NCBI RefSeq assembly: GCF_003259505.1 | Contig: NZ_QLLK01000011.1 | Coordinates: 62,001-126,000, forward strand | Reading direction: 5' to 3' | DNA: 64,000 nt | Source of the DNA: Algoriphagus yeomjeoni | Lineage (GTDB): Bacteria; Bacteroidota; Bacteroidia; Cytophagales; Cyclobacteriaceae | Shown: positions 1-64,000 of the stretch, one piece after another | Layout: every line of letters begins with the position of its first letter | Numbering within the stretch: the first letter of the stretch is position 1 | Made by a program: the position numbers and the translations under genes | The notes under the pieces: generated by a model | The model's database searches: none | What the model was told of the DNA's origin: nothing | What the model saw: only the letters and a program-made list of their open reading frames with translations

Positions 1-575
1 CGACTTTCCAGATTAATTTGGAAGAAAAAGCAATGAAAGTTACAGATGCAGTAGCTGTAATAAATAAGAAAACACAATTACTCGCTGACGCCTTGAAAAA
101 AGCAAAAATCAAGGACTATAAATTAATTGCAGACAATTATTCGGTCGATGTCAATCGTGTATACAGAGGAGGAACACAGCGAGATTCCGGCTATGTAGCG
201 CGCCAATCATTACGAGTGGTGACAAACAGTAAAAATGAAGACCTTCAGAAGATAGTAGAATCCATTCAAGGTTCAGGCGATATGAGTTTTAATCTGAATT
301 TCCGGATTTCTGAGGCCACTCAAAAGTCTCTAGAAGATGAACTGCTTACTGCAGCTTTAAGAAATGCTGAAAGCAGAGCTCAACTGATCGCTCAGACTTT
401 GGGCATCAAATCTATCCGAGTGCACCGCGTCACTTTGGAATCACAACCTGTGGCTTTTGCATATGCGAAAATGGAAATGATGCGGACCAGTGCAGATGCA
501 GCTTCAGCTCCTCCATTGCTAAATCCTGATGAGCAAAGTCTGCAAAAACGCGTATATGTGAAATATACTTACTAA
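1..575 (+). CDS. SIMPL-domain (DUF541) protein, 5' end cut by the window
   Basis: This is the C-terminal part of a SIMPL/DUF541 protein, a family of mostly periplasmic or surface proteins of unclear biochemical role. The reading frame is open to the left edge (reading TFQINLEEKAMKV from base 3), so the TTG at 18 is not the real start and the N-terminus lies outside the window. The family's alternating long helices and strands are visible: an AxxLxxAL helix, a strand with VNRVYRGG, and a repeated AESRAQLIAQTLG helix followed by a final RVYVKYTY strand. It ends directly before a hairpin terminator. The family call is fairly sure; the function is not known. Confidence 0.75.
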   Translation, partial: TFQINLEEKAMKVTDAVAVINKKTQLLADALKKAKIKDYKLIADNYSVDVNRVYRGGTQRDSGYVARQSLRVVTNSKNEDLQKIVESIQGSGDMSFNLNFRISEATQKSLEDELLTAALRNAESRAQLIAQTLGIKSIRVHRVTLESQPVAFAYAKMEMMRTSADAASAPPLLNPDEQSLQKRVYVKYTY

Positions 576-579
576 ATTG

Positions 580-605
580 AAATCCGCGAAAGCGGATTTT
601 TACGT
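580..605 (+). terminator. Rho-independent terminator after the SIMPL gene
   Basis: An eight-base perfect stem (AAATCCGC at 580-587 and GCGGATTT at 592-599) closes a GAAA tetraloop and runs into a T-rich tail. It lies five bases past the stop codon of the SIMPL gene. Confidence 0.85.
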
Positions 606-651
606 TACTTTTTGAGTCTTCGTGCTCTTCCAACTTTAAAATTTTTATTTG

Positions 652-1233
652 ATGAATCTTTCAGAAATTGTTAATAGACCTAGAGCGCATGCAACTATAG
701 AAGCGAAATCTCAGGAAATAGGCTTTGATATGCCTTCCGATATCTATATAGGCACTCTACTAAAATCACTAGTTGCAAGCAAACCTTGTGGTAATTTCCT
801 CGAACTTGGAACAGGAATTGGACTATCTCTCTCTTGGATGACTGATGGTATGGACGATTGTGGAAACATCATTTCTATTGACACTGACCCACAACTCACA
901 GAAATAGTCAGTAATTTTTTTATGCTTGACCCAAGGGTCAATATCCTTTGTCAAGACGGAGCTGAATGGATTAAAAACTATTCAGGTGATAAATTTGATT
1001 TGATTTTTGCAGATGCTTGGCCTGGAAAATACAGCGAGTTAGATGAGGTGCTGGATTTGGTCAAAATAGGTGGCATCTATGTGATTGATGATATGAACGA
1101 GCAACCAAATTGGCCTGAGGGACATGCACAGAAAGTGCAAAATCTAGTTTCAACGTTGGAAAAACGAGAAGACTTTTGCATGACCAAAATGGATTGGTCA
1201 ACAGGAATAATTTTGATGACCAAATTGAAGTAA
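652..1233 (+). CDS. Class I SAM-dependent methyltransferase (O-methyltransferase-like)
   Basis: A 193-residue Rossmann-fold methyltransferase. Motif I (LELGTGIG, about residues 50-57) binds S-adenosylmethionine. An acidic residue at the end of strand 2 (ISIDTDP) would contact the ribose, and DLIFADAWPGKY around residue 120 matches the metal/catalytic region of COMT-type O-methyltransferases. The ATG at 652 is preferred to the overlapping TTG at 649. The substrate cannot be read from the sequence, and the gene stands alone after a terminator, with a convergent neighbour downstream. The methyltransferase fold is nearly certain; the O-methyltransferase assignment is tentative. Confidence 0.8.
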   Translation: MNLSEIVNRPRAHATIEAKSQEIGFDMPSDIYIGTLLKSLVASKPCGNFLELGTGIGLSLSWMTDGMDDCGNIISIDTDPQLTEIVSNFFMLDPRVNILCQDGAEWIKNYSGDKFDLIFADAWPGKYSELDEVLDLVKIGGIYVIDDMNEQPNWPEGHAQKVQNLVSTLEKREDFCMTKMDWSTGIILMTKLK

Positions 1234-1297
1234 CTCAAAAAAACTCAAGTCCAGGTTAATTCTAACAACTTAAGCTTAAAACCCTCTTCAACAAGGT

Positions 1298-1864
1298 TTA
1301 TAACGCGATTAAGTATATAAAAAAAGTAACTACTCCTACAGCCAACCCAATGATAAAAACTGTATAGGCATGGGCCAAAAGCTTATATTTTCTATTTAAA
1401 ACCTTGCCTTGATAATATAAGGAAATGGCCATTTGCTCTTGAACTTGTTTTTTGGAAGGCAAGATTTGATCAATTTCAGTGAGATATTCTTCAAGCGTAA
1501 AATGGGAGCTAACTCCAAAAAACATCACACTTGACTTAGTCTCCTCCTCATGATTCTTTCTCCTCCCTAGAAATTTAGGACGGGCGGCCTGCACAGCCAA
1601 AATAGTAGACACTAGGCAAGTCGTGATTAAAACCATGATTGGAATCAAGGTCGTTGTCTTTTGATAATCAAACTGTTGGGAAATAGTTCCGTAGCCAATA
1701 ATAGCAACTAAAGAGGAAATCACCAGCGCATTGATGCTGATCACAATATTAGCTTTGTTGTCAGCAATCTGCAGTAGATTACAATTATTCATAAAAGTCA
1801 CTCTAAAAAAAGTCTGAGTTGCTCTTTCTGTTTTATCTTTCTTTGGTTCCAAAAATTCTTCCAT
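1298..1864 (-). CDS. Pycsar effector-type membrane protein (DUF5706/PycTM-like), orphan
   Basis: A 188-residue protein with a cytoplasmic N-terminal helix carrying the family signature MNNCNLLQIADNKANI (residues 25-40), two adjacent transmembrane segments (about 40-58 and 72-93), a soluble stretch with MFFG and LEEYL motifs (114-127), and a third transmembrane segment (166-187). This order matches the PycTM domain of Pycsar anti-phage systems, whose effectors are membrane proteins gated by cyclic CMP or UMP. Many Bacteroidota homologues carry an N-terminal HD domain that is absent here. No pyrimidine cyclase (PycC) gene is adjacent: the neighbours are a methyltransferase and a radical SAM gene. 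The family is fairly sure; a defence role is inference. Confidence 0.72.
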   Translation of the reverse strand: MEEFLEPKKDKTERATQTFFRVTFMNNCNLLQIADNKANIVISINALVISSLVAIIGYGTISQQFDYQKTTTLIPIMVLITTCLVSTILAVQAARPKFLGRRKNHEEETKSSVMFFGVSSHFTLEEYLTEIDQILPSKKQVQEQMAISLYYQGKVLNRKYKLLAHAYTVFIIGLAVGVVTFFIYLIAL

Positions 1865-1943
1865 TTCTTTAAAGTTGTTCGAACTGAATTTACAAATTAA
1901 TTTACCGAGAGGCGGTGAGTCTCAGAGAGAGTTTAAATTAGAC

Positions 1944-1975
1944 ATTTCCTCTCAAAATCATATCAAAGAGGAAAT
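1944..1975. repeat. Nine-base inverted repeat upstream of the Pycsar-type gene
   Basis: ATTTCCTCT (1944-1952) and AGAGGAAAT (1967-1975) form a perfect inverted repeat with a 14-base loop. It lies between the radical SAM stop codon and the start of the PycTM-like gene. There is no T-run, so it may be an operator or mRNA hairpin rather than an intrinsic terminator. Confidence 0.4.
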
Positions 1976-2054
1976 CATTGATTGCCTTTCTGACATACTA
2001 AAAACCAGATTATTTCCCACTTAACTACGGTTCCAAGAAAAGTCGAATGTTACC

Positions 2055-4229
2055 CTAAAAAACCAACAATCCATGCTCCCTCAGAATCTCCCAAACTTCT
2101 GATTCCAGCATCTCCTCAAAGTCACCAATTTCCGACTCGTAGCTTTCCCGAATCGGCTTCAGCGTATTGAGATTTTGGGTATATCCAACAGTCTGCAACA
2201 TTTCGAAGACCCATTCTCCTAACTCAAGTGGAAGCTCCATTGCGAAGTCTTCTTTTTTACCTGAGAAAATCAACTCAGAAAGTTCGTCCTCTTCGAAAAC
2301 TTGTAATTCCGGCTGAGCACCAATCCACAAGATTCTATTTCGATCTTTGTATTCGGTAGAAGGCTCATTTCTAATTTCGTTTGCTATATAATTCTTTGGA
2401 ATTGTTGTTTTCGGAACCTTAGTCTCAAACCAGTCCTGAAGTGGCACATCAAAGCAGACGCCATGCATGTAATTGAAAAGTGATTTGCGCAGCCCCTCTC
2501 CATACAGCTCATGATCAGCTCCTGTAGGATCCTTGTGAGGAAGGTCATTATTTGCAAATGTACCGGCAACAGGCATCAAATTCACTGCTCCAAAAGCTTT
2601 TGGATCCAAGCCAACAGGACTGTGGGCAGTCATCGCAAATCTATGCCAGAAACCCGATTGGATTACACCTGCCTGGATCAACTGTCTCACCATTTCCAAT
2701 GAATCAATCGTCTCCTGAGCTGTCTGCGTAGGAAAACCATACATCAGATAGGCATGAACCATGATGCCCGCTTGGGTGAAGTGATTGGTAACCTGAGCTA
2801 CCTGCGAAACAGTCACACCCTTTTTGATCAAAGCCAACAAACGATCCGAAGCCACTTCCAAACCGCCGGAAACAGCAATGCATCCAGACGCTCTCAGCAA
2901 GCGACAAAGATCTGCCGTGAAGCTACTTTCAAAGCGGATATTCGTCCACCAAGTCACCGAAAGTTGTCTTCGCAAAATCTCGATCGCCAAGTCCCGCATC
3001 AAAGCAGGCGGAGCTGCTTCATCTACAAAGTGAAAACCATTCTGACCCGTTTGGGCTATGATTTCCTCGATCCGATCACACAGAATCGAGGCGGTGATCG
3101 GCTCATATCTTCCGATGTAATCTAGCGAAACATCACAGAACGTGCATTTTCCCCAATAGCAACCGTGCGCCAATGTCATTTTATTCCAGCGACCATCCGA
3201 CCAAAGTCTATGCATGGGATTGGCCACTTCGATCACGGAGAGGTAATCCCGAATCAGCAAATCGCTGTAATCCGGAGTGCCCACTTCCCGCTGAGAAACA
3301 TCTTTGACGGCGTTGTTATTGCAAAACTTCACTTGACCATGAATCCTGGTAAAGGTTCGCTTCAACTCATCCACAGGGATTTTTCCAGCCAAATGATCGA
3401 GCAACAAGCGAATCGGAGCTTCCCCATCATCCAAGACGATAAAATCCATATAGTCAAAAACTCGAGACTCCTTCAGCGAACGAAGTTCAGTATTTGGAAA
3501 ACCCCCTCCCATCCAAAGCAACAAGTATGGATGATGTTTTTTCAGGTATTGCCCGCATTTGAAAGCACCGTAAAGATTACCGGGAAAAGGAACCGAGAAA
3601 GCTACAGATGTAGGTTGATATTGCTGAATCTTTTGCTCCAGCAAGTCACACAGCAATTCATCAATCGAACCTGAAGGCTTATTTAAGGCTTCCTCCATTT
3701 CGTCAAAGGAATTGGCTGACATGCCCAGTCGCTCGGCATAGCGGCTAAATCCAAAGTGCGGATCGATCTGCTCTGAGATTAAATCTCCAATATCTTCCAG
3801 ATAGAGTGTCGCAAAATATCTTGCCTTATCCCGAATTCCCAGCGTACCAAAAGCCCATTCCAGATCATCCAATTGCTCAAAGCGACTCGCTTCCGGCAAG
3901 TAATCTCCTTCGGCAATTCTATAAGCTAGTGTAGGATTTCTGTCCTGAAGAAAAGCAATCACCGGATCAATCGTCTGTAGGTAGTTGGCTTTCAAGCGAA
4001 CAATCCGAGCGATGTTATCAGACATTTCAGCCTCATTTGCTTCTATTTCGGCAAAGATATTGGTTAAACCCTTTCTGGAAAAAAGGGCCAAAATCACTTC
4101 AATACCCAAGTCCACCTGATTTGAAGCTACGCCAATCTGATTGAGGTATCCTTTCAGATATGCCGTAGCCGGGTATGGCGTGTTCAGCTGGGTAAAAGGC
4201 GAGGTGATGAAGAGGATTTTCTGTACCAA
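2055..4229 (-). CDS. B12-binding-type radical SAM protein
   Basis: A 724-residue protein built like the cobalamin-binding radical SAM group. The N-terminal half (about 1-280) resembles a B12-binding Rossmann domain (ILFITSPF near the start, LLWMGGGFPN around 237-246, LDDGEAP around 267). A radical SAM barrel begins near residue 350. The cluster cysteines are C357, C362 and C365, giving a CX4CX2C spacing instead of the usual CX3CX2C; WWTNIRFES and SGGLEVASDRLL follow as later barrel strands. The C-terminal part (about 560-724) has no recognisable domain. The start is TTG at 4229; no ATG fits the conserved N-terminal strand. It is monocistronic and the substrate is unknown. Confidence 0.75.
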   Translation of the reverse strand: MVQKILFITSPFTQLNTPYPATAYLKGYLNQIGVASNQVDLGIEVILALFSRKGLTNIFAEIEANEAEMSDNIARIVRLKANYLQTIDPVIAFLQDRNPTLAYRIAEGDYLPEASRFEQLDDLEWAFGTLGIRDKARYFATLYLEDIGDLISEQIDPHFGFSRYAERLGMSANSFDEMEEALNKPSGSIDELLCDLLEQKIQQYQPTSVAFSVPFPGNLYGAFKCGQYLKKHHPYLLLWMGGGFPNTELRSLKESRVFDYMDFIVLDDGEAPIRLLLDHLAGKIPVDELKRTFTRIHGQVKFCNNNAVKDVSQREVGTPDYSDLLIRDYLSVIEVANPMHRLWSDGRWNKMTLAHGCYWGKCTFCDVSLDYIGRYEPITASILCDRIEEIIAQTGQNGFHFVDEAAPPALMRDLAIEILRRQLSVTWWTNIRFESSFTADLCRLLRASGCIAVSGGLEVASDRLLALIKKGVTVSQVAQVTNHFTQAGIMVHAYLMYGFPTQTAQETIDSLEMVRQLIQAGVIQSGFWHRFAMTAHSPVGLDPKAFGAVNLMPVAGTFANNDLPHKDPTGADHELYGEGLRKSLFNYMHGVCFDVPLQDWFETKVPKTTIPKNYIANEIRNEPSTEYKDRNRILWIGAQPELQVFEEDELSELIFSGKKEDFAMELPLELGEWVFEMLQTVGYTQNLNTLKPIRESYESEIGDFEEMLESEVWEILREHGLLVF

Positions 4230-4263
4230 AATGCTATGTGGGTGAATTAGGGATGCAAGTTCG

Positions 4264-4410
4264 GAAGAATAAAAGGAAGTTGGAAGTGGGAAGTTTGGAG
4301 GTTGGAGGTTATCGGTTGTCGGTTATCAGTTATCGGTTGTCAGTTGTCGGTTGTCGGTTGGCGGCTTGGATCTTGATACTTTGTACTTTGTACTTGATAC
4401 TTAGTACTAA
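4264..4410. repeat. Low-complexity tandem repeat block
   Basis: The gap between the divergent radical SAM and dienelactone hydrolase genes holds short imperfect tandem units: GGAAGTTGGAAGTGGGAAG, then several copies of variants of TATCGGTTGTCGG, then TACTTTGTACTTGATACTTAG. The block resembles other degenerate intergenic stretches in this window (6241-6395, 17085-17115, 27623-27830, 47409-47500). A 60-codon open frame across it has no credible protein features. Confidence 0.7.
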
Positions 4411-4449
4411 TTTCTTGTAAATTACACAACAACCCATAACACCAATACC

Positions 4450-5337
4450 ATGAAGGAATTAAAAAAAGAAGACATAGATCAAGGCGTTTTTGACCTATAC
4501 GATGCATATGCTCACAATAAACTGGAGCGAAGACAATTTATAGAGAAGCTTTCTGCTTATGCAGTTGGTGGTGTGACCGTAGCTGCACTGATGAGTGCGA
4601 TGATGCCAAACTATGAAGACACCCGCACAATCAAAGCAGATGATACTCGCTTGGAATCAAACTACATTAACTACGATTCTCCCAAAGGAGGAGGCAAAAT
4701 CAAAGGATTGCTTTCCACTCCTGCCGGAATGAGCGGCAAAGTTCCGGGAGTAGTAGTCGTCCATGAAAACAGAGGTCTCAATCCTTACATAGAAGATGTG
4801 GGAAGGAGAACGGCGGTAGCTGGTTTTATTTCTTTGGCTCCTGATGCACTAACTCCACTGGGTGGCTATCCCGGCAATGACGACGAAGGCCGTGCGATGC
4901 AGAGCAAGCGTGATCGGAATGAAATGCTAGAGGACTTTATCGCAGCTTATGAGTATTTGAAAAGCCACCCTGACTGCAATGGAAAAGTAGCTGTGGTAGG
5001 TTTCTGCTTTGGGGGCTGGATATCCAATATGATGGCCGTTAGAATCCCCACACTAAATGCCGCCGTTCCTTTCTATGGAGGCCAACCATCAGCAGAAGAA
5101 GCTGCGCAAATCAAAGCCCCACTGATGCTGCACTTTGCTGCCCTTGACGAGCGGGTAAATGCAGGCTGGCCGGCATACGAAAAAGCGCTAGATGCTAATA
5201 ATGTGGAAAATCAGGCCTTTATCTATCCAGATGTGAACCACGGATTTCATAACAATACCACACCGAGATATGATGAAGATGCCGCAACGTTGGCTTGGGA
5301 TAGAACGATTGGTTTTTTTAAGGAGAAGATGGGGTAA
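4450..5337 (+). CDS. Dienelactone hydrolase family protein with Tat-like N-terminus
   Basis: A 295-residue alpha/beta hydrolase of the dienelactone hydrolase family. The nucleophile elbow GFCFGG places Cys186 as nucleophile, with Asp233 (LDERVN) and His264 (NHGFH) completing the Cys-Asp-His triad. The N-terminal 25 residues precede an ERRQF motif (26-30) and a hydrophobic stretch (36-51), which looks like a twin-arginine-type export signal with a long n-region. The substrate is probably an ester or lactone but cannot be specified. The ATG at 4450 follows a repeat-filled intergenic region; a hairpin terminator lies 23 bases after the stop. Confidence 0.88.
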   Translation: MKELKKEDIDQGVFDLYDAYAHNKLERRQFIEKLSAYAVGGVTVAALMSAMMPNYEDTRTIKADDTRLESNYINYDSPKGGGKIKGLLSTPAGMSGKVPGVVVVHENRGLNPYIEDVGRRTAVAGFISLAPDALTPLGGYPGNDDEGRAMQSKRDRNEMLEDFIAAYEYLKSHPDCNGKVAVVGFCFGGWISNMMAVRIPTLNAAVPFYGGQPSAEEAAQIKAPLMLHFAALDERVNAGWPAYEKALDANNVENQAFIYPDVNHGFHNNTTPRYDEDAATLAWDRTIGFFKEKMG

Positions 5338-5359
5338 GAAGACTTCTATCAATTATTCT

Positions 5360-5394
5360 AAGTGCCAGGTATATCACTCCTGGCACTTTCCTTT
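5360..5394 (+). terminator. Hairpin terminator after the dienelactone hydrolase gene
   Basis: AAGTGCCAGG (5360-5369) and CCTGGCACTT (5379-5388) form a perfect ten-base stem with a nine-base loop. The tail TTCCTTTCC is pyrimidine-rich but not a clean T-run. Confidence 0.7.
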
Positions 5395-5456
5395 CCATAT
5401 CACAACCTCGGCCTAGTAATTGCTAACTTTAGGGCAGATAACTTATATTTTTATAC

Positions 5457-6239
5457 ATGAATAACAATAAATTCAACATCGCTGTCCTTATCGACGGCGA
5501 CAATGCACAAGCGAAATTGATTAAGGAAATTCTCGAAGAGGTTTCCAAATACGGTAAGGCTACCATCCGAAGAATCTACGGAGACTGGACCACCCCACAT
5601 ATGAACAGCTGGAAGGAAATGATCAACCTGCATTCTTTCAGCCCCATCCAGAAGTTCTCCTACACCACTGGTAAAAACTCCACCGACAGTTCCATGATCA
5701 TCGACGCCATGGACATCCTCCACAGCGGCAGTGTGGACGGTTTTTGCATCGTTTCTTCGGATTCAGATTACACGGGTTTGGCAAAAAGAATACGTGAAGA
5801 AGGTATGTTTGTGATGGGAATCGGACGCAGGATCACACCAAAAGCTTTTGTACAGTCCTGTGAGATTTTTACCTACGCTGAGAACCTTTTGCCTGCAGAA
5901 AAACCAAAATCGACTACCAAAAAAGCAGAGAAAACTCAAAGTAATACTGCCCGCAAAAATGTGGTCGTGAACGAAGAAATCAAAAAAGAACAACCTGAAA
6001 AAGAAAGTGCGGAACTTGATCTCAGTATCATCGACAAGGCTTTTGAAATCTCCTCAGATGAAGAAGAAGAAATCCACATTGCCAAGATCGGGGCATCATT
6101 GAGAAAAATAGACCCCAGCTTTGACCCTAGATCCTATGGCTTCCGAAATCTCACGGAGCTATTCAAAAACTTGGACAAATACGTTTTGGTAAAGAATCTG
6201 GTAAATGGATTGAATTATCCGCTGGTGAAGTTGAAATAG
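5457..6239 (+). CDS. NYN-domain putative RNase with C-terminal OST-HTH/LOTUS domain
   Basis: A 260-residue protein. The N-terminal NYN domain (PIN-like fold, LabA/limkain-b1 type) has the acidic cluster expected for a metal-dependent nuclease: DGDN at 13-16, STDSS and IDAMD around 76-86, and SSDSDY at 100-105. A charged, lysine/glutamate-rich linker (about 145-190) connects it to a C-terminal OST-HTH/LOTUS domain (about 190-258, IAKIGASLRK, GFRNLTELF), a likely RNA-binding module. The expected role is cleavage or binding of RNA; the target is unknown. It is monocistronic and followed by degenerate repeats. Confidence 0.85.
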   Translation: MNNNKFNIAVLIDGDNAQAKLIKEILEEVSKYGKATIRRIYGDWTTPHMNSWKEMINLHSFSPIQKFSYTTGKNSTDSSMIIDAMDILHSGSVDGFCIVSSDSDYTGLAKRIREEGMFVMGIGRRITPKAFVQSCEIFTYAENLLPAEKPKSTTKKAEKTQSNTARKNVVVNEEIKKEQPEKESAELDLSIIDKAFEISSDEEEEIHIAKIGASLRKIDPSFDPRSYGFRNLTELFKNLDKYVLVKNLVNGLNYPLVKLK

Positions 6240-6389
6240 TTGGGTGATGGGTGTCGGGTGACCGATGTAGGCTCAATTTAAGTTTTAAGCATTTTCTATA
6301 TTGCTTCTAGCTTTTTTAGACCCAAGGCATCTAAGCTTTGCAATGGTACACCGAGCACCGGACATCCAGCATCAGACACCAGACACTCC

Positions 6390-7535
6390 TCACTCCACTT
6401 CTTCCAATCTAAACACCTCAAAACGCATCAGATCCTCTTCGTTTTTGGGATTGTCAGGGTGACTGATGGAAATATAAAGTCCTTCCTGACTCACAAAGGA
6501 ATTTCCAGGATAGTAGGTGTTTTCAGGGAAGAGCGTTTCTCCTAGTACATTCAGTTCTTTGTCCAAAATCATCACAGCAAACTTTCGGGGAAATCTTCTA
6601 AGCTGGTCAATTTCACCCTCACTTTCCACTACTACTTTCGGGTAAACAAAGCGGTAAAAAACTCCCCGAAACTCATCGTACAAAATTCGCTCATATCGGT
6701 CCGAGGCAAAGACGTACTTCATCGTGCTAAATCTATCAGTTGCTTCCTGAAAACTAAGAAAGCCCTGATCTACAAACTGGCTTTTGGCATTCACAGGTTT
6801 GATTAGATTTCCATCTAAATCCGCGACATATAAGTTGTGGTCGGCGACTAGCGAATAGACTAATTTTTCTCCATCAGAAGCCATACTGAAATCCAATAGT
6901 TTTGGCCCTGAAGTATTATAGCCAGCTGGCCAAGTGATAGGCAATAGCTCTACTTCGGAGCTCTTCAAGTCAATCACATAGCTAAGCTTTTTTGAGGCAA
7001 GTGTATCATCTGAAATAGTTCTCTGGTCTCCTTCAAACTTTGCGTTTACCAGCAACTTACTTCCGCTAAGAATTGGCGTGTAATTGTAGTGGGCATTGTG
7101 AAGAAAAGCGGCCAAATAGTCAATTGGTGGCTCATAGGTATACTTTGCCTTGACTTTAGCGCTTGTGTCGGTAAGATTGAGATTGAGACTAGGATATCCA
7201 AATAAAAAAATACTGTCTAAATTCTGGACATGAATCCCCAAGATCGCTCCTACTCCTTCAGGTCCTTCCAGATCAAAAATCATTCGCTTTTCCATTTTTC
7301 TTGAATCCAGATCATATAACTGCACCTCATTATTTGTCTGATTCACGTTGAAAAGCCAAGAACGATCCTCTCCCTGAAAAGCCACTAAACCACCACTTAC
7401 ATTCGAAGTCTGACTGTCAATGGGAAGGGAAACAAGCTGCCCGTCGGATACCAATTTCTGTGGATTGTTAATATCTTTCTGACTACATGAAAAATATAAC
7501 AGCGCTATAATAATTGGGAGTATCAGTCTTTTCAT
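6390..7535 (-). CDS. DUF4221 family lipoprotein
   Basis: A 381-residue predicted lipoprotein. A short signal peptide ends in a lipobox (LLYFSC, Cys17), so it should be anchored to a membrane by lipid. The remainder is beta-rich with repeated strands such as SWLFNVNQTNNEVQLYDL, consistent with a propeller-like fold, and matches DUF4221 proteins, which are numerous in Cytophagales and have no known function; some lie near regulatory or transport genes. The ATG at 7535 is the only sensible start. No operon partner is evident: the next gene upstream on this strand starts 51 bases beyond and ends before it. Confidence 0.75.
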   Translation of the reverse strand: MKRLILPIIIALLYFSCSQKDINNPQKLVSDGQLVSLPIDSQTSNVSGGLVAFQGEDRSWLFNVNQTNNEVQLYDLDSRKMEKRMIFDLEGPEGVGAILGIHVQNLDSIFLFGYPSLNLNLTDTSAKVKAKYTYEPPIDYLAAFLHNAHYNYTPILSGSKLLVNAKFEGDQRTISDDTLASKKLSYVIDLKSSEVELLPITWPAGYNTSGPKLLDFSMASDGEKLVYSLVADHNLYVADLDGNLIKPVNAKSQFVDQGFLSFQEATDRFSTMKYVFASDRYERILYDEFRGVFYRFVYPKVVVESEGEIDQLRRFPRKFAVMILDKELNVLGETLFPENTYYPGNSFVSQEGLYISISHPDNPKNEEDLMRFEVFRLEEVE

Positions 7536-7585
7536 TCTCCAAGGTAATTAGCCCGAACTAATTAACTAAGTTAAATTACCTTAAC

Positions 7586-8467
7586 TCAGTTCTTCGCTAC
7601 TATATTGAATACAAAAGCTCGGTACTTCAACAAAGCCACGAAAGTGGCTCCGCCAAATGCATTCCCGATCAAGGCTGTGCTTTGGAAAGCTATATAGTCC
7701 CAAAGTGAAATATCAGGAGAACTTAACATTCCGGAAAAAACCTCCACGCTACCGATAATGCTGTGATGCAATCCTGTGAATGACATGACCGCGGTTATGA
7801 TAAAAATTATCACGATTCTACTGATCGTGTCCCTGGAAGAAGCAAGCAGCCACGAAAGTAAACCCATCAACCAACCAGCTACAATCGCACTGACAAAAAT
7901 CACCGCTGTACTTGGATGAATGACATGTAAAGCAATTTCAACAACAACTTCTGATGTGAAAATCCCCAAATGAGGGCCTAACCAAAGTAAAATTAATGCG
8001 ATTATGTAGCCTCCAACTAGGTTTCCGGCAATTACTACTCCCCAGAGCTTAAACATACTGCCGGCACTTCTCTTTTTATTCAAAACAGGTAGCGTCAGCA
8101 AAGCCGTTTGCTCAGTAAAAAGAATACTTTGTCCCAAAACCACTAAAATAAATCCCAGCGGGTAAACCAATGACACAATACGGATCAAGGAACTATCAGC
8201 CACTGAGCCAATCAAAAAAAAGTAAAGTGAGCAAATCAGTAGGTAGCTAAAACCAATCTCCAGTCCTGCAGTAAGAGAACTCGTAAACAAGCTCTGATAG
8301 CTTTTGTCATACGTTTCCAGCGCATCTACAATTTGATCACGAAGAATCTCTCCATGGGATTTGGCAGAATCAGAACCCTTAGACTTTGACTTTCTTAGCT
8401 CTTTATCAATTTCTTTCTGCTGCTCTTCGGCAACTTGCTCCTCAGTTTTTTCTTTTTTCCAAGCCAT
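7586..8467 (-). CDS. Formate/nitrite transporter (FNT) family channel, YfdC-like
   Basis: A 293-residue membrane protein of the FNT family, pentameric channels for small anions such as formate or nitrite. The first 50 residues are highly charged (KKEKTEEQVAEEQQKE) and cytoplasmic, as in YfdC-type members. Six hydrophobic segments follow, with the family features LHHSIIGSVEVF (about 235) and GNAFGGATFVALLKY near the C-terminus. Its stop lies 51 bases before the DUF4221 gene, which is on the same strand, so co-transcription is possible. The real substrate cannot be told from the sequence. Confidence 0.85.
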   Translation of the reverse strand: MAWKKEKTEEQVAEEQQKEIDKELRKSKSKGSDSAKSHGEILRDQIVDALETYDKSYQSLFTSSLTAGLEIGFSYLLICSLYFFLIGSVADSSLIRIVSLVYPLGFILVVLGQSILFTEQTALLTLPVLNKKRSAGSMFKLWGVVIAGNLVGGYIIALILLWLGPHLGIFTSEVVVEIALHVIHPSTAVIFVSAIVAGWLMGLLSWLLASSRDTISRIVIIFIITAVMSFTGLHHSIIGSVEVFSGMLSSPDISLWDYIAFQSTALIGNAFGGATFVALLKYRAFVFNIVAKN

Positions 8468-8579
8468 TAAAATCGGTGGTTACAGGTGCTCTTTGTCTTA
8501 AATTAATCAGAATTGACTAGAAGCAAACAAAAGCCTTTAAATCAACTTTCCTTGTCTAGTCAAGGATCAACTAGAAAAA

Positions 8580-9602
8580 CTACTCGGAGGTTCTGCAGGC
8601 AGATAAAATATTGATTTCAAAAAGCCGATCGTCTTTCAGAACTACAAAAAATTCTTTCAGATAAGTAGTCATATTCTTAACCTCCTGATCAGGCACCAAA
8701 TGTGCCAGCTGCTGAATATGATCAAAAAGAAGCTGCTCTTTGCTCAAAAACTCATCTCTAATTGTTTTCATTAGCGCCTCATCCCTACAAAACCCTCTAT
8801 ACAATCGTTGGCTCACGTCGTCGATATCAACTAGACTACTGACTTGTGCATAAGGCGGCTTTACCATGCCGGTCATGTCAAAATCATAGGCCAAGGGAAT
8901 AGCAGTTTTCGAGTCCAGCTTTAGGATTTTCATGTTATGCTGGTATAGACTCGACCAGTCTGTGTTGCCAATCATGTATTGAAATAAATCATGACGAACT
9001 GCTGCAGTGTCCTCCAGAAAAGTCCCGGCTACTTTCTTATTTTCCAAAACTTCTGCATCGAAACGCTCAGCAACTTTATCGTCATCTTCAATCAAAAAGC
9101 CCAAAAACTGCTCGGTCCGGCCTTTTTTATCGTCCTCATTTTGAAAGTTGACCCGGATCATCCGTGTTTTGAACGTGTATTGGCTCACTTCTTCATAGAG
9201 TTGGTAGCAGAGATATTCCTTTACTATAAATGAATCAGCATTTTTATTAGTAGCACAAGGGAAAACTATTTTCAAATTTCTACTTCCATCAAAAATATTC
9301 CCTTTCCCCTCCCTCTTTTTTAACCTCATTCTGACGGGTGGATAAAAACAATTTTCCCTGCGGAAGTTACCCCTTACCCTAAGTCCCACATCCAAAGTAT
9401 CTTGGGAACCATCCGTGTTTTTATAGATTAAATACGAATCCAATAGCGTGGAATCATTGGTTTCATTGCGAAGCTTTTTCACTGAAAACTTCATGCTAAC
9501 TTCTAAAATTTCATCTGAATCAAACAATAGCTCATCTTGCTGGGCGATTGCAACAAGAGAAATAAAAATGAAACAAGAAATGAGGGACAAAAACTTTTTC
9601 AT
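8580..9602 (-). CDS. Secreted CotH-kinase-like protein
   Basis: A 340-residue exported protein with a Sec signal peptide (about 1-20, ending VAIAQQ). The body resembles the CotH/atypical kinase fold: LRVRGNFRR and PVRMRLKK strands near residues 77-100, NLKIVFPC, VKEYLCYQLYEEV (helix), GFLIEDDD (hinge-like), MIGNTDWS, QHNMKIL and the metal-binding-like AYDFDMTGMV. Proteins of this group in Bacteroidota are usually annotated as hypothetical or CotH-related. Whether it has kinase activity is not known. Its stop codon is followed by a 112-base gap before the FNT gene on the same strand. The signal peptide is certain; the CotH link is by motif order only. Confidence 0.6.
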   Translation of the reverse strand: MKKFLSLISCFIFISLVAIAQQDELLFDSDEILEVSMKFSVKKLRNETNDSTLLDSYLIYKNTDGSQDTLDVGLRVRGNFRRENCFYPPVRMRLKKREGKGNIFDGSRNLKIVFPCATNKNADSFIVKEYLCYQLYEEVSQYTFKTRMIRVNFQNEDDKKGRTEQFLGFLIEDDDKVAERFDAEVLENKKVAGTFLEDTAAVRHDLFQYMIGNTDWSSLYQHNMKILKLDSKTAIPLAYDFDMTGMVKPPYAQVSSLVDIDDVSQRLYRGFCRDEALMKTIRDEFLSKEQLLFDHIQQLAHLVPDQEVKNMTTYLKEFFVVLKDDRLFEINILSACRTSE

Positions 9603-9741
9603 ACTCCTATATTTTAAGCTTAAAAAAACAAATTAAACTACTTCCATTAGGCTATTCAAGCCTGATTTAACCTTTCTAAGGTATACATTTTCAGGACTTA
9701 ATGGATAATATTTCTATTGATTGAGGTACGGTCATGTGATA

Positions 9742-10410
9742 TTAAAGCTTTGTTAGCATAACATTTTTAAACTCTACCTCTGCTCCTTCTGCCTGCAAAG
9801 CTATATTACCCCGGGTAGTAGTGGCATTAAATCCATCATTGACTAAGTCCCCATTTAACCAAACAGTTACTTTATCTTCATCGCAGCGGATTTTGATATG
9901 ATTCCACTCGCCTAAGGGCTTTTCGGAATCGTCTGTAAGATTTTTAATTCTTCTCAGCTTTCTGCCATTGACCCCCCAATTCTCCTTTGGTCCACGTCTT
10001 GCCTCCATGTCCTCCACTTCTATATTTTGCTCGATGCACCAAAAATCCCCGGCATTAGAATGCATCAGCTGAACCTCAATGGACTTTGGGAACATGTCGT
10101 AGAGTGCTCTTGGAGTAGATGCATGAACCAAAATCCCACAATTGCCCGGCTCTCCAGCAAAGCGATAATCAAGCTCTAAGGTATAATTATCATACTCAAC
10201 ATCGGTGATCAAATGCCCCTGAGGGTTTCCCAAACTCACTAATAACCCATCGCGGATGATAAAAGGGATTCTCAACGAACTATCTGCTTCCAAATCCGGG
10301 ACATCCATGTGCCAGCCCTCCAGACTTTTTCCATCAAAGAGATTGATGGTTTGACTTTGGGCGAAAAAAACAATTGAAGCAAAAAACAGGATAAAGGTGA
10401 TTCTTTTCAT
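9742..10410 (-). CDS. DUF1080 / 3-keto-disaccharide hydrolase-like secreted protein
   Basis: A 222-residue secreted protein with a signal peptide (MKRITFILFF to FFAQSQ) followed by one DUF1080 concanavalin-like beta-sandwich: INLFDGKSLEGW at the start, LELDYRF, NCGILVHAST, IEVQLMHSNAGDFW in the middle, and GEWNHIKI and GNIALQAEGAEVEFKNVML at the end. The family includes hydrolases acting on 3-keto-glucosides as well as proteins of unknown function. It is monocistronic. A second, lipoprotein DUF1080 gene occurs at 27827-28630 in the same window. Fold assignment is firm; substrate is inference. Confidence 0.82.
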   Translation of the reverse strand: MKRITFILFFASIVFFAQSQTINLFDGKSLEGWHMDVPDLEADSSLRIPFIIRDGLLVSLGNPQGHLITDVEYDNYTLELDYRFAGEPGNCGILVHASTPRALYDMFPKSIEVQLMHSNAGDFWCIEQNIEVEDMEARRGPKENWGVNGRKLRRIKNLTDDSEKPLGEWNHIKIRCDEDKVTVWLNGDLVNDGFNATTTRGNIALQAEGAEVEFKNVMLTKL

Positions 10411-10539
10411 GATTTTGGGATAGTGGTAAAGATTCCTTAAGCTAAAAATAATACTTCAATTCTCATGATGAACGTCCTCAAATACTATTTATGGCAATAA
10501 GTATCAAGTAGAGAGACCTATTCCTACAGTTTAGTTTAT

Positions 10540-10680
10540 GACTTCAGTCCTGTCCGACTACAGGCGGGTTTGAACCAAAAATAATACTGCCTTCAGACTT
10601 CTAAATTAGTAGGAAAGTTGATTTAGCTGCCTTCAGACTGCATTTGGTCTAGGTATTGACATGCACCACCTGAAAACTGA
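10540..10680. repeat. Dispersed intergenic repeat (CTTCAGACT family)
   Basis: Between the truncated haemoglobin and DUF1080 genes, CTGCCTTCAGACT occurs twice (around 10587 and 10629), with ACTTCAGTCCTGTCC and CTACAGGCGGGTTTGAACC nearby and a CTGAAAACTGACAACTGACC stretch at the end. The motif CTTCAGACTGC recurs at 42926-43008. No open reading frame of note lies in this 280-base gap. Confidence 0.5.
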
Positions 10681-10690
10681 CAACTGACCA

Positions 10691-11086
10691 CTACTTCACC
10701 CTCGCTTCCCAGATTCTCATAAAAAGCATATGCGCCATTCTTCGTGCGTGCTCCTTGGCATAGTTGGCATTTTCTCCTTCAAAATATCTGTCCAAGGTCT
10801 GAAACCACAGCTCAAGCCAATTCCCAAAGTGAGCCTGCTCTATACTATTATCCACTTCAGCATCTACTTGGCGATGTACTCGGACTGGATTAAACTTGCC
10901 TGCACCAGGCCCTGTCTGGAGTAAAATCATCTCCCAGAAATCACTGAGATGCACTAAATGAGTGTCCCAATCTTTGACTACTCCGTTGAAAATCGGCCCC
11001 AACGTATCATGCTGACGTATTTGATCATAAAAACGCCTCACCAAAAAATCAACTTCCTTCCTCGTTTTGATATCAATCTTATCCAT
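10691..11086 (-). CDS. Group III truncated haemoglobin
   Basis: A 131-residue truncated globin of group III. The B-helix tyrosine FYDQI (Tyr20), the HLVHLSDFWEMIL E-region histidines (43/46), the likely haem-ligating histidine in NPVRVHRQVD (His71), and the group-typical tryptophan in HFGNWLELW (Trp90) are all present. Such proteins bind O2 or NO and are linked to oxygen chemistry or nitrosative stress. It starts five bases after the stop codon of the upstream phosphodiesterase gene, so the two are almost surely one transcript. Family assignment is firm; the biological ligand is not shown. Confidence 0.9.
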   Translation of the reverse strand: MDKIDIKTRKEVDFLVRRFYDQIRQHDTLGPIFNGVVKDWDTHLVHLSDFWEMILLQTGPGAGKFNPVRVHRQVDAEVDNSIEQAHFGNWLELWFQTLDRYFEGENANYAKEHARRMAHMLFMRIWEARVK

Positions 11087-11091
11087 TTTTT

Positions 11092-12333
11092 TTACTTCAA
11101 TATCGGTTCCAGCACTTCCAGTTTTCCGTCAATATTTTCTGGTACAGGAAGTCCCAAGATCTTACATATTAAGGGGTACACATGAATATTCTGAAAAGTT
11201 TCAATTTCCAACCCAGACTTGAAGGCCGGGCCATTTGCATAAAAAATCGCATGCATATCCTTATATGCCGGACTATAGCCATGCTCACCAAAAGTATCGG
11301 TGTCTAATCTGTCCATATTGTCTCGCATTCGGGTCAATGTGGTCTCCCAAGCCAAATAATAATATCGATCCGGAATGATCAAAATATCACCAATCCTATC
11401 CTTATACATCAAATCCTGGTAATTTTCCTTATCATCCACATCTGTGATATGAATTGGAAGTCCTGATTTTTCAAGCTGCTTGATTATTTTCTCCTTGTCC
11501 TTTTGGTCTTCTAGGTACAAATGGGCCAAGGCACCACTATTGACAATTCTAGCTGGAATACCTTTGGTTAATGCTGTCAAATCGATGAAGTGATCCGGAG
11601 TCACGTCCATCATGCCATGATCTGACACCACGATTACATTGATATCTAAGTCAAAGCTTTTGATGCCTTCAAAGAGTGCTCCCAACTCATGATCAAGCTG
11701 AGTCAGCCTTTCAGAAAGCTTTTCATCATTGCTAGGCCCATAGCGATGACCTACATCATCCATATCAGAAAAATACATAGTAATCAATCGTGGACGCTTT
11801 TCTTCCGGTAATTCCAGCCACCTGAACACCTCCGTTACCCTGGTTAGGTTGCTTACATTTCCATCGTAATCATAATAGTAGCTTGGCCTCACTCCTTGCA
11901 CATCCGCTTCAGACCCAACGAAAAAGTAACTTGCCGCGATCATATTATTTTGCTCTGCCAGCACCCAAAGTGGCGTACCTCCATACCAAGTCCCGTCCTG
12001 GACAATCTCCTTTTTCCCAATCCCATAAGTCAAATCTTTCTTCGGATCATAAAAAGAGTTGTCTACCAACCCATGATGCTCAGGCTTCAAACCAGTGGCG
12101 ATAGTGTAGTGATTTGGAAAAGTCTTGCTTGGAAATGATGGCATCATACTCTCTGCTGCCACACCACCGGCAATAAAGCGACTTAGATTCTCTGGCTTAA
12201 ATCGCTCCACGTAATCGTATCGAAAACCATCCAGTGATATCAAAATGACTATAGGTTCTTTATTTTCTTGGGAAAAAGTAAGTAATGGAAATGTAAGCAG
12301 TGCAAACAGTAAGAGCGAACAGAATCTATTCAT
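11092..12333 (-). CDS. Ectonucleotide pyrophosphatase/phosphodiesterase (ENPP family)
   Basis: A 413-residue exported enzyme of the alkaline phosphatase superfamily. From the ATG at 12333 there is a Sec signal peptide (LLLFALLTFPLLTFSQ). Asp35 (ISLDGFR) and the Thr71 nucleophile (FPSKTFPNHYT) form one metal site; DMDDVGHRYGP and VVSDHGMMDV give the remaining Asp and His ligands, with EHGYSP near the end. It should hydrolyse phosphodiesters or pyrophosphates of nucleotides in the periplasm. The ATG is preferred to TTG at 12351 because GGAG lies upstream at good spacing and the signal peptide starts there. It is co-transcribed with the truncated haemoglobin. Confidence 0.88.
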   Translation of the reverse strand: MNRFCSLLLFALLTFPLLTFSQENKEPIVILISLDGFRYDYVERFKPENLSRFIAGGVAAESMMPSFPSKTFPNHYTIATGLKPEHHGLVDNSFYDPKKDLTYGIGKKEIVQDGTWYGGTPLWVLAEQNNMIAASYFFVGSEADVQGVRPSYYYDYDGNVSNLTRVTEVFRWLELPEEKRPRLITMYFSDMDDVGHRYGPSNDEKLSERLTQLDHELGALFEGIKSFDLDINVIVVSDHGMMDVTPDHFIDLTALTKGIPARIVNSGALAHLYLEDQKDKEKIIKQLEKSGLPIHITDVDDKENYQDLMYKDRIGDILIIPDRYYYLAWETTLTRMRDNMDRLDTDTFGEHGYSPAYKDMHAIFYANGPAFKSGLEIETFQNIHVYPLICKILGLPVPENIDGKLEVLEPILK

Positions 12334-12351
12334 GGCATATTCTTTCTCCAA

Positions 12352-12803
12352 AAATACCTCCTGTAGTTTTGTGATACAATCCGATTGTCACTAATAACAG
12401 TTTGATAAAATCAAGTGGGTTTACGGGACACTCCCTTTAAAATAGGAAAGGTCTTCAAGCAAATCCTTTTGGAGCAGAACTAGATTTGGTGCAAAAAGGA
12501 AGTAAAACATCACTGGATGATCAGGATTTTTTTGGAGATAAAATCACAACTACAAACTATCACTTTTCGGGGAATCCTAGTTCAATTCTATCCCTTGCAC
12601 CCGCAAAATCGGGAATATTTTCCCATAAAGAATATCACAAAACAGCTCTATTTAGCTAATAAACGATATGGTACGTGAATTGGAATTAAGCCTACCATCA
12701 AACAAACAATGATATGAAATCAAGCGGTTTGAAACTGTCCTTATTCAAGTGCAAAATCAATCTCGCGAGATTCCATATCACCTTTGAAAAAACTACTATA
12801 GAT
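12352..12803. other. Gene-free divergent intergenic region
   Basis: About 450 bases separate the divergent phosphodiesterase and OmpA-like genes. It is A/T-rich, holds no convincing open frame and no clear promoter consensus. TGTGATACAATCCGATTGTC near 12368 has a weak dyad. The region probably contains promoters for both genes, but I see no element I can name with confidence. Confidence 0.4.
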
Positions 12804-13478
12804 ATGAAAACGACCAACAAACTTTTAGCAACGGCATTGATCACTTCTATCACTCTAGGAGGCATCAGTTGCAAATCAAGTAATGCCGTAAAAGGCGGAG
12901 CAATAGGCGGAGCAGCAGGCGGAGTACTTGGTGGAGTGATAGCTGGCAAGGACAATACCGCTATCGGAGTATTGATAGGCTCAGCAATCGGTGGATCGGC
13001 CGGTGCTATAATCGGCCACGAAATGGATAAAGCTGCTGAAGAGCTTCAAAGAGACCTTGAGGGCGCCACTGTAGAGCGTGTTGGGGAAGGGATTAAAATC
13101 ACCTTCGACTCTGGCCTGATGTTCCCTGTTGACAAATCTGAATTAAGTGCTGTTTCTAAACAAAACTTATCCGAATTGGCAGAGACGCTGAAGAAGTATG
13201 AAGAAACCAACATATTGGTAGAAGGTCACACTGACAGTACTGGAGAAGATGACTATAACATGGATCTATCACGTAGGAGAGCGTATTCTGTTGAGGATTA
13301 CTTAACTGTAAATGGTATATCCAAAGGAAGAATGGAAATCGCAGCCTACGGCGAAATGCAACCTATTGCCACGAATGAAACGGAAGCAGGTCGCCAACAA
13401 AACAGAAGAGTGGAAGTTGCGATCTACGCTAATAAGAAAATGCAAAGAATGGCTGAACGAGGAGAAATTGGAGAATAA
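12804..13478 (+). CDS. OmpA-family lipoprotein with glycine-zipper domain (YiaD-like)
   Basis: A 224-residue outer-membrane lipoprotein. The signal ends in a lipobox (LGGISC, Cys at about 22). A glycine-zipper segment (GGAIGGAAGGVLGGVIAG and GSAIGGSAGAIIG, about 30-72) precedes a C-terminal OmpA peptidoglycan-binding domain with the diagnostic VEGHTDSTGEDDYNMDLS and GRQQNRRVEV motifs. It would tether the outer membrane to peptidoglycan. The ATG at 12804 is chosen over an in-frame ATG at 12714 because the signal peptide starts there. It is monocistronic with its own terminator. Confidence 0.9.
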   Translation: MKTTNKLLATALITSITLGGISCKSSNAVKGGAIGGAAGGVLGGVIAGKDNTAIGVLIGSAIGGSAGAIIGHEMDKAAEELQRDLEGATVERVGEGIKITFDSGLMFPVDKSELSAVSKQNLSELAETLKKYEETNILVEGHTDSTGEDDYNMDLSRRRAYSVEDYLTVNGISKGRMEIAAYGEMQPIATNETEAGRQQNRRVEVAIYANKKMQRMAERGEIGE

Positions 13479-13511
13479 ATTTTCTCTGATCGATCCCTAT
13501 TTATAGATTCG

Positions 13512-13537
13512 AAAGGCGACCATTGGTCGCCTTTTTT
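13512..13537 (+). terminator. Rho-independent terminator after the OmpA-like gene
   Basis: AAAGGCGAC (13512-13520) pairs perfectly with GTCGCCTTT (13526-13534) across a five-base loop and runs into six T residues. Confidence 0.92.
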
Positions 13538-13554
13538 AGTTTTTATTTTTTCAT

Positions 13555-14070
13555 TCAAAAATGAATTCTCATCAAAAAATCGGTCTGAATTTCATCTCCA
13601 AAAGGAAAAGGATGTGAACTGAATATGCTCAAGCCATTTTTTTCGTAGAATTTAATCGCTCGCTTGTTCTTCTCCCATACGCCCAGCCAGAGGTATTTTT
13701 TCTTATTTAGCTTCGCAAAATTAATGGTGTGATTCAGCAAAACCTTCCCTAAACCAAGCCCTATGTACTGATCCAGAAGATATAAACGGGCAACTTCTAG
13801 GCTTGAATTATCTTGAAGATCAGTTTGCGCGGGCACGAAATTAACCTTCGCGTAGCCAGCCAATTTGCCATCTACTTCCAGAAGAAAAAAAACGGATGCT
13901 GGATTCTCGATTTCCTCGGTAAACTGCTCCTCAGTGAATGCTTCCTCAAGGTAAGCGTGTACATTTTCAATTTTATTTCCTTCAGTAAAGGCCTGAAGGA
14001 ATGCGATCTTAGCCATTTCTAACAAAGAACTCAAGTCAGCAAAATTGGCTTTTCTGATCAAATAGGACAT
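13555..14070 (-). CDS. GNAT family N-acetyltransferase
   Basis: A 171-residue GNAT acetyltransferase. Acetyl-CoA-binding motif A is visible as VARLYLLDQYIGLGLGKVLL (about residues 92-111, Q/RxxGxG/A core YIGLGLG), preceded by the FFLLEVDGKLAGYAKV strand pair and followed by LWLGVWEKNKRAIKFYEKNG, typical of motif B. The overall plan is like PaiA-type polyamine acetyltransferases, but the acceptor cannot be read from sequence. It is convergent with the OmpA-like gene and monocistronic. Confidence 0.85.
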   Translation of the reverse strand: MSYLIRKANFADLSSLLEMAKIAFLQAFTEGNKIENVHAYLEEAFTEEQFTEEIENPASVFFLLEVDGKLAGYAKVNFVPAQTDLQDNSSLEVARLYLLDQYIGLGLGKVLLNHTINFAKLNKKKYLWLGVWEKNKRAIKFYEKNGLSIFSSHPFPFGDEIQTDFLMRIHF

Positions 14071-14256
14071 CCGGCAATAGTAATATTAAGAAACTCGCTT
14101 TCTCAGAAGCGCTTCAATTTTGCCACAAATCTAAGCTGATTTTTTCTGCTTTAACCTCAACCAAGGCCTTTTCCTCGAAGAAATAAGGCTCCAAAAAATG
14201 CTTTACACTCTCTTTCCTCAACGGCTTTTTTCACAATAGCCAAAACTAGCTGAGTA

Positions 14257-15183
14257 CTACCTCAATAGCTCTTTGATTTGCACTTCTATCTCCCTTGCCT
14301 TTTCCTCAGCTTCTTTCAAAGGTATTCCTTCAGCAAGTCCCGGCCTCAAATGTCCAGTTGCTGTTAGCCATGCATCTCTAAGTAAGGCTTGCCTTATTGC
14401 GACTAAACCCAAAATTTCTTGACCATTAGGAAAGGATGCGAGAGCCTCATGTAGGTCTGCATAGTTTTTTACCTCAGATTGCCCTAGGCCCAGCAATATC
14501 TCCTTTGCCATCAACCAATGCCCCATTTCTCCTGGGTGAATGCCGTCTTTTGCCAGATAAAAAGTGCTGTCCAAGTCACGCTGATCTTCCAGATAGTTAA
14601 GCATTGGCCAGTGAATATCCATCACTGTCCACCCATCAGTATATCTTTTTGACAACAACCAATCCGAATAATTATTCAAGACATTAGCATAAGCCGGTCC
14701 TTTTACGGGATCATAAACAGGTGGCGTCACGAAAATTGCCTCAGCTCCAATTTCTTTAATCTTACCATCCAGCCAGTTGATCCCATCCTTATATTTTTGA
14801 AATCTTCCTTCATCAAATGGCAGATAAATCCCATCGTTCATCCCGTAATTCACAACTACTAAATCAGGCTTCAATTGCTCGAATACCCTATCCAATCGCT
14901 CATGAAGGTCTGGTCGGGGAAAAGCACCATTCGCATGATTTTCCTCAGATAGCCCAGAAACCGTCTCAGATGGAAGTCCCAGATTGACCCATTCCAATTC
15001 TCGGTCTGGATATTTCAACCGATAGTACGTCTCCACATAACTGATGTACTGACCCGAATAAGTGATACTATTCCCAAAAAAAACTATTCGCTGCGTATCT
15101 GCGGGGATCTCATAATTCGCCTGCGAAAAAACAGAAACATTTGGAAGAATGAGCAGTAAGAAAACAAAAGCAAAACGTATCAT
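14257..15183 (-). CDS. Secreted SGNH/GDSL-type hydrolase
   Basis: A 308-residue exported esterase-like protein. From the ATG at 15183 it has a signal peptide (MIRFAFVFLLLILPN to FSQ) and the SGNH blocks: FFGNSIT (block I serine), GLPSET (block II region), NYGMNDG (block III Asn) and DGIHPGEMGH (block V Asp-His). It probably removes an acyl or acetyl group from a carbohydrate or lipid; the substrate is open. The frame runs 52 codons further upstream, but that extension is basic, non-conserved and precedes the signal peptide, so it is excluded. It is divergent from the DUF808 gene. Confidence 0.85.
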   Translation of the reverse strand: MIRFAFVFLLLILPNVSVFSQANYEIPADTQRIVFFGNSITYSGQYISYVETYYRLKYPDRELEWVNLGLPSETVSGLSEENHANGAFPRPDLHERLDRVFEQLKPDLVVVNYGMNDGIYLPFDEGRFQKYKDGINWLDGKIKEIGAEAIFVTPPVYDPVKGPAYANVLNNYSDWLLSKRYTDGWTVMDIHWPMLNYLEDQRDLDSTFYLAKDGIHPGEMGHWLMAKEILLGLGQSEVKNYADLHEALASFPNGQEILGLVAIRQALLRDAWLTATGHLRPGLAEGIPLKEAEEKAREIEVQIKELLR

Positions 15184-15357
15184 GATCTGAGTTTTGGAAT
15201 AAAACGTGTATTTAAATCCAAGGTAAAAAGATATTAGCTCCCTTCTGCAATTTCGGTTTTTAGGAAACTTGCATTTGTGCGCATCGATTGAGCAAACTAT
15301 CTTCACTTTCTTTTGCCCCAAAGAGGCAACAATTTTCATAGATTTTAAACAACAAAA

Positions 15358-16242
15358 ATGGCTTCAGGATTATTTGCATTGCTAGATGATATCGCCACGC
15401 TGATGGATGATGTAGCGGTAATGAGTAAAGTGGCAGCAAAAAAAACTGCCGGGATTTTAGGTGATGATTTGGCTGTAAATGCCGAAAAAGCTTCCGGCTT
15501 CGTCTCCGATCGTGAGATTCCGGTACTCTGGGCGATTACGAAAGGCTCTTTGCTCAATAAAATTATCATACTCCCCGTAGCTTTCTTGCTTAGCGCATTT
15601 GTCCCAGTAGCAGTGACGATTATTTTAATCATAGGAGGACTCTATCTTGCCTACGAAGGCGCAGAAAAAATCTACGAATACCTTACACCTAATAAGCACA
15701 CCAAAACTATAGTGCTTGAAGAAGACATTTCTGAAAAAGAAGTTCTCCGACGGGAAAATGAAAAGATTAAATCTGCGATAGTTACAGACTTTATTTTGTC
15801 TGTCGAAATCGTGATTATAGCCTTGGGAACTGTGGTCAATGAGCCAATTCTTGAACAGATTCTAGTCGTTACAATAATTGCGCTGATCGCTACAGTTGGG
15901 GTGTATGGGATAGTCGCAGTAATCGTTCGCATGGACGAGTTTGGGTTTAAACTCATCGCCATGAACGATCAGAAGGATAGCTTTTCAGACAAAGTTGGCC
16001 TGTTGCTGGTAAATGCACTGCCCAAAATAATCAAAGCAATGGGTTTCATCGGCACCATCGCATTACTCCTCGTTTCTGGTGGAATCTTCGTTCACAACTT
16101 AGATTTCATGCATCACCTTTTCCCTTCCATCCCATCGATCATTACAGAATTTCTTGTAGGGTTAGTCGTAGGTTTCGCTGTTTGGGCGGTTATTCATTTT
16201 GGGAAAAAGCTTTTTACAAAAAGCAAACCTTCAACTCACTAA
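15358..16242 (+). CDS. DUF808 family inner-membrane protein (YedI-like)
   Basis: A 294-residue polytopic membrane protein. The N-terminus MASGLFALLDDIATLMDD is the hallmark of DUF808, followed by DDVAVMSKVAAKKTAGILGDD and FVSDREIPVLWAI. Hydrophobic segments lie at about 66-100, 142-190, 218-240 and 260-282. The function of the family is unknown; members are often annotated as YedI. The gene is monocistronic and divergent from the SGNH hydrolase. Confidence 0.88.
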   Translation: MASGLFALLDDIATLMDDVAVMSKVAAKKTAGILGDDLAVNAEKASGFVSDREIPVLWAITKGSLLNKIIILPVAFLLSAFVPVAVTIILIIGGLYLAYEGAEKIYEYLTPNKHTKTIVLEEDISEKEVLRRENEKIKSAIVTDFILSVEIVIIALGTVVNEPILEQILVVTIIALIATVGVYGIVAVIVRMDEFGFKLIAMNDQKDSFSDKVGLLLVNALPKIIKAMGFIGTIALLLVSGGIFVHNLDFMHHLFPSIPSIITEFLVGLVVGFAVWAVIHFGKKLFTKSKPSTH

Positions 16243-16281
16243 ACAACACCGATTAACAAGAATCATCAAAAGTACTAAAAC

Positions 16282-16310
16282 AATGTATATACATTTATTT
16301 CCTATACATT
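16282..16310 (+). promoter_or_regulatory. Candidate operator: perfect 14-base palindrome plus half-site
   Basis: AATGTATATACATT (16282-16295) is a perfect palindrome, and its half-site ATACATT recurs at 16304-16310. It lies about 100 bases upstream of the nitroreductase ATG (16392), a suitable place for a dimeric repressor such as MarR, HxlR or TetR type. No regulator gene is adjacent, so this is a sequence-only call. Confidence 0.45.
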
Positions 16311-16391
16311 GAACTTTCATACACTTGCTTTGTTTAGTATCCATAACTCCCGAAGGGTAGCTTGGGAGAATGAAAACTGAACCAACATTTT

Positions 16392-17021
16392 ATGCAAGTT
16401 TTAGAAAATTTGAATTGGCGATATGCCACTAAGTCAATGAATGGAACGCCCGTTCCACAGGAAAAAGTAGATTACATTCTAGAAGCTGTCAGGCTTTCGG
16501 CTTCATCTTCAGGATTGCAGCCGTATGAAATCTTAGTCATCACAGATCAAGCTACAAAGGAAAAAATCAAGCCTATCGCTTGGAATCAAAGCCAAATCAC
16601 AGACGCTTCCCACGTACTGGTATTCGCAGCTTGGGATAATTACACGGAAGAGCGAATCAACGAAGTATTCAAATACAACAACGAGCAAAGAAATCTTCCA
16701 GACTCTGTCACCGATGAGTATCGCAACATGCTTCTGACTAGCTATACTGCGAAAACTGCAGAAGAAAACTTCACTCACGCAGCGAAGCAGGCTTACATCG
16801 CACTTGGTACTGCACTGATCGCAGCCGCCGAACAGGAAGTGGACTCCACTCCTATGGAAGGTTTTGACCCAGCAGCCTTGGATGAAATCTTGGATCTAAA
16901 ATCGAAAGGACTCCGATCTGTGATCGTTTTACCTCTGGGCTATAGAAATGAAGAAGGAGACTGGCTAGTGAACATGAAAAAAGTACGTACGCCGAAAGAG
17001 AAATTTGTGACAGTAATCTAA
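16392..17021 (+). CDS. NAD(P)H-dependent nitroreductase family protein
   Basis: A 209-residue flavoprotein of the nitroreductase (NfsB/DrgA-like) family. WRYATKSMNG near the start, AVRLSASSSGLQPYEILV (about 32-49; the conserved S-x-N/G-x-QP FMN segment), a helix rich in AAKQAYIALGTALIAAAEQEV and the C-terminal VIVLPLGYRNEEGDW are all typical. It should use FMN and NAD(P)H to reduce quinones, nitro compounds or similar electrophiles. A palindrome upstream suggests inducible control. It is monocistronic. Confidence 0.9.
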   Translation: MQVLENLNWRYATKSMNGTPVPQEKVDYILEAVRLSASSSGLQPYEILVITDQATKEKIKPIAWNQSQITDASHVLVFAAWDNYTEERINEVFKYNNEQRNLPDSVTDEYRNMLLTSYTAKTAEENFTHAAKQAYIALGTALIAAAEQEVDSTPMEGFDPAALDEILDLKSKGLRSVIVLPLGYRNEEGDWLVNMKKVRTPKEKFVTVI

Positions 17022-17205
17022 CTGGAAATATTTTCTAATATGATTATCCGCAATGAAGCCAGTCACCTTTGATCCTTTGCTTATCTGGTTGGAAGACCGA
17101 TGACCGAAGACCGAAGTGGCCTTAATTCTAAAGTTTAACATATACTATATTGCTTTAGCCTCATTACTAGTAAAAAAGCGGATATACATATTTTCTAAAT
17201 ACAAT

Positions 17206-17239
17206 AAGCGGATTGGGCAAAAGCTCAATCCGCTTTTTT
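17206..17239 (+). terminator. Strong Rho-independent terminator
   Basis: AAGCGGATTGGGC (17206-17218) pairs with GCTCAATCCGCTT (17223-17235) with one G-T wobble over an AAAA loop, followed by a T-run. It lies 185 bases past the nitroreductase stop codon and insulates the next gene. Confidence 0.9.
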
Positions 17240-17305
17240 GTTTTAGCGTAAAGAACTTCCTCCGCTAGGCTATCCAGAACCATAAATCACCTTATTGCCA
17301 AACAT

Positions 17306-17333
17306 TTTGGATTACATATTTCTTTTAACTTTA
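17306..17333 (+). promoter_or_regulatory. Candidate Bacteroidota sigma-A promoter
   Basis: TTTG at 17306-17309 and TAACTTTA at 17326-17333 resemble the Bacteroidota -33 TTTG and -7 TAnnTTTG boxes, with a 16-base spacer that is slightly short and one mismatch. Transcription would begin near 17340, about 20 bases before the ATG at 17361, which also argues against the upstream TTG start at 17295. Confidence 0.35.
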
Positions 17334-17360
17334 AGCACAGGACCTTCAGAATTAACGCAT

Positions 17361-19661
17361 ATGCCTTTTCCAATCCGCAAAAACATCCAAACCCAAAGCT
17401 CTGCCGAATTCACAGGAATCGAGCTGACAAAACCTGCAAACTATGCCGCTGGATTTACGGGAGTGAAAGTGGCGCTACAACATACCTTCAAGGAAATGGG
17501 CGCGATTAAGTCTTTGCAAACCCTTTCTCATATGAACCAGAAGGATGGTTTTGACTGTCCGGGTTGCGCTTGGCCAGATCCTGAGCATCCTTCCAAAGTA
17601 GCCGAATACTGCGAAAATGGCGCTAAAGCTTTGGCTGAAGAAGCTACTAACAAAGAGGTAGACAACGCCTTTTTCTCAAACTATTCTGTGCAGGAAATCT
17701 CTAGATGGTCGGATTTCAAAATCGGAAAAAGTGGGCGTTTGGTTGCGCCGATGCTCCTCAAACCTGGCTCCAACCACTATGAAGAATGCACTTGGGAAGA
17801 AGCTTTCAGACTTATCGCAGACCATCTTCACGCGCTTGATAATCCCGATCAGGCTATTTTCTATACTTCGGGTAGATCCAGTAATGAAGCAGCATTTCTC
17901 TACGGACTTTTTGCGAGAGCATTTGGCACGAACAATATGCCTGACTGCTCCAATATGTGCCACGAATCCAGTGGAATCGGACTTTCGGAAACCCTTGGGA
18001 TAGGAAAAGGCTCAGTGAAATTAGAAGATTTTGACAAAGCAGAAGTTGTGATGGTAATTGGGCAAAACCCTGGAACCAACCATCCCCGAATGCTTTCTGC
18101 ATTGGAAAAATGTAAGAGAAACGGTGGTAAAATCATCAGCATCAATCCACTTCAGGAAGCCGGATTGATACGATTCAGAAATCCTCAGGAAATCAGCGGA
18201 ATGCTGCTCAATGGCCATGGGTTGACGGATATTTATCTTCAGGTGAAAATCAATCAGGACGTTGCCCTGTTGAAACTGATTGAGAAAAAGCTAGCTGCTC
18301 TTGAAAAAGCGAATGGAAACGTTTTTGACCATGAATTTATCGAAAAATACACCGAAGGATTTGAATCATTTTTAGCTCACTTAGAAACTCACAGTGAACA
18401 AGAATTACTGGAGCTTTGTGGAGTAGATGAGAACTTAATTAATGAAACAGTCGCCCTTTTATCCAAAAAAAGTAAAATCATCATCTGCTGGGCGATGGGC
18501 CTCACCCAGCATAAAAACGGGGTGGAAAACATCAAGGAATGCGTCAATTTACTTTTGCTCAAAGGGAGTTTGGGAAAGCCGGGAGTTGGCACCTGCCCCG
18601 TACGAGGACATAGCAATGTGCAAGGTGACAGAAGTGTCGGCATCATGCATTTTGTGTCCAAAGAACTGAATGAAGCGATCAAAAAAACTTTTGGCTTTGA
18701 TGCGCCAGATCATGAAGGCGTGGATGTGGTCAAAGCCATTCCTGCCATGTATGAGGGTAAAGCAAAAATATTCGTTGGCTTAGGCGGCAACTTTGTCTCT
18801 GCTGCTTCGGACACTGAATACACCGCCAAAGCGCTTCAAAACTGCGATCTCACCGTACAGATTAGCACAAAACTTAATCGCAGTCATTTGATTACCGGCA
18901 AAACTGCACTGATTTTACCTACCCTAGGGAGATCTGATAAGGACTTGAAAGATGGGAAACCACGGCATTTCACCGTGGAAAACAGCATGGGTATTGTCCA
19001 CCAATCCAAAGGCTTTCTCGATCCAATTTCTGACAATATCAAAAGTGAACCAGAGATAGTTGCTGGAATTGCTGCTGCCTATTTCAGGGAAGATCACCCT
19101 GTAAAATGGAAATCGCTTGGATCTAATTACGAGTTGCTGCGAGAGAAATTAGGCGAAGTGATTTTGGGCTTCAAAGACATGAATACCAAATCGGAAGGTT
19201 TTGGTTATTACTTACCAAATAATGTCAGAGAACTGGATTTCAGTAAACTCCCAAATCAAAAAGCACAGTTTTCAACTACTTCTCTGCCTGTTCATGACCT
19301 ACAAGAAAACGAATACCTACTCATGAGTATTCGCTCACACGATCAGTTTAACACGACGATTTATGGTTTGAACGATCGCTACAGAGGCATTCACAATGAG
19401 CGTCGTGTGCTCTTTATGAATGAATCCGATATGATTCAGGAGAACCTGAAGAAAATGGACGTGGTAAATATCCTAAGCAATTATGATGGGCAGGAACGAA
19501 AAGTATTTCAGTTTTTGGTGATCCCCTACAATATACCCAAAGGCAATCTCGCCGCTTATTATCCAGAAACAAACCCACTTATCCCTATCCAAGAATACGC
19601 TGATAAGAGTAATACACCTATTAGTAAGTCGGTGCGTGTGAGTTTGGAGAAAGCAGATTAA
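17361..19661 (+). CDS. FdhF/YdeP-family molybdopterin oxidoreductase
   Basis: A 766-residue molybdopterin (bis-MGD) enzyme of the YdeP type, related to formate dehydrogenase alpha subunits. Near the N-terminus the DCPGCAWPDP motif (Cys66, Cys69) and Cys84 replace the classical Fe-S motif. FYTSGRSSNEAAFL, NMCHESSGIGLSETLG and VVMVIGQNPGTNHPRML (about 150-250) are typical molybdopterin-binding stretches. The C-terminal domain has IRSHDQFNTTIYG and DRYRGI. The substrate of this family is not settled, although YdeP is linked to acid resistance in E. coli. No partner electron-transfer subunit is adjacent. The ATG at 17361 is preferred to TTG at 17295. Confidence 0.88.
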   Translation: MPFPIRKNIQTQSSAEFTGIELTKPANYAAGFTGVKVALQHTFKEMGAIKSLQTLSHMNQKDGFDCPGCAWPDPEHPSKVAEYCENGAKALAEEATNKEVDNAFFSNYSVQEISRWSDFKIGKSGRLVAPMLLKPGSNHYEECTWEEAFRLIADHLHALDNPDQAIFYTSGRSSNEAAFLYGLFARAFGTNNMPDCSNMCHESSGIGLSETLGIGKGSVKLEDFDKAEVVMVIGQNPGTNHPRMLSALEKCKRNGGKIISINPLQEAGLIRFRNPQEISGMLLNGHGLTDIYLQVKINQDVALLKLIEKKLAALEKANGNVFDHEFIEKYTEGFESFLAHLETHSEQELLELCGVDENLINETVALLSKKSKIIICWAMGLTQHKNGVENIKECVNLLLLKGSLGKPGVGTCPVRGHSNVQGDRSVGIMHFVSKELNEAIKKTFGFDAPDHEGVDVVKAIPAMYEGKAKIFVGLGGNFVSAASDTEYTAKALQNCDLTVQISTKLNRSHLITGKTALILPTLGRSDKDLKDGKPRHFTVENSMGIVHQSKGFLDPISDNIKSEPEIVAGIAAAYFREDHPVKWKSLGSNYELLREKLGEVILGFKDMNTKSEGFGYYLPNNVRELDFSKLPNQKAQFSTTSLPVHDLQENEYLLMSIRSHDQFNTTIYGLNDRYRGIHNERRVLFMNESDMIQENLKKMDVVNILSNYDGQERKVFQFLVIPYNIPKGNLAAYYPETNPLIPIQEYADKSNTPISKSVRVSLEKAD

Positions 19662-19711
19662 ATTTTTTAAGTAAAAAAAAAAGGTATGAATTCATGAAGT
19701 TAACTTTCGCA

Positions 19712-19735
19712 GCCCTCTCTTTTTCAAAAGAGGGC
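19712..19735. repeat. Hairpin repeat (GCCCTCT/AGAGGGC)
   Basis: GCCCTCT (19712-19718) and AGAGGGC (19729-19735) flank a T/A-rich loop, followed by CAAGGGGGATTT. The hairpin may act as a terminator for the molybdopterin oxidoreductase (stop at 19661) or be a dispersed repeat. The rest of the 298-base gap to 19959 shows no gene. Confidence 0.45.
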
Positions 19736-19959
19736 CAAGGGGGATTTCTCTAATAAATAGTAGTAGAGCTTAGCCAGACACTTTTGACCGGTCACCACAT
19801 GCATTTTTCACTTAGACTTATGAAATCCATTTCGTAATAATTCTCCGCTTGAGAATCAGTACAGGTTAGTATTAAAAGAGATAATTGCTATTTTAAGCCA
19901 ATCTTAAAATGATCTTTAGGTAAAACCCGAATTATCCAAAATAACCTTAACCTTTTCTC

Positions 19960-20172
19960 ATGCAATCCAAACAATGGAAGATCTTGGTGCTTGTAGTCAT
20001 ATGTTTGACCCTCGGCTCCTTTTTATTTCTTTTCAAAGAAAACAAACTCGAACCTATCCTAGCTGGAATCCCTTTTGTCTTTTGGACAGGATTTCTTATT
20101 ACGGCATTAGTTGTATTTGCCACATTTTTGGGATCAAAATTTTTTCCATTTGAAGATCCGAAGAAGCAATGA
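19960..20172 (+). CDS. Small two-helix membrane protein, partner of the downstream symporter
   Basis: A 70-residue protein with two hydrophobic helices (about 7-25 and 36-60) and a charged C-terminal tail (FEDPKKQ). Its stop overlaps the start of the sodium:solute symporter gene (ATGA at 20169-20172), so translation is coupled. The arrangement recalls small membrane proteins such as YhdT (DUF997) beside PanF or DUF3311 proteins beside other SSS transporters; I infer an accessory role for the symporter. No catalytic motif is present. Confidence 0.75.
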   Translation: MQSKQWKILVLVVICLTLGSFLFLFKENKLEPILAGIPFVFWTGFLITALVVFATFLGSKFFPFEDPKKQ

Positions 20173-21581
20173 TCGGTTGGTTAATATTCTTCTTCACGCT
20201 GTTCCTGGCCATGCTGGGATACGCCTCTTACAGATCTTACAATAAAGAAAGAACCTCCGACGACTTTATTTTCGCAGGTTCAAACATTGGAACCATATTA
20301 GGCTTTCTGACCTTTTCGGCAGCATTATTCTCTGCATTTACTTTTATGGGCATGCCGGATTTCTTCCGAACTCACGGTGTGGGTGCTTGGATTTTCTTAG
20401 CTTTTTCGGATGCCTTGATGGTCTTTTTCCTGATTTGGTTTGGGTACGCCTTAAGAAAGCGCGCTTCTATCAATGGGTATAAAGGGGTTGCCGGACTAAT
20501 GAAATCCTGCTATGGCAATTCGTTTGCAGGGTATTTAGTCTTTGCTAGTGCCTTCCTATTCCTAATCCCTTATGTAGCGATTCAAATCCGTGGAATCTCC
20601 ATCTTTTTGGATGCGGCTTTCCCTGATATGCTTCCGTACTGGTCTTGGTCAGCACTTTTGGTGTTTATCATGCTAATCTATTCTGAGATCGGCGGACTAA
20701 AAGCCATCGTCTATAGCGATGCTATTCAAGGCGTAATCATGCTTACCGTAATTTGGATTATAGGTGTGACCTGCCTACAAATGAGCGGAGGCCTAGAAGC
20801 TGGTCTGGCTACAGTAGCTTCTACCAGCCCAGACCTGCTAACACTTCCCGGTCCAAAAGGGCTATTCACCAGTCCATTTCTTATAGCCTCAGCGATAGCC
20901 ATTGTCCTGATCCCGGTGTCTCAGCCTCAGTTTACTACCCGGTTGGTTGTCATGAAAAATCTGAAATCAGTCCATAGAATGGCTTATGCTGTTGGGATTT
21001 TTGCCATCTTGGTCATACTACCAACAGCTTTTATCGGACTTTATGGTGCGATAAAATACCCAGAGGCCAGCACTGCGGATTTCCTGACCAATGCGCTTTT
21101 GTTTGATCAGGCAGTTCCAGTGGCCGCACTCGCAGTGGTAGGTTTATTTGCTGCATGTCTTTCTACTACGAATGCCCAGATTTTCGCCTTGGGCACCGAG
21201 CTAAGATCTATGCTTACAGGTTCAGACCAATTCAACATGCGAATCACGAAGATATCCATCCTAGTATTTTCACTGATTGTTTTGGTATTTTCCACCTATA
21301 TGAGTGATGAGTTGGTATTGCTTGCTCGCGTAAGTTTTGCAGGTACTTCTATGATTGCTCCGGTGGTTTTGGGAGCGGTGATGTTCAAAAACCCACCGAA
21401 AGAATTGATTTACCTTTCAACTCTTGCCTTGGTAACATTTGTATCATCCCTAGTTGGAATTGTCCCCTCGATTATCGCAGGATATCCACTGGATTTCTTG
21501 ATGTACTGCATTCTTTTTATTATCACTTTTATCTTGATGCTTCGCCATCATTTGACTCAAAAAACTACTCATGAAGCTTGA
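20169..21581 (+). CDS. Sodium:solute symporter (SSS family)
   Basis: A 470-residue permease with about 13 transmembrane helices. SSS features are clear: FIFAGSNIGTILGFLTFSAA near residues 34-53, RKRASINGYKG, YSEIGGLKAIVYSDAIQG (about 173-190, the classic G-G-x-x-A-V-x-x-T/S-D-x-x-Q block) and LAVVGLFAACLSTTNAQIFAL. It is translationally coupled to the small membrane protein upstream and overlaps the GH88-like gene downstream by 11 bases, so the solute is probably the substrate or product of that hydrolase (a sugar acid or oligosaccharide). This pairing is inference. Confidence 0.9.
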   Translation: MIGWLIFFFTLFLAMLGYASYRSYNKERTSDDFIFAGSNIGTILGFLTFSAALFSAFTFMGMPDFFRTHGVGAWIFLAFSDALMVFFLIWFGYALRKRASINGYKGVAGLMKSCYGNSFAGYLVFASAFLFLIPYVAIQIRGISIFLDAAFPDMLPYWSWSALLVFIMLIYSEIGGLKAIVYSDAIQGVIMLTVIWIIGVTCLQMSGGLEAGLATVASTSPDLLTLPGPKGLFTSPFLIASAIAIVLIPVSQPQFTTRLVVMKNLKSVHRMAYAVGIFAILVILPTAFIGLYGAIKYPEASTADFLTNALLFDQAVPVAALAVVGLFAACLSTTNAQIFALGTELRSMLTGSDQFNMRITKISILVFSLIVLVFSTYMSDELVLLARVSFAGTSMIAPVVLGAVMFKNPPKELIYLSTLALVTFVSSLVGIVPSIIAGYPLDFLMYCILFIITFILMLRHHLTQKTTHEA

Positions 21582-22950
21582 TTCAACTATTTCAATACAT
21601 GATTTGGAGACCTCTCTCACAAGATTTTGGGAGCTTTCCGGAGAAAAAATAAACCTAATCGAATCCAATTTCGACACTGCGAATGGTGCGCCTGTTTTCA
21701 CAGAAAAAGGAAAATACGTCACCCGAGGCTGGACAGAATGGACTCAAGGCTTTCAATACGGCTCGGCGATCTTGCAATTTGACGCAACTGGAGATGAGCA
21801 GTTCTTGAAAATCGGTAGAGACAGCACCCTGAACAAAATGGCACCTCACCTCACCCACACCGGAGTGCATGACCATGGATTCAATAATGTGAGTACCTAT
21901 GGCAATTTGCTTCGCCTAATCAAAGAAGGGAAAATAAAAGGTGCCGACTGGGAGAAAAACTTTTATGAACTGGCACTCAAAGTCAGTGGAGCTGTGCAAG
22001 CAATGCGCTGGACCAACACAACTAATGGGGGCTATATTTACTCATTCAATGGCCCGCATTCACTTTTTGTGGATACCATTCGATCCTGTCGTGCTCTGGT
22101 TGTTTCTCATGGATTAGGCCATGTGCTACAAGGTGAAAACGACAAGAGAATCTCACTGATCCAGCGGGCAATTCAGCATATTTTGAGCACCCTTCGCTAT
22201 TCTATTTACTATGGAGAAGGTCGAGACACCTACGATCTCTCTGGCAGAACGGCTCATGAAATCATCTTCAACACAAACGACGGAAATTACCGCTGTCCGA
22301 ATTCCCAACAAGGCTATACAGGTTTTAGCACTTGGACTCGTGGCTTGGCTTGGGCAATTTGCGGAATAGGAGAAACACTGGAAATTCTGGATAAAATTGA
22401 TGAAAGCGACTACTCATCCATTATTTCTAAGAACGATTTCATCACAGAATTGAAAAAAGCTGCTATCGCCACCTGTGAATTTTACCTAGCTAACACACCT
22501 ACTGATGGCATTCCCTATTGGGATACAGGAGCACCAAATTTGCATAAAATGGGAGATTACCTGAACGAGAAATCAGATCCATACAATCCCCATGAGCCAA
22601 TCGATTCCTCTGCTGCCTGCATTACCGCGCAGGGTTTAATCAGAATTGGAAATTGGCTAAAAAGCTCAGATCCTGAACTTTCGGAAAAGTATATCCAAGC
22701 AGGAATTCAAATAGCCAAAAACCTTTTCTCTGAGCCTTATATCTCTACCGACCCAACACATCAAGGGTTGATTTTGCATGCAATCTATCATCAACCAAAT
22801 GGCTGGGATCATCGCCCTGAGGCTGACAAAGCACCTTATGGAGAATCTTGTATGTGGGGTGATTATCATGCCCGAGAACTTGCTTTACTACTTCAGCGCA
22901 TGCAAAAGGGTGAGAACAATTACAGCTTCTTTAACTGTGTAAGCCAATGA
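21571..22950 (+). CDS. Glycoside hydrolase, GH88-like (unsaturated glucuronyl hydrolase type)
   Basis: A 459-residue (alpha/alpha)6-barrel-like enzyme without a signal peptide, hence cytoplasmic. Two aspartates match the GH88 catalytic positions: Asp101 in HDHGFNN and Asp168 in FVDTIRS. Aromatic residues typical of the pocket appear in GWTEWTQGFQYG, STWTRGLAWAICG and NGWDHRP. GH88 enzymes hydrate the double bond of unsaturated uronyl oligosaccharides released by polysaccharide lyases. It overlaps the symporter gene by 11 bases and the next gene by 4. A related family such as GH105 is the main alternative. Confidence 0.75.
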   Translation: MKLDSTISIHDLETSLTRFWELSGEKINLIESNFDTANGAPVFTEKGKYVTRGWTEWTQGFQYGSAILQFDATGDEQFLKIGRDSTLNKMAPHLTHTGVHDHGFNNVSTYGNLLRLIKEGKIKGADWEKNFYELALKVSGAVQAMRWTNTTNGGYIYSFNGPHSLFVDTIRSCRALVVSHGLGHVLQGENDKRISLIQRAIQHILSTLRYSIYYGEGRDTYDLSGRTAHEIIFNTNDGNYRCPNSQQGYTGFSTWTRGLAWAICGIGETLEILDKIDESDYSSIISKNDFITELKKAAIATCEFYLANTPTDGIPYWDTGAPNLHKMGDYLNEKSDPYNPHEPIDSSAACITAQGLIRIGNWLKSSDPELSEKYIQAGIQIAKNLFSEPYISTDPTHQGLILHAIYHQPNGWDHRPEADKAPYGESCMWGDYHARELALLLQRMQKGENNYSFFNCVSQ

Positions 22951-24392
22951 GCACCGGAAAATACAAACCTCAATACCCAAGAGTCGCCCAACTAAAGACT
23001 GCAGAAGACCTAAGTGACCACCTTTTAAAAGAAGGGATTGAGATGGGTTTTGACAAAGAATTAAAAACAGGTGCAAACTCACCCTTCGCGAAAACTCATA
23101 CCACGCGCGCTGGTAACAGCATTGGAAATGCATTCTGCATCCTGCCAATGGAAGGCTGGGACGGCACAACGGATGGCAAACCTACCGAACTCACCAAAAG
23201 ACGTTGGAAAAACTTTGCGATCTCTGGAGCGAAACTACTTTGGGGATGTGAAGCAGTGGCCGTACAGCCTGCAGGACGAGCTAACCCTAACCAACTCATG
23301 ATCAATGAGAAGAACTTGGGTGACTTTGAAGAGCTGTACCAACTTGTGAAGCGGGAACATGAAACTGCTTTTGGTAATTCTGATGATTTACTCACTGGAT
23401 TGCAATTGACACATTCGGGCAGGTTTTGCAAGCCTAATAGCAAAACCAAAATGGAGCCTAAGATTCTTTATTCCCACCCGGTTTTAAATAAGAAATTTGG
23501 TTTGGCTGAGGATTATCCGCTGATGACAGATGGGGAAATCTCAGAATTAATCGATGCGTATGTGATCGCTGCCGTTCGTGCGCAAAAGACTGGATATAAG
23601 TTCGTTGACATCAAACATTGCCATGGCTATTTGGGACATGAGTTTCTCAGTGCCTATGATCGAGAAGGAAAATATGGAAAATCTCTAGAGAACCGCACCC
23701 GTTTCATAAGAGAAATCACCGCAGGAATCAGAGCTGAAGCACCAGGACTGGAGATTGGTGTTCGCATGAGTATTTTTGACTGGATGCCATTCAAGCAAGG
23801 CCCCGAGGGAACTGGGATCCCCGCAACTGAAGCTCCTTATAAATACGCTTTTGGAGGAGATGAATCTGGTCAAGGAGAAGATCTTAGCGAATCTTTTCAG
23901 TTCCTGAAGGAATTGGAAAACTTGGATATTGAACTGCTATGCACCACAGCAGGCAGTCCGTATTACAATCCTCATATTCAGCGCCCAGCACTTTTCCCAC
24001 CATCAGATGGCTATATGCCGCCAGAAGATCCTCTTCATGGCGTGGCGCGTCAAATCTCTGCTGTGAGTAAAGTAAAAAAGGCATTTCCAAATTTCTATAC
24101 GGTTGGCTCAGGATATTCTTATCTGCAAGAATGGCTACCAAATGTGGCTCAAAATGTATTGGACGCAGGAAAAGCGGATTCCATAGGTTTGGGAAGAATG
24201 GTGCTGAGCTATCCAGAATTGCCGGCAGATGTGTTGGAAGGAACTCCAATGAAGCGTGCTAAAATCTGCCGCACCTTCTCAGATTGTACAACGGCCCCAA
24301 GAAACGGAATGATTTCTGGCTGTTTCCCCTTAGATCCTTTTTACAAAAAAATGGAAATACACGAAACACTTAAAACGATCAAAGCATCATGA
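22947..24392 (+). CDS. Old yellow enzyme-like NADH:flavin oxidoreductase
   Basis: A 481-residue FMN-dependent TIM-barrel protein. Family motifs are QLTHSGR (154-160), DIKHCHGYLGHEFLSAYD (221-238, with the histidine pair that positions the substrate), GKSLENRTRFIREI, and a late phosphate-binding strand DSIGLGRMVLSYP. It ends at a cysteine-bearing CRTFSDCTTAPRNG tail but lacks the fused 4Fe-4S/FAD half of 2,4-dienoyl-CoA reductases. Members reduce activated C=C bonds. In this operon it may act on an unsaturated sugar-derived ketone, which is inference from its place between a GH88-like gene and an SDR gene. Confidence 0.82.
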   Translation: MSTGKYKPQYPRVAQLKTAEDLSDHLLKEGIEMGFDKELKTGANSPFAKTHTTRAGNSIGNAFCILPMEGWDGTTDGKPTELTKRRWKNFAISGAKLLWGCEAVAVQPAGRANPNQLMINEKNLGDFEELYQLVKREHETAFGNSDDLLTGLQLTHSGRFCKPNSKTKMEPKILYSHPVLNKKFGLAEDYPLMTDGEISELIDAYVIAAVRAQKTGYKFVDIKHCHGYLGHEFLSAYDREGKYGKSLENRTRFIREITAGIRAEAPGLEIGVRMSIFDWMPFKQGPEGTGIPATEAPYKYAFGGDESGQGEDLSESFQFLKELENLDIELLCTTAGSPYYNPHIQRPALFPPSDGYMPPEDPLHGVARQISAVSKVKKAFPNFYTVGSGYSYLQEWLPNVAQNVLDAGKADSIGLGRMVLSYPELPADVLEGTPMKRAKICRTFSDCTTAPRNGMISGCFPLDPFYKKMEIHETLKTIKAS

Positions 24393-25159
24393 GTCGAGTA
24401 GCATTAGTCACGGGTGGGTCGCGAGGAATTGGATTGGGAATAGCACGCAAACTTGCCGAAGCTGGAATAAACCTAGCGATAAACGGAGTGCGCGAAGAGA
24501 CCAGTGTCAGAGAGGCTTTGGAAGAGCTGAAAGGATACGGTGTTCGGGTAGAATACCTACAAGGGAATATTGCTTCTAGCGAGGATCGGAAAGCAATCGT
24601 TGAAGGTTTGTTAGCGAAATTTGGTAAAATCGATATCCTTGTCAACAATGCCGGAGTAGCGCCGAGAACCAGAAGTGACATATTTGATATTACAGAGGAA
24701 GACTACGACCATCTCATGGAGATCAATCAAAAAGGCACCTTTTTCTTGACTCAAGCTATAGCAAAATGGATGGCGGATTTGAAAACGACCAATCCTGATT
24801 CGGAAATTTCTATAGTCAATATTACCTCTATTTCCTCTACAGTAGCCTCCACCACTCGGGCTTCGTATTGCATGTCCAAGTCTGCTTTATCCATGCTTTC
24901 TAAGGTGTTGGCTGTGAAAATGGCAGAATATGACATCCCAGTTTATGAGATTCGACCAGGCGTTATCGAAACGGATATGATCGAAAAAGTCCGCGAGAAA
25001 TACCACGAGGGAGTAAAAAACGGAATGACGCTAGAGCGAAGAATGGGAGTTCCTGAGGATATTGGCAAAGTAGTAGCTGCGTTAGTAAAGGGAGATCTCC
25101 CCTATTCTACTGGTCAGGTGATATGTGTTGATGGCGGAATGACTATATCGAGGATGTAG
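24389..25159 (+). CDS. SDR-family oxidoreductase (FabG-like)
   Basis: A 256-residue short-chain dehydrogenase. Cofactor motif TGGSRGIG (8-15), structural NNAG (86-89) and catalytic Ser147, Tyr160 and Lys164 are all in place; the C-terminal PYSTGQVICVDGG is typical of classical SDRs. It is usually annotated as a 3-ketoacyl-ACP reductase, but its position as last gene of a carbohydrate-type operon (4-base overlap with the flavin oxidoreductase) favours a sugar or sugar-acid dehydrogenase role. The reaction is not determined. Confidence 0.85.
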   Translation: MSRVALVTGGSRGIGLGIARKLAEAGINLAINGVREETSVREALEELKGYGVRVEYLQGNIASSEDRKAIVEGLLAKFGKIDILVNNAGVAPRTRSDIFDITEEDYDHLMEINQKGTFFLTQAIAKWMADLKTTNPDSEISIVNITSISSTVASTTRASYCMSKSALSMLSKVLAVKMAEYDIPVYEIRPGVIETDMIEKVREKYHEGVKNGMTLERRMGVPEDIGKVVAALVKGDLPYSTGQVICVDGGMTISRM

Positions 25160-25231
25160 TATACAGATTAGATTCAAACAACATCAATACGATTTCGTAG
25201 ACATTGTTGTCTGATTTTACGACATTTAGCT

Positions 25232-25453
25232 ATGGAATTTAATAAATATATCGAAATCAATCCCAGCAAACGTTTTGGAAAACCAACTATCATCGGTACT
25301 AGAATTTCAGTAGCAGATGTTTTAAACTGGTTAGCAAACGGAATGACCAAAGAGGAAATTATTTCCGATTTTCCAGAGCTGTCCGTAGACAGCATTCACG
25401 CCTGTTTGTTATTTGCAGCAACGAGAGAAAAACAATTAGGAATAGCATCATGA
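25232..25453 (+). CDS. DUF433 antitoxin-like protein
   Basis: A 73-residue DUF433 protein (winged-helix VapB45-like fold): INPSKRFGKPTIIGTRISV at 9-27, then VLNWLANGMTKEEIISDFPELS, which is the typical order. DUF433 proteins are DNA-binding antitoxins normally paired with a PIN-like DUF5615 toxin. Here the stop codon overlaps the start of such a toxin frame (ATGA at 25450-25453). Because that toxin is interrupted, the antitoxin may now be a remnant. Confidence 0.88.
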   Translation: MEFNKYIEINPSKRFGKPTIIGTRISVADVLNWLANGMTKEEIISDFPELSVDSIHACLLFAATREKQLGIAS

Positions 25454-25800
25454 AGCTCTTGTTCGATCAGAACATTTCCTTCAAAATTGTAAAATGGCTT
25501 TCAGATATTTACCCAAAAGCAAAGCAGGTTAGGTAGCTAGGAATTGAAAATTTTTCAGATAAAGAAATCTGGGAATATGCCAAGCGCGAAAATTTTATAA
25601 TTGTCACCTTCGATGCTGATTTCTACCATTTTTCAATTGTGCGGCAGCACCTGCCCAAAATCATTTGGATCCGTTCAATTTCCCAATCTACAAATGTGAT
25701 TGAAGCATTATTTAGAAAGCACCTACTAGATATCCAATTTTTTAACGAAGATGCGACCTTGTCTTGTCTGGAGCTGATGGGAAAAACTCAAATGGACTGA
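25450..25800 (+). pseudogene. DUF5615 PIN-like toxin with in-frame TAG
   Basis: Translation from the ATG at 25450 gives MKLLFDQNISFKIVKWL, the DUF5615 N-terminus with its acidic active-site residue Asp6, then reaches TAG at 25534-25536 (codon 29). The same frame continues as LGIENFSDKEIWEYAKREN, then FIIVTFDADFYHF (second acidic cluster), LPKIIWIRS and a natural stop at 25798. Everything expected of a roughly 116-residue toxin is present apart from this one nonsense codon, one base from CAG, AAG or GAG. A recent inactivation is the simplest reading; a sequencing error or stop-codon readthrough cannot be excluded. Confidence 0.88.
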
Positions 25801-25816
25801 AAATCAATTATTTGAA

Positions 25817-26386
25817 CTAGGCTAATGATTTAGTCAGTATTTCACTTAGCCAATCATTAACCTTCAAATCCATCACTAAGTGAATCCTGTCAGATTCCCC
25901 TTCATTTATGACTCGATGCGGATCAGATAGCCTAAGGTACCAGCACTCACCTTCCTGCATCTTCACTTTAGTGTTATTTACAAAGAAGCTTACCTTTTCG
26001 TTGGTGAAAATAGGAATGTGAACTCTAACTTCTCCTTCATCTAGGTCATAATCCCGATGTTCATTTATTTCCGATCCTGGAGTCAGTTTCATCAATCTAA
26101 CGGAACATTTTTCTGCCTCAAAACAAGCCAAAACAGATTTAATATAGGGACAAAGTTCCAAAAAAGGAGTAGCTACAAAATCATAATCTCCGGGAATAGC
26201 AGCTGCCATCTGAATAGGGTGAGTCACACCTGCCTGTGCCGTCAGCGGAATCACAGACCAGTTACCGTCATAATTCTGTGTCACAAAATGATCGATCCAC
26301 TCAATGTTAATCAGGTTTTTTACTTCTGACTGGAGCGTAAGAATATCAAAATGAAATGGAAGTTGAACCCTATCTGAATTGCTCAT
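25817..26386 (-). CDS. Aspartyl/asparaginyl beta-hydroxylase-like dioxygenase
   Basis: A 189-residue cupin-type 2-oxoglutarate and Fe(II)-dependent oxygenase of the AspH/LpxO family. His110-x-Asp112 (NEHRDYD) and His157 (SDPHRVINEG) are the expected iron ligands for this family; Arg167 (SDRIHLVMD) would bind 2-oxoglutarate. No membrane anchor is present, so it is soluble and cytoplasmic. The target could be a protein side chain, a free amino acid or a lipid; nothing in the neighbourhood decides this. It is convergent with the toxin-antitoxin remnant. Confidence 0.85.
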   Translation of the reverse strand: MSNSDRVQLPFHFDILTLQSEVKNLINIEWIDHFVTQNYDGNWSVIPLTAQAGVTHPIQMAAAIPGDYDFVATPFLELCPYIKSVLACFEAEKCSVRLMKLTPGSEINEHRDYDLDEGEVRVHIPIFTNEKVSFFVNNTKVKMQEGECWYLRLSDPHRVINEGESDRIHLVMDLKVNDWLSEILTKSLA

Positions 26387-26519
26387 TTATAAAAAGTTGT
26401 CGTGACAATGCACATTAAATATAGCTGTTTAGTTTTGAGCAACAATTACTAAAATCTATGGCCTTCTTGCAAAGTCAATTCAATTTCTCGAGTTTGTAGC
26501 ATACTAACATCAAAGCCCC

Positions 26520-27623
26520 ATGACCTCCCGCATACTACTTTCTTTCCTCTGCCTTTTATTCTTCAGTTTCCAATCTTTGGCGCAGCAAAAACGAACCAAA
26601 ATCGGAGTAGCAGGGCTCACGCACGGGCATGTAGGCTGGATTTTGAATGCAAAGGATCGTGCTGATCTGGAAATTGTTGGAATTGCTGAACCGAATAGAG
26701 CGTTGGCAAAACGTCTGACTGAGCAACATGGAATTTCTATGGATTTGGTTTTTGACACCATGGAAGAAATGCTTGAAAAAACGAAGCCTGAGGCTGTGAC
26801 TGCATTTGGAAATATCTACGATCACTTGGCTGTGGTCGAAGCATGTGCGCCGAAGGGCATTCATGTCATGGTGGAAAAGCCTTTGGCGGTAAGCTTAGAT
26901 CATGCTAAAAAGATGAAGGCACTTGCAGAAAAACACAACATCCACCTCATCACTAATTACGAGACTACTTGGTACCCAAGCACTTTCAAGGCTTATGAAA
27001 TCCTCAAAAGTGGAGAAGTGGGTGACTTGCGAAAAGTAGTAGTACGCGATGGTCACAGAGGACCGAAAAAAATTGGTGTAAGCGACGAATTCCTAGAATG
27101 GCTGACTGACCCAAAACTGAATGGAGGCGGAGCTATCATCGATTTTGGGTGCTATGGAGCAAACCTGGTCACCTGGCTAGAAAGTGGGAAGCGTCCAATT
27201 TCTGTTACTGCTGTCACTCAGCAGTTGCAGCCTGAAAACAATCCAAAGGTGGATGATGAGGCCACAATTATCTTAAATTACGAGAATTCACAAGCCATTA
27301 TCCAGGCATCTTGGAACTGGCCAATTGGCAGAAAAGACATGGAAATCTACGGGCTTACCGGAGTGATTTATGCAGACAATCCTACTGATGTTCGAGTTCT
27401 TCAGGCTGAAGGCTATTCAGGTTTTGAAGAAGAAAAGCTGAAACTTGAATACCAGAACACCCCATTTGAGGATCCTTTTACGCTATTTCTTGCAGTGATT
27501 AATGGTGAGCTAACTCTTGAGGAATATGCTCTTCCTTCTTTGGAAAACAATATGATCGTAGTGGAAATACTATCTGCTGCGGTGGAAAGTGCGAAGACTG
27601 GAAAGACGGTTTATTTAAAGTAG
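26520..27623 (+). CDS. Exported Gfo/Idh/MocA family oxidoreductase
   Basis: A 367-residue oxidoreductase with a Sec-type signal peptide (LLSFLCLLFFSFQSLAQQ) directly before the Rossmann fold (KIGVAGLTHGHVGW, residues 26-39). The cofactor-site motif VEKPLA (about 118-123) carries the conserved lysine. The second domain includes GGGAIIDFGCYGANL. Members use NAD(P) bound tightly and act on sugars or their keto forms. Export without a Tat motif is unusual for a dinucleotide enzyme but common in Bacteroidota paralogues near DUF1080 proteins; one such gene lies convergently downstream. Confidence 0.88.
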   Translation: MTSRILLSFLCLLFFSFQSLAQQKRTKIGVAGLTHGHVGWILNAKDRADLEIVGIAEPNRALAKRLTEQHGISMDLVFDTMEEMLEKTKPEAVTAFGNIYDHLAVVEACAPKGIHVMVEKPLAVSLDHAKKMKALAEKHNIHLITNYETTWYPSTFKAYEILKSGEVGDLRKVVVRDGHRGPKKIGVSDEFLEWLTDPKLNGGGAIIDFGCYGANLVTWLESGKRPISVTAVTQQLQPENNPKVDDEATIILNYENSQAIIQASWNWPIGRKDMEIYGLTGVIYADNPTDVRVLQAEGYSGFEEEKLKLEYQNTPFEDPFTLFLAVINGELTLEEYALPSLENNMIVVEILSAAVESAKTGKTVYLK

Positions 27624-27688
27624 GAAGTTGGAAGTCAAAGAGCACTATGCTTTAACTTTTGGCTAACATGAATGAGCGACCAATAAAA

Positions 27689-27734
27689 AGCCGTTCGTTT
27701 GGTCCTTCCTTACGGTAGGCAGGCACGAACGGCT
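27689..27734. repeat. Inverted repeat (AGCCGTTCGT arms) in convergent gap
   Basis: AGCCGTTCGT (27689-27698) and ACGAACGGCT (27725-27734) are perfect ten-base arms around a loop containing CCTTCCTTACGGTAGGCAGG. It sits between the convergent Gfo/Idh/MocA and DUF1080 genes and may terminate both, but there is no T-run. Degenerate repeats (TTGATTCTAGAATCTTGG style, 27756-27826) follow it. Confidence 0.5.
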
Positions 27735-27826
27735 GCAATCAGTTAGCAAATCTTTAATTCTTGATTCTAGAATCTTGGTTCTCCATTCTAAAATCTTGCT
27801 ACTTATGTCTTGATACTTGCTACTTT

Positions 27827-28630
27827 TTAAAGCTCTTTAATCTTCAAATTCTTAAAGATCACGCCCTGTCCTTCACTCTGCAGGCCGATGTACCCTTCCG
27901 TTAGCGCCTTCCCATCCACTTTATACTGCGGATCAAAGTTATTTGCTACTCCTCCACCAATCTGAGGTTTGGTGTATCGAAGCACCTCTTCATCGTTAAC
28001 AAGATGAATCACCAACGAATCTCCATAAACGATTAAGTCAGCTTTCACCCACTCATCCCATTTGAAGGTTGGAGAAGTGGAATTGATGCAGTGACGAGGA
28101 TCTTTTTCCCCTTCGAAAAACACATCCGTACCAGGTGAACACATATTTCCAGTTGGTCTAGGCACTCCTTCTTTTTCTTCAGCCAGCATTTGCCACTCTA
28201 CAGAGATTGGCCAATCCTGTTCTTTCAAAATCGTCTCCGGAGCTTGAGAGTGGAACATTACTCCGCTGTTTCTATAGGTGTAACTCGCCGCGTCTTCTAA
28301 CCATTGATCCGTGAATCTATACTCCCAAGTCATATGGAAGGATGAAAATGGCTGCTTATAAAACAAATGTCCATAGCGATCATTAAAACCCTCATTATAA
28401 TCATCGTAGTTCACTTCTATCGTGCCATCTACTACTCGAAAAGTGTTTTGATAGTTATCGCCAGACTCGTGATGGTAGATTTTCGGAGTCCAATTTTCGA
28501 GGTTTTGACCATTAAACATTTCTGTCCATTCAGGCTTGGGTTCTTCTGCAACCTGAGTTTCTTTTTTCTCAGAACTACAGGAAATGAGTATGCTACCTAT
28601 CAGGGAAGCAAATAGTACTTTTCTAAACAT
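27827..28630 (-). CDS. DUF1080 family lipoprotein
   Basis: A 267-residue lipoprotein with lipobox ILISC (Cys18) followed by a charged linker and a DUF1080 beta-sandwich: WTEMFNGQNLENWTPKIY, MTWEYRFTDQW, YRNSGVMFHSQ, VEWQMLAEEKEG, WVKADLIVYGD and GYIGLQSEGQGVIFKNLKI. It resembles the 3-keto-disaccharide hydrolase group and is a paralogue of the secreted gene at 9742-10410. It faces an exported Gfo/Idh/MocA enzyme; together they might oxidise and then cleave a 3-keto-glycoside in the periplasm, which is inference. Confidence 0.85.
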   Translation of the reverse strand: MFRKVLFASLIGSILISCSSEKKETQVAEEPKPEWTEMFNGQNLENWTPKIYHHESGDNYQNTFRVVDGTIEVNYDDYNEGFNDRYGHLFYKQPFSSFHMTWEYRFTDQWLEDAASYTYRNSGVMFHSQAPETILKEQDWPISVEWQMLAEEKEGVPRPTGNMCSPGTDVFFEGEKDPRHCINSTSPTFKWDEWVKADLIVYGDSLVIHLVNDEEVLRYTKPQIGGGVANNFDPQYKVDGKALTEGYIGLQSEGQGVIFKNLKIKEL

Positions 28631-28715
28631 GGAAATTAGGGTTGAGGTAAAAAGATAAAAGTAAGGTAAGGAATTCTATGGTTCTCCTGAATTCTTTTGG
28701 ATGAATGTGCTCTTT

Positions 28716-29612
28716 CTAGGAAGTGCGGCAGGAAGCAAAAGACTTACCTGTCAAAAACTGAAAGGCATGCTTTCCTATTTTGGCAGAAATGGAGTCAGGA
28801 CAGCCCATCATTTCACCATCTATTTGAAACTCCGCTCCTTCTAAATTATCGATCTGACAACTGGACACACTCCAAGTCTTTATGCATTCCAATTCATCCA
28901 AATTACCTTTCATAAATGCCATAGTCATTTTCACGTAATCTTCGGCTGTCTCAGGATTGAGGGAAATAACTTCAAACTTTCCGTCATCCATAACCCCCTT
29001 GCAATTCACTATTGCGCCGGTCCCGTACTGATCCCCATTGGCAATCACAATCATCTTTGCACTGATTTCGATCGTTTGATGATCAAACTTTAGCAGGAAT
29101 TTCTTTGCCTCAGAAGAAAAAATCTCTGATAAAGAATTTTTCACATATCCGAACATTCCTCTACCATCATCCTGCTCAAATTTCTTGATGAGGTTGGCAT
29201 TCATTCCAAAATCTGCAAGGTGAAGACATAGTTCTCCATTCATAAGAATCGCATCGATCTGATGAACTTTGAAATCCCGAACAGCCTCCCAGGCATCAGA
29301 AATCATTTCAATCCCCATGCATTTCGCCAATCCATTTGCAGATCCCATAGGCACAATTAGAAGATTGGCATTTTGTTCTTTTAAGCTTTTGGCAACCATC
29401 TTTACAGTACCATCACCTCCACCAATCAAAACTAAATCTGGTTGATATTTTTGAAATTCTGCCAAAACCATTTCCTCATCGTTTTCACCAGTGGTTTCTA
29501 TGATATAGGGAGTAAAGCCTGGCACTTTTATTTCAAGCATTTCATTAATCTCATCTCTATCAAAATCGTTTGACCCAGAAATTGGATTATATACAAAAAG
29601 ACAATTCTTCAT
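28716..29612 (-). CDS. Diacylglycerol kinase-family lipid kinase (YegS/DgkB-like)
   Basis: A 298-residue DAGK-catalytic-domain protein. The nucleotide motif GGGDGTV is at residues 64-70, preceded by VYNPISGSND (8-16) and followed by PMGSANGLAKCMG (about 87-99). FEIDGE-like AEFQIDGEMMG near the C-terminus carries the conserved acidic residue. It should phosphorylate a lipid such as diacylglycerol at the inner face of the membrane. Its start lies 13 bases downstream of the stop of a DUF2183 phosphatidate phosphatase gene on the same strand, so the two opposite activities appear to be co-expressed. Confidence 0.86.
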   Translation of the reverse strand: MKNCLFVYNPISGSNDFDRDEINEMLEIKVPGFTPYIIETTGENDEEMVLAEFQKYQPDLVLIGGGDGTVKMVAKSLKEQNANLLIVPMGSANGLAKCMGIEMISDAWEAVRDFKVHQIDAILMNGELCLHLADFGMNANLIKKFEQDDGRGMFGYVKNSLSEIFSSEAKKFLLKFDHQTIEISAKMIVIANGDQYGTGAIVNCKGVMDDGKFEVISLNPETAEDYVKMTMAFMKGNLDELECIKTWSVSSCQIDNLEGAEFQIDGEMMGCPDSISAKIGKHAFQFLTGKSFASCRTS

Positions 29613-29625
29613 AACCTGATCTAAC

Positions 29626-30591
29626 TTAGTTAAAGCTTAATTCTTCTTCTAAAATCTGCATGGCTTCTTCTGAGCTTTCAATGAAGTGGAAATGCTCCAA
29701 TGAAATAATATGCTTGAGTTTTTCTTTTCTATCTGGATCAAACTTTTCCACTAATCGAATAAAAGTACCTTTCACTCGATTAGGATGTTTCCCAATAACT
29801 TCAGCATAGATTTCAGGATCTTCCTGTCCACTATCTCCAATCAAATAAAAAGACATCTCAGGGTAAAGATTGAAAAGCAATTCTATCTTCTCGAACTTGT
29901 GATTATGATTGCCACCTCCCGATTTCCAAATATTCTTCAAGTTTATATGCTTGTCTTTCAGCAAAATGGGGCCTTCGGGAATATGTCGGAATCTGAGAAA
30001 ATCTTTAATTAGGTCAAATAGTGACCAGTCACTGCTGGAAACGTAAAATATAGGATTTGAACCATTTCCTGTCAGCTTTTTGTAAAAACTAGATACGCCT
30101 GGAAGTGGTCTTCTGGTAAAAGCATTTTTAGAAATCGATAACCAAAACTTTTTCCCAATATCCGTGGAATGAGAAATGATAATTGTATCATCAATATCAG
30201 ATATCACTCCTGTGCCACCTTCATATCTTACTACTTCTAATTGCGCAGACTGAGATTTCTTGGAAGTGGGCTCTAGCACCTTGAATAGAACTATCTCACT
30301 GAGGTTCTCACTAGGTTTGCATTCCCCAATCTGTAACTCAAACACCCCATCTTCGTCAGTGGCAACCACATAGCTTTTTTCCTGAAAAGTAATTTCTACT
30401 TTGGCCATCGGAACCGATGAACCAGAATATCTTCTGATAGCTGCCAAGATATTCTTTAGCCAATTATTTCTTGATGAAGGTCTCTTTTCCTTATAGGCCT
30501 TTATCACCCGGCCTTTTAAAAAAACGACTTCATCATTACCGATCGCTAAAAATGGTTCTACAATTATTTTGTCGCGCTTGACTATTGCCAT
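29626..30591 (-). CDS. App1-family phosphatidate phosphatase (DUF2183)
   Basis: A 321-residue protein with an N-terminal beta domain (about 10-120, similar to the region before the catalytic domain in App1 relatives) and a HAD-like C-terminal DUF2183 domain. The catalytic motif DIDDT lies at 132-136, with VSSSDWSLFDLI (motif II serine region), LKDKHI (Lys) and LIGDSGQEDPEIY (motif IV) following in order. Yeast App1 dephosphorylates phosphatidic acid to diacylglycerol. It leads an operon with a lipid kinase of the reverse reaction. Confidence 0.87.
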   Translation of the reverse strand: MAIVKRDKIIVEPFLAIGNDEVVFLKGRVIKAYKEKRPSSRNNWLKNILAAIRRYSGSSVPMAKVEITFQEKSYVVATDEDGVFELQIGECKPSENLSEIVLFKVLEPTSKKSQSAQLEVVRYEGGTGVISDIDDTIIISHSTDIGKKFWLSISKNAFTRRPLPGVSSFYKKLTGNGSNPIFYVSSSDWSLFDLIKDFLRFRHIPEGPILLKDKHINLKNIWKSGGGNHNHKFEKIELLFNLYPEMSFYLIGDSGQEDPEIYAEVIGKHPNRVKGTFIRLVEKFDPDRKEKLKHIISLEHFHFIESSEEAMQILEEELSFN

Positions 30592-30653
30592 ACTGAAAAT
30601 TGATAGTTGGTTCTACCCATTTAGATCAATAATCAGGCTGTATCTGTAAAATT

Positions 30654-30695
30654 CAAAACAAAAGAGCCTTTTGGAGGTGATTTCCCAAAAGGCTC
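30654..30695 (-). terminator. Rho-independent terminator after the M42 peptidase gene
   Basis: GAGCCTTTTGG (30664-30674) and CCAAAAGGCTC (30685-30695) form an eleven-base perfect stem; on the minus strand it is followed by TTTTGTTTT. It lies nine bases past the M42 peptidase stop. Confidence 0.88.
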
Positions 30696-30703
30696 ATATT
30701 CGA

Positions 30704-31756
30704 TTAGTGCTTCCAGTCGTACTGATCTATCTCTTCTAAACAGGTTTTCAACAACGCTATTGAGTCTGCTATATCTTGCTTATGAGCCATCTCAATAACC
30801 TGATGTAGGTGTCGGGTAGGAATGGAAATAGCTCCAGCTATAGCGCCTTGCTTACCCATTCGCTGAACTCCCGCTGTGTCGGTTCCTCCAGCCACAAGTA
30901 TCTCCGGCTGCCAGGAAATCGCTGCATTATCAGCAGTTTGCTTCATAAATTCCACCATGCGGTAATCACAGATCGTCATCGCATCCATAATTTTTATGGC
31001 CGTCCCCTTACCGAGTTCTGTTACTTTTTCGTGAGCCTGTGCTCCAGGCACATCAAAGGCAATCGTGGTATCCAGCGCAATTCCAAAATCCGGATTAATG
31101 CCGTGAGCAGCTACATTTGCTCCTCTCAGACCAACCTCTTCCTGTACGGTGAAAGTAGCGTAGACGTCATAAGCAGGGTTTTCAAGTTGCTTAAGGGCTT
31201 CAATTAGAATAAAAACTGCCACCCGATTATCGATGGATTTACAATTTACACAATCACCCATTTCGATCAATTCCCTATCTCGGGTCACTGGATCTCCTAC
31301 AGTGATGTATTTTTCCACTTCCTCTTTAGACATTCCCAGATCGATGAAAAAATCTGTTGTCTTTGGAAGTTTGGTACGCTCCTCAGCAGACATCACGTGG
31401 ATCGGCTTACTTCCCATCACGCCTACCAGATCCTTTTTACCATGAACGATCACGCGCTGCGCGGTCAAAGTCTTAGGGTCAAACCCACCCAAGGTATGAA
31501 ATCTCAAAAAGCCATTGTCATCAATATGTGTGACGATAAAACCTATCTCGTCCATGTGTGCGGCGATCATTACCCGCTTTCCGTCAGGATTTCTCTTGCC
31601 TTTCTTGACGGCAATTACATTCCCGATATTATCAACTTTGACTTCATCGGCTAGTGGAGTGACCAAATCAATCACTAAATCTCTTACTCTTTTCTCAAAA
31701 CCTGGTGCTCCGGCGATTTCACAGATTTCCTTAAGAAGGGCTACGTTAATGTTCAT
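30704..31756 (-). CDS. M42 family metallopeptidase (aminopeptidase)
   Basis: A 350-residue co-catalytic metallo-aminopeptidase. Metal ligands are visible in AAHMDEIGF (His66/Asp68), DNRVAVF (bridging Asp), VQEEVGLRGA (catalytic Glu pair), ALDTTIAFD (Asp) and PTRHLHQVIEMA (His near the end), the usual order for M42. The enzyme would release N-terminal residues from peptides in the cytoplasm, probably as a large tetrahedral oligomer as known for the family. It is monocistronic. Confidence 0.93.
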   Translation of the reverse strand: MNINVALLKEICEIAGAPGFEKRVRDLVIDLVTPLADEVKVDNIGNVIAVKKGKRNPDGKRVMIAAHMDEIGFIVTHIDDNGFLRFHTLGGFDPKTLTAQRVIVHGKKDLVGVMGSKPIHVMSAEERTKLPKTTDFFIDLGMSKEEVEKYITVGDPVTRDRELIEMGDCVNCKSIDNRVAVFILIEALKQLENPAYDVYATFTVQEEVGLRGANVAAHGINPDFGIALDTTIAFDVPGAQAHEKVTELGKGTAIKIMDAMTICDYRMVEFMKQTADNAAISWQPEILVAGGTDTAGVQRMGKQGAIAGAISIPTRHLHQVIEMAHKQDIADSIALLKTCLEEIDQYDWKH

Positions 31757-31809
31757 TTTCTATTTTTTTCTAATTAGGTGAAATTAATAATTTGAACTGT
31801 CTTGAAAGT

Positions 31810-31843
31810 GAAAAAGGCACAAAGAATAACTTCTCTGTGCCTT
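31810..31843 (-). terminator. Rho-independent terminator after the PurF-like gene
   Basis: AAGGCACAAAGAA (31814-31826) pairs with TTCTCTGTGCCTT (31831-31843) with one wobble over a four-base loop. On the minus strand it ends in TTTTT, 53 bases beyond the PurF-like stop. Confidence 0.85.
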
Positions 31844-31895
31844 AACTATGATTTGCTTTACTCTTTTTGGAGCATCACAAACCAATTAAAATGTA

Positions 31896-33779
31896 TTAAT
31901 AAGCTCTTACAGTCTTGCCTTCCATGAAGTTCGCAAAAGATCTGTTGACAACTCTCATCCCGCCTGTAGTAGGATAATCCCCTGTGAAATACCAGTCGCC
32001 AAGATGGTCTGGACAGCATTTGTGAAGATTATCAACTGTCTGATAAATTACTTTCACTTCAGCTTTGATATCATCATTGGTTACAATCTCAGAGATTTTC
32101 TCAGAAATCTCATCATCAGTAAATGAGCTATACACACCTTTCACAAAATTCTCTGTTGAATAAGGATGTGCATTACAAGCATCATAAACTTGATCCAAGG
32201 TGTTCTCAATTTTCCTCTCCTTGATCAAAGCTAAAGCAGCTCTGAAAGCAATGAATTCCTTCATCTTCGACATGTCGATTCCATAACAATCAGGGAATCT
32301 AATTTGCGGAGCTGAAGAAACTATAATAATTCGCTTAGGACTCAACTTATCAAGAGTGGTAAGTATGCTCTTTTCCAGCGTAGTACCTCTTACGATACTA
32401 TCATCAATTACCACAAGTGTATCTATGCCTGACTTAATCACTTCATAAGTGGTGTCGTACACATTTGCGACTATGGTATCACGGTCTTCATCGTTGGTGA
32501 TAAAAGTCCGCAACTTCACATCTTTGCTGACAAGCTTTTCTACTCTTGGGCGGAAATTCAATAGCTCGTCAAGATCCCCCATGTGCGGTTTGCCGTCCAC
32601 GAAGACTTCTCTTCTTTTGGCTGCCAAGTAATCCTCCAGGCCTTCGATCATTCCAAGAAATGCCGTTTCAGCGGTATTTGGAATGTATGAAAACACGGTG
32701 TTTTTCAGATCGAAATCAATCGCTTTCAAGATCTGAGGAATTAAAGCCTTACCTAGATTTTTTCGCTCCTGATAGATATTTGGATCAGTTCCTCTGGAAA
32801 AATAGATTCGCTCAAAAGAACAGGATTTCTTTTCCCTTGCAGGCATAATTTCAGATTCTGCAAAAGATCCATCCTTATTGATTACCAAAGCATGCCCTGG
32901 CTGAATCTCCTTGATGGAATTGAAATTAATGTTGAATGCAGATTTGATCGCCGGCTTTTCAGAGGCAACTACGATCACCTCATCATCTGCGTAATAATAA
33001 GCTGGACGAATGCCTGAAGGATCTCTCACCACGAAAGCTGAACCATTTCCCACAATTCCAGCCATAGCATACCCACCATCAAAATCTCTACACGATCTTC
33101 TCAGGATTCTAGCCATGTCCAATTCATTCTCGATCAATTGGGTGATCTGCTCATTGGAGAATTGGTGCTTGTATTTATCAAAAATTCGTTGATTTTCTTC
33201 GTCAAGGAAGTGACCGATTTTCTCCATCACTGTGACAGTATCAGTTTTTTCCTTTGGGTGCTGACCTAGCTGAACAAGCTTATCAAAAAGCTCTTCCACG
33301 TTTGTCATATTGAAGTTACCGGCCATTACTAGATTACGGCTTCTCCAGTTGTTTTGCTTTAAGAAAGGATGACAAGTCTCTATGGAATTTTCACCATGCG
33401 TTCCGTATCTCAGGTGCCCTAGCCAAACTTCTCCAGTAAACGCAATGTTTTCTTTCAACCAGTTTCCGTCAGTCAATGCATCATGACCTCCGATTTTCTT
33501 TGCTTTCTTGTACTTGCGGTTGATTTTATCAAAGATGTAATTAACTGCTGAAGGCTCAATTGATCTATATCTACTGATATATCTAGTCCCAGGCTTGGTG
33601 TCAATTTTGACATTAGCGACTCCAGCACCATCCTGACCTCTATTGATTTGTTTTTGCATCAGGACATACAATCTGTTAGAAGCAAAAGCGGCTGTCCCGT
33701 ACTTATCAATGTAATATTGGGCAGGTTTTCGCAATCTAATCATTGCTATGCCGCATTCGTGTTTGATGGCGTCACTCAT
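31896..33779 (-). CDS. Amidophosphoribosyltransferase-like protein (long Bacteroidota PurF variant)
   Basis: A 627-residue glutamine amidotransferase joined to a phosphoribosyltransferase. From the ATG at 33779 the sequence begins MSDAIKHECGIAM, so the Ntn-type nucleophile would be Cys9 after removal of a short propeptide. RGQDGAG, LGHLRYGTHG, MAGNFNMTN and RDPSGIRP belong to the glutaminase domain. TLVVIDDSIVRGTTLEKS is the PRPP-binding motif. The protein is about 120-150 residues longer than standard PurF, with added segments and a C-terminal cysteine-containing tail. It belongs to a second PurF group of Bacteroidota; whether it makes phosphoribosylamine or does another transfer is uncertain. 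Confidence 0.87.
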   Translation of the reverse strand: MSDAIKHECGIAMIRLRKPAQYYIDKYGTAAFASNRLYVLMQKQINRGQDGAGVANVKIDTKPGTRYISRYRSIEPSAVNYIFDKINRKYKKAKKIGGHDALTDGNWLKENIAFTGEVWLGHLRYGTHGENSIETCHPFLKQNNWRSRNLVMAGNFNMTNVEELFDKLVQLGQHPKEKTDTVTVMEKIGHFLDEENQRIFDKYKHQFSNEQITQLIENELDMARILRRSCRDFDGGYAMAGIVGNGSAFVVRDPSGIRPAYYYADDEVIVVASEKPAIKSAFNINFNSIKEIQPGHALVINKDGSFAESEIMPAREKKSCSFERIYFSRGTDPNIYQERKNLGKALIPQILKAIDFDLKNTVFSYIPNTAETAFLGMIEGLEDYLAAKRREVFVDGKPHMGDLDELLNFRPRVEKLVSKDVKLRTFITNDEDRDTIVANVYDTTYEVIKSGIDTLVVIDDSIVRGTTLEKSILTTLDKLSPKRIIIVSSAPQIRFPDCYGIDMSKMKEFIAFRAALALIKERKIENTLDQVYDACNAHPYSTENFVKGVYSSFTDDEISEKISEIVTNDDIKAEVKVIYQTVDNLHKCCPDHLGDWYFTGDYPTTGGMRVVNRSFANFMEGKTVRAY

Positions 33780-34028
33780 AGAGTATGGCAAATGTTATTT
33801 TGAAGAATCAAAGTTACTAGTTTTTAAAAGAATTTTCCCTCAAAAAAGTTCGGTTTCAAGATTATATATTCTGTCAAATCTGTCCATTCAGAATAAGCTG
33901 CGAAATAGCTGAGATAGCCTATGTTTTATTGGGTGTTTTTAGATTTCTTAAGAACAATCTGAGGCTTTTTTCTACAAAATAACTTTTGATTTTTATCAAC
34001 AAATTGCTCTAAACCGCATTTTCACTAA

Positions 34029-34045
34029 TTGGCATACCCTCTGCA
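34029..34045 (+). promoter_or_regulatory. Sigma-54 (-24/-12) promoter
   Basis: TTGGCATACCCTCTGCA has GG at -24 and GC at -12 with the exact ten-base spacing, and matches most of the consensus YTGGCAC-N5-TTGCW (ten of thirteen defined positions). It stands about 93 bases upstream of the small exported protein gene at 34138 and, beyond that, of a sigma-54-dependent regulator at 34538. A perfect palindrome (34084-34097) lies downstream of the start site. Function is inferred from consensus alone. Confidence 0.75.
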
Positions 34046-34083
34046 TCTAGTCTAAAAGATTCAAAACATAGGTTTTGGATTTA

Positions 34084-34097
34084 AGAGTCCGGACTCT
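34084..34097. promoter_or_regulatory. Perfect 14-base palindrome in the leader of the small exported gene
   Basis: AGAGTCCGGACTCT is a perfect palindrome 38 bases after the -12 element of the sigma-54 promoter and 40 bases before the ATG at 34138. It could be an operator or an mRNA hairpin. A dyad ATTCTG/CAGAAT also occurs upstream near 33869-33896, where an enhancer site might be. The remaining upstream region (33780-34028) shows no gene. Confidence 0.45.
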
Positions 34098-34137
34098 AAC
34101 AACAGATTAATTAAAATTACCTAAACCAACTATTATC

Positions 34138-34455
34138 ATGAAAAAAGTTCTTTTTATGTCCGCTATGTTATTTGCTGGAATTGCCATGGCTTCACCAGTG
34201 AGTACCACAACCTTGAATGCTACTACCAAAATGGAAATCCAGCAAGAGAAGGTGAAAATCGAAACCGATGCACTTCCTGATCCAATAAAAGCTTCCATAG
34301 CTGCTAATGAAGAAGTAAAAGCCTTAGTGATTGCTGAAGCTTTTAAAGTAAGCAAGGTAGATGGCACTACACATTTCGAAGTTGTATTTGATAATGGTAC
34401 AGAAGAAAAACTGACCAAAAAATATGACGAAGAAGGAAATGAAATAAAAGACTAG
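34138..34455 (+). CDS. Small exported PepSY-like protein
   Basis: A 105-residue protein with a clear Sec signal peptide (MKKVLFMSAMLFAGIAMA) and a mature part with the sequence plan of a single PepSY/beta-lactamase-inhibitor-like unit: LPDPIKASIAAN, VKALVIAEAFKVSKVDGTTHFEVVFDNG, then a charged tail KKYDEEGNEIKD. The function is unknown. It is the first gene behind a sigma-54 promoter, so it may be a major target of the regulator encoded just downstream, although a terminator separates the two. The export signal is sure; the family is a motif-level call. Confidence 0.72.
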   Translation: MKKVLFMSAMLFAGIAMASPVSTTTLNATTKMEIQQEKVKIETDALPDPIKASIAANEEVKALVIAEAFKVSKVDGTTHFEVVFDNGTEEKLTKKYDEEGNEIKD

Positions 34456-34474
34456 TTGCTTAAACCCTAAAGTT

Positions 34475-34508
34475 AAAAAGCACCGGGCACTTGTCTGGTG
34501 CTTTTTTT
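34475..34508 (+). terminator. Rho-independent terminator after the small exported gene
   Basis: AAAAAGCACCGG (34475-34486) and CTGGTGCTTTTT (34495-34506) form a stem with one wobble around an eight-base loop, ending in a T-run. It should limit readthrough into the regulator gene at 34538. Confidence 0.9.
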
Positions 34509-34537
34509 GTTAACTAGCTCTACAAAGAAAGATATTC

Positions 34538-35944
34538 ATGAAGCGTATATTATTAGTAGAAGATGATCTGACTTATTCCAGGATCGTCAAGACCTTTTTG
34601 GAGAAAAATGGATTCATCATTCAGACTGCTGTCAAAGTCAAGGAAGCCCAGCAATTATTTAGCAACTCTAAGTTTGATTTGATCATTGCCGACTTCAGAT
34701 TACCGGACGGCACCGGCATGGAATTGCTGCAATGGTCCAAAAGCAATTATCCTCAAACCCAGGTGATCCTGATCACTCACTATTCCGATATACGAATTGC
34801 AATTAAAGCGATGAAACTGGGAGCCTTCGAGTACATTACCAAGCCGATCAATCCTGATGAGCTTTTGGCAACTGTAAAGGAATCTCTTTCCGCCAAAATA
34901 CCTGACCCTATTTCTTCGGACACCATAACAGCTCCCTTAAGTTCATCAGCCAAAAACAAGGTGAACAGTAGCTATGTTGTTGGCAGTTCTGCTGAGGCAG
35001 AAAAACTTGAAAAGCATATCCAACTAGTCGCACCAACAGACTTGAGCGTACTGGTACTAGGGGAAACGGGAACAGGAAAGGAATTTATTTCAAGAAGAAT
35101 TCATGATTTCTCTACCAGAAAAGATGGGGCTTTCATTGCAATTGACTGCGGGGCTTTGCCCAAAGAACTAGCTGGTAGTGAACTTTTTGGCCATGTAAAG
35201 GGTGCCTTTACGGGAGCTTTAGAAAACAAAACGGGGCATTTCGAGATGGCCAATGGTGGCACCATCTTCCTTGACGAAATCGGAAACCTTAGCTATGAGG
35301 TACAAATCCAATTACTGAGAGCGATTCAAGAAAGAACAATCCGGAAAATCGGAGGCAATAAAGAAATTCAGATAGATGTACGAATTATTGCTGCCACCAA
35401 TGACAACCTGATATTGCAGGCTGGAGATGGACATTTCCGTGAGGATCTGTACCACAGACTCAATGAATTTACCCTCAGTGCCATCCCTCTCCGCAGTAAA
35501 AAAGAAGATTTAGAAGATTTCGCAGATCAATTCTTAGAAGAAAGTAATGAGCGGCTAGGCAAAAATGTCAAGGGATTTTCTCCGGAAGTTTGGGAGATTT
35601 TCCTTGGGTATGACTGGCCAGGCAACTTACGGGAATTGCGAAATATCATCAAACGGGCGGTTCTTTTGACTTCAGGATCTCATGTAGAGAAAGAATCCTT
35701 GCCTGCAGACTTATATGAGCCATCTATCAGTTTGGTTGGGTCAAACGGAAGCTATTCCTCAATAACAAGCAAAACTGACATGCTTTCTCCGAAGGATTAC
35801 AAATCCCAGTGGATAGAGCAGGAGAAGGAATTGATTCAAAAAGTACTGATGGACACCAAGTTTAACAAGTCCAAAACTGCCCGGATTTTAAATATGGATC
35901 GTAAGACCCTTTATAGCAAAATGGAAAAATACGGATTGGATTAA
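34538..35944 (+). CDS. Sigma-54-dependent response regulator (NtrC family)
   Basis: A 468-residue regulator with three parts: a receiver domain (1-115; phospho-acceptor Asp52 in IIADFRLPDG, Lys102 in TKPINP), an AAA+ sigma-54 activation domain (about 145-380; Walker A GETGTGKE 175-182, GAFTGA loop 222-227, which contacts sigma-54), and a C-terminal Fis-type helix-turn-helix (about 440-466; KSKTARILNMDRKTLYSKM). It sits directly behind a sigma-54 promoter and a small exported gene. Its 3' end overlaps by four bases the end of a convergent hybrid kinase gene, its likely signalling partner. Confidence 0.95.
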   Translation: MKRILLVEDDLTYSRIVKTFLEKNGFIIQTAVKVKEAQQLFSNSKFDLIIADFRLPDGTGMELLQWSKSNYPQTQVILITHYSDIRIAIKAMKLGAFEYITKPINPDELLATVKESLSAKIPDPISSDTITAPLSSSAKNKVNSSYVVGSSAEAEKLEKHIQLVAPTDLSVLVLGETGTGKEFISRRIHDFSTRKDGAFIAIDCGALPKELAGSELFGHVKGAFTGALENKTGHFEMANGGTIFLDEIGNLSYEVQIQLLRAIQERTIRKIGGNKEIQIDVRIIAATNDNLILQAGDGHFREDLYHRLNEFTLSAIPLRSKKEDLEDFADQFLEESNERLGKNVKGFSPEVWEIFLGYDWPGNLRELRNIIKRAVLLTSGSHVEKESLPADLYEPSISLVGSNGSYSSITSKTDMLSPKDYKSQWIEQEKELIQKVLMDTKFNKSKTARILNMDRKTLYSKMEKYGLD

Positions 35945-38469
35945 CTAGGTAAATCCGCTGTTTTTTCAATGGTCTCGGAAAGCGCTGATAGCAGGATATT
36001 AATTTCTTCATCCAGCTGATTTAGGGTATCACCGAGACCATTTTTGTTTCCTATTTTCAAACTGTTCTCCACCTTTCTGGCAGTATGGCCTGCAGTACTT
36101 TTTATCTGACCAAGGCGGCTCCCCAACTGATGGCAGATCTCTAAAATCTGATCATAATCATCTTTCAATCGAGCCTTTTTCAATTTGTTGAGATCCTTTT
36201 TAGTCTCTACAACTAATTCACGCACAATATCTTGGAGCAATAACTCATCGCCCATACAGAACCTGGCTAAATCTTTTAATTGAAAAAGGCTATTATCCGA
36301 CTCGCTGATTTTATGACTTAAAGGAGAGTTTTTCACAACGTGATCTGGAAAAAACTTGCCTAAACATTCGATCAATACTCGCTCCTGGAAGGGCTTGAAA
36401 ATAATCTCAGAAAAGCCGCTTTCCATCATTTTATCGCGCTCCTCCACAAAGACATTCGCAGTCATCGCGAGGATAGGAATTTCTTTATACTTTTCGATAG
36501 ATCGAAGTTTTGCCACCACATCAAATCCTGAAAATTCAGGCATTTGAATATCCAAAATCGCCAAATCAAAATCGACTGCAACAAACTCATCACGGAAATT
36601 CACTCCACCAGGATATGCGATAATCGAAGCTCCAAAGTAACTTAGGATAGTCTCCAAATACCTTATCCCCACCTTATCGTCATCTACCAGAAGAATCTTC
36701 AGCCCAGAAAGATCGATGGTTGCAATTTCATCTGGGTTAAACTCCGCTCGTTGAGCTTCTGTAGCTACCATAGGTAAACTCACCAACATATCAGTCCCTT
36801 CACCCTCCACACTTTTGGCGGTCATCTCTCCTCCCATCAGATATACCAAGCGCTGAACTATGGCCAATCCGAGTCCTGTTCCACCATATTTTCGGGAGAT
36901 CGAGGTATCCGCTTGGTCAAATTCCATAAACACCTTCTCAAGTACAGCTGGAGACATTCCAATACCCGTGTCCTTAATCTCCACAGTCAGTACATTTTTT
37001 ACCCACCCCACATTTACACAGATCGAGCCTTCCGAAGTGAATTTAAAGGCATTGCTCAGCAGGTTATTCAGTATTTGCTTCAGTCGAAGCTGATCACCAA
37101 TCAGCCATTTATCTTCTGGCAGATCCAAAGTCCATTCAAAATCAACTTTCTTTTCCCCAGCCTGCAATTCAAAGAAACTTTGCAAGGAAGAGAAGAGTGA
37201 TTCTGGATCAAATGGATGAGCTTCCAGCTTCAACTTGCCTGCTTCCAGCTTTGAAAAGTCGAGTACCTCATCGACGATTTCCATTAACGTATCCGAGGCA
37301 AAACCAATCATTCGGAGGTGTGATTGCTGACTAGAGTTTAGTTCTGATTTTTCCAAAACAGATCTGTACCCCTGTATGACATGCAGAGGATTTCTAATCT
37401 CATGACTCATATTCGCCAAAAACTCCTGCTTTGATCTAGCCAATTGCTCTGATTTCTGCCGGGAGATTTCTAGATTCTCCTGATACTTCCTGGTCACTTG
37501 GATCTCCTTCAAAATCGAATAAACCATAACCGCCGCGCCTATCACTGCCAAAACTACGATCAAGATCAGGAAATAGGTCATGTCATAGGTGAGCTGATAG
37601 GCAGAATCGTTTTGGCGATCTGATTTCTCGATTGCTCGCTGCTGTAGCGTACTTACCAAACTTTGAATCGTGTTGATTATTTTACTTTGGCTGGCGGAAA
37701 TATCAGATTCCATTTTTGCCAGTTTCTGCCGCTGAAATGATTCCTCCCGATTGACCCTGTTGATCACTCCTTTGATGCTGTAAAGAACACTATCTAGAGT
37801 TTGCCCTTCAGGCATATTGGAATCTTTGAAGTTTTGCTTTTGTAAATCACGTAGGAAGGCAATGGATTTATCGTCCTCTGTGGCAATGATGGTCTTCTGC
37901 TGAACTTTGCCCGTCTTTGCCTCTTGGCGAGAAGATATCTCTTCCTCCAGCTCATTGAACAAAGAGGCTTTTGGATTGATCTTTTCTATGGGTTTTTGCT
38001 CCAGACTCGCCGCTCGCCTTCTGATTCCCAACTCTACTTTGTTCAGGGCTTCTTGGGTGAAATTTCTATTTGCCAAACTTGTCTTCACCTCATACAGGTT
38101 GACATAACCCAGAATAAGGGTATCCAGATTAGTTTTTACGCTTTGTATATAGCTATTTTCTAAGGAGTCTTCAGCCAATAAGGCTAATTCCTGAAGCTTA
38201 AGCTTGAGCGAAATCACACTTGAATCCTGAACCCTAAAGTCCTGATCAACTGTAGAATGATCCATTTGGGTGATTTGGATAATCTCAGATTGGAGATTAT
38301 TAAGCAGGTTCTGTTTTTGATTGGGCTCGGCAAGCTCCTTCATGGTTTCAAGGAGCCTATTCTGAGTATAATACGTCAACCCTGCCATTCCAATCAGGAA
38401 AATAGCGGCTATGAAAAAGCCAGTAACGACTTTCCCAGCAGTATTGGAACTAGGGGATTTCTTATTCAT
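35941..38469 (-). CDS. Hybrid sensor histidine kinase with REC and Hpt domains
   Basis: An 842-residue multi-domain kinase. Order: transmembrane helix (about 15-35), long helical periplasmic sensor (to about 300), second transmembrane helix (TYFLILIVVLAVIGAAVMV), coiled linker, HisKA with EFLANMSHEIRNPLH, an HATPase (FKFTSEGS, DTGIGM, GTGLGLAIV), a receiver domain (ILLVDDDKVG, LAILDIQMPEFSG) and an Hpt domain at the end (LEICHQLGSRLGQI). It allows a four-step phosphorelay, which could end on the NtrC-type regulator that is convergent and overlaps by four bases. The ATG at 38469 is preferred to GTG at 38478. Confidence 0.93.
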   Translation of the reverse strand: MNKKSPSSNTAGKVVTGFFIAAIFLIGMAGLTYYTQNRLLETMKELAEPNQKQNLLNNLQSEIIQITQMDHSTVDQDFRVQDSSVISLKLKLQELALLAEDSLENSYIQSVKTNLDTLILGYVNLYEVKTSLANRNFTQEALNKVELGIRRRAASLEQKPIEKINPKASLFNELEEEISSRQEAKTGKVQQKTIIATEDDKSIAFLRDLQKQNFKDSNMPEGQTLDSVLYSIKGVINRVNREESFQRQKLAKMESDISASQSKIINTIQSLVSTLQQRAIEKSDRQNDSAYQLTYDMTYFLILIVVLAVIGAAVMVYSILKEIQVTRKYQENLEISRQKSEQLARSKQEFLANMSHEIRNPLHVIQGYRSVLEKSELNSSQQSHLRMIGFASDTLMEIVDEVLDFSKLEAGKLKLEAHPFDPESLFSSLQSFFELQAGEKKVDFEWTLDLPEDKWLIGDQLRLKQILNNLLSNAFKFTSEGSICVNVGWVKNVLTVEIKDTGIGMSPAVLEKVFMEFDQADTSISRKYGGTGLGLAIVQRLVYLMGGEMTAKSVEGEGTDMLVSLPMVATEAQRAEFNPDEIATIDLSGLKILLVDDDKVGIRYLETILSYFGASIIAYPGGVNFRDEFVAVDFDLAILDIQMPEFSGFDVVAKLRSIEKYKEIPILAMTANVFVEERDKMMESGFSEIIFKPFQERVLIECLGKFFPDHVVKNSPLSHKISESDNSLFQLKDLARFCMGDELLLQDIVRELVVETKKDLNKLKKARLKDDYDQILEICHQLGSRLGQIKSTAGHTARKVENSLKIGNKNGLGDTLNQLDEEINILLSALSETIEKTADLPS

Positions 38470-38514
38470 TAAAAACACTTTACCCCATGAACCAATAATT
38501 ATTCCAATTGGGGA

Positions 38515-39057
38515 TTAAAATTTTAAGATTGTGTAGCCTTTTGGAGCATAAGTAGTCACTGTAGTCATAGCTGATAAGGCTACATTCACCCCTTCATATA
38601 AATCAGATTTTTGCAGATTTCTGGCTCGCAGCGACTGTCCACAAACCAATATTTCCGCCCCTGCCTCTTCCAAAGCTTTGAACACCGGAATATTCGGATT
38701 ATCAGAATTATACCGCTTCTGATATGCTTCATTATTCATAACGGTGGCGATAGCACCTCCGTGAATCACAACTTTTACATGCATGCGATCCTGCGTAACA
38801 CCCGCAAGGCCATGAAGATTCATCATCCTGGCAATATTGTCCACCCATCGACTTATTTTGGCATTATCGTCTGCTCCGGTAGTCATATCGATTAGGATGT
38901 AATAATCTAAACTTCCATCTGGCCTTTCGGTTGCCTCAGGAACTTCATAGATCCCACCAAATCCCTTCACTAACGGGAATTGCGCTTCTTGAGCAAATGA
39001 AAACTGAGTAGCAAAAAAAGCAAAGCAGAAGAAAGCCGAAGCGAATAATCGAGTCAT
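38515..39057 (-). CDS. Exported DsrE-family protein
   Basis: A 180-residue protein with a signal peptide from the ATG at 39057 (MTRLFASAFFCFAFFATQFSFAQ) and a DsrE/DsrF-like fold: DYYILIDMTTGADDNAKIS, MMNLHG, VKVVIHGGAIATVMN, FKALEEAGAEILVCGQSLRARN with the conserved cysteine, then VALSAMTTVTTYAPKGYTILKF. DsrE-type proteins take part in sulfur relay or persulfide handling; a periplasmic version is of unknown role. The 26 codons upstream of the ATG are not conserved-looking and are excluded. Confidence 0.82.
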   Translation of the reverse strand: MTRLFASAFFCFAFFATQFSFAQEAQFPLVKGFGGIYEVPEATERPDGSLDYYILIDMTTGADDNAKISRWVDNIARMMNLHGLAGVTQDRMHVKVVIHGGAIATVMNNEAYQKRYNSDNPNIPVFKALEEAGAEILVCGQSLRARNLQKSDLYEGVNVALSAMTTVTTYAPKGYTILKF

Positions 39058-39135
39058 AGATGTATTATTAGGCTGAAAATGTAGGAAAAATATTGGGGAG
39101 GAGAGATGCCGATGGTGGAAAAAAGTCAATTTCAA

Positions 39136-39383
39136 ACCGTTCTTTTATCACGATCAGTAATGAAAAAATCCATTACGATTTGTGAAAATAAAAAACGAGG
39201 CGCTAGAGCATTCAACCAAGTCCAGCTTCTGGAGAAGCAGGACAACTTTCACTCTGAGCCCTCTGCGTCAAACTCCGCGTCCACTGCGGTTAAAAAAAGA
39301 CCTTCGAGGTTCGAAAAAACCTCAAAGCTCATCAGAAACCTCGTATCCCGATAGCCACCGGGACGTACTTCCCAAATCGTCAA
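39136..39383. other. Repeat-rich gap before tRNA-Leu
   Basis: No gene is credible here. The region contains a 29-base hairpin repeat copied at 47581-47609 (see separate entry), a CCCTCTGCGTCAAACTCCG stretch ending in GCGGTTAAAAAAAG, and CTTCGAGGTTCGAAAAAACC, a small hairpin. It looks like a mosaic of dispersed intergenic repeats. Confidence 0.6.
39218..39246. repeat. Dispersed hairpin repeat, copy 1
   Basis: This 29-base segment is identical to 47581-47609. It folds as GTCC-A-GCTTCT-GG-AGAAGC-A-GGAC, a ten-pair hairpin with one A-A mismatch and a two-base apical loop. Both copies are followed within about 30 bases by CCCTCTGCG and end in a GTTAAAAAAA-like tract. Confidence 0.85.
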
Positions 39384-39420
39384 TAAAAAAAGCCTCAACC
39401 GAATAAACGATCAAGGCTTT
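39384..39420 (-). terminator. Terminator downstream of tRNA-Leu
   Basis: On the minus strand AAAGCCTTGATC and GGTTGAGGCTTT pair with a few wobbles, followed by a T-run (plus-strand A-run 39385-39392). It starts six bases past the tRNA end. Confidence 0.75.
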
Positions 39421-39425
39421 GATTG

Positions 39426-39509
39426 TGCGCACGAGAAGATTCGAACTTCCACACTACTTAAAGCACCAGCCCCTCAAGCTGGCGTGTCTACCAGTTTCAC
39501 CACGTGCGC
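39426..39509 (-). tRNA. tRNA-Leu (anticodon GAG)
   Basis: An 84-base tRNA with a seven-pair acceptor stem (GCGCACG at 39509-39503 and CGTGCGC at 39433-39427), discriminator A, a D-arm with GTGAAACTGGTAGACAC, anticodon stem CCAGC/GCTGG around the loop TTGAGGG, a long type II variable arm (GCTTTAAGTAGTGT region), and a T-arm with GTTCGAATC. The anticodon GAG reads CUC and CUU leucine codons. The CCA end is not encoded. Confidence 0.96.
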
Positions 39510-39590
39510 GGTTAACAGTCTGCAAAAGTACCAGACTTGCCTATTCCATGCAAACCCGATGCTAACCTTTTACAGTTATTTTCTTGGGTA

Positions 39591-40472
39591 TTACCCGTAA
39601 ACTTTCTTCTCAGCCGCCAAAAGCGTATTATAAAGCAAGGAGGCAATCGTCATCGGCCCTACTCCACCTGGCACTGGAGTGATCGCTGAAGCTATTTCTG
39701 AAACTTCCTCAAACTTCACATCCCCTACCAATCTGAAACCTGACTTCTTGCTCGCATCTTCAATTCTGTGGATTCCCACATCGATTACCACAGCTCCTGG
39801 TTTCACCATGTCTTTGGTCACGAAATGAGGTTTGCCCAAAGCCACAATCAGGATATCAGCAGTTTTGGCGATTTCTTCCAAATTCTTGGTTCGGCTATGC
39901 GTCAAAGTAACAGTGGCATTTCCAGGATAGCCATTTCTAGCCATCAGAATACTCATGGGGCTTCCTACGATGTGTGATCTCCCGATCACCACGCAATGCT
40001 TACCTGAAGTTTCAATTTCATATCTCTTCAGAAGCTCTACAATTCCGTAAGGAGTTGCAGCTACGTAAGCTGGCCAATTGAGTGCCATACGACCAACGTT
40101 TGCAGGAGTAAACCCATCCACGTCTTTCTCAGGCTTGATCTTATCGGTCACTTTCTCGACAGAAATATGCTTTGGAAGAGGAAGCTGCACGATCAACCCA
40201 TCTATAGAAGGATTGCTATTGATATCTTCCACTACTCTCAACAATTCTTCTTCTGAGACATTGTCTTCCAGTCTTACCAAGGTAGATTCAAAACCACATT
40301 CTCCGCATGCCTTTACTTTTGCATTCACATAGGTCTGGCTAGCTCCATCACTTCCCACGAGTATCGCAGCGAGATGAGGGATTTTACCACCTTCCGCTTT
40401 TATTTCCGCTACACGGGTTGCGATTTCGGATTTGATTTCAGTGGATGTTTTTTTACCGTCGATTAAGATCAT
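39591..40472 (-). CDS. folD: Bifunctional methylenetetrahydrofolate dehydrogenase/cyclohydrolase
   Basis: A 293-residue FolD. It interconverts methylene-, methenyl- and formyl-tetrahydrofolate using [17 protein letters not shown] (with the catalytic lysine), [37 protein letters not shown] (nucleotide binding) and [17 protein letters not shown] are the classical motifs in order. The ATG at 40472 ([10 protein letters not shown]) is chosen because the upstream part of the frame is repeat sequence. The repeat-flanked four-helix-bundle gene lies just upstream. Confidence 0.96.
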
Positions 40473-40476
40473 TTGA

Positions 40477-40497
40477 TTTACGATTTTTGATTTACGA
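40477..40497. repeat. Left arm of inverted repeat flanking the four-helix-bundle gene
   Basis: This 21-base segment matches the reverse complement of 40988-41008 at 19 of 21 positions. Both are built from TTTACGATT-like units. The pair encloses the gene at 40561-40914 and the gap between folD and lepA. Confidence 0.75.
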
Positions 40498-40560
40498 TTT
40501 ACGGGGTCAATTGGAACTTCAATCCTGCTATTATACACCAACCGCAAATTATATTATGGA

Positions 40561-40914
40561 TTAAGAAGATCTTGATGTTTTTATACTGGCAACAACTATT
40601 GCAACTAGTTCATCTCCTTCTTTAATTAGTCTCTTGATCTCGGGTGATAATTCAAGATCAGTATTTATTTCGTCTATCACTTCAAGAAAGAACTGACTTT
40701 CATCTGCTTCTTCCTCTACTATTTTCAATTTATTAATAAAATCAGCTTTTGATTTAGCTCTGCAAACTGCTCGATAATTAGCAGCAACCGAACTAGAACT
40801 TCTTATTAACTGATTCACATAACTATTAAACTCTCTAGAATGAGGCAATTTTGAACACAATCTCCAAACATCAATAGCAAATTGCTTTGTCCTTCGGATC
40901 ATTTCATTTTTCAT
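40561..40914 (-). CDS. Four-helix-bundle protein (23S rRNA IVS / S23-like family)
   Basis: A 117-residue all-helical protein of the four-helix-bundle group first noticed in 23S rRNA intervening sequences. RTKQFAIDVWRLCSKLPHSREF (about 8-29), QLIRSSSSVAANYRAVCRAKS (about 35-55), FINKLKIVEEEADESQFFLEVI and the final helix EIKRLIKEGDELVAIVVASI show the four helices. The fold also appears in Avd accessory proteins of diversity-generating retroelements, but no reverse transcriptase is nearby. It sits between folD and lepA inside a 21-base inverted repeat. Its function is unknown. Confidence 0.9.
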   Translation of the reverse strand: MKNEMIRRTKQFAIDVWRLCSKLPHSREFNSYVNQLIRSSSSVAANYRAVCRAKSKADFINKLKIVEEEADESQFFLEVIDEINTDLELSPEIKRLIKEGDELVAIVVASIKTSRSS

Positions 40915-40987
40915 AATTACATCTTTTATATTCTATTAATATAAGAAAATGTAACTATGGAGAATGAGGTGCGAAGTGCTATAAATC

Positions 40988-41008
40988 TCGTAAATCCAAA
41001 ATCGTAAT
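40988..41008. repeat. Right arm of inverted repeat flanking the four-helix-bundle gene
   Basis: This is the partner of 40477-40497. It lies between the start of the four-helix-bundle gene and the stop of lepA, in a stretch of CGTAAATC-type repeats. Confidence 0.75.
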
Positions 41009-41019
41009 TCGTAAATACC

Positions 41020-42813
41020 TTAATCAAGCTTGAGTACAGCCATAAACGCCTCCTGAGGTACCTCGACGTTTCCGACTTGTCTCATTCGCTTTTTACCTTT
41101 CTTCTGCTTTTCTAGGAGCTTGCGCTTACGGGAAATATCACCACCGTAACACTTCGCCAATACGTTTTTACGCATTGCTTTCACTGTTTCTCTAGCGATG
41201 ATTTTCTGTCCGATAGCTGCCTGAATGGCAATTTCAAACATCTGACGAGGAACCAGTTCTTTGAGTTTCTCACAAAGTCTCCTTCCCCAATCGTAAGCTT
41301 TATCCCGGTGAACTACTGCTGACAAAGCATCGACTGGCTCGCCGTTTAGCATCACGTCAAGTCTCACCATATGCGAAACCTGGTAACCTTTCAACTCATA
41401 ATCCAACGAGGCATAACCTCTGGAAATGGTTTTTAATTTATCAAAGAAGTCAAAGACAATCTCTGCCAGCGGCATATCGAAAGTCAACTCCACTCGCTCA
41501 GCAGTCAGGTAAACCTGATTTTTAATCTGCCCACGTTTGTCCATGCAGAGCGTAATCACAGCGCCTACGTATTCGGAGGCAGTGATAATGGACGCTCGCA
41601 CATAAGGCTCCTCGATGTGCTTCATCCGAGTAGGATCAGGCATATCGGATGGGGCATTAATGAGTTGTACGGTATCGTTGGTCATGAGTGCTCTAAACTG
41701 AACCGAAGGCACAGTCGTGATCACAGTCATATCAAATTCTCGTTCCAAACGCTCCTGGATGATTTCCATATGAAGCATTCCCAGGAATCCGCAACGGAAT
41801 CCAAAGCCCAAAGCCATGGAAGTTTCAGGTTCCCAAACAAGTGAAGCATCGTTCAACTGAAGCTTCTCCATAGAATAGCGCAGTTCTTCGTAATCCGTAG
41901 TCTCTACAGGATAAATACCTGCAAACACCATTGGTTTTACGTTTTCAAAACCCTGAATAGCTTTATCGCAAGGTCTTTTGATGTGTGTGATGGTATCACC
42001 CACTTTGATTTCCTTGGCAACTTTTACCCCAGAGATCAGGTAACCTACGTTACCGGCGCTCATGGTTTGTTGAGGAATTTGGTTTAAACCCAAAATTCCG
42101 ATTTCATCTGCCTCGTATTCTTTTCCGGTATTGACAAATTTGATTTTGTCGCCTTTGCTGAACGTACCGTTGAAAATTCTAAAGATTACTTCCACTCCAC
42201 GGAATGGATTGTAAACCGAGTCAAAAATCATCGCTTGAAGCGGAGCTTCAGGATCGCCAGTTGGAGCAGGAATTCTTTTGACTACAGCCTTCAGAATATC
42301 GTCGACACCAATACCAGTTTTGCCGGAGGCCAAAATAATATCCTCTCTATCGCAACCTATTAAGTCAATCACCTCATCGGCAACAGCTTCAGGATCTGCT
42401 CCAGGAAGGTCAATTTTATTCAGTACGGGTATGATTTCAAGATCGTGACCTAGCGCCAAGTATAAATTGGAAATTGTCTGTGCTTCGATCCCTTGGGAAG
42501 CATCTACGATCAGCAAAGCACCTTCACAGGCAGCAATGGATCGGGAAACTTCATAGGAAAAATCCACGTGACCAGGGGTGTCAATCAGGTTAAGTGTATA
42601 AACTTCACCCTCATGAGTATATTTCATTTGGATCGCATGAGACTTGATCGTGATACCACGCTCGCGCTCCAGATCCATATTATCCAACAACTGATTCTGC
42701 ATGTCACGATCAGCGATCGTATCAGTTTCCTGCAGTAATCGATCCGCCAATGTACTCTTCCCATGATCAATGTGGGCGATGATACAGAAATTCCTTATTT
42801 TTTTCATATCCAT
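41020..42813 (-). CDS. lepA: Elongation factor 4 (LepA) translational GTPase
   Basis: A 597-residue LepA. The GTPase motifs are [15 protein letters not shown] (G1), RGITIKSH (G2), DTPGHVDF (G3), NKIDLPGA (G4) and ASGKTGIG (G5), followed by EF-G-like domains II, III and V ([20 protein letters not shown] is a marker) and the LepA-specific C-terminal domain with [21 protein letters not shown]. It acts on the ribosome during elongation. The start at 42813 (MDMKKI) or 42807 (MKKI) is equally possible. It is monocistronic. Confidence 0.97.
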
Positions 42814-42925
42814 TTCGGGCGCAAAAATAGTAAATAACTAGGAGATAAGAGAATTTTCAAACTCAATGATCAAGTTTAACCTGCACATTCTGTGGTGCAA
42901 GGCTCATGACTTGTACCCAAACTTG

Positions 42926-43008
42926 CTGCAGTCTTCAGACTGCTTTTGAAATTCTCATCTTTGAACATTGAAACTAACCATTCTTACTTGGCAGTCTGAA
43001 GACTGCAG
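42926..43008. repeat. Palindromic 18-base element present as two inverted copies
   Basis: CTGCAGTCTTCAGACTGC (42926-42943) occurs again as its exact reverse complement at 42991-43008. Each copy is itself a hairpin (GCAGTC-TTCA-GACTGC). Weaker ACCCAAA homology extends the outer ends, and CAAGACT-GA-AGTCTTG follows at 43020-43035. The whole 265-base gap between lepA and the DUF4924 gene is filled by such elements. The core CTTCAGACTGC also occurs near 10630. Confidence 0.85.
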
Positions 43009-43078
43009 TTTTTTGGGTCCAAGACTGAAGTCTTGAACCAATAGTATGTGCTAAATTGCAGTTTCAAAAACCAGTCTC

Positions 43079-43618
43079 ATGCAATCAGTAGCCGAAAACA
43101 AGAAGTCAAACAACATCGCTGAATACATTATTTACATGTACCAAATGGAGGATTTGATCCGATCCTACCAGGGAAATAGGGGAGAAATCAAAACTTTTGT
43201 TGTTGAAAAATATCCGGTTTCGGATGAGGAAAAAGCAGAAATATCAGATTGGTATTTGGCATTGCTTGATAAAATGAAAGGTCAGAAAATTCTGGAAAAG
43301 GGGCATTTGGAGGAATTAAACACCTTGGTTTCTGAACTGGCACACATTCACTGGAATCTACTCAAATCCGATCCAACTTACTTTGAAGCTTATGGTAAAG
43401 CCAAGCCATTTATAATTGAGGCGGTGATGCAGGCTGAAGGACAAGATCTGGGAAATGAAATTCAAATCTGCCTGAATGGGGTTTACGGACTTTTGTTATG
43501 TCGACTTTTAGGCAAAAAAGTATCTGAAGAACAATTGAAATCCGCGGATGCTTATGGGGATATTCTCAGCACGCTGAGCTATCACTATAAAGTGAAGAAT
43601 ACGATATCGAAAAACTAA
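43079..43618 (+). CDS. DUF4924 family protein
   Basis: A 179-residue soluble, mostly helical protein. NNIAEYIIYMYQMEDLIRSY near the N-terminus (residues 11-30) and LAHIHWNLLKSDPTYFEAYGKA in the middle are the recognisable DUF4924 features, and a helical ICLNGVYGLLLCRLLGKKVSEEQ segment precedes the end. The family is limited to Bacteroidota and has no known function. It is divergent from lepA. The following endo/exonuclease/phosphatase gene begins within 30 bases. Confidence 0.8.
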   Translation: MQSVAENKKSNNIAEYIIYMYQMEDLIRSYQGNRGEIKTFVVEKYPVSDEEKAEISDWYLALLDKMKGQKILEKGHLEELNTLVSELAHIHWNLLKSDPTYFEAYGKAKPFIIEAVMQAEGQDLGNEIQICLNGVYGLLLCRLLGKKVSEEQLKSADAYGDILSTLSYHYKVKNTISKN

Positions 43619-43634
43619 ATTGGAAAATTGGAAG

Positions 43635-43653
43635 ATTGAAAAATTTGAAGATT
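43635..43653. repeat. Left arm of inverted repeat flanking the EEP-family gene
   Basis: ATTGAAAAATTTGAAGATT matches the reverse complement of 44357-44375 at 18 of 19 positions, including a perfect 14-base core. It overlaps the first codons of the EEP gene. Confidence 0.8.
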
Positions 43654-44358
43654 GTCACATGGAATTGCAATGGTGCTTTTAGGCGAAAATTCAACTTTAT
43701 AGATGAATTGGATGCTGATATCTACGTAATTCAAGAATGTGAAAATCCAGCAGAAGTAAAACACCCTGCTTATTCAGAATGGGCAAAAAACTATCTCTGG
43801 ATCGGGGACACTAAACATAAAGGTTTAGGAATCTTTGCAAAAACTGAAACAACTCTCACCCCTCTAAATTGGACTAATGAATACGAGGGAAATCCAATAA
43901 AGCATTTTTTACCCTGTCAGATAAATTCGGAATTCGACCTAATTGCTGTTTGGACTCATTATAATAGCTCACCAACTTTTGGATATATCGGCCAATTTTG
44001 GAAATACCTTCAACTTCATAAAGTAAATTTCAAAAACTGTTTAATCGTCGGGGATTTCAACAGCAATTCAATCTGGGACAAACCAAAAAGAGCTTGGAAT
44101 CATAGTGAAGTGATAAGGGAGCTTGAAGAATTAAATATCACAAGCTTATATCATTACAATGGAAATCAAATTCAAGGAAATGAAAACCATCCTACTTTTT
44201 ATTTTCAGAAAAATCTAAATAAGCCATATCATATCGATTACATTTTCGGAAGTTCTACTTTCAGAAATAATCTTCAAAAACTAGAAATCGGAAGTGTTGA
44301 AAATTGGTTAAAACTTAGTGATCATCTTCCTCTGGAATGTGAATTTTCCAATATTTAA
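43645..44358 (+). CDS. Endonuclease/exonuclease/phosphatase (EEP) family protein
   Basis: About 237 residues with the EEP fold. KIVTWNCNGAFRRK gives the metal-binding Asn, YVIQECENP the key Glu, LIAVWTHYN and CLIVGDFNSNSIWD the catalytic Asp/Asn pair, and HIDYIFGSS with SDHLPLECEF the final Asp-His. It could act as a nuclease or phosphatase. No ATG fits: TTG at 43645 (giving MKIVTW) or TTG at 43636 are the candidates. The gene looks more A/T-rich than its neighbours and is bracketed by a 19-base inverted repeat, so it may be a transferred cassette. Confidence 0.82.
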   Translation: MKIVTWNCNGAFRRKFNFIDELDADIYVIQECENPAEVKHPAYSEWAKNYLWIGDTKHKGLGIFAKTETTLTPLNWTNEYEGNPIKHFLPCQINSEFDLIAVWTHYNSSPTFGYIGQFWKYLQLHKVNFKNCLIVGDFNSNSIWDKPKRAWNHSEVIRELEELNITSLYHYNGNQIQGNENHPTFYFQKNLNKPYHIDYIFGSSTFRNNLQKLEIGSVENWLKLSDHLPLECEFSNI

Positions 44359-44375
44359 TTTTCAAATTTTTCAAT
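44357..44375. repeat. Right arm of inverted repeat flanking the EEP-family gene
   Basis: Partner of 43635-43653. It lies immediately after the EEP stop codon and touches the end of the convergent helicase gene at 44376. Confidence 0.8.
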
Positions 44376-46304
44376 TCACGACATAAACTCCCAAACACTT
44401 CTATACCCTTCATTCTTCTCAACATACTGAAGTAAGTGATCAAAAAATGGATTTTGAGCTAAGGTGCTGCTATCACCGATCAGTACCAACTTGCGCTTCG
44501 CGCGGGTCAAAGCCACATTCATTCTTCGCTCATCGGCCAAGAACCCAATCTCTCCCGAGTCATTGGACCGAGTCAAGGAAATCATCATCAGATCTCGTTC
44601 CTGTCCCTGAAAACCATCCACCGTATCAATAGTGATCAACTCAGCCAGTGATCTTACATTCGGATACTCAAATCCATCAAAAATCATACTTCGCAGTAAG
44701 CGAACCTGTGCTCCATAGGGCGCTATCAGACCAATTGTCCATCGATTCTCCTTGAAATTGGCAATACCGATTCTCAAGATCAACTCATTCAGGTAGCGAC
44801 AGGCAAATCCAGCTTCTTTGGGATTGAAGGTACTTAGGCTTTCCATTTCCTTTTGATCCGTAAAACCTGCCCCTGCCGTATCGATCCATTCTATCACATT
44901 TCCTTCAGCTGCAAAAACATGAACTTTAGTACTTTCGTCAGCTATCAGTTTCCCTTGATAAAACTGCTCATTAGAAAAGCCCATAATTACTTCAGGCATT
45001 CTGTATTGCACCTGCAGCATCTGCGCCGCTTGAGATTTTCTTGCAATCACTTTTTCAAAAAGCGTCTCCGCAAGTCCATCCTTCGCCGATTGATAGGATT
45101 TGATCGTAGGTGGAAGCTGGCAGTGATCACCAGCAAAGACTACTTTCTTTGCCTTCAAAATCGGAATCCAAGTTGCTGCTTCCAGTCCCTGCGCAGCTTC
45201 ATCTATAAAGACCACATCAAACTCCATCCCTTTCAGATTGTATGAAGACGCCCCAACAAGCGTACTGGCAAAAACTTTTGTCCTCTGAAAAATATCGTAT
45301 TGTATGTATTCCTCAAGCGACTTGGAAGCTTCTCTTAATCGGCTGACTTCCGCATACATCAGCTTTCTTTGTGCTCTTTCCTCAGGACCAAAATTCCGCT
45401 TGTACTGCTTGGCAAGTTTCAAGTATTGATCGGTTTCTTTACGAAGCTTCTTCAGATCTCGGTAACTCGTGTGGAATACTGTTTTTGCATCCAACGTCTG
45501 ATTCAGAATCCTTTCTTCCACCCTAGCCGGATGACCAAGACGTAAGGTTTCTATTCCCCGGTCAATTAGCTTTTCTACCAATAGATCCACTGCTGCATTA
45601 CTTGGAGCACAAACTAAAATCGATTCTCCAGCAATCACTGAATCTTGAATTGCTTCGATCAGCGTTGTAGTCTTTCCTGTGCCCGGAGGTCCGTGAACTA
45701 CCGCCACATCTTTGGCATTTGCAATGAGTTCGCAGGCTTGATTTTGGGAAAAATTGAGATTGGGTTTTGCATGAATCTGCTTTTCAGAAAACTGTGGCAT
45801 TTTTTCACCAAGCAGAATATCCTTTAACTCATCCACTCGTTTGTTTTCAGCCGAAATCACTTTCTTCATCGCAAATTCCATTTCCCTATAGCTTGCTTCA
45901 TCAAAAAGTAAATCAACTCCCAACTTGCTGCCATCCATCCATTCTGGAAGTTCATCCGCCTGTAGGGTGACAGCCATGACGTTTTGCCGGACAAAATTTA
46001 TGACGCCATTCACACGATTCTCAGTAGCGTTGTAATATTCATGCGTACTGAAGAAAGAAACTGATTTACCCGAGTTAAAAGCCGAGGCATAACTGGAATC
46101 AGCCCGTTCCACCTCTACGATTAGGCGCTCACCCATCCCGATTTTACTCTTTTTCAATTGAATCGGGTGCCAAGTGATCCCGGCTTTTTTCTTATCTGCA
46201 AGAGAAGAATTCAGGAATTTCTGCTTGTATTGGGCCAGATCTTCCTGCCATTCCAATTTCAAAAGTTTCAGACCTTTCTTTAATTCCTCAGTGACTTTGT
46301 CCAT
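44376..46304 (-). CDS. SF1 helicase, IGHMBP2/UPF1-like
   Basis: A 642-residue superfamily 1 helicase. Motif I GPPGTGKTTTLIEA (about 206), Ia VCAPSNAAVDLL, II FIDEAAQGLEAATW, III FAGDHCQLPPT, IV LQVQYRMPEVI, V TVDGFQGQERD and VI NVALTRAKRKLVLIGD are in the right order. The N-terminal beta-barrel region (about 40-140) matches the UPF1/IGHMBP2-like 1B-type domain. It would unwind DNA or RNA 5' to 3'. The ATG at 46304 is preferred to TTG at 46307. The protein is monocistronic and convergent with the EEP gene. Confidence 0.93.
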   Translation of the reverse strand: MDKVTEELKKGLKLLKLEWQEDLAQYKQKFLNSSLADKKKAGITWHPIQLKKSKIGMGERLIVEVERADSSYASAFNSGKSVSFFSTHEYYNATENRVNGVINFVRQNVMAVTLQADELPEWMDGSKLGVDLLFDEASYREMEFAMKKVISAENKRVDELKDILLGEKMPQFSEKQIHAKPNLNFSQNQACELIANAKDVAVVHGPPGTGKTTTLIEAIQDSVIAGESILVCAPSNAAVDLLVEKLIDRGIETLRLGHPARVEERILNQTLDAKTVFHTSYRDLKKLRKETDQYLKLAKQYKRNFGPEERAQRKLMYAEVSRLREASKSLEEYIQYDIFQRTKVFASTLVGASSYNLKGMEFDVVFIDEAAQGLEAATWIPILKAKKVVFAGDHCQLPPTIKSYQSAKDGLAETLFEKVIARKSQAAQMLQVQYRMPEVIMGFSNEQFYQGKLIADESTKVHVFAAEGNVIEWIDTAGAGFTDQKEMESLSTFNPKEAGFACRYLNELILRIGIANFKENRWTIGLIAPYGAQVRLLRSMIFDGFEYPNVRSLAELITIDTVDGFQGQERDLMMISLTRSNDSGEIGFLADERRMNVALTRAKRKLVLIGDSSTLAQNPFFDHLLQYVEKNEGYRSVWEFMS

Positions 46305-46366
46305 CAATCCGTATTTTAGACGAAACTAATGAAAAGCTCCCGAGTTTTCCCAACTAAGCTAATCCT

Positions 46367-46972
46367 ATGAATTACCTCGCTCATGCCTATCTTTCTTTTG
46401 GTCAAGATGAGGTGCTCGTTGGGAATTTCATTGGGGATTTTGTGAAGGGAAAGATGATGGATACCTTTCCTCAGGAAGTTCAAAATGGCATCAAGTTACA
46501 TCGGGCTATTGACCTCTATACGGACACACATCCGCTGGTCAAAGCTGGACAAACCTATCTCCGTCCCAAATTCAGGCATTATTCCACGGTCATCACAGAT
46601 ATTTTCTTTGATCATTTTCTTGCGAAGAATTGGGAGAAGTATTCTGACATCCCTTTGCAAGACTTTACACAGAATACATTTTCTACTTTGAAACATCACA
46701 GACAGCTTTTCCCAGATCGCTTCGCTAACATGTTTGAATGGATGGAAAAAGATAACTGGTTGTTGAAATACAGAGATATGGATGGCATACGACAAACGCT
46801 TACCGGAATGTCCCGTAGAACTCGCTTTCCTTCCAAAATGGAAGTAGCACATCTTTCCTTAATTGAAAAAGAAGCAGAATTTGCAGTGATATTCTTCGCT
46901 TTCTTCAAGGATTTGGAGACTTTTGCACGAGAAAAATTACTAGAAATTCAACATTCCAATGCTGGTCATTAA
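46367..46972 (+). CDS. Acyl carrier protein phosphodiesterase (AcpH-like)
   Basis: A 201-residue protein of the ACP phosphodiesterase (DUF479) family, which removes 4'-phosphopantetheine from acyl carrier protein. MNYLAHAYLSF, VGNFIGDFVKGK, GIKLHRAIDLYTDTHP, FRHYSTVITDIFFDHFLAKNW and FFAFFKDLETFARE are the classical order, with metal-binding His/Asp residues of an HD-like helical fold. Its last 14 bases overlap the start of a small membrane-protein gene. Confidence 0.9.
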   Translation: MNYLAHAYLSFGQDEVLVGNFIGDFVKGKMMDTFPQEVQNGIKLHRAIDLYTDTHPLVKAGQTYLRPKFRHYSTVITDIFFDHFLAKNWEKYSDIPLQDFTQNTFSTLKHHRQLFPDRFANMFEWMEKDNWLLKYRDMDGIRQTLTGMSRRTRFPSKMEVAHLSLIEKEAEFAVIFFAFFKDLETFAREKLLEIQHSNAGH

Positions 46973-47408
46973 ACCAAAAGTATCCACATATATTTCATTA
47001 AGCCTAGTATTACTCATCCTAATTGCGGGTTTAGTGTATATTCTCAGAGATTTCGCTTACACCGGGAGTTTCGGGATCTGGTATTATTTGATTGCCTGCT
47101 CTATTATCACTTTGGTGATTTTGATGCTCTTGGTGAAAATGCTGGCAGGGTACCGGTTTATCACCGCAGGCAGGGATCAAATTATTGTCAAATTACCTTT
47201 AAGAGGATACAGCAAAACTTATCCTGTTTCTCAGATTCTGGCTTGGGAAGAAGAAATTGTGAAAGCGAACAAAAAGGAATTCCGTCAAGTGACTATTGCA
47301 TTTTCGGATCATCAGTCCATCTCAGTTTCCAATCATGAGCACGAAGCCTATCAAGATCTAGTGGCGTATTTAGCTAAAAAAGCTGGGAAGCAGAAGGTGA
47401 AGAAGTGA
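46959..47408 (+). CDS. Small membrane protein with PH-like C-terminal domain
   Basis: A 149-residue protein with two transmembrane helices (about 9-29 and 41-62) and a soluble C-terminal part (about 65-140) with strands FITAGRDQIIVKLPL, KTYPVSQILAWEEE and FRQVTIAFSDHQSISVSN, a pattern seen in bacterial PH-like domains. It overlaps acpH by 14 bases, so it is translated from the same mRNA. No function is known and I cannot assign a family with certainty. Confidence 0.6.
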   Translation: MLVIKPKVSTYISLSLVLLILIAGLVYILRDFAYTGSFGIWYYLIACSIITLVILMLLVKMLAGYRFITAGRDQIIVKLPLRGYSKTYPVSQILAWEEEIVKANKKEFRQVTIAFSDHQSISVSNHEHEAYQDLVAYLAKKAGKQKVKK

Positions 47409-47580
47409 TGTGTCTGGTGACCGGTGTCCGGTGTCGGATGACCGATGCTGGTACTTGGTAAAATGTAGTAAGTGGAAAGTCTGAAGTCTGAAATCTGAAG
47501 TGTAAAATCTTCGCCTCCGTTCGTGTCTCCTTTGGTAATAAATAAATGCCTCCGTTCGTGTCTCAGGAACGGTTAAAAAA

Positions 47581-47609
47581 AAGTCCAGCTTCTGGAGAAG
47601 CAGGACAAC
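47581..47609. repeat. Dispersed hairpin repeat, copy 2
   Basis: Identical over 29 bases to 39218-39246. A truncated further copy, GAAGCAGGACAAC, follows at 47614-47626, giving a short tandem character. Confidence 0.85.
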
Positions 47610-47686
47610 AAACGAAGCAGGACAACGAAAGAAGCTGCGCCCTCTGCGAAATCCTCTGCATGCTTTGTGGTAAAAAAAATTAAACG

Positions 47687-47715
47687 AAAAAAGCCTGAGA
47701 TCAATCTCAGGCTTT
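47687..47715 (-). terminator. Rho-independent terminator after pyrophosphatase
   Basis: AAGCCTGAGA (47691-47700) and TCTCAGGCTT (47705-47714) are perfect arms around TCAA; on the minus strand the stem is followed by TTTTTCG. It starts five bases past the ppa stop codon. Confidence 0.9.
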
Positions 47716-47719
47716 CAGT

Positions 47720-48259
47720 TTATCGTTTAGTTCTAAAGTTTTGATCATACAAATCAACACTTTCTTTGATGATTCGCATGGCGTCTTCTTTGCCAAGGAA
47801 GTCTTCTACTTTTACTTCTTTGTTCTCGAGCTTCTTATAATCCTCAAAGAATCGATGAACTTCTTTCATCAAATGTGGTGGAAGATCATCAATATCATCA
47901 ATATAGTTCACGGACTGGTCTCCAGCTGCTACTGCGATGATCTTATCATCCGCCTCTCCACCATCGATCATTCTCATTACCCCAATCACTTTGGCCTCAA
48001 CCAAACACATGGATGGAATATCAATCTGAGAAATTATAAGGATATCCAAGGGATCATGATCCTCGCAGAAAGTCTGAGGAATGAATCCATAATTTGCTGG
48101 ATAATGCACCGCGGAGAAAAGCACACGGTCAAGCATCAGCATACCGGTTTTTTTATCCAACTCGTACTTACCTTTGCTACCCTTAGGTATTTCAATTACA
48201 CCTGTTACGAATTCAGGGGCATTTTTCCCGATGTTGACGTCATGCCAGGGATTAATCAT
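47720..48259 (-). CDS. ppa: Inorganic diphosphatase, family I
   Basis: A 179-residue soluble pyrophosphatase that hydrolyses PPi to two phosphates in the cytoplasm. [40 protein letters not shown] and the central metal-binding [14 protein letters not shown] (DxxxxD-type) are all present. It is a single-gene unit with its own terminator. Confidence 0.95.
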
Positions 48260-48348
48260 AATATCTTGAATTAGTTAATAAAAAGTCGAGCTTTTTAAGA
48301 GCTCAGGCAAAGATACAGTTTAGCTCGTAAATGACCAGAAATCACCTA

Positions 48349-49434
48349 CTATTTCATGCTTGGCAAAACGACTTTGAATGTACTGCCTTCTCCAAATACC
48401 GAATACAGATCTACTTTCCCGCCCATTTGCTCTACTGCTTCTTTTACCATATATAGACCTAAACCGGTTCCTACATTCTTTTGTGTTGCTCGGGAAAATA
48501 AATTGAAAACATCGAGGTGATGCTTTTCTTCTATGCCAATACCATTATCTGAAAGAGTGATAGTTGCAAATTTTTCATCGACTTCAATATTCAAATTTAT
48601 CTTATTATCAGTTTGATCTCCTTTCTGGAATTGAACCGAATTGCTAAATAGGTTATTCAGTATAACTCTGATTTTCGAGTCATCTGAATAGAAAAGACTA
48701 GGCTGATTAATTTGGATATCAAGCTGAATGTGGTCAATAATAAACTTCGCTTTATACGCAACAAGCTGTTGCTCAACAACTTCTTTGAAATTGATTTCAG
48801 AGATTTTATTATCAATCTTAGTTGATCTATAGAAGTCAAGCATTTTGTAGATATAATCGTCCAACTTACCAGTTGCACTATCTATCATATCAAAATATTC
48901 CATAGCGGCCGGGTCCTTAAGCTCCATTTTAGCCAATTTGGAAACACCTGAAATGCTCATTAATGGTCCTCTTAATTCATGTGACAAGCTGTAAACAAAC
49001 TGATTCATCTCAGAATGAAGCTTTTTGAGCTTTAGATTTTTGTCTTTGAGCTCTCGACGCATAAAGTAAATATCCGCAGCGTTTTTAATAGAGTTTTTTA
49101 TTTGCTCAATATTCCAAGGCTTATCAATAAATCGATACACTTCGCCTTTATTAATAGCATCAATAACTGAGGCGATGTCAGAATAGCCAGTAAGCAGTAT
49201 CCTGATGGGATCAGGATTAAACTTCACCAACTCCTCAAAGAATTCGGTACCAGTCATTCCTGGCATTCTTTGATCGGCAATTACTACATGGACTTCTTCC
49301 TCCGCGGCGATTTTTAAACCCTCATCAGCATCTATAGCTGTAAAAATTTTAAAGTCCTTTCTTAAAGTAGCCCTGAAAGACTTTAGGTTGTTGTCTTCAT
49401 CGTCTATATAAAGGACATGGATTTTATCATTCAT
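48349..49434 (-). CDS. REC-histidine kinase (response regulator fused to HisKA-HATPase)
   Basis: A 361-residue protein: receiver domain (1-120; DD at 11-12, Asp54 in VVIADQRMPG, Lys105 in IDKPW), a short coiled linker (125-145), HisKA with His152 in SLSHELRGPLMS, and an HATPase (SNSVQFQKG, LSDNGIGIEE, NVGTGLGLYMV). It has no transmembrane segment. It is the last gene of the four-gene operon and overlaps the 7TMR-DISM kinase by eight bases. Its receiver is closely similar to the divergent REC protein at 54677-55150. It probably takes phosphate from the upstream kinase and passes a signal on; the output partner is not in view. Confidence 0.93.
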   Translation of the reverse strand: MNDKIHVLYIDDEDNNLKSFRATLRKDFKIFTAIDADEGLKIAAEEEVHVVIADQRMPGMTGTEFFEELVKFNPDPIRILLTGYSDIASVIDAINKGEVYRFIDKPWNIEQIKNSIKNAADIYFMRRELKDKNLKLKKLHSEMNQFVYSLSHELRGPLMSISGVSKLAKMELKDPAAMEYFDMIDSATGKLDDYIYKMLDFYRSTKIDNKISEINFKEVVEQQLVAYKAKFIIDHIQLDIQINQPSLFYSDDSKIRVILNNLFSNSVQFQKGDQTDNKINLNIEVDEKFATITLSDNGIGIEEKHHLDVFNLFSRATQKNVGTGLGLYMVKEAVEQMGGKVDLYSVFGEGSTFKVVLPSMK

Positions 49435-51526
49435 AGCGTTGAGAGCTTTGGTAAATAGGAAGTGTTATTTTAAATGTAGTCCCCTGGCCCTCTTCCGTAA
49501 TTACTTCCAGCGTTCCTTTGTGATTTTCAATAATAGAGTAAACAATTGAAAGCCCCAAACCCGTACCCTTACCAACTGCCTTTGTAGTAAAGAAAGGTTC
49601 AAATATTCGTTGCTTTACATGATCAGGCATACCTGGCCCATTATCTGAAATTTCAATACTCACAAAATCTCCCAATGACCTGGTTCGAAGTTCAATTATT
49701 GGATCAGCAATAGTGTCTACATGGTCAGCTAGGGCATGAACAGCATTGTTGATAATATTCATAAAAACCTGGTTGATTTTACCAGCGAGACACTCAACCA
49801 AAGGCAGCTCACCGAAGTCACGAACAATGCGGATTTTGGTTGGCATGGTGCTATTTAACAGGATAATTGTACTGTTTATCCCGTCATGCACATCCACCTT
49901 TTTCATATCCTGCTCATCCACACGAGAGAACAACCGGAGACCTTTTACAATTTCCACAGTTCTCTTTGCCCCATCATCCATACCTTTGAGCAATTGGTCA
50001 ACTTCATCGAGCACGTATTCCAATTCAAGATCTTCTTCGAGCTGCTTGGCTTCTTTCTGCGATTCTGGAGTAAATTCCTTAGCTCCGGTAGTTCTATAAA
50101 ACTCAATCACTTCCATAATATCCTTAATATCCCGCTTGAGCGGCATAATATTAGAACTAACAAAGTTGATCGGGTTGTTTATTTCATGTGCAATACCCGC
50201 AGTTAACTGGCCAAGAGAAGCCATTTTTTCTTGATTCACTAGCTGGCTCTGGGTGTTTTGTAAGTTTCGAAGTGCCTGCTCGAGTTCGTCTGTTCTAATT
50301 TTGACTTTTTCTTCTAGCATAGAATTCTGCTCACGAACTAATTGTTCATTTTCAGCTAGGACGATTAGACGTTCGGCTTGTTCTTTTTCCTTTTCTTTCT
50401 TTAGAATATTTATTTTGTCGGCCAGAGCAAATGACAGTAAAAGCGCTTCGAATACAGAACCAAAGGTGAACACATAACTAGTGAAGAAACTATTTGGTAA
50501 AATATTTAAATCTCCCAGTAAAAATATGATCATACTGCAGATCAATAAGGACCAGGAAATTAAAAAGAACTTTGCGGGTCTATATCCTCTGGAAAGGCTG
50601 TAAGATGAAATAAATAGCAAGTAAAAAGGCACAATACCCAAGAAGACCTGTAAAAATCTGAACTTCAATTGACCAATGCCAAAGTCAAATAAAAAGGTTA
50701 ATAAAATGAATACATAAACAACAATTATACTAACTCCAATTTTATAAAAGTTCTTGTTAAAGACTTTAATTTTGAGAAAACTCAAGGAATAAAATATCCC
50801 AACAATATTGACAAGTGCAGTACTGACATAAAATCCGTATTCTTTTAGAAAAACACTATTTGGCCATAATAATGCATCGACATACCCACCTAAAATCCCT
50901 TGGGTAACACCAACAAAAAATATGTAGGTGATATATAAACCATATAAGCTATCCTTTGTAGAAACCCACAAAAAGAGATTGTAAAAGAACATAGCCAACA
51001 CAATTCCGAAGTAGATTCCAAAAACAAGGTTCCGTTCATCTAAAGTCAAATACTCTTTTTTATCACTAAGCAAGGATATTGGGACATTTACATTACCAAA
51101 ACTCCTAACCATCAGGTTGTAAGTCAAGGAATTATCGCCTGAGATATCTGCAAAATTAAACAGTGAGTTGAAGTCCTCATCAACTACATTAACCCTTCCC
51201 ATTTTTTTCAGTAGTACTCCATCAGCATTGTAAACCTCAATCTCATTTAGCATAGGATTGCTTAGTGAGAGAATAAGGTTATCGGAGTTCTTTTGTGCTT
51301 CTGTAAGCACTATTCGTATCCAAAAACTAGAGTCTGAATAGCCAAGGGATAAGAATTCACCATCGGAATTCTGGAGGTTGGAATTTGGTATAGCAATAAA
51401 ATCCTCTATATCGTGAATCTCTTGAGATTCAGCAGTCCAGCCTATAAATTCAAATTGATTCTTAGACTTTTCGCCACAAGATGACAGTAATACCAACGCT
51501 AAAAATATATATATATATTTTATCAT
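49427..51526 (-). CDS. 7TMR-DISM sensor histidine kinase (lipoprotein)
   Basis: A 699-residue membrane kinase. A lipobox (LLSSC, Cys17) precedes an extracytoplasmic 7TMR-DISM ligand-binding domain (about 30-155, with SDSSFWIRI), seven transmembrane helices (about 165-370), a coiled coil (372-435), HisKA with His447 in LTAGIAHEINNPINF, and an HATPase (NNAVHAL, DNGPGMPD, GKGTGLGLSIVYSI). DISM domains often bind small molecules or carbohydrates. The 5' end contains an (AT)7 tract (51505-51518). It overlaps the genes on both sides by four and eight bases. Confidence 0.93.
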   Translation of the reverse strand: MIKYIYIFLALVLLSSCGEKSKNQFEFIGWTAESQEIHDIEDFIAIPNSNLQNSDGEFLSLGYSDSSFWIRIVLTEAQKNSDNLILSLSNPMLNEIEVYNADGVLLKKMGRVNVVDEDFNSLFNFADISGDNSLTYNLMVRSFGNVNVPISLLSDKKEYLTLDERNLVFGIYFGIVLAMFFYNLFLWVSTKDSLYGLYITYIFFVGVTQGILGGYVDALLWPNSVFLKEYGFYVSTALVNIVGIFYSLSFLKIKVFNKNFYKIGVSIIVVYVFILLTFLFDFGIGQLKFRFLQVFLGIVPFYLLFISSYSLSRGYRPAKFFLISWSLLICSMIIFLLGDLNILPNSFFTSYVFTFGSVFEALLLSFALADKINILKKEKEKEQAERLIVLAENEQLVREQNSMLEEKVKIRTDELEQALRNLQNTQSQLVNQEKMASLGQLTAGIAHEINNPINFVSSNIMPLKRDIKDIMEVIEFYRTTGAKEFTPESQKEAKQLEEDLELEYVLDEVDQLLKGMDDGAKRTVEIVKGLRLFSRVDEQDMKKVDVHDGINSTIILLNSTMPTKIRIVRDFGELPLVECLAGKINQVFMNIINNAVHALADHVDTIADPIIELRTRSLGDFVSIEISDNGPGMPDHVKQRIFEPFFTTKAVGKGTGLGLSIVYSIIENHKGTLEVITEEGQGTTFKITLPIYQSSQRYE
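51505..51518. repeat. Dinucleotide (AT)7 tract inside the kinase start region
   Basis: Seven AT units lie within codons 3-8 of the 7TMR-DISM kinase gene (KYIYIF). Gain or loss of one unit would shift the frame right after the start, so the tract could in principle switch the kinase off. Seven units is short for a phase-variable tract. Confidence 0.5.
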
Positions 51527-52209
51527 TGCACATACGATGTATAAGTCAATTTAATCTCTCTCCCTCTATAATTTTCCTCTATCTCTAAGGTATCGTTATC
51601 CCTGATTTTAAAAATGGAATCTCGATGTTCTTGAGTAGTCATAGGTAAATTTTCAGAATCATACATTTTCATAGCTGTAGCGATCAAATCTAATTTTGGA
51701 TAGTAAAATGTCCCATTATTCCCAACCTGCGTCAAAATCTCATAGCCCATTTCTAAACCAAGTTTAACGGTCACCGGAGCGAATAATGCATACAAAGAAG
51801 TAAGGTTAAGCTTTGGAGTGAGTGCTAAGCACGCTTTAGACATAAAAATTGCGCCTATTCCAAGACCAGTGATTTTCCTTGAATTCCACATACCACAAAT
51901 TTCACCAGTGCCTGCATCAATATCCTTTTCGATCACATCTTTGATACTGCTATCCAACTCCTCAATTGCCTCAACCATTGGTAGCGGGTAATCTTTATTT
52001 GCCCGGTGGATTCTCGCTCCCCCGTAGATCAATCCATCTTCATCTGACTCCACGATTACTACAATGACGTCGGGATTATTTATCCAACTATTGTTGGCAG
52101 AAGTCACTTTCTTAACACCTATGCTTTCCAGTACCTGTCGATGTCCTTCTATGAACTTCTGGCACCGCTCAGGGTCATTTATTGCTCTAAATGCGATTAA
52201 TTTGAACAT
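51523..52209 (-). CDS. GNAT-fold acyltransferase, autoinducer-synthase/FeeM-like
   Basis: A 228-residue protein I read as an N-acyltransferase of the LuxI/FeeM-type GNAT group. VIVVIVESDEDGLIYGGARIH (about 48-68) resembles the central strand pair of that fold, then EEL and IEKDIDAGTGEICGMWNSRKI (about 94-113, matching the 'E...R' active-site strand of autoinducer synthases), GLGIGAIFMSKACLAL (CoA/ACP-binding loop and helix), LTSLYALFAPVTVKLGLEMGYE and a C-terminal strand. The acyl donor and acceptor are unknown. It overlaps the sensor kinase by four bases (ATGA) and begins five bases after the ThiF-nitroreductase gene. Confidence 0.55.
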   Translation of the reverse strand: MFKLIAFRAINDPERCQKFIEGHRQVLESIGVKKVTSANNSWINNPDVIVVIVESDEDGLIYGGARIHRANKDYPLPMVEAIEELDSSIKDVIEKDIDAGTGEICGMWNSRKITGLGIGAIFMSKACLALTPKLNLTSLYALFAPVTVKLGLEMGYEILTQVGNNGTFYYPKLDLIATAMKMYDSENLPMTTQEHRDSIFKIRDNDTLEIEENYRGREIKLTYTSYVQ

Positions 52210-52214
52210 CAGGA

Positions 52215-54482
52215 TTACAAGAAAATCAAACTAGCTGAAACATCTCTTCTAAATGCTCTCATTGAAGGCTCGCTCGCTTTATTAATCCTTACCATAAATA
52301 CCTCTTGATTGCTTAAGTTTTTATTAAAAATTTGGTTAAGATCATTTTTAAACTGTAGAATCATCCTCTTCTCATTCTCTGTAAATCCTGTTACAGTTTC
52401 CCTCAATACTCTATGAAAAACAAAAAGAGAAGCTGAAATAGGCTGAAAACTATAGCCGGATAAATTAGCTTTTATCCAAACTCGTTGGATGGCTGCCCCT
52501 GCTTTCAAAAAGGCACCCGGCGTATATTTATCGGCAGTAAACATTAAGACTGCAGATGCAGAAAGTATAGTTTGATCAGAAATTTTCGTCAATCCATACC
52601 CCAAATCATTTTTTCTAAAAAACTCAATGGTTCCTGGATCACGTACTAATCCTACCGCCGCTCGCTCTGATTTTCCCATCTCAAGGGTGGCGATATCAAT
52701 ACCGTCTTTTGTAGCTAAAGCTTCTTCTTCTGACCATCTTATTTCACTCACGAAATCTTCATACCCTTGGTCATGTAGCAATCTTAGACGATCCATTCCC
52801 CCTACAATTGGCGTCAGTGCTCTTAGTCGCTCAAGATCGTCAATGATTTCTAAGTTTACCCCATCTGATGAAGCAATTGTTTGGAACTCTTCAAGCTTCT
52901 CCTTTTCTAAAAGCACTCTATCGGCATTTTTACGATTGGTACATCGCATATCAATACCGTCTACTAAATCTCCATTAGGGACATTTACTGGTTCGTTTGA
53001 TTTTGAATCAAACTCTATGGAGGCAATTAGCTCCTCTCCAAAATTTTGAATATGCTCGTGAATGGTAAGTGCAATACCCATCGAGGAAGCCACTAGTTCA
53101 AAATTCTGCAATGCTGCGCCAAATGCCAATAATGAGCCAGTGCCTAGATAATCAAGTAAAGATTCACTTTTAGATTTGTCATGAAGCAGGTGGAGCACCC
53201 CATGTTGATCGTATATCCACTTCCATGGCTGACTATTCCCTCCTGATGGTGCGGTATTAGCCTTTCCTATTAAATAGATTAAATCCTGCTTAGAGATTTT
53301 ATAGTTAGAAACGTAACTAGTTTTAGGCAAAAAGTCTATAAAATCATAGTCTGAATAGGGAATTTTGATAGTATCTGGAGCTTGCTTTTCGCCTTTGCTC
53401 AATACTAATCCATCCAAATCAACATAGTATCTGCCTGATTCTACATTTTCTCCCAACAATAATTTTCTAGATGCATTCGCTACAGTAGCTCCTCCTAAAT
53501 AAACTGCAGAAGCCAATTGTGGCCATGATGAAATTGACTGACTTAGTTCCAACAAAGAAACCTTCATTCGTGTCGAAATAGTGCTTAAACCTATAATCTT
53601 TAAGCCCACAGGAACCTTTTGTTGGCTTGTTAAATTTTTTAGATCTGAAAAATTAAAATCCCCTAATAGGCCATGAAAAATTTCTCGGGAAGGCTCTCTA
53701 TCAAATCTCTCAACATCCAACATGCCGCGGTCTGAAGTCTCCATTAGCACCGGAATCTTTTTTGCCTTGGCTCTTTCTCTTGCCAGCACTTTCACATCGA
53801 GGCTATCGCACTCATCTATCAGTAAGTCCAAATCCCCACCATCTGACAGGAAATCATCAATATTATCTTCGTTTACCCCTTTTCTGTACAAAGTGACTTT
53901 CAGATAAGGGTCTATTTCAAAAATCTCTCTTGCAGCCAAAATAACCTTCTCTACTCCCAAATCAACCACACCAGCCTTGATCCGATTAAGATTACTCAGC
54001 TCCAAGGTGTCAAAATCTGCCAATCTTAATTCGCCACATCCTCGTTCCAAAGCTATCGCAAATGCTATACTTTGCCCTACTGAAAGTCCAATGATTCCAA
54101 CTTTCTTCTTCCTTAGCTCTTGCTGTTCTTGCGGGGTAATTTTGTAATTATTTCTCGCGGTCCTAACTCGAATAAAATCCTCTTCAGGAAGTAACCTAAC
54201 CAATACTTTCTTCCAAGGAAAGTAAACCCAATTACCATAGTTGCTTCTATCATGTTCAACAAAAAAATGAGAAACACGTGTAGACAACTCTTCTTTGGTG
54301 AAGGACAATGTTGGATTGTCCACTTTTACCAATTCAGCTACTTGGTCATCTAGCTTGTCAAGTAAGCTGACTTCAGAATTATGATACAATTCATTAAAAA
54401 TGGAAGAATCCGAAAAATCTGAAGGCTTAAAGATTGAGGGAAAAACCTGATCATCAAGATGAAACTGTGTACTGCTAAACAT
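52215..54482 (-). CDS. ThiF/E1-like and nitroreductase fusion protein (Rv1355c/MoeY-like)
   Basis: A 755-residue fusion. Residues 1-120 form a helical N-terminal domain. The ThiF/E1 domain (about 125-355) has the Rossmann motif VGIIGLSVGQS (128-138), LADFDTLELSNLNR (154-167; aspartate and the arginine finger of adenylating E1 enzymes), the following Lys179, and LLIDECDS (220-227). It lacks the CxxC zinc ligands of many ThiF proteins. A nitroreductase-like domain (about 395-700) starts with ANTAPSGGNSQPWKW (408-422), an FMN-binding segment. This order matches Rv1355c of M. tuberculosis (annotated moeY). It is the first gene of the operon. Confidence 0.85.
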   Translation of the reverse strand: MFSSTQFHLDDQVFPSIFKPSDFSDSSIFNELYHNSEVSLLDKLDDQVAELVKVDNPTLSFTKEELSTRVSHFFVEHDRSNYGNWVYFPWKKVLVRLLPEEDFIRVRTARNNYKITPQEQQELRKKKVGIIGLSVGQSIAFAIALERGCGELRLADFDTLELSNLNRIKAGVVDLGVEKVILAAREIFEIDPYLKVTLYRKGVNEDNIDDFLSDGGDLDLLIDECDSLDVKVLARERAKAKKIPVLMETSDRGMLDVERFDREPSREIFHGLLGDFNFSDLKNLTSQQKVPVGLKIIGLSTISTRMKVSLLELSQSISSWPQLASAVYLGGATVANASRKLLLGENVESGRYYVDLDGLVLSKGEKQAPDTIKIPYSDYDFIDFLPKTSYVSNYKISKQDLIYLIGKANTAPSGGNSQPWKWIYDQHGVLHLLHDKSKSESLLDYLGTGSLLAFGAALQNFELVASSMGIALTIHEHIQNFGEELIASIEFDSKSNEPVNVPNGDLVDGIDMRCTNRKNADRVLLEKEKLEEFQTIASSDGVNLEIIDDLERLRALTPIVGGMDRLRLLHDQGYEDFVSEIRWSEEEALATKDGIDIATLEMGKSERAAVGLVRDPGTIEFFRKNDLGYGLTKISDQTILSASAVLMFTADKYTPGAFLKAGAAIQRVWIKANLSGYSFQPISASLFVFHRVLRETVTGFTENEKRMILQFKNDLNQIFNKNLSNQEVFMVRINKASEPSMRAFRRDVSASLIFL

Positions 54483-54676
54483 TTCGTATTATCGGGGGTG
54501 ACAAATTGAAGTAAAGTTAATTTTTTCAACTATAAGTCCAATTTTTTAATACCCTTTATAGTGTATCTTTTTATATTAGTATTCAAAAAGTTCTAGAAAA
54601 TAGTTTTCAATAGTTACTTTTATAAAAAAATACTGTTTGATCGTAACGTATCGATTGTTTTAGACAAATTTGTTAA
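54483..54676. promoter_or_regulatory. Divergent promoter region between the operon and the REC gene
   Basis: A 194-base, A/T-rich region between the divergent ThiF-nitroreductase and REC genes. It must hold both promoters. I see no exact consensus; near 54610-54670 CGTAACGTATCG is a partial dyad that could be an operator. Confidence 0.4.
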
Positions 54677-55150
54677 ATGGAAACTACGCCTCAAGAAAAA
54701 ATAAAAATACTCTATGTCGATGATGAAGAAAATAACCTTCAGGCATTCAAGGCTACTTTTAGAAGAGATTACCAAATTTTTCTCGCAATCGACGCTACAG
54801 TAGCCCGAGAGGTGCTTTCTAAGCAGGAAGTTGACATAATTATCACGGATCAGAGAATGCCTGGCGAAACTGGTGTGGAATTTTTAGAATCAATTATTCC
54901 AATTTATCCGAACCCAATAAGAATATTACTGACTGGCTATACTGATATCCAAGCTGTAATTGATGCGATCAACAAAGGACAAGTATATCACTACCTGACA
55001 AAACCTTGGGAAGAAGATTACTTAAGAACTGTAATCAAAAATGCGTTTGAAATTTATCAGCTTCGTAGAGAAAATGAAAAATTGACCAAAGCACTAATTA
55101 AGGCCAATGATCAATTGGAATTTATTTTACGACAGAATCTACTATCCTAA
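54677..55150 (+). CDS. Single-domain response regulator
   Basis: A 157-residue receiver-only protein. Asp58 (IIITDQRMPG) is the phospho-acceptor; DD at 15-16 and Lys108 (LTKPWEEDY) are present. A short helical tail (about 125-157) follows without an output domain. Its receiver is very close to that of the REC-kinase at 48349-49434 (shared YVDDEENNL/YIDDEDNNL, DQRMPG, IRILLTGY and VIDAINKG), so the two probably arose by duplication. It lies divergently from the operon, 194 bases away, and its end is one base from the convergent alanine dehydrogenase. Confidence 0.92.
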   Translation: METTPQEKIKILYVDDEENNLQAFKATFRRDYQIFLAIDATVAREVLSKQEVDIIITDQRMPGETGVEFLESIIPIYPNPIRILLTGYTDIQAVIDAINKGQVYHYLTKPWEEDYLRTVIKNAFEIYQLRRENEKLTKALIKANDQLEFILRQNLLS

Positions 55151-55151
55151 T

Positions 55152-56363
55152 TTAATATCTAGCCGCCAACAATAATTGTAACTCTTTGTGGCTCATCCCA
55201 AATTTCCTTCCTAGATAGGCATTAGTAAGACTTCCTCTGTAAGTATATACGCCTCTCAAAAACCATTTATAATTGAATATCATTTCTTCGGCACCTCCAA
55301 GGTCTGCCATTTGAAGAATTATTGGTGTAAATATATTACTCAAAGAGTATGAGGCTGTTCTGGCAACTCGAGAAGCAATATTTGGTACGCAATAATGGAT
55401 AATATCATGAACTTGATATACAGGCTCATCATGCGAGGTCATCCTTCCTGTCTCAATACAACCCCCTTGATCAATCGCAACATCAATAATGATACTTCCA
55501 TGCATCATATTGGCCACCATTTCCTCAGAGACCACTATTTTATTTCTCCCCTTCTCTGCACGAAGCGCCCCTATGACCACATCTGCTTCTGAAAGTGCCT
55601 GATTAAGGCTAAAATTATCAATGGTGGACGTATATATCTGCTGGCCAAGAAGCTGCTTTAATCTCCGCAGCTTGTAAATATGGTTATCAAAGACTTTAAT
55701 ATTTGCGCCTAAACCTAGTGCCGTTCTAGCGGCATATTCTGCCACCGTACCTGCTCCGATAATCACGACTTGAGTAGGCGGCACACCTGTCACTCCACCC
55801 ATAATCAACCCTTTCCCATCATTCTCACTAGAAAGATACTCAGAAGCAATCAGCATTACCGTGCTTCCAGCTATCTCTGACATCGCACGAACAACTGGCA
55901 TGCCTCCTACCTTATCCTCCAGGTATTCAAATGCTACAGCTGTGATTTTCTTTTGATTTAGTGTCTGAATAAACTCCTGACTTTGACGCTCAAGTTGGAG
56001 TGCGGACATCAAACAGCTTCCTGTAGTCATGTAGCTCAACTCCTCTTCTGTAGGCGGATCAATTTTAAGCACTACTTGGGACTCAAAGACCTCCTTTTTA
56101 GAATTGGTAACTTTCGCTCCAGCATCAGAAAAATCCTGATCTGAAAATTTGGACTGCATGCCTGCACCTGCCTCCACTACCACGCTAATCCCATTGTTTG
56201 AAAGCAAACCTACAGATTCAGGTGTAATTACTATCCGCTTCTCTTGAGTAGACACTTCCCTTGGTAGTCCAATTACCAAAGAGTTGTCTCTATTTCTCAC
56301 TTTCGCGGGGGATTCTTTTGGGATCAGTCCCACAGCGGTGAGTTGGTCTAATTCAGTTGGCAT
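55152..56363 (-). CDS. ald: Alanine dehydrogenase
   Basis: A 403-residue member of the alanine dehydrogenase/PNT family. It oxidises L-alanine to pyruvate and ammonia with NAD. LPREVSTQEKRIVITPESV and VVEAGAGMQSKFSDQDF (N-terminal half), VKIDPP-like VVLKIDPPTEEEL, and the NAD-binding VVIIGAGTVAEYAARTALGLGA are typical. It ends with a roughly 30-residue C-terminal extension (YTYRGSLTNAYLGRKFGM). The 5' end overlaps tsaE by 11 bases, so it is the last gene of the porX-tsaE-ald operon. Confidence 0.9.
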   Translation of the reverse strand: MPTELDQLTAVGLIPKESPAKVRNRDNSLVIGLPREVSTQEKRIVITPESVGLLSNNGISVVVEAGAGMQSKFSDQDFSDAGAKVTNSKKEVFESQVVLKIDPPTEEELSYMTTGSCLMSALQLERQSQEFIQTLNQKKITAVAFEYLEDKVGGMPVVRAMSEIAGSTVMLIASEYLSSENDGKGLIMGGVTGVPPTQVVIIGAGTVAEYAARTALGLGANIKVFDNHIYKLRRLKQLLGQQIYTSTIDNFSLNQALSEADVVIGALRAEKGRNKIVVSEEMVANMMHGSIIIDVAIDQGGCIETGRMTSHDEPVYQVHDIIHYCVPNIASRVARTASYSLSNIFTPIILQMADLGGAEEMIFNYKWFLRGVYTYRGSLTNAYLGRKFGMSHKELQLLLAARY

Positions 56364-56784
56364 TCTCGACGTGTTGTAGGTTCAGGGTTCTTTTGGTAGC
56401 GGAATCATTTTGAATCCGAACTAATAGAAAATTCTCAGGCAAAAATGCAGCTATTTTTTCAGCCCATTCCAACCAACAATAATTTCCACTATAAAAATAC
56501 TCTTCTATTCCGATATCCAAGGCTTCAGTTGGATCATCCATTCTATAAAAATCAAAGTGATAAAAAATAGTACCACTTGGGTTCTCATAGTGATTGACGA
56601 TGCCAAATGTAGGGCTGCTAACTTGATCAGTAATAGAAAAAGCTCGGGACAGCGCTTTTATGAGCGTAGTCTTTCCCGCTCCCATATCGCCCTGAAACAC
56701 CCATACCTTTTCTTCCGAAGCTACCGCTAGTATAGCCTGTACAGCCTTATCTATCTCATCTAGTTCGTAGGTGAACTGGGTCAA
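56353..56784 (-). CDS. tsaE: tRNA threonylcarbamoyladenosine biosynthesis ATPase
   Basis: A 143-residue TsaE, the small ATPase that supports t6A modification of tRNA with TsaB, TsaC and TsaD. Walker A is GDMGAGKTTLIKAL (32-45), followed by SSPTFGIVNHYE (about 57-68), HFDFYRMDD (about 74-82) and CWLEWAEKI, all typical. The start is TTG at 56784, eight bases after the porX stop codon; no ATG fits. It overlaps ald by 11 bases. Confidence 0.93.
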   Translation of the reverse strand: MTQFTYELDEIDKAVQAILAVASEEKVWVFQGDMGAGKTTLIKALSRAFSITDQVSSPTFGIVNHYENPSGTIFYHFDFYRMDDPTEALDIGIEEYFYSGNYCWLEWAEKIAAFLPENFLLVRIQNDSATKRTLNLQHVENAN

Positions 56785-56792
56785 ATGTTTGA

Positions 56793-58349
56793 TTATTTAG
56801 GTGACAAATGAACGATCGGAATGATCATTTCCTCCAAAGATACACCTCCATGCTGAAAGGTATCCTTATAGAAGTTCACATAATAATTGTAATTATTGGG
56901 GTATGCAAAGAAATAATCTTCAACGGCAAAAACATAGGTAGAAGACACATTTAATCTTGGCAATTTCGCGTCTTCAGGTTTTTTGATCTCAAAGACCTTT
57001 CCTTGCTCAAAGTTTAAGTTCTTACCTTGCTTATATCTCAAATTCGTAGTAACATTTTTATCCCCTATGATTCGATAGGGTTTATTTACTCTTTTTGTGC
57101 CATGATCTGTGGTAATAATAACCTCTGCACCTGCATCATGGATCTTTTTCAGTAGTTCAAACAAGGAGGAGTGCTCAAACCAACTTGTAGTCAATGACCT
57201 GTAGGCGGACTCATCCGGAGCCAGCTCTCGTATCATTTTCATGTCTGTTCTAGCGTGAGAAACCATATCCACAAAGTTATAGACCAAGACATTGAGATCA
57301 TTTTGAAGAAAGGTATGGAATTGCTCCAATACTGCTTTTCCTTGATGAGCCTGAATAATTTTGTTATAACTGGATTTAATCGAAAGTCGGTTCTTCTCCA
57401 AGTTGATCTTCAGCCACTCGTCTTCGAAGTTATTTTTCCCTTCATCAGAATCCTCATCTTCCCAAAACTGCGGATAGAACCTCGCCATATCCATGGGCAT
57501 CATGCCGCTGAAGAGAGCATTTCTCGCAAAAGCCGTCGTAGTTGGGAGAATACTATAATAAGTATCCTTGTCTTTAATATTAAAATAAGGCGCAATGATC
57601 GACTCAATATCCTCCCACTGGTCTAATCGAAAATTGTCTATCACGATAAAAAACAGCGGTTTTTTCTCCTGTAGCTGTGGGAAAACCTTTTTCTTCATCA
57701 CCTGATGGGAAAGTAGCGGTTTTATAGGATTTTTCTCCTCCATCCAATCCAGGTAATTCTCTTTTATGAATTTGGAGAAATTTGCATTTGCTTCGATCTT
57801 CTGAGATTCTAGAACAGGGAGCATGTTTTTGTTTTCCGTATCATCGATCTGCATTTCCCAGTATGTCAACTTACGGTAAATATCAGCCCAATCTTGATGA
57901 TCATCTGCATCATCAAAAGCCATACTAATATTCATGAAATCCTGCTGATAACTTTGCGTCGTACGTTCGTCTATCAACTGCTTATTTTGGAGAAGCTTTT
58001 TAACGGAAAGTAAAATCTGGCTGGGATTGATCGGCTTGATCAGGTAATCAGCGATTTTTCCCCCTATCGCATCATCCATGATATGCTCTTCCTCACTTTT
58101 GGTGATCATGACCACAGGCACCTGAGGCTTCATTTGTTTGATTTGTTGCAGCGTTTCGAGACCTGTCATTCCCGGCATCATTTCATCCAAGAAGATTACA
58201 TCAAAGTTTTTGGATTCTACCTCTTCGATAGCATCCACGCCTGAATTCACTGTAGTAATGTCATATCCTTTCTGTTCTAGAAAAAGAATATGAGGTTTGA
58301 GCAAGTCGATTTCATCATCGGCCCAGAGTATCTTGAATTTTTGAGACAT
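56793..58349 (-). CDS. porX: PorX-like response regulator with PglZ domain
   Basis: A 518-residue regulator with a receiver domain (ILWADDEIDLL, IFLDEMMPGMTG with the phospho-acceptor Asp, LIKPINPSQI) and a C-terminal PglZ alkaline phosphatase-like domain (VIDNFRLDQWEDIES, ILPTTTAFARNALFSGMMP, TTDHGTKRVNKP). In Porphyromonas PorX, with the kinase PorY, controls type IX secretion genes and has phosphodiesterase activity. The ATG at 58349 (MSQKFKILW) is used; the 16 codons before it look like leader sequence. It is the first gene of porX-tsaE-ald and divergent from the HD-domain gene. Confidence 0.92.
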   Translation of the reverse strand: MSQKFKILWADDEIDLLKPHILFLEQKGYDITTVNSGVDAIEEVESKNFDVIFLDEMMPGMTGLETLQQIKQMKPQVPVVMITKSEEEHIMDDAIGGKIADYLIKPINPSQILLSVKKLLQNKQLIDERTTQSYQQDFMNISMAFDDADDHQDWADIYRKLTYWEMQIDDTENKNMLPVLESQKIEANANFSKFIKENYLDWMEEKNPIKPLLSHQVMKKKVFPQLQEKKPLFFIVIDNFRLDQWEDIESIIAPYFNIKDKDTYYSILPTTTAFARNALFSGMMPMDMARFYPQFWEDEDSDEGKNNFEDEWLKINLEKNRLSIKSSYNKIIQAHQGKAVLEQFHTFLQNDLNVLVYNFVDMVSHARTDMKMIRELAPDESAYRSLTTSWFEHSSLFELLKKIHDAGAEVIITTDHGTKRVNKPYRIIGDKNVTTNLRYKQGKNLNFEQGKVFEIKKPEDAKLPRLNVSSTYVFAVEDYFFAYPNNYNYYVNFYKDTFQHGGVSLEEMIIPIVHLSPK

Positions 58350-58408
58350 TTCAGGTTCAGTTTCTTTTAAAATTATAATTACTTTTGGGGCAAACAAAAA
58401 AGGCCTCC

Positions 58409-59641
58409 TTGAAAAGCCAGAAGATACTTAACGACCCCGTTTACGGATTTATAACAATCCCTAGCGAGTTGATTTTTACGATTATTGACCATCCTTATTT
58501 TCAACGATTACGGAGAATAAAACAACTGGGCCTGACTGATTTTGTCTATCCCGGCGCTCTTCATACCCGATTTCATCATGCGATTGGGGCAATGCACTTG
58601 ATGAGCATTACGCTAGACAATCTACGAAATAAAGGCACTGAAATCACAGATGAAGAATATGAAGCGGCACTAATCGCTATTCTTTTGCACGATATTGGAC
58701 ATGGACCTTTTTCACATGCCTTGGAATATAGTCTACTGAAAGGCGTACCCCATGAAGACCTTTCCCTTCTGATTATAGAACTCTTAAATCAGGAGTTTGG
58801 CGGAAAATTAGATCTTACTTTAAGAATATTTAAGAATAAATACGAGCGAAAATTCTTTCATCAACTGGTTTCCAGCCAGTTGGATATAGATAGACTTGAC
58901 TACTTGCAGCGGGATTGCTTCTTTACCGGCGTATCAGAAGGAACCATCGGAGCAGATCGCATCATCAAGATGATGGACGTAAAGAATGATCAGGTGGTGA
59001 TCGAAGAAAAGGGGATTTATTCTATCGAAAATTTCTTGAGCGCTAGACGCCTAATGTATTGGCAGGTTTATTTACACAAGACCACCGTCAGTGCAGAGAA
59101 AATGTTGATCAAGCTTATTGAAAGAGCTAAATTCCTTCGGCAGTCTGGAGATCGATTCACCGTCACTGAGGAATTTGATTTCTTCTTATTGAATGATCCC
59201 ACTTTACTTGATTTCCGAACTAAACCAGATCTTTTGACCTTATTTCTCGAAATGGATGATTTGGATATTTGGGGAGCTATTAAGCTTTGGAAAAACCATC
59301 CGGATTATGTGTTAAGAAATATTTCTCAGATGTTTTTGACTCGAAACCTTTTTAAGATCAACCTTACCAATGAGCCTTTTTCTGCTGAGGAAATAGAACA
59401 GTTAAAGGAGAAAACGATTAGCAAACTTCAAATACCTGAAGGTGATTTGGTTTATTTCTTTTCGCATGGCGCAGTTAGTAATTATGGGTATTTGGCCAAG
59501 GATAGAATTAATATCTTGACAAAAAAAGGAAAGGTAATTGATGTTGCACAGGCCGCAGACTTACCAAATATCAAAGTCATGAGTAAAATCGTAGAGAAAC
59601 ACTATGTATGTAAGGCCAAAAGCCTAAATTTAACTTATTAA
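58409..59641 (+). CDS. HD-domain phosphohydrolase (dNTPase-like)
   Basis: A roughly 410-residue protein of the SAMHD1-like/dGTPase-related HD group. DPVYGFITIPSELIFTIIDHPYFQRLRRIKQLG is the standard beginning, HTRFHHAIGAMHL supplies the first metal His, LLHDIGHGPFSHALE the HD pair, and SSQLDIDRLDYLQRD the last Asp. It probably hydrolyses nucleotides or dephosphorylates them. No ATG fits; the start could be TTG at 58409 or 58385 (the latter would overlap the porX leader frame). Confidence 0.87.
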   Translation: MKSQKILNDPVYGFITIPSELIFTIIDHPYFQRLRRIKQLGLTDFVYPGALHTRFHHAIGAMHLMSITLDNLRNKGTEITDEEYEAALIAILLHDIGHGPFSHALEYSLLKGVPHEDLSLLIIELLNQEFGGKLDLTLRIFKNKYERKFFHQLVSSQLDIDRLDYLQRDCFFTGVSEGTIGADRIIKMMDVKNDQVVIEEKGIYSIENFLSARRLMYWQVYLHKTTVSAEKMLIKLIERAKFLRQSGDRFTVTEEFDFFLLNDPTLLDFRTKPDLLTLFLEMDDLDIWGAIKLWKNHPDYVLRNISQMFLTRNLFKINLTNEPFSAEEIEQLKEKTISKLQIPEGDLVYFFSHGAVSNYGYLAKDRINILTKKGKVIDVAQAADLPNIKVMSKIVEKHYVCKAKSLNLTY

Positions 59642-59658
59642 CTCCGTTTATATTGTTT

Positions 59659-60681
59659 ATGGAATTTACTCTCGGACAAGTTGCTGCAATACTACAAGGA
59701 AAAGTAGAAGGCGATGAAAACCAAAAAGTAACCCGATTGGATAAAATCCAAGAAGGTCAGCAAGGAGGCATCAGTTTTTTGGCTAATGAAAAGTACACCC
59801 CATATATTTATGAAACGGAGGCAACAGCAGTTATCGTTTCCAAAGATTTCACTCCGACAAGGGCTCTAAAAACCAATCTAATCCGCGTTGAAGATGCTTA
59901 CAACGGATTCACTAAACTCCTTGAAGCTTACTCCATGCTCATGAAGAGTAGCAAAGTAGGAGTTGAAGAACCATCCTATTTGGATGTCAGTTCTAGCATC
60001 GGACAACAAGCCTATAGAGGCGCTTTTTCTTATATAGGCAAAAACTGCTCAATCGGAGATTCAGTCAAAATCCACAGTCATGTACATGTTGGCGATCGAG
60101 TGAAAATCGGCAATAACACCATTATTCATCCCGGCGCAAAAATCTGCGCTGACACAGTTATTGGCAATAATTGCGAAATACATCCTGGAGCCGTGATTGG
60201 CTCAGATGGGTTTGGTTTTGCACCCCAAGAAGACGGAACTTACAAGACCATTCCACAGATAGGGAATGTAATTCTAGAAGACAATGTGAGCGTGGGTGCA
60301 AACAGCACCATTGATTGTGCAACGATGGGATCTACCTTGATCAAAAAGGGAGCAAAAATCGACAATATGGTGCAAATAGCACACAATGTAATAGTTGGTG
60401 AAAATACAGTCATAGCTTCTCAAACTGGCATTTCGGGTTCAACAGAAATAGGAAAAAACTGCATAATCGCTGGAAAAGTTGGAATTGTAGGACATATAAA
60501 AATCGCAGACAACACCACTATCGGTGCTAATACAGGCATAAGTAAATCGATCAAAGAATCAGGAACTACGCTGTTTGGGTACGTGGCAATGGATATGAAG
60601 AATTTCCTGAAATCGTATTCAATCTTCAAAAAGCTCGGCTCAATAGAGGACCGCATAAGAGAACTAGAAAAAAAGCAGTAA
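59659..60681 (+). CDS. lpxD: UDP-3-O-acylglucosamine N-acyltransferase
   Basis: A 340-residue LpxD. It adds the second acyl chain to UDP-3-O-acyl-glucosamine in lipid A synthesis. The N-terminal uridine-binding domain (about 1-110, ISFLANEKY) is followed by a left-handed beta-helix of hexapeptide repeats (about 120-310; HPGAKICADTVIGNNCEIHPGAVIGSDGFGF) with the catalytic histidine in MVQIAHNVIVGENT. The ATG at 59659 is preferred to the TTG six bases upstream. It heads the lpxD, lpxC-fabZ, lpxA cluster. Confidence 0.94.
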   Translation: MEFTLGQVAAILQGKVEGDENQKVTRLDKIQEGQQGGISFLANEKYTPYIYETEATAVIVSKDFTPTRALKTNLIRVEDAYNGFTKLLEAYSMLMKSSKVGVEEPSYLDVSSSIGQQAYRGAFSYIGKNCSIGDSVKIHSHVHVGDRVKIGNNTIIHPGAKICADTVIGNNCEIHPGAVIGSDGFGFAPQEDGTYKTIPQIGNVILEDNVSVGANSTIDCATMGSTLIKKGAKIDNMVQIAHNVIVGENTVIASQTGISGSTEIGKNCIIAGKVGIVGHIKIADNTTIGANTGISKSIKESGTTLFGYVAMDMKNFLKSYSIFKKLGSIEDRIRELEKKQ

Positions 60682-60720
60682 ATTTGCAGCCTTTAGCATG
60701 CTGAACGGTTCAAAAATCAG

Positions 60721-62115
60721 ATGAAAGTAAAACAACACACCATTAAAAAGCAGGTGGAAATATCCGGAGTGGGACTACACACTGGAGTTATTTCAAACAT
60801 GACATTTCTTCCTGCACCTCCAAATCACGGATATAAATTTCAGCGAATTGATCTGGAAGGCAGACCAACCGTAGACGCAGATTGCGACTTGGTGGTAGAT
60901 GTTTCGAGAGGCACTACGTTGGAGCAAAATGGAGCCCGGGTTTATACTGTAGAACATGTATTAGCCGCTTTGGTGGGTTTGGAAATAGACAATGTGCTAA
61001 TCCAATTGGATGGCCCTGAACCTCCAATTATGGATGGTTCATCTATCCAATTTATCGAAGTACTGGAAGAAGCGGGACTTGAGGAGCAAAATGCACTAAG
61101 GAGATTCTATGAAGTCCAGGAGAGTATACAGTACAAGGACACTGCTCGCGAAGTAGAAATGGTGGCATTACCAACAGACAACTATCGCGTGACAGTGATG
61201 GTGGATTATAATTCACCCGTCCTAGGAAGCCAACATGCTTCGATCACGGATATTGGCCAATTCAGATCAGAAATAGCTTCTTGCCGTACTTTTTGTTTTT
61301 TGCATGAGCTAGAAATGCTTTACAATTCTAATCTTATCAAAGGTGGTGATTTGAATAACGCCATCGTTGTGGTGGATAGGATTGTCGAAGAAAAAGAATT
61401 GGTCAATTTGGCCAAGATGTTCAATAAGCCAAAGGTTGAGGTGAAGAAAGAAGGCATTTTGAATAATGTCGATCTTCGCTACCGAAATGAACCTGCAAGA
61501 CATAAATTACTTGATGTCGTTGGGGATTTAGCTCTTGTTGGCCGCCCATTGAAAGCGCAAATTATGGCTGCAAGACCTGGTCACGCGGCTAATGTAGCTT
61601 TTGCCAAAAAAATCAAGCGTGCGATGGAAAAATCATCTTCCTCCCACATCCCATATTATGATCCAAAGCTCCCGCCAGTGATGGATATCAATCAGATCAG
61701 CAGCATTTTGCCGCATAGATATCCTTTCCAACTACTTGATAAAATCATCTATCTCGATAATACGGTGGTGGCAGGAGTAAAAAATGTAACGATCAACGAA
61801 CCTTTCTTTATGGGGCACTTCCCCGCTAACCCAGTGATGCCAGGCGTATTGCAGGTGGAGGCAATGGCCCAAACAGGAGGTATTTTAGTATTGAGTACAG
61901 TGGATGATCCAGAAAATTACTGGACCTATTTTCTGGGAATTGAAAACTGTAAGTTTAGAAAAATGGTTCTTCCTGGTGATACTCTCATTTTTAAATGTGA
62001 ACTTTTGGCCCCGATAAGAAGAGGAATTGCAAAAATGCGTGGTGAAGCTTATGTCGGAAATACACTAGTATGTGAGGCCGTAATGACAGCAAGCATAACC
62101 AGAAAAGAATCATGA
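60721..62115 (+). CDS. lpxC/fabZ: Bifunctional LpxC deacetylase and FabZ dehydratase
   Basis: A 464-residue fusion common in Bacteroidota. The N-terminal part (1-305) is LpxC, the zinc deacetylase that commits UDP-3-O-acyl-GlcNAc to lipid A: HTIKKQVEISGVGLHTG, TVEHVLAALVGLEIDN (zinc His), DGPEPPIMDGSS, and KLLDVVGDLALVGRP with a further zinc-binding residue. The C-terminal part (about 318-464) is FabZ, with ILPHRYPFQLLDKI and GHFPANPVMPGVLQVEAMAQ (catalytic His and Glu). The fusion ties lipid A and fatty acid dehydration together. It overlaps lpxA by four bases (ATGA). Confidence 0.96.
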   Translation: MKVKQHTIKKQVEISGVGLHTGVISNMTFLPAPPNHGYKFQRIDLEGRPTVDADCDLVVDVSRGTTLEQNGARVYTVEHVLAALVGLEIDNVLIQLDGPEPPIMDGSSIQFIEVLEEAGLEEQNALRRFYEVQESIQYKDTAREVEMVALPTDNYRVTVMVDYNSPVLGSQHASITDIGQFRSEIASCRTFCFLHELEMLYNSNLIKGGDLNNAIVVVDRIVEEKELVNLAKMFNKPKVEVKKEGILNNVDLRYRNEPARHKLLDVVGDLALVGRPLKAQIMAARPGHAANVAFAKKIKRAMEKSSSSHIPYYDPKLPPVMDINQISSILPHRYPFQLLDKIIYLDNTVVAGVKNVTINEPFFMGHFPANPVMPGVLQVEAMAQTGGILVLSTVDDPENYWTYFLGIENCKFRKMVLPGDTLIFKCELLAPIRRGIAKMRGEAYVGNTLVCEAVMTASITRKES

Positions 62116-62891
62116 TCAGTCCTTTAGCACATATCGACCCAAAAGCAACAATAGGAAAAAATGTTCATATCGATCCTTTCACGATGATTGGCGAGAATGT
62201 CACTATTGGAGACAATACTTGGATTGGACCAAACGTAACGATTTTTTCAGGAGCCAGTATTGGTAAAAATTGTAAGGTTTTTCCAGGCGCGGTAATCGCC
62301 GGAATTCCTCAGGATTTGAAATTCCAAGGTGAAGACTCTACGGTAATGATCGGAGATAATACGACCATACGGGAGTGTGTTACAATCAGCCGAGGAACAG
62401 TAGAAAAGCAAACTACAGTAATAGGAAGCAATTGTTTATTAATGGCTTACGTGCATGTGGCTCATGATTGCGTGATCGGAAGTCATGTGATCATCGCTAA
62501 TTCGGTACAAATAGCCGGTCACGTATCTATTGACGATTGGGCGATTGTGGGTGGATCAAGTGCAGTTCATCAATTTGTAAAAATTGGGATGCATGCCATG
62601 GTTTCTGGCGGGTCTTTAGTTAGAAAAGACGTTCCTCCATTTACTAAAGCTGCGCGTGAGCCTCTTTCATATGCAGGCGTAAATTCCCTTGGATTACGAA
62701 GAAGAGGATTTTCCAGTGAGTCCATTTCCCACATTCAGGAAGTCTATCGCTACCTTTTCTTGAATAGTATGAATAATAGCCGTGCATTGGAAGAAATCGA
62801 AGTAAATCTGCCTGCAACAAAAGAAAGAGATGAAATTCTCAATTTCATTCGCTCTTCCGAACGAGGTGTAATGAAAGGCTACATCAATTAA
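62112..62891 (+). CDS. lpxA: Acyl-ACP-UDP-N-acetylglucosamine O-acyltransferase
   Basis: A 259-residue LpxA, the first acyltransferase of lipid A synthesis. Hexapeptide repeats run from residue 2 to about 190 (VHIDPFTMIGENVTIGDNT), the catalytic His is in AYVHVAHDCVIG, and the C-terminal helical domain (about 192-259; GVNSLGLRRRGFSSESI) is complete. It is coupled to lpxC-fabZ by a four-base overlap and followed two bases later by an ABC ATPase gene. Confidence 0.95.
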   Translation: MISPLAHIDPKATIGKNVHIDPFTMIGENVTIGDNTWIGPNVTIFSGASIGKNCKVFPGAVIAGIPQDLKFQGEDSTVMIGDNTTIRECVTISRGTVEKQTTVIGSNCLLMAYVHVAHDCVIGSHVIIANSVQIAGHVSIDDWAIVGGSSAVHQFVKIGMHAMVSGGSLVRKDVPPFTKAAREPLSYAGVNSLGLRRRGFSSESISHIQEVYRYLFLNSMNNSRALEEIEVNLPATKERDEILNFIRSSERGVMKGYIN

Positions 62892-62893
62892 TA

Positions 62894-63514
62894 ATGCTAA
62901 AAATCCACTTAGAAGAAGCTTCGAAACGCTTCCAATACGAATGGGTTTTTAAGAATCTCAGCCTTGAATTGACTCAAGGGAATTCCTTGGCTATTACGGG
63001 GAGTAACGGATCCGGCAAATCTACATTGCTGAAGTGCCTTTGTGGAGCAATCCCTATTACTTCGGGAAAAATAGATTATTGCTTTAATGAAAAGTCTATT
63101 TCAGAAACTGATTGGTTTACCCATCTGGCTATCTCTGCTCCTTACATGGAAGTTCCAGAAGAATTCAGTTTAGTAGAATTGCTCAACTTCCACTTTAAAT
63201 TTAAAAAGCCGCTGAATTCAATTTCTTTGGATGAAATCATAGAAAAGCTCTACTTAACTCAGCATAGGTCGAAGCAAATCAGTCAATTTTCCTCTGGTAT
63301 GAAACAGAGACTTAAACTTGGTCTGGCGCTTTTTTCAGATGTTTCATTAATTCTTTTAGATGAACCAACTTCTAACCTTGACCGTAAGGGAATAGAATGG
63401 TATCAGGAAATGATAAATCAGTATGCTCACAGTAGAACGCTGATAATATGTTCTAACGAGCCTAGAGAGTACGAATTCTGCAAACAAAAAATAGCACTGG
63501 AAGATTATAAGTAA
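62894..63514 (+). CDS. ABC transporter ATP-binding protein
   Basis: A 206-residue ATPase subunit. Walker A GSNGSGKST (about 37-45), a Q-loop-like SAPYMEVP, signature FSSGMKQRLK, Walker B LILLDEPTS and a D-loop NLD are present; the H-loop position is ICSNEPR, so the usual switch histidine appears to be replaced. There is no membrane domain in this protein or next to it in the window. It follows lpxA by two bases and may belong to the same transcript. The transported substrate is unknown. Confidence 0.85.
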   Translation: MLKIHLEEASKRFQYEWVFKNLSLELTQGNSLAITGSNGSGKSTLLKCLCGAIPITSGKIDYCFNEKSISETDWFTHLAISAPYMEVPEEFSLVELLNFHFKFKKPLNSISLDEIIEKLYLTQHRSKQISQFSSGMKQRLKLGLALFSDVSLILLDEPTSNLDRKGIEWYQEMINQYAHSRTLIICSNEPREYEFCKQKIALEDYK

Positions 63515-63678
63515 ACAATAGCATTAAACTTTAATTCCTATCTTTAAATTCACGGTTGACAACTATCCAGCATATCAAATCGAACATATTGGAACAGACA
63601 AACAGTTGAAAGTTTCAATTGCTTGATCATTTCAGGAATTATATGCCAGATGCCAAATTACCTTTAAGAAATAATCAT

Positions 63679-64000
63679 ATGAAATCATCAATAATTAGAC
63701 TTTGCATCCTCGCTTTTGCCATGTGCATAGTTCAAAGTTGCGGTGGAGACGACCCAAACCCTACTCCTCCTGCTAAAACAGCAGAAGAACTAGCTGTTGA
63801 AGCCTTGACAGGAACGGGTACTCAGACTTGGGGTATTGATGGCGGTGGATCTGTTTTTCGTGATGGTGCGGCAGTCACAAATCTATATTCAGGCTTTGAA
63901 TTGGTGCTAAAGTCTGGAGCATCTAAAACCTACACGTCCAAAAACAACAACGACATTTTTGATGCCTCAGGAACCTGGAGTTTTGCAGGCACAAACTTCG
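63679..64000 (+). CDS. Lipoprotein, 3' end cut by the window
   Basis: An open frame from the ATG at 63679 to the window end (107 codons). The signal peptide (MKSSIIRLCILAFAMCIVQSC) has a lipobox Cys followed by GGDDPNPTPPAK, a typical Bacteroidota lipoprotein linker with acidic residues behind the cysteine that may act as a surface export signal. The rest has strands such as TGTQTWGID, FELVLKSGASKTYTSKN and ASGTWSFAG, possibly a lipocalin-like or repeat beta fold. The C-terminus is unseen, so no family is assigned. Confidence 0.75.
   Translation, partial: MKSSIIRLCILAFAMCIVQSCGGDDPNPTPPAKTAEELAVEALTGTGTQTWGIDGGGSVFRDGAAVTNLYSGFELVLKSGASKTYTSKNNNDIFDASGTWSFAGTNF

Follow-up and report, generated by a model that had tools for sequence, protein, structure and literature searches.

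A locus of Algoriphagus yeomjeoni that probably makes a small acylated amino acid and carries a sensor detecting it

Results

Gene content of the locus

The window analysed here is a stretch of 64,000 nucleotides of A. yeomjeoni DNA. Within it, four genes are read in one direction on the minus strand and a fifth diverges from them. Gene 1 (52215-54482, 755 amino acids) encodes a fusion of a Rv1355c/TrzS-type ThiF cyclase with a flavin oxidase of the nitroreductase superfamily. Gene 2 (51523-52209, 228 amino acids) encodes an N-acyl amino acid synthase-like acyltransferase and lies within the exchanged block described below. Gene 3 (49427-51526, 699 amino acids) is a 7TMR-DISM receptor histidine kinase, and gene 4 (48349-49434, 361 amino acids) is a receiver-histidine kinase in which Pfam recognizes Response_reg, HisKA and HATPase_c. 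The divergent gene on the plus strand (54677-55150, 157 amino acids) encodes a stand-alone receiver (Pfam Response_reg). It is a possible output protein and kin to the gene 4 receiver, with which it shares 50% identity. A sequence-only reading had described these four genes, the receiver-kinase among them, and the divergent receiver gene. Open reading frames and Pfam domains bear this out, down to the 5 bases between genes 1 and 2 (52210-52214), the 4-base overlap of genes 2 and 3 (51523-51526) and the 8-base overlap of genes 3 and 4 (49427-49434).

The divergent intergenic region (54483-54676, 194 bases) presumably holds the promoters of gene 1 and the receiver gene; an alignment of 48 Algoriphagus loci revealed only short conserved patches there and no clear operator. 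The cassette itself encodes no DNA-binding output. The 7TMR-DISM_7TM domain is found at three places in the genome, gene 3 being one of them; the only two receivers of this kind (E <= 1e-15) both lie at the locus; and gene 2 is present in a single copy. With so few genomic copies, and with recurrence in other genomes, the arrangement is no chance grouping.

Gene 3 has both parts of a 7TMR-DISM receptor above their Pfam cut-offs: 7TMR-DISM_7TM scores 141.1 bits (cut-off 29) and the extracellular 7TMR-DISMED2 scores 42.2 bits (cut-off 22). HATPase_c is also recognized, HisKA falls marginally short (26.8 bits, cut-off 26.9), and an HEI motif is present with the histidine at position 447. We divided the gene into a sensor half (residues 1-360; 50447-51526, minus strand), which holds the periplasmic DISMED2 and 7TM parts, and a kinase half (residues 381-699; 49430-50386, minus strand). 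The protein had been read earlier as a lipoprotein sensor kinase. The DISM domains stand, but the lipoprotein anchor is not conserved: of the 19 Algoriphagus sensors that share the type found in the window, 12 have a lipobox-like motif, whereas none of the 29 others does, which rules it out as a feature of the cassette.

Genes 1 and 2 resemble enzymes of oxazolone synthesis

Gene 1 matches NCBIfam NF005901 (the Rv1355c family) over residues 11-750 with 747.2 bits, against a cut-off of 476. Pfam finds ThiF and Nitroreductase domains in it, and the fusion seen in the sequence-only reading is confirmed. By curated cut-off and domains, gene 1 is a member of the Rv1355c/TrzS oxazolone synthase family. 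TrzS family enzymes convert N-acyl-tryptophan to an oxazolone, and the Mycobacterium smegmatis member together with M. tuberculosis TrzA yields tryptazolone in vitro (PMC12856293). Oxazolones are broken down by hydrolysis under acid conditions (PMC12856293). From an N-acyl amino acid, gene 1 is predicted to form an oxazolone by ring closure and desaturation. TrzS has catalytic residues D217, R540 and Q651 (PMC12856293). The first may correspond to Asp226 of gene 1, invariant in 14 aligned ThiF sequences and three actinobacterial relatives; candidates for R540 and Q651 were rejected because their spacing does not fit. ThiF-anchored matches were found in 54 of 72 genomes of the genus, and in 49 of the 50 high-quality ones.

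Gene 2 has 1121 homologues but no Pfam or NCBIfam family at E <= 0.01. Because a sequence search against solved structures returned nothing significant (best E 0.38), a comparison of folds was needed. Structure prediction, which the earlier reading had suggested as a check, gave an AlphaFold2 model with a mean pLDDT of 90. In a Foldseek search with this model FeeM (PDB 2g0b) took ranks 1-6, with a best E of 3.7e-8 yet only 13-15% identity, and the AHL synthase BjaI took ranks 7-10. The predicted fold of gene 2 is thus like that of FeeM, an N-acyl amino acid synthase for which we know of no sensor partner. It cannot be assigned to the LuxI-type AHL synthases, since Pfam and NCBIfam give no match to an autoinducer synthase family and the kinship is one of predicted fold only. 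A gene with a predicted FeeM-like fold at a distance of 5 bases is the kind of neighbour that Rv1355c/TrzS family genes have. When profiles of gene 2 and of the neighbours of three actinobacterial ThiF genes were compared, two gave no match and the third, the neighbour of a Rhodococcus relative, matched only weakly (E 0.01, probability 4%).

The sequence-only reading had called the locus possibly undescribed. For the enzyme half this does not hold: N-acyltransferase, ThiF cyclase and flavin oxidase make up a published oxazolone pathway (TrzAS, PMC12856293; TyzACB, PMC10404671). TrzAS of Mycobacterium and Rhodococcus, whose product is an N-acyl tryptazolone, has the same NF005901 fusion beside an N-acyltransferase gene (PMC12856293); the Algoriphagus locus differs in its linked DISM kinase, receiver-kinase and receiver. 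TyzACB of M. tuberculosis and OxzAB of Pseudoalteromonas rubra have acyltransferase, ThiF cyclase and flavin oxidase as here, and the fold of TyzA is also like those of FeeM and BjaI (PMC10404671). In Tyz, unlike in gene 1, ThiF and oxidase are separate genes, and the text of that report available to us mentions no linked kinases (PMC10404671). Among titles and abstract openings of the openly licensed literature we recognized no published link of these enzymes to kinases.

Enzymes and kinases stay together across Bacteroidota

How regularly are the enzymes and the kinases found together? In 100 of 104 ThiF-anchored loci of Bacteroidota, an acyltransferase and a DISM kinase lie on the same strand within five open reading frames of ThiF (L164, a fragment without ThiF, was left out of the 105 loci). 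Of the remaining four loci, three are at the ends of contigs and the fourth has no cassette. Gene 4 is present in 95 of the 104 loci; five have the acyltransferase and DISM kinase but lack the receiver-kinase. The arrangement recurs in 79 of the best 80 of 541 loci of named relatives, a set that is biased to near relatives and overlaps the first. The even sample is one of 395 genomes drawn from the phylum: gene 2 occurs in 13 of them, and in all 13 a DISM kinase is adjacent to it or one gene off. In all three sets we see the linkage looked for in two-component quorum sensing, in which gene 2 would supply the signal.

Flanks and gene order vary among the 13 genomes. Both differ outside Cyclobacteriaceae, and mere synteny can therefore be rejected. 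The sequence-only reading had stated that homologues of the fusion gene occurring mostly without acyltransferase or kinases would speak against it. That pattern is absent within Bacteroidota but appears in the cases examined outside the phylum: around three plasmid-borne Actinomycetota relatives, the nearest 4 kb hold no kinases of this sort.

The middle enzyme is replaceable

The second enzyme varies between loci, with the remaining cassette genes kept. It may be a ThiF-nitroreductase, ThiF alone, a class I methyltransferase or an ICMT-family carboxyl methyltransferase. The fusion, then, is present at our locus but is one of several states and not essential. This typing covers 76 of the best 80 of 541 named loci (in the other four the kinase is missing, truncated or split), with methyltransferases called by length and three tested by Pfam. 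Since the middle enzyme is replaced in relatives, what the loci share in general would be a carboxylate-masked N-acyl amino acid and a matched receptor. A fold search with a methyltransferase model returned, in its top 50, N- and S-methyltransferases and other small-molecule methyltransferases, including juvenile hormone acid methyltransferase, and does not settle which group is methylated.

The sensor follows the kind of middle enzyme. Among the best 80 of 541 relatives, in loci where the middle gene lies between gene 2 and the sensor, the nearest neighbour of the sensor had the same kind in 41 of 41 loci, against 34 of 41 for the kinase half. In this analysis the sensor was taken to end at the alignment column where 19 rows have a particular motif; correlations used 47 of the named loci.

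Acyltransferase and sensor co-vary and are exchanged as one block

Partial correlations were computed given four background proteins, over those loci that hold all the genes needed. The flanking background genes we take, from their sequences, to encode alanine dehydrogenase, a pyrophosphatase and a PglZ-like regulator. In the 43 fused loci among the 48 from Algoriphagus, the acyltransferase correlates with the sensor half at 0.94 and with the kinase half at 0.02; across 93 loci of the family the values are 0.89 and -0.04, with the proviso that partial Mantel tests can inflate significance if ancestry is incompletely removed. Co-variation of synthase and sensor polymorphism, with the kinase domain uncoupled, is what is looked for in pherotypes, and it is found in the 43 fused loci. 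With the five unfused loci added, the value is 0.13 (p 0.006) for the kinase half and 0.45 for ThiF; in the family-wide set, ThiF correlates with the acyltransferase at 0.58.

The same boundary within gene 3 is seen by other means. In pairs from the two largest types at a background distance of 0.08-0.25, the drop in identity between types stops at about residue 360, and in the kinase half identities within and between types differ by 0.02 or less. The nearest neighbour of the sensor region shares the acyltransferase type in 48 of 48 loci, and that of the kinase half in 28 of 48. Clustering of the sensors against the five acyltransferase types gives an adjusted Rand index of 0.62 with five groups and 1.0 with four.

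Acyltransferase type has changed at least 11 times on the tree of 48 loci. Three closely related pairs, each from a different clade, have a replaced block with one end at residue 753 of 755 in gene 1 and the other at residue 365 of the kinase. In 6 of 17 pairs it begins at the ThiF/nitroreductase junction and includes the nitroreductase domain; the 17 are not all independent, as L070/L073 with L071/L075, and L065/L068 with L064/L069, likely share events. DNA identity between L085 and L086 is 86-99% outside the block and 42-55% inside. Acyltransferase and sensor alleles in Algoriphagus are exchanged as one block that ends near the end of the transmembrane domain and excludes the kinase half. 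The type changes resemble those of quorum-sensing pherotypes.

Could the kinase sense something other than this product, and could gene 2 and the sensor half be co-inherited through linkage in one recombination block? Because gene 3 directly follows gene 2 in Algoriphagus, part of their co-variation is physical linkage, and the block stops where conserved kinase sequence starts, an expected endpoint of homologous recombination. The nitroreductase domain, however, lies nearer, 5 bases upstream of gene 2, and its co-variation is weak, if significant (0.18, p 0.001). Where a middle gene splits gene 2 from the sensor, the correlation persists (0.81, n=27; 0.91, n=14), and differences in the middle enzyme are mirrored in the sensor. 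The pairing is also kept in other families with other flanks, and pressure on the exposed sensor alone would not diversify an acyltransferase predicted to be cytosolic. We therefore hold linkage alone to be an improbable explanation. The contrast between the halves of gene 3 is weaker in the other gene order: in 14 ThiF loci of that kind the kinase half follows in part (0.37, p 0.023).

Discussion

The locus probably makes a small molecule from a fatty acid and an amino acid and carries a sensor that detects it. The sequence-only reading had proposed a small molecule, made or modified by the first two proteins and sensed by the kinase pair. As a proposal, this coupling of enzymes to sensing is now well supported, both by the 100 intact loci and by the sensor half, but not the kinase half, co-varying and moving with the acyltransferase. 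What the analysis shows is the gene content, the fold predicted for gene 2, the conservation of the cassette, and the exchange and co-variation of its alleles; from these we infer the product, its binding, the direction of phosphotransfer and its use between cells as follows.

Gene 2 would attach an acyl chain to an amino acid through its amino group. The ThiF domain of gene 1 would activate the carboxylate with ATP and close the oxazolone, which the flavin domain would desaturate. As a neutral and lipophilic compound, the predicted product could move into the membrane or out of the cell and would there be recognized by the periplasmic and 7TM portion of gene 3. Phosphate would pass from gene 3 to gene 4 and the stand-alone receiver. 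Through allele exchange, the specificities of synthase and receptor would shift together. We think it likely that the locus is such a self-contained signalling cassette, with a carboxyl-capped N-acyl amino acid as signal and a cognate 7TM receptor kinase. A broader reading we favour by a small measure. It posits an undescribed class of Bacteroidota cell-cell signalling by carboxylate-masked N-acyl amino acids, made with four interchangeable enzyme types and read by a cognate 7TMR-DISM kinase. ThiF would give an oxazolone, desaturated or not, class I or ICMT-type methyltransferases would give a methyl ester, and pherotypes would spread between closely related species by exchange of synthase plus receptor.

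A matched pair might instead serve control of production, the kinase acting as an autoregulatory or self-protection sensor for a product that is an antimicrobial or stress metabolite. Lantibiotic control of the NisK type is a model for such sensing of a cell's own product, and matched pairs are exchanged in bacteriocin systems as well. Antibiotic activity is known among N-acyl amino acids, and Stieleria N-acyl tyrosine derivatives are antimicrobial (PMC10404671, PMC12856293). Among the neighbours matched in our neighbourhood tables, however, no transporter or immunity gene recurs, and we consider this account unlikely. We give still less credence to a membrane lipid or lipoamino acid made by genes 1 and 2 for envelope adaptation, with the kinase sensing the state of the envelope. 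Tyrazolones and tryptazolones are indeed found mainly in cells and not in supernatants (PMC12856293, PMC10404671), yet a housekeeping lipid would hardly be patchy (13 of 395 genomes), nor would sensor-matched synthase types be expected to swap between near-identical genomes; this alternative is very improbable.

The proposed signalling cassette has a parallel in the ComQXPA pherotypes of Bacillus subtilis. There, as here, a synthesis gene is linked to a receptor kinase, distinct specificity groups exist, and the receptor has a variable membrane domain and a conserved cytoplasmic domain (PMC4008528). The ComX signal is an isoprenylated peptide and not the acyl amino acid predicted here, and receptor family and output differ (PMC4008528). 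The swapping of a matched maker and sensor as a unit among related bacteria is also seen in some bacterial communication systems. If our reading holds, Bacteroidota would have acyl-based signalling without a LuxI family member, and a ligand class would be suggested for 7TMR-DISM kinases. The authors of the TrzAS work, who remark on the likeness of oxazolones to cell-cell signals, call their physiological role a major unresolved question (PMC12856293). With related enzymes beside a receptor that co-varies with the synthase, that role becomes directly testable in environmental strains, and genomes that are nearly identical but differ in type offer natural experiments. From the methyltransferase variants one would predict N-acyl amino acid methyl esters, for whose synthase no candidate gene had been found according to one report, which in the part considered here names no receptor (PMC11580390); these variants would supply such candidates.

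The kinases are not exclusive to the cassette. At E <= 1e-50 the stand-alone receiver occurs in 10 genomes of the phylum sample, all within the 13 that carry the acyltransferase; at E <= 1e-20 it occurs in at least 92 of the 395, with at most nine candidates scored in each genome. Five regions inspected in acyltransferase-negative genomes hold a kinase that resembles the kinase half of gene 3 and adjoins a receiver protein, and their sensor regions differ. Three of the five receivers also match the kinase part of gene 4.

Gene content and conservation of the cassette

The locus comprises four minus-strand genes: gene 1, with ThiF and nitroreductase domains (52215-54482), gene 2, an acyltransferase (51523-52209), gene 3, a 7TMR-DISM kinase (49427-51526), and gene 4, a receiver-kinase (48349-49434). 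A stand-alone gene with a receiver domain (54677-55150, plus strand) is divergent from them. ORF coordinates in the window give spacings of +5, -4 and -8 bases between genes 1-2, 2-3 and 3-4. The sequence-only reading had the positions, order, gap and overlaps right, and a domain search of the locus proteins bears out its domain content. Gene 2 is present once in the genome and is 97% identical to its A. winogradskyi counterpart. The 7TMR-DISM_7TM domain occurs at three places in the genome; receivers of the locus kind (E <= 1e-15) number two, both at the locus.

ThiF-anchored searches (E <= 1e-30) of overlapping genome sets gave matches in 10 of 395 genomes at the level of the phylum, in 54 of 72 from the genus (49 of the 50 of high quality) and in 54 of 245 from the family. 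The co-occurrence looked for across Bacteroidota was found: in 100 of the 104 loci examined, window included, an acyltransferase and a DISM kinase lie within five ORFs of the ThiF gene on the same strand, with a receiver-kinase additionally present in 95. Three of the four exceptions are contig ends (L072, L094, L165). The fourth, L158 in genome G519, is a ThiF gene without acyltransferase or kinases; it scores 322 bits against NCBIfam NF005901 (Rv1355c family), below the cut-off of 476. The Cyclobacteriaceae loci have flanks in common and are not independent. Three other families of the class contribute five loci (L159-L163) with different flanks, four of which also differ in gene order, and L263 comes from a genome outside the class; thus conservation of the cassette goes beyond synteny.

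A search with the acyltransferase alignment was positive in 13 of the 395 phylum genomes, and all 13, L263 included, have a DISM kinase either next to the acyltransferase or separated from it by one gene. All 10 genomes that match the receiver at E <= 1e-50 fall within these 13; at a looser E <= 1e-20 the receiver matches 92 of 395. A species-genome scan yielded 541 relatives, the best 80 of which (from Algoriphagus, Pedobacter, Sphingobacterium, Parapedobacter, Daejeonella, Taibaiella, Arachidicoccus, other genera and uncultured Bacteroidetes) were used. The kinase gene adjoins the acyltransferase or is one gene off in 79 of the 80, counting one locus with the kinase start only (L231) and two with the kinase split over two ORFs (L199, L240); the sequence of L187 stops just past the acyltransferase.

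Several loci carry a third small receiver-like gene (130-140 amino acids) downstream of the receiver-kinase (L184:16438-16830, L189:16374-16775, L193:14889-15311, L222:14930-15343), which is absent from the corresponding place in the window; both of those tested, from L184 and L193, matched Pfam Response_reg. The receiver-kinase partner in L263 (3244-4653) has a receiver-PAS-HisKA_3 architecture.

Chemistry of the enzyme half

Gene 1 scores 747 bits against NF005901, and NCBI names many of its Algoriphagus relatives Rv1355c family. TrzS is a member of this family, and TrzA acylates L-tryptophan with acyl-CoA as donor, according to sections of PMC12856293; tyrazolones are the products of the sister pathway TyzACB (extract of PMC10404671). 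No Pfam or NCBIfam family matches gene 2 at E <= 0.01, and by family model it is not LuxI. The N-acyl amino acid synthase FeeM takes the top six Foldseek ranks for its structure model (17-row alignment, mean pLDDT 90), followed by the AHL synthase BjaI at ranks 7-10. Family and modelled fold together make an N-acyl oxazolone the most likely predicted product of genes 1 and 2. The locus had been put forward as possibly undescribed. This does not hold for its enzyme half, which is known chemistry, its enzymes being relatives of a recently published pathway.

Some relatives of gene 1 lie in other settings. DISM-type kinases were not found within 4 kb of three Rv1355c-like genes on actinobacterial plasmids. 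On Rhodococcus qingshengii plasmid pLP1 (L264) such a gene lies near a GGDEF gene; in M. tuberculosis, c-di-GMP genes adjoin trzAS (sections of PMC12856293). A Streptomyces plasmid (L266:3926-5724) carries a 46.6% identical ThiF without nitroreductase, which has a 4-base overlap with a gene annotated as GNAT; the GNAT gene did not match the gene 2 profile.

The second enzyme of the cassette is exchangeable. It could be classified in 76 of the best 80 of 541 relatives: ThiF-nitroreductase in 29, ThiF alone in 16, a protein of about 254 residues in 29 and nitroreductase fragments at contig starts in 2. The ~254-residue protein is a class I methyltransferase by Pfam in all three tested; a fold search of its model did not settle its target group. 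Two further loci have an ICMT-family carboxyl methyltransferase in this place (L261, PF04140, 70.6 bits; L262, 41% identical to it). ThiF-like enzymes activate carboxylates and ICMT methylates them. What the alternative second enzymes would most simply have in common is that they mask the carboxylate of an N-acyl amino acid. The predicted methyl ester version would resemble the Roseovarius NAMEs; according to an extract of PMC11580390, a gene for their synthase had not been identified.

Co-variation of synthase and sensor

We compared pairwise locus distances after removing background via three flanking proteins and the divergent receiver. Across 43 fused Algoriphagus loci, the acyltransferase follows the sensor half of gene 3 with a partial r of 0.94, against 0.02 for the kinase half, 0.02 for gene 4, 0.20 for ThiF and 0.18 for nitroreductase. 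Adding five unfused loci (48 in all) gives 0.94 for sensor, 0.13 for kinase half, 0.11 for gene 4 and 0.45 for ThiF; 93 family loci give 0.89, -0.04 for kinase half and 0.58 for ThiF. Synthase and sensor co-vary; the kinase half does not. Between the two largest acyltransferase types (sequence classes of gene 2), between-type identity of gene 3 stays below within-type identity over roughly the first 360 residues, up to a point close to where the 7TM domain ends (Pfam 166-371); from residue 381 on the two are equal within 0.02. Segments 201-220, 281-300 and 321-340 of the 7TM separate the types most sharply. The nearest neighbour by sensor has the same type, of five, in 48 of 48 loci (kinase half 28, ThiF 34, other genes 25-31), and sensor clusters agree with types at an adjusted Rand index of 1.0 for four groups and 0.62 for five.

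Could linkage alone explain this? In Sphingobacteriaceae and relatives the acyltransferase comes first, and the middle gene lies between it and the sensor. Here acyltransferase and sensor still correlate, at 0.81 (27 methyltransferase loci) and 0.91 (14 ThiF loci) after removal of gene 4, receiver and kinase half, these being distance correlations with permutation tests in which shared ancestry is not fully removed. The values for acyltransferase and intervening gene are slightly lower (0.75 and 0.78), and those for middle gene and sensor are 0.95 and 0.90. Pooled over 47 loci from the best 80 of 541, acyltransferase and sensor give 0.64. Given gene 4 and receiver, the kinase half correlates with the acyltransferase at -0.04 in the methyltransferase set and 0.37 (p 0.023) in the ThiF set, so the sensor/kinase contrast is less clean in the latter. 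Between ThiF and methyltransferase loci, the between/within difference is 1.51-fold for the sensor and 1.05-fold for the kinase half. By sensor, the nearest neighbour shares the middle enzyme in 41 of 41 loci; by acyltransferase it does so in 39, and by kinase half, gene 4 or receiver in 34-36. The sensor thus follows both enzymes, as expected for a sensor of the finished product.

Exchange of the synthase-sensor unit

A tree for the 48 loci was built by a quick method from six proteins, either flanking or kinase (29 of its 45 inner branches are starred). Acyltransferase type changes on it no fewer than 11 times when four types are distinguished and no fewer than 16 when five are; fusion of ThiF to nitroreductase changes twice. 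Type differs even between the near-identical genomes of L085 and L086 (background distance 0.007), whose DNA identity is 86-99% outside a block made up of gene 2 and the sensor half and 42-55% inside it. In this pair, as in L095/L096 and L077/L078, it extends from residue 753 of 755 in gene 1 to kinase residue 365. The synthase-sensor unit moves as a block. Of 17 pairs, 14 have its downstream end at residues 344-365, one has it at 314 and two have it at 167-173. Upstream the boundary is more variable: three pairs have it at the end of gene 1, six at the ThiF/nitroreductase junction (339-366), three elsewhere in gene 1 and five within gene 2. The flavin domain is therefore carried along in some cases. 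In the near-identical pair L083/L084 (background 0.011) most of the ThiF-nitroreductase is also inside.

A working scheme

The cassette probably works as follows. Gene 2 would N-acylate an amino acid and gene 1 would cap its carboxyl group; the product would be recognised by the periplasmic and 7TM regions of gene 3, from which phosphotransfer would lead to gene 4 and to the receiver that stands alone. The type-discriminating 7TM segments would fit a lipophilic ligand encountered within the membrane. Co-variation and conservation support and strengthen the original suggestion that the kinase pair may sense a small molecule from the first two proteins. There is no DNA-binding protein within the cassette. 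The pattern is that of ComQXPA pherotypes, where the membrane domain of the receptor varies, its kinase is conserved and the synthesis gene is linked to it (extract of PMC4008528). By analogy the cassette may work like such a system; we do not claim membership. In the openly licensed papers searched we found no receptor coupling, exchangeable capping enzymes or matched synthase-receptor exchange.

At five further loci (L267-L271), which have different sensor regions and lack an acyltransferase, a kinase resembling the kinase half of gene 3 stands beside a receiver protein; the kinase-receiver pair thus looks like a general-purpose signalling module whose sensors can be exchanged. In many Algoriphagus assemblies (for example G076, G111, G194, G409, G410) the locus lies about 27 kb from the contig start, which suggests that assemblies break at a conserved point close by, possibly an rRNA operon.
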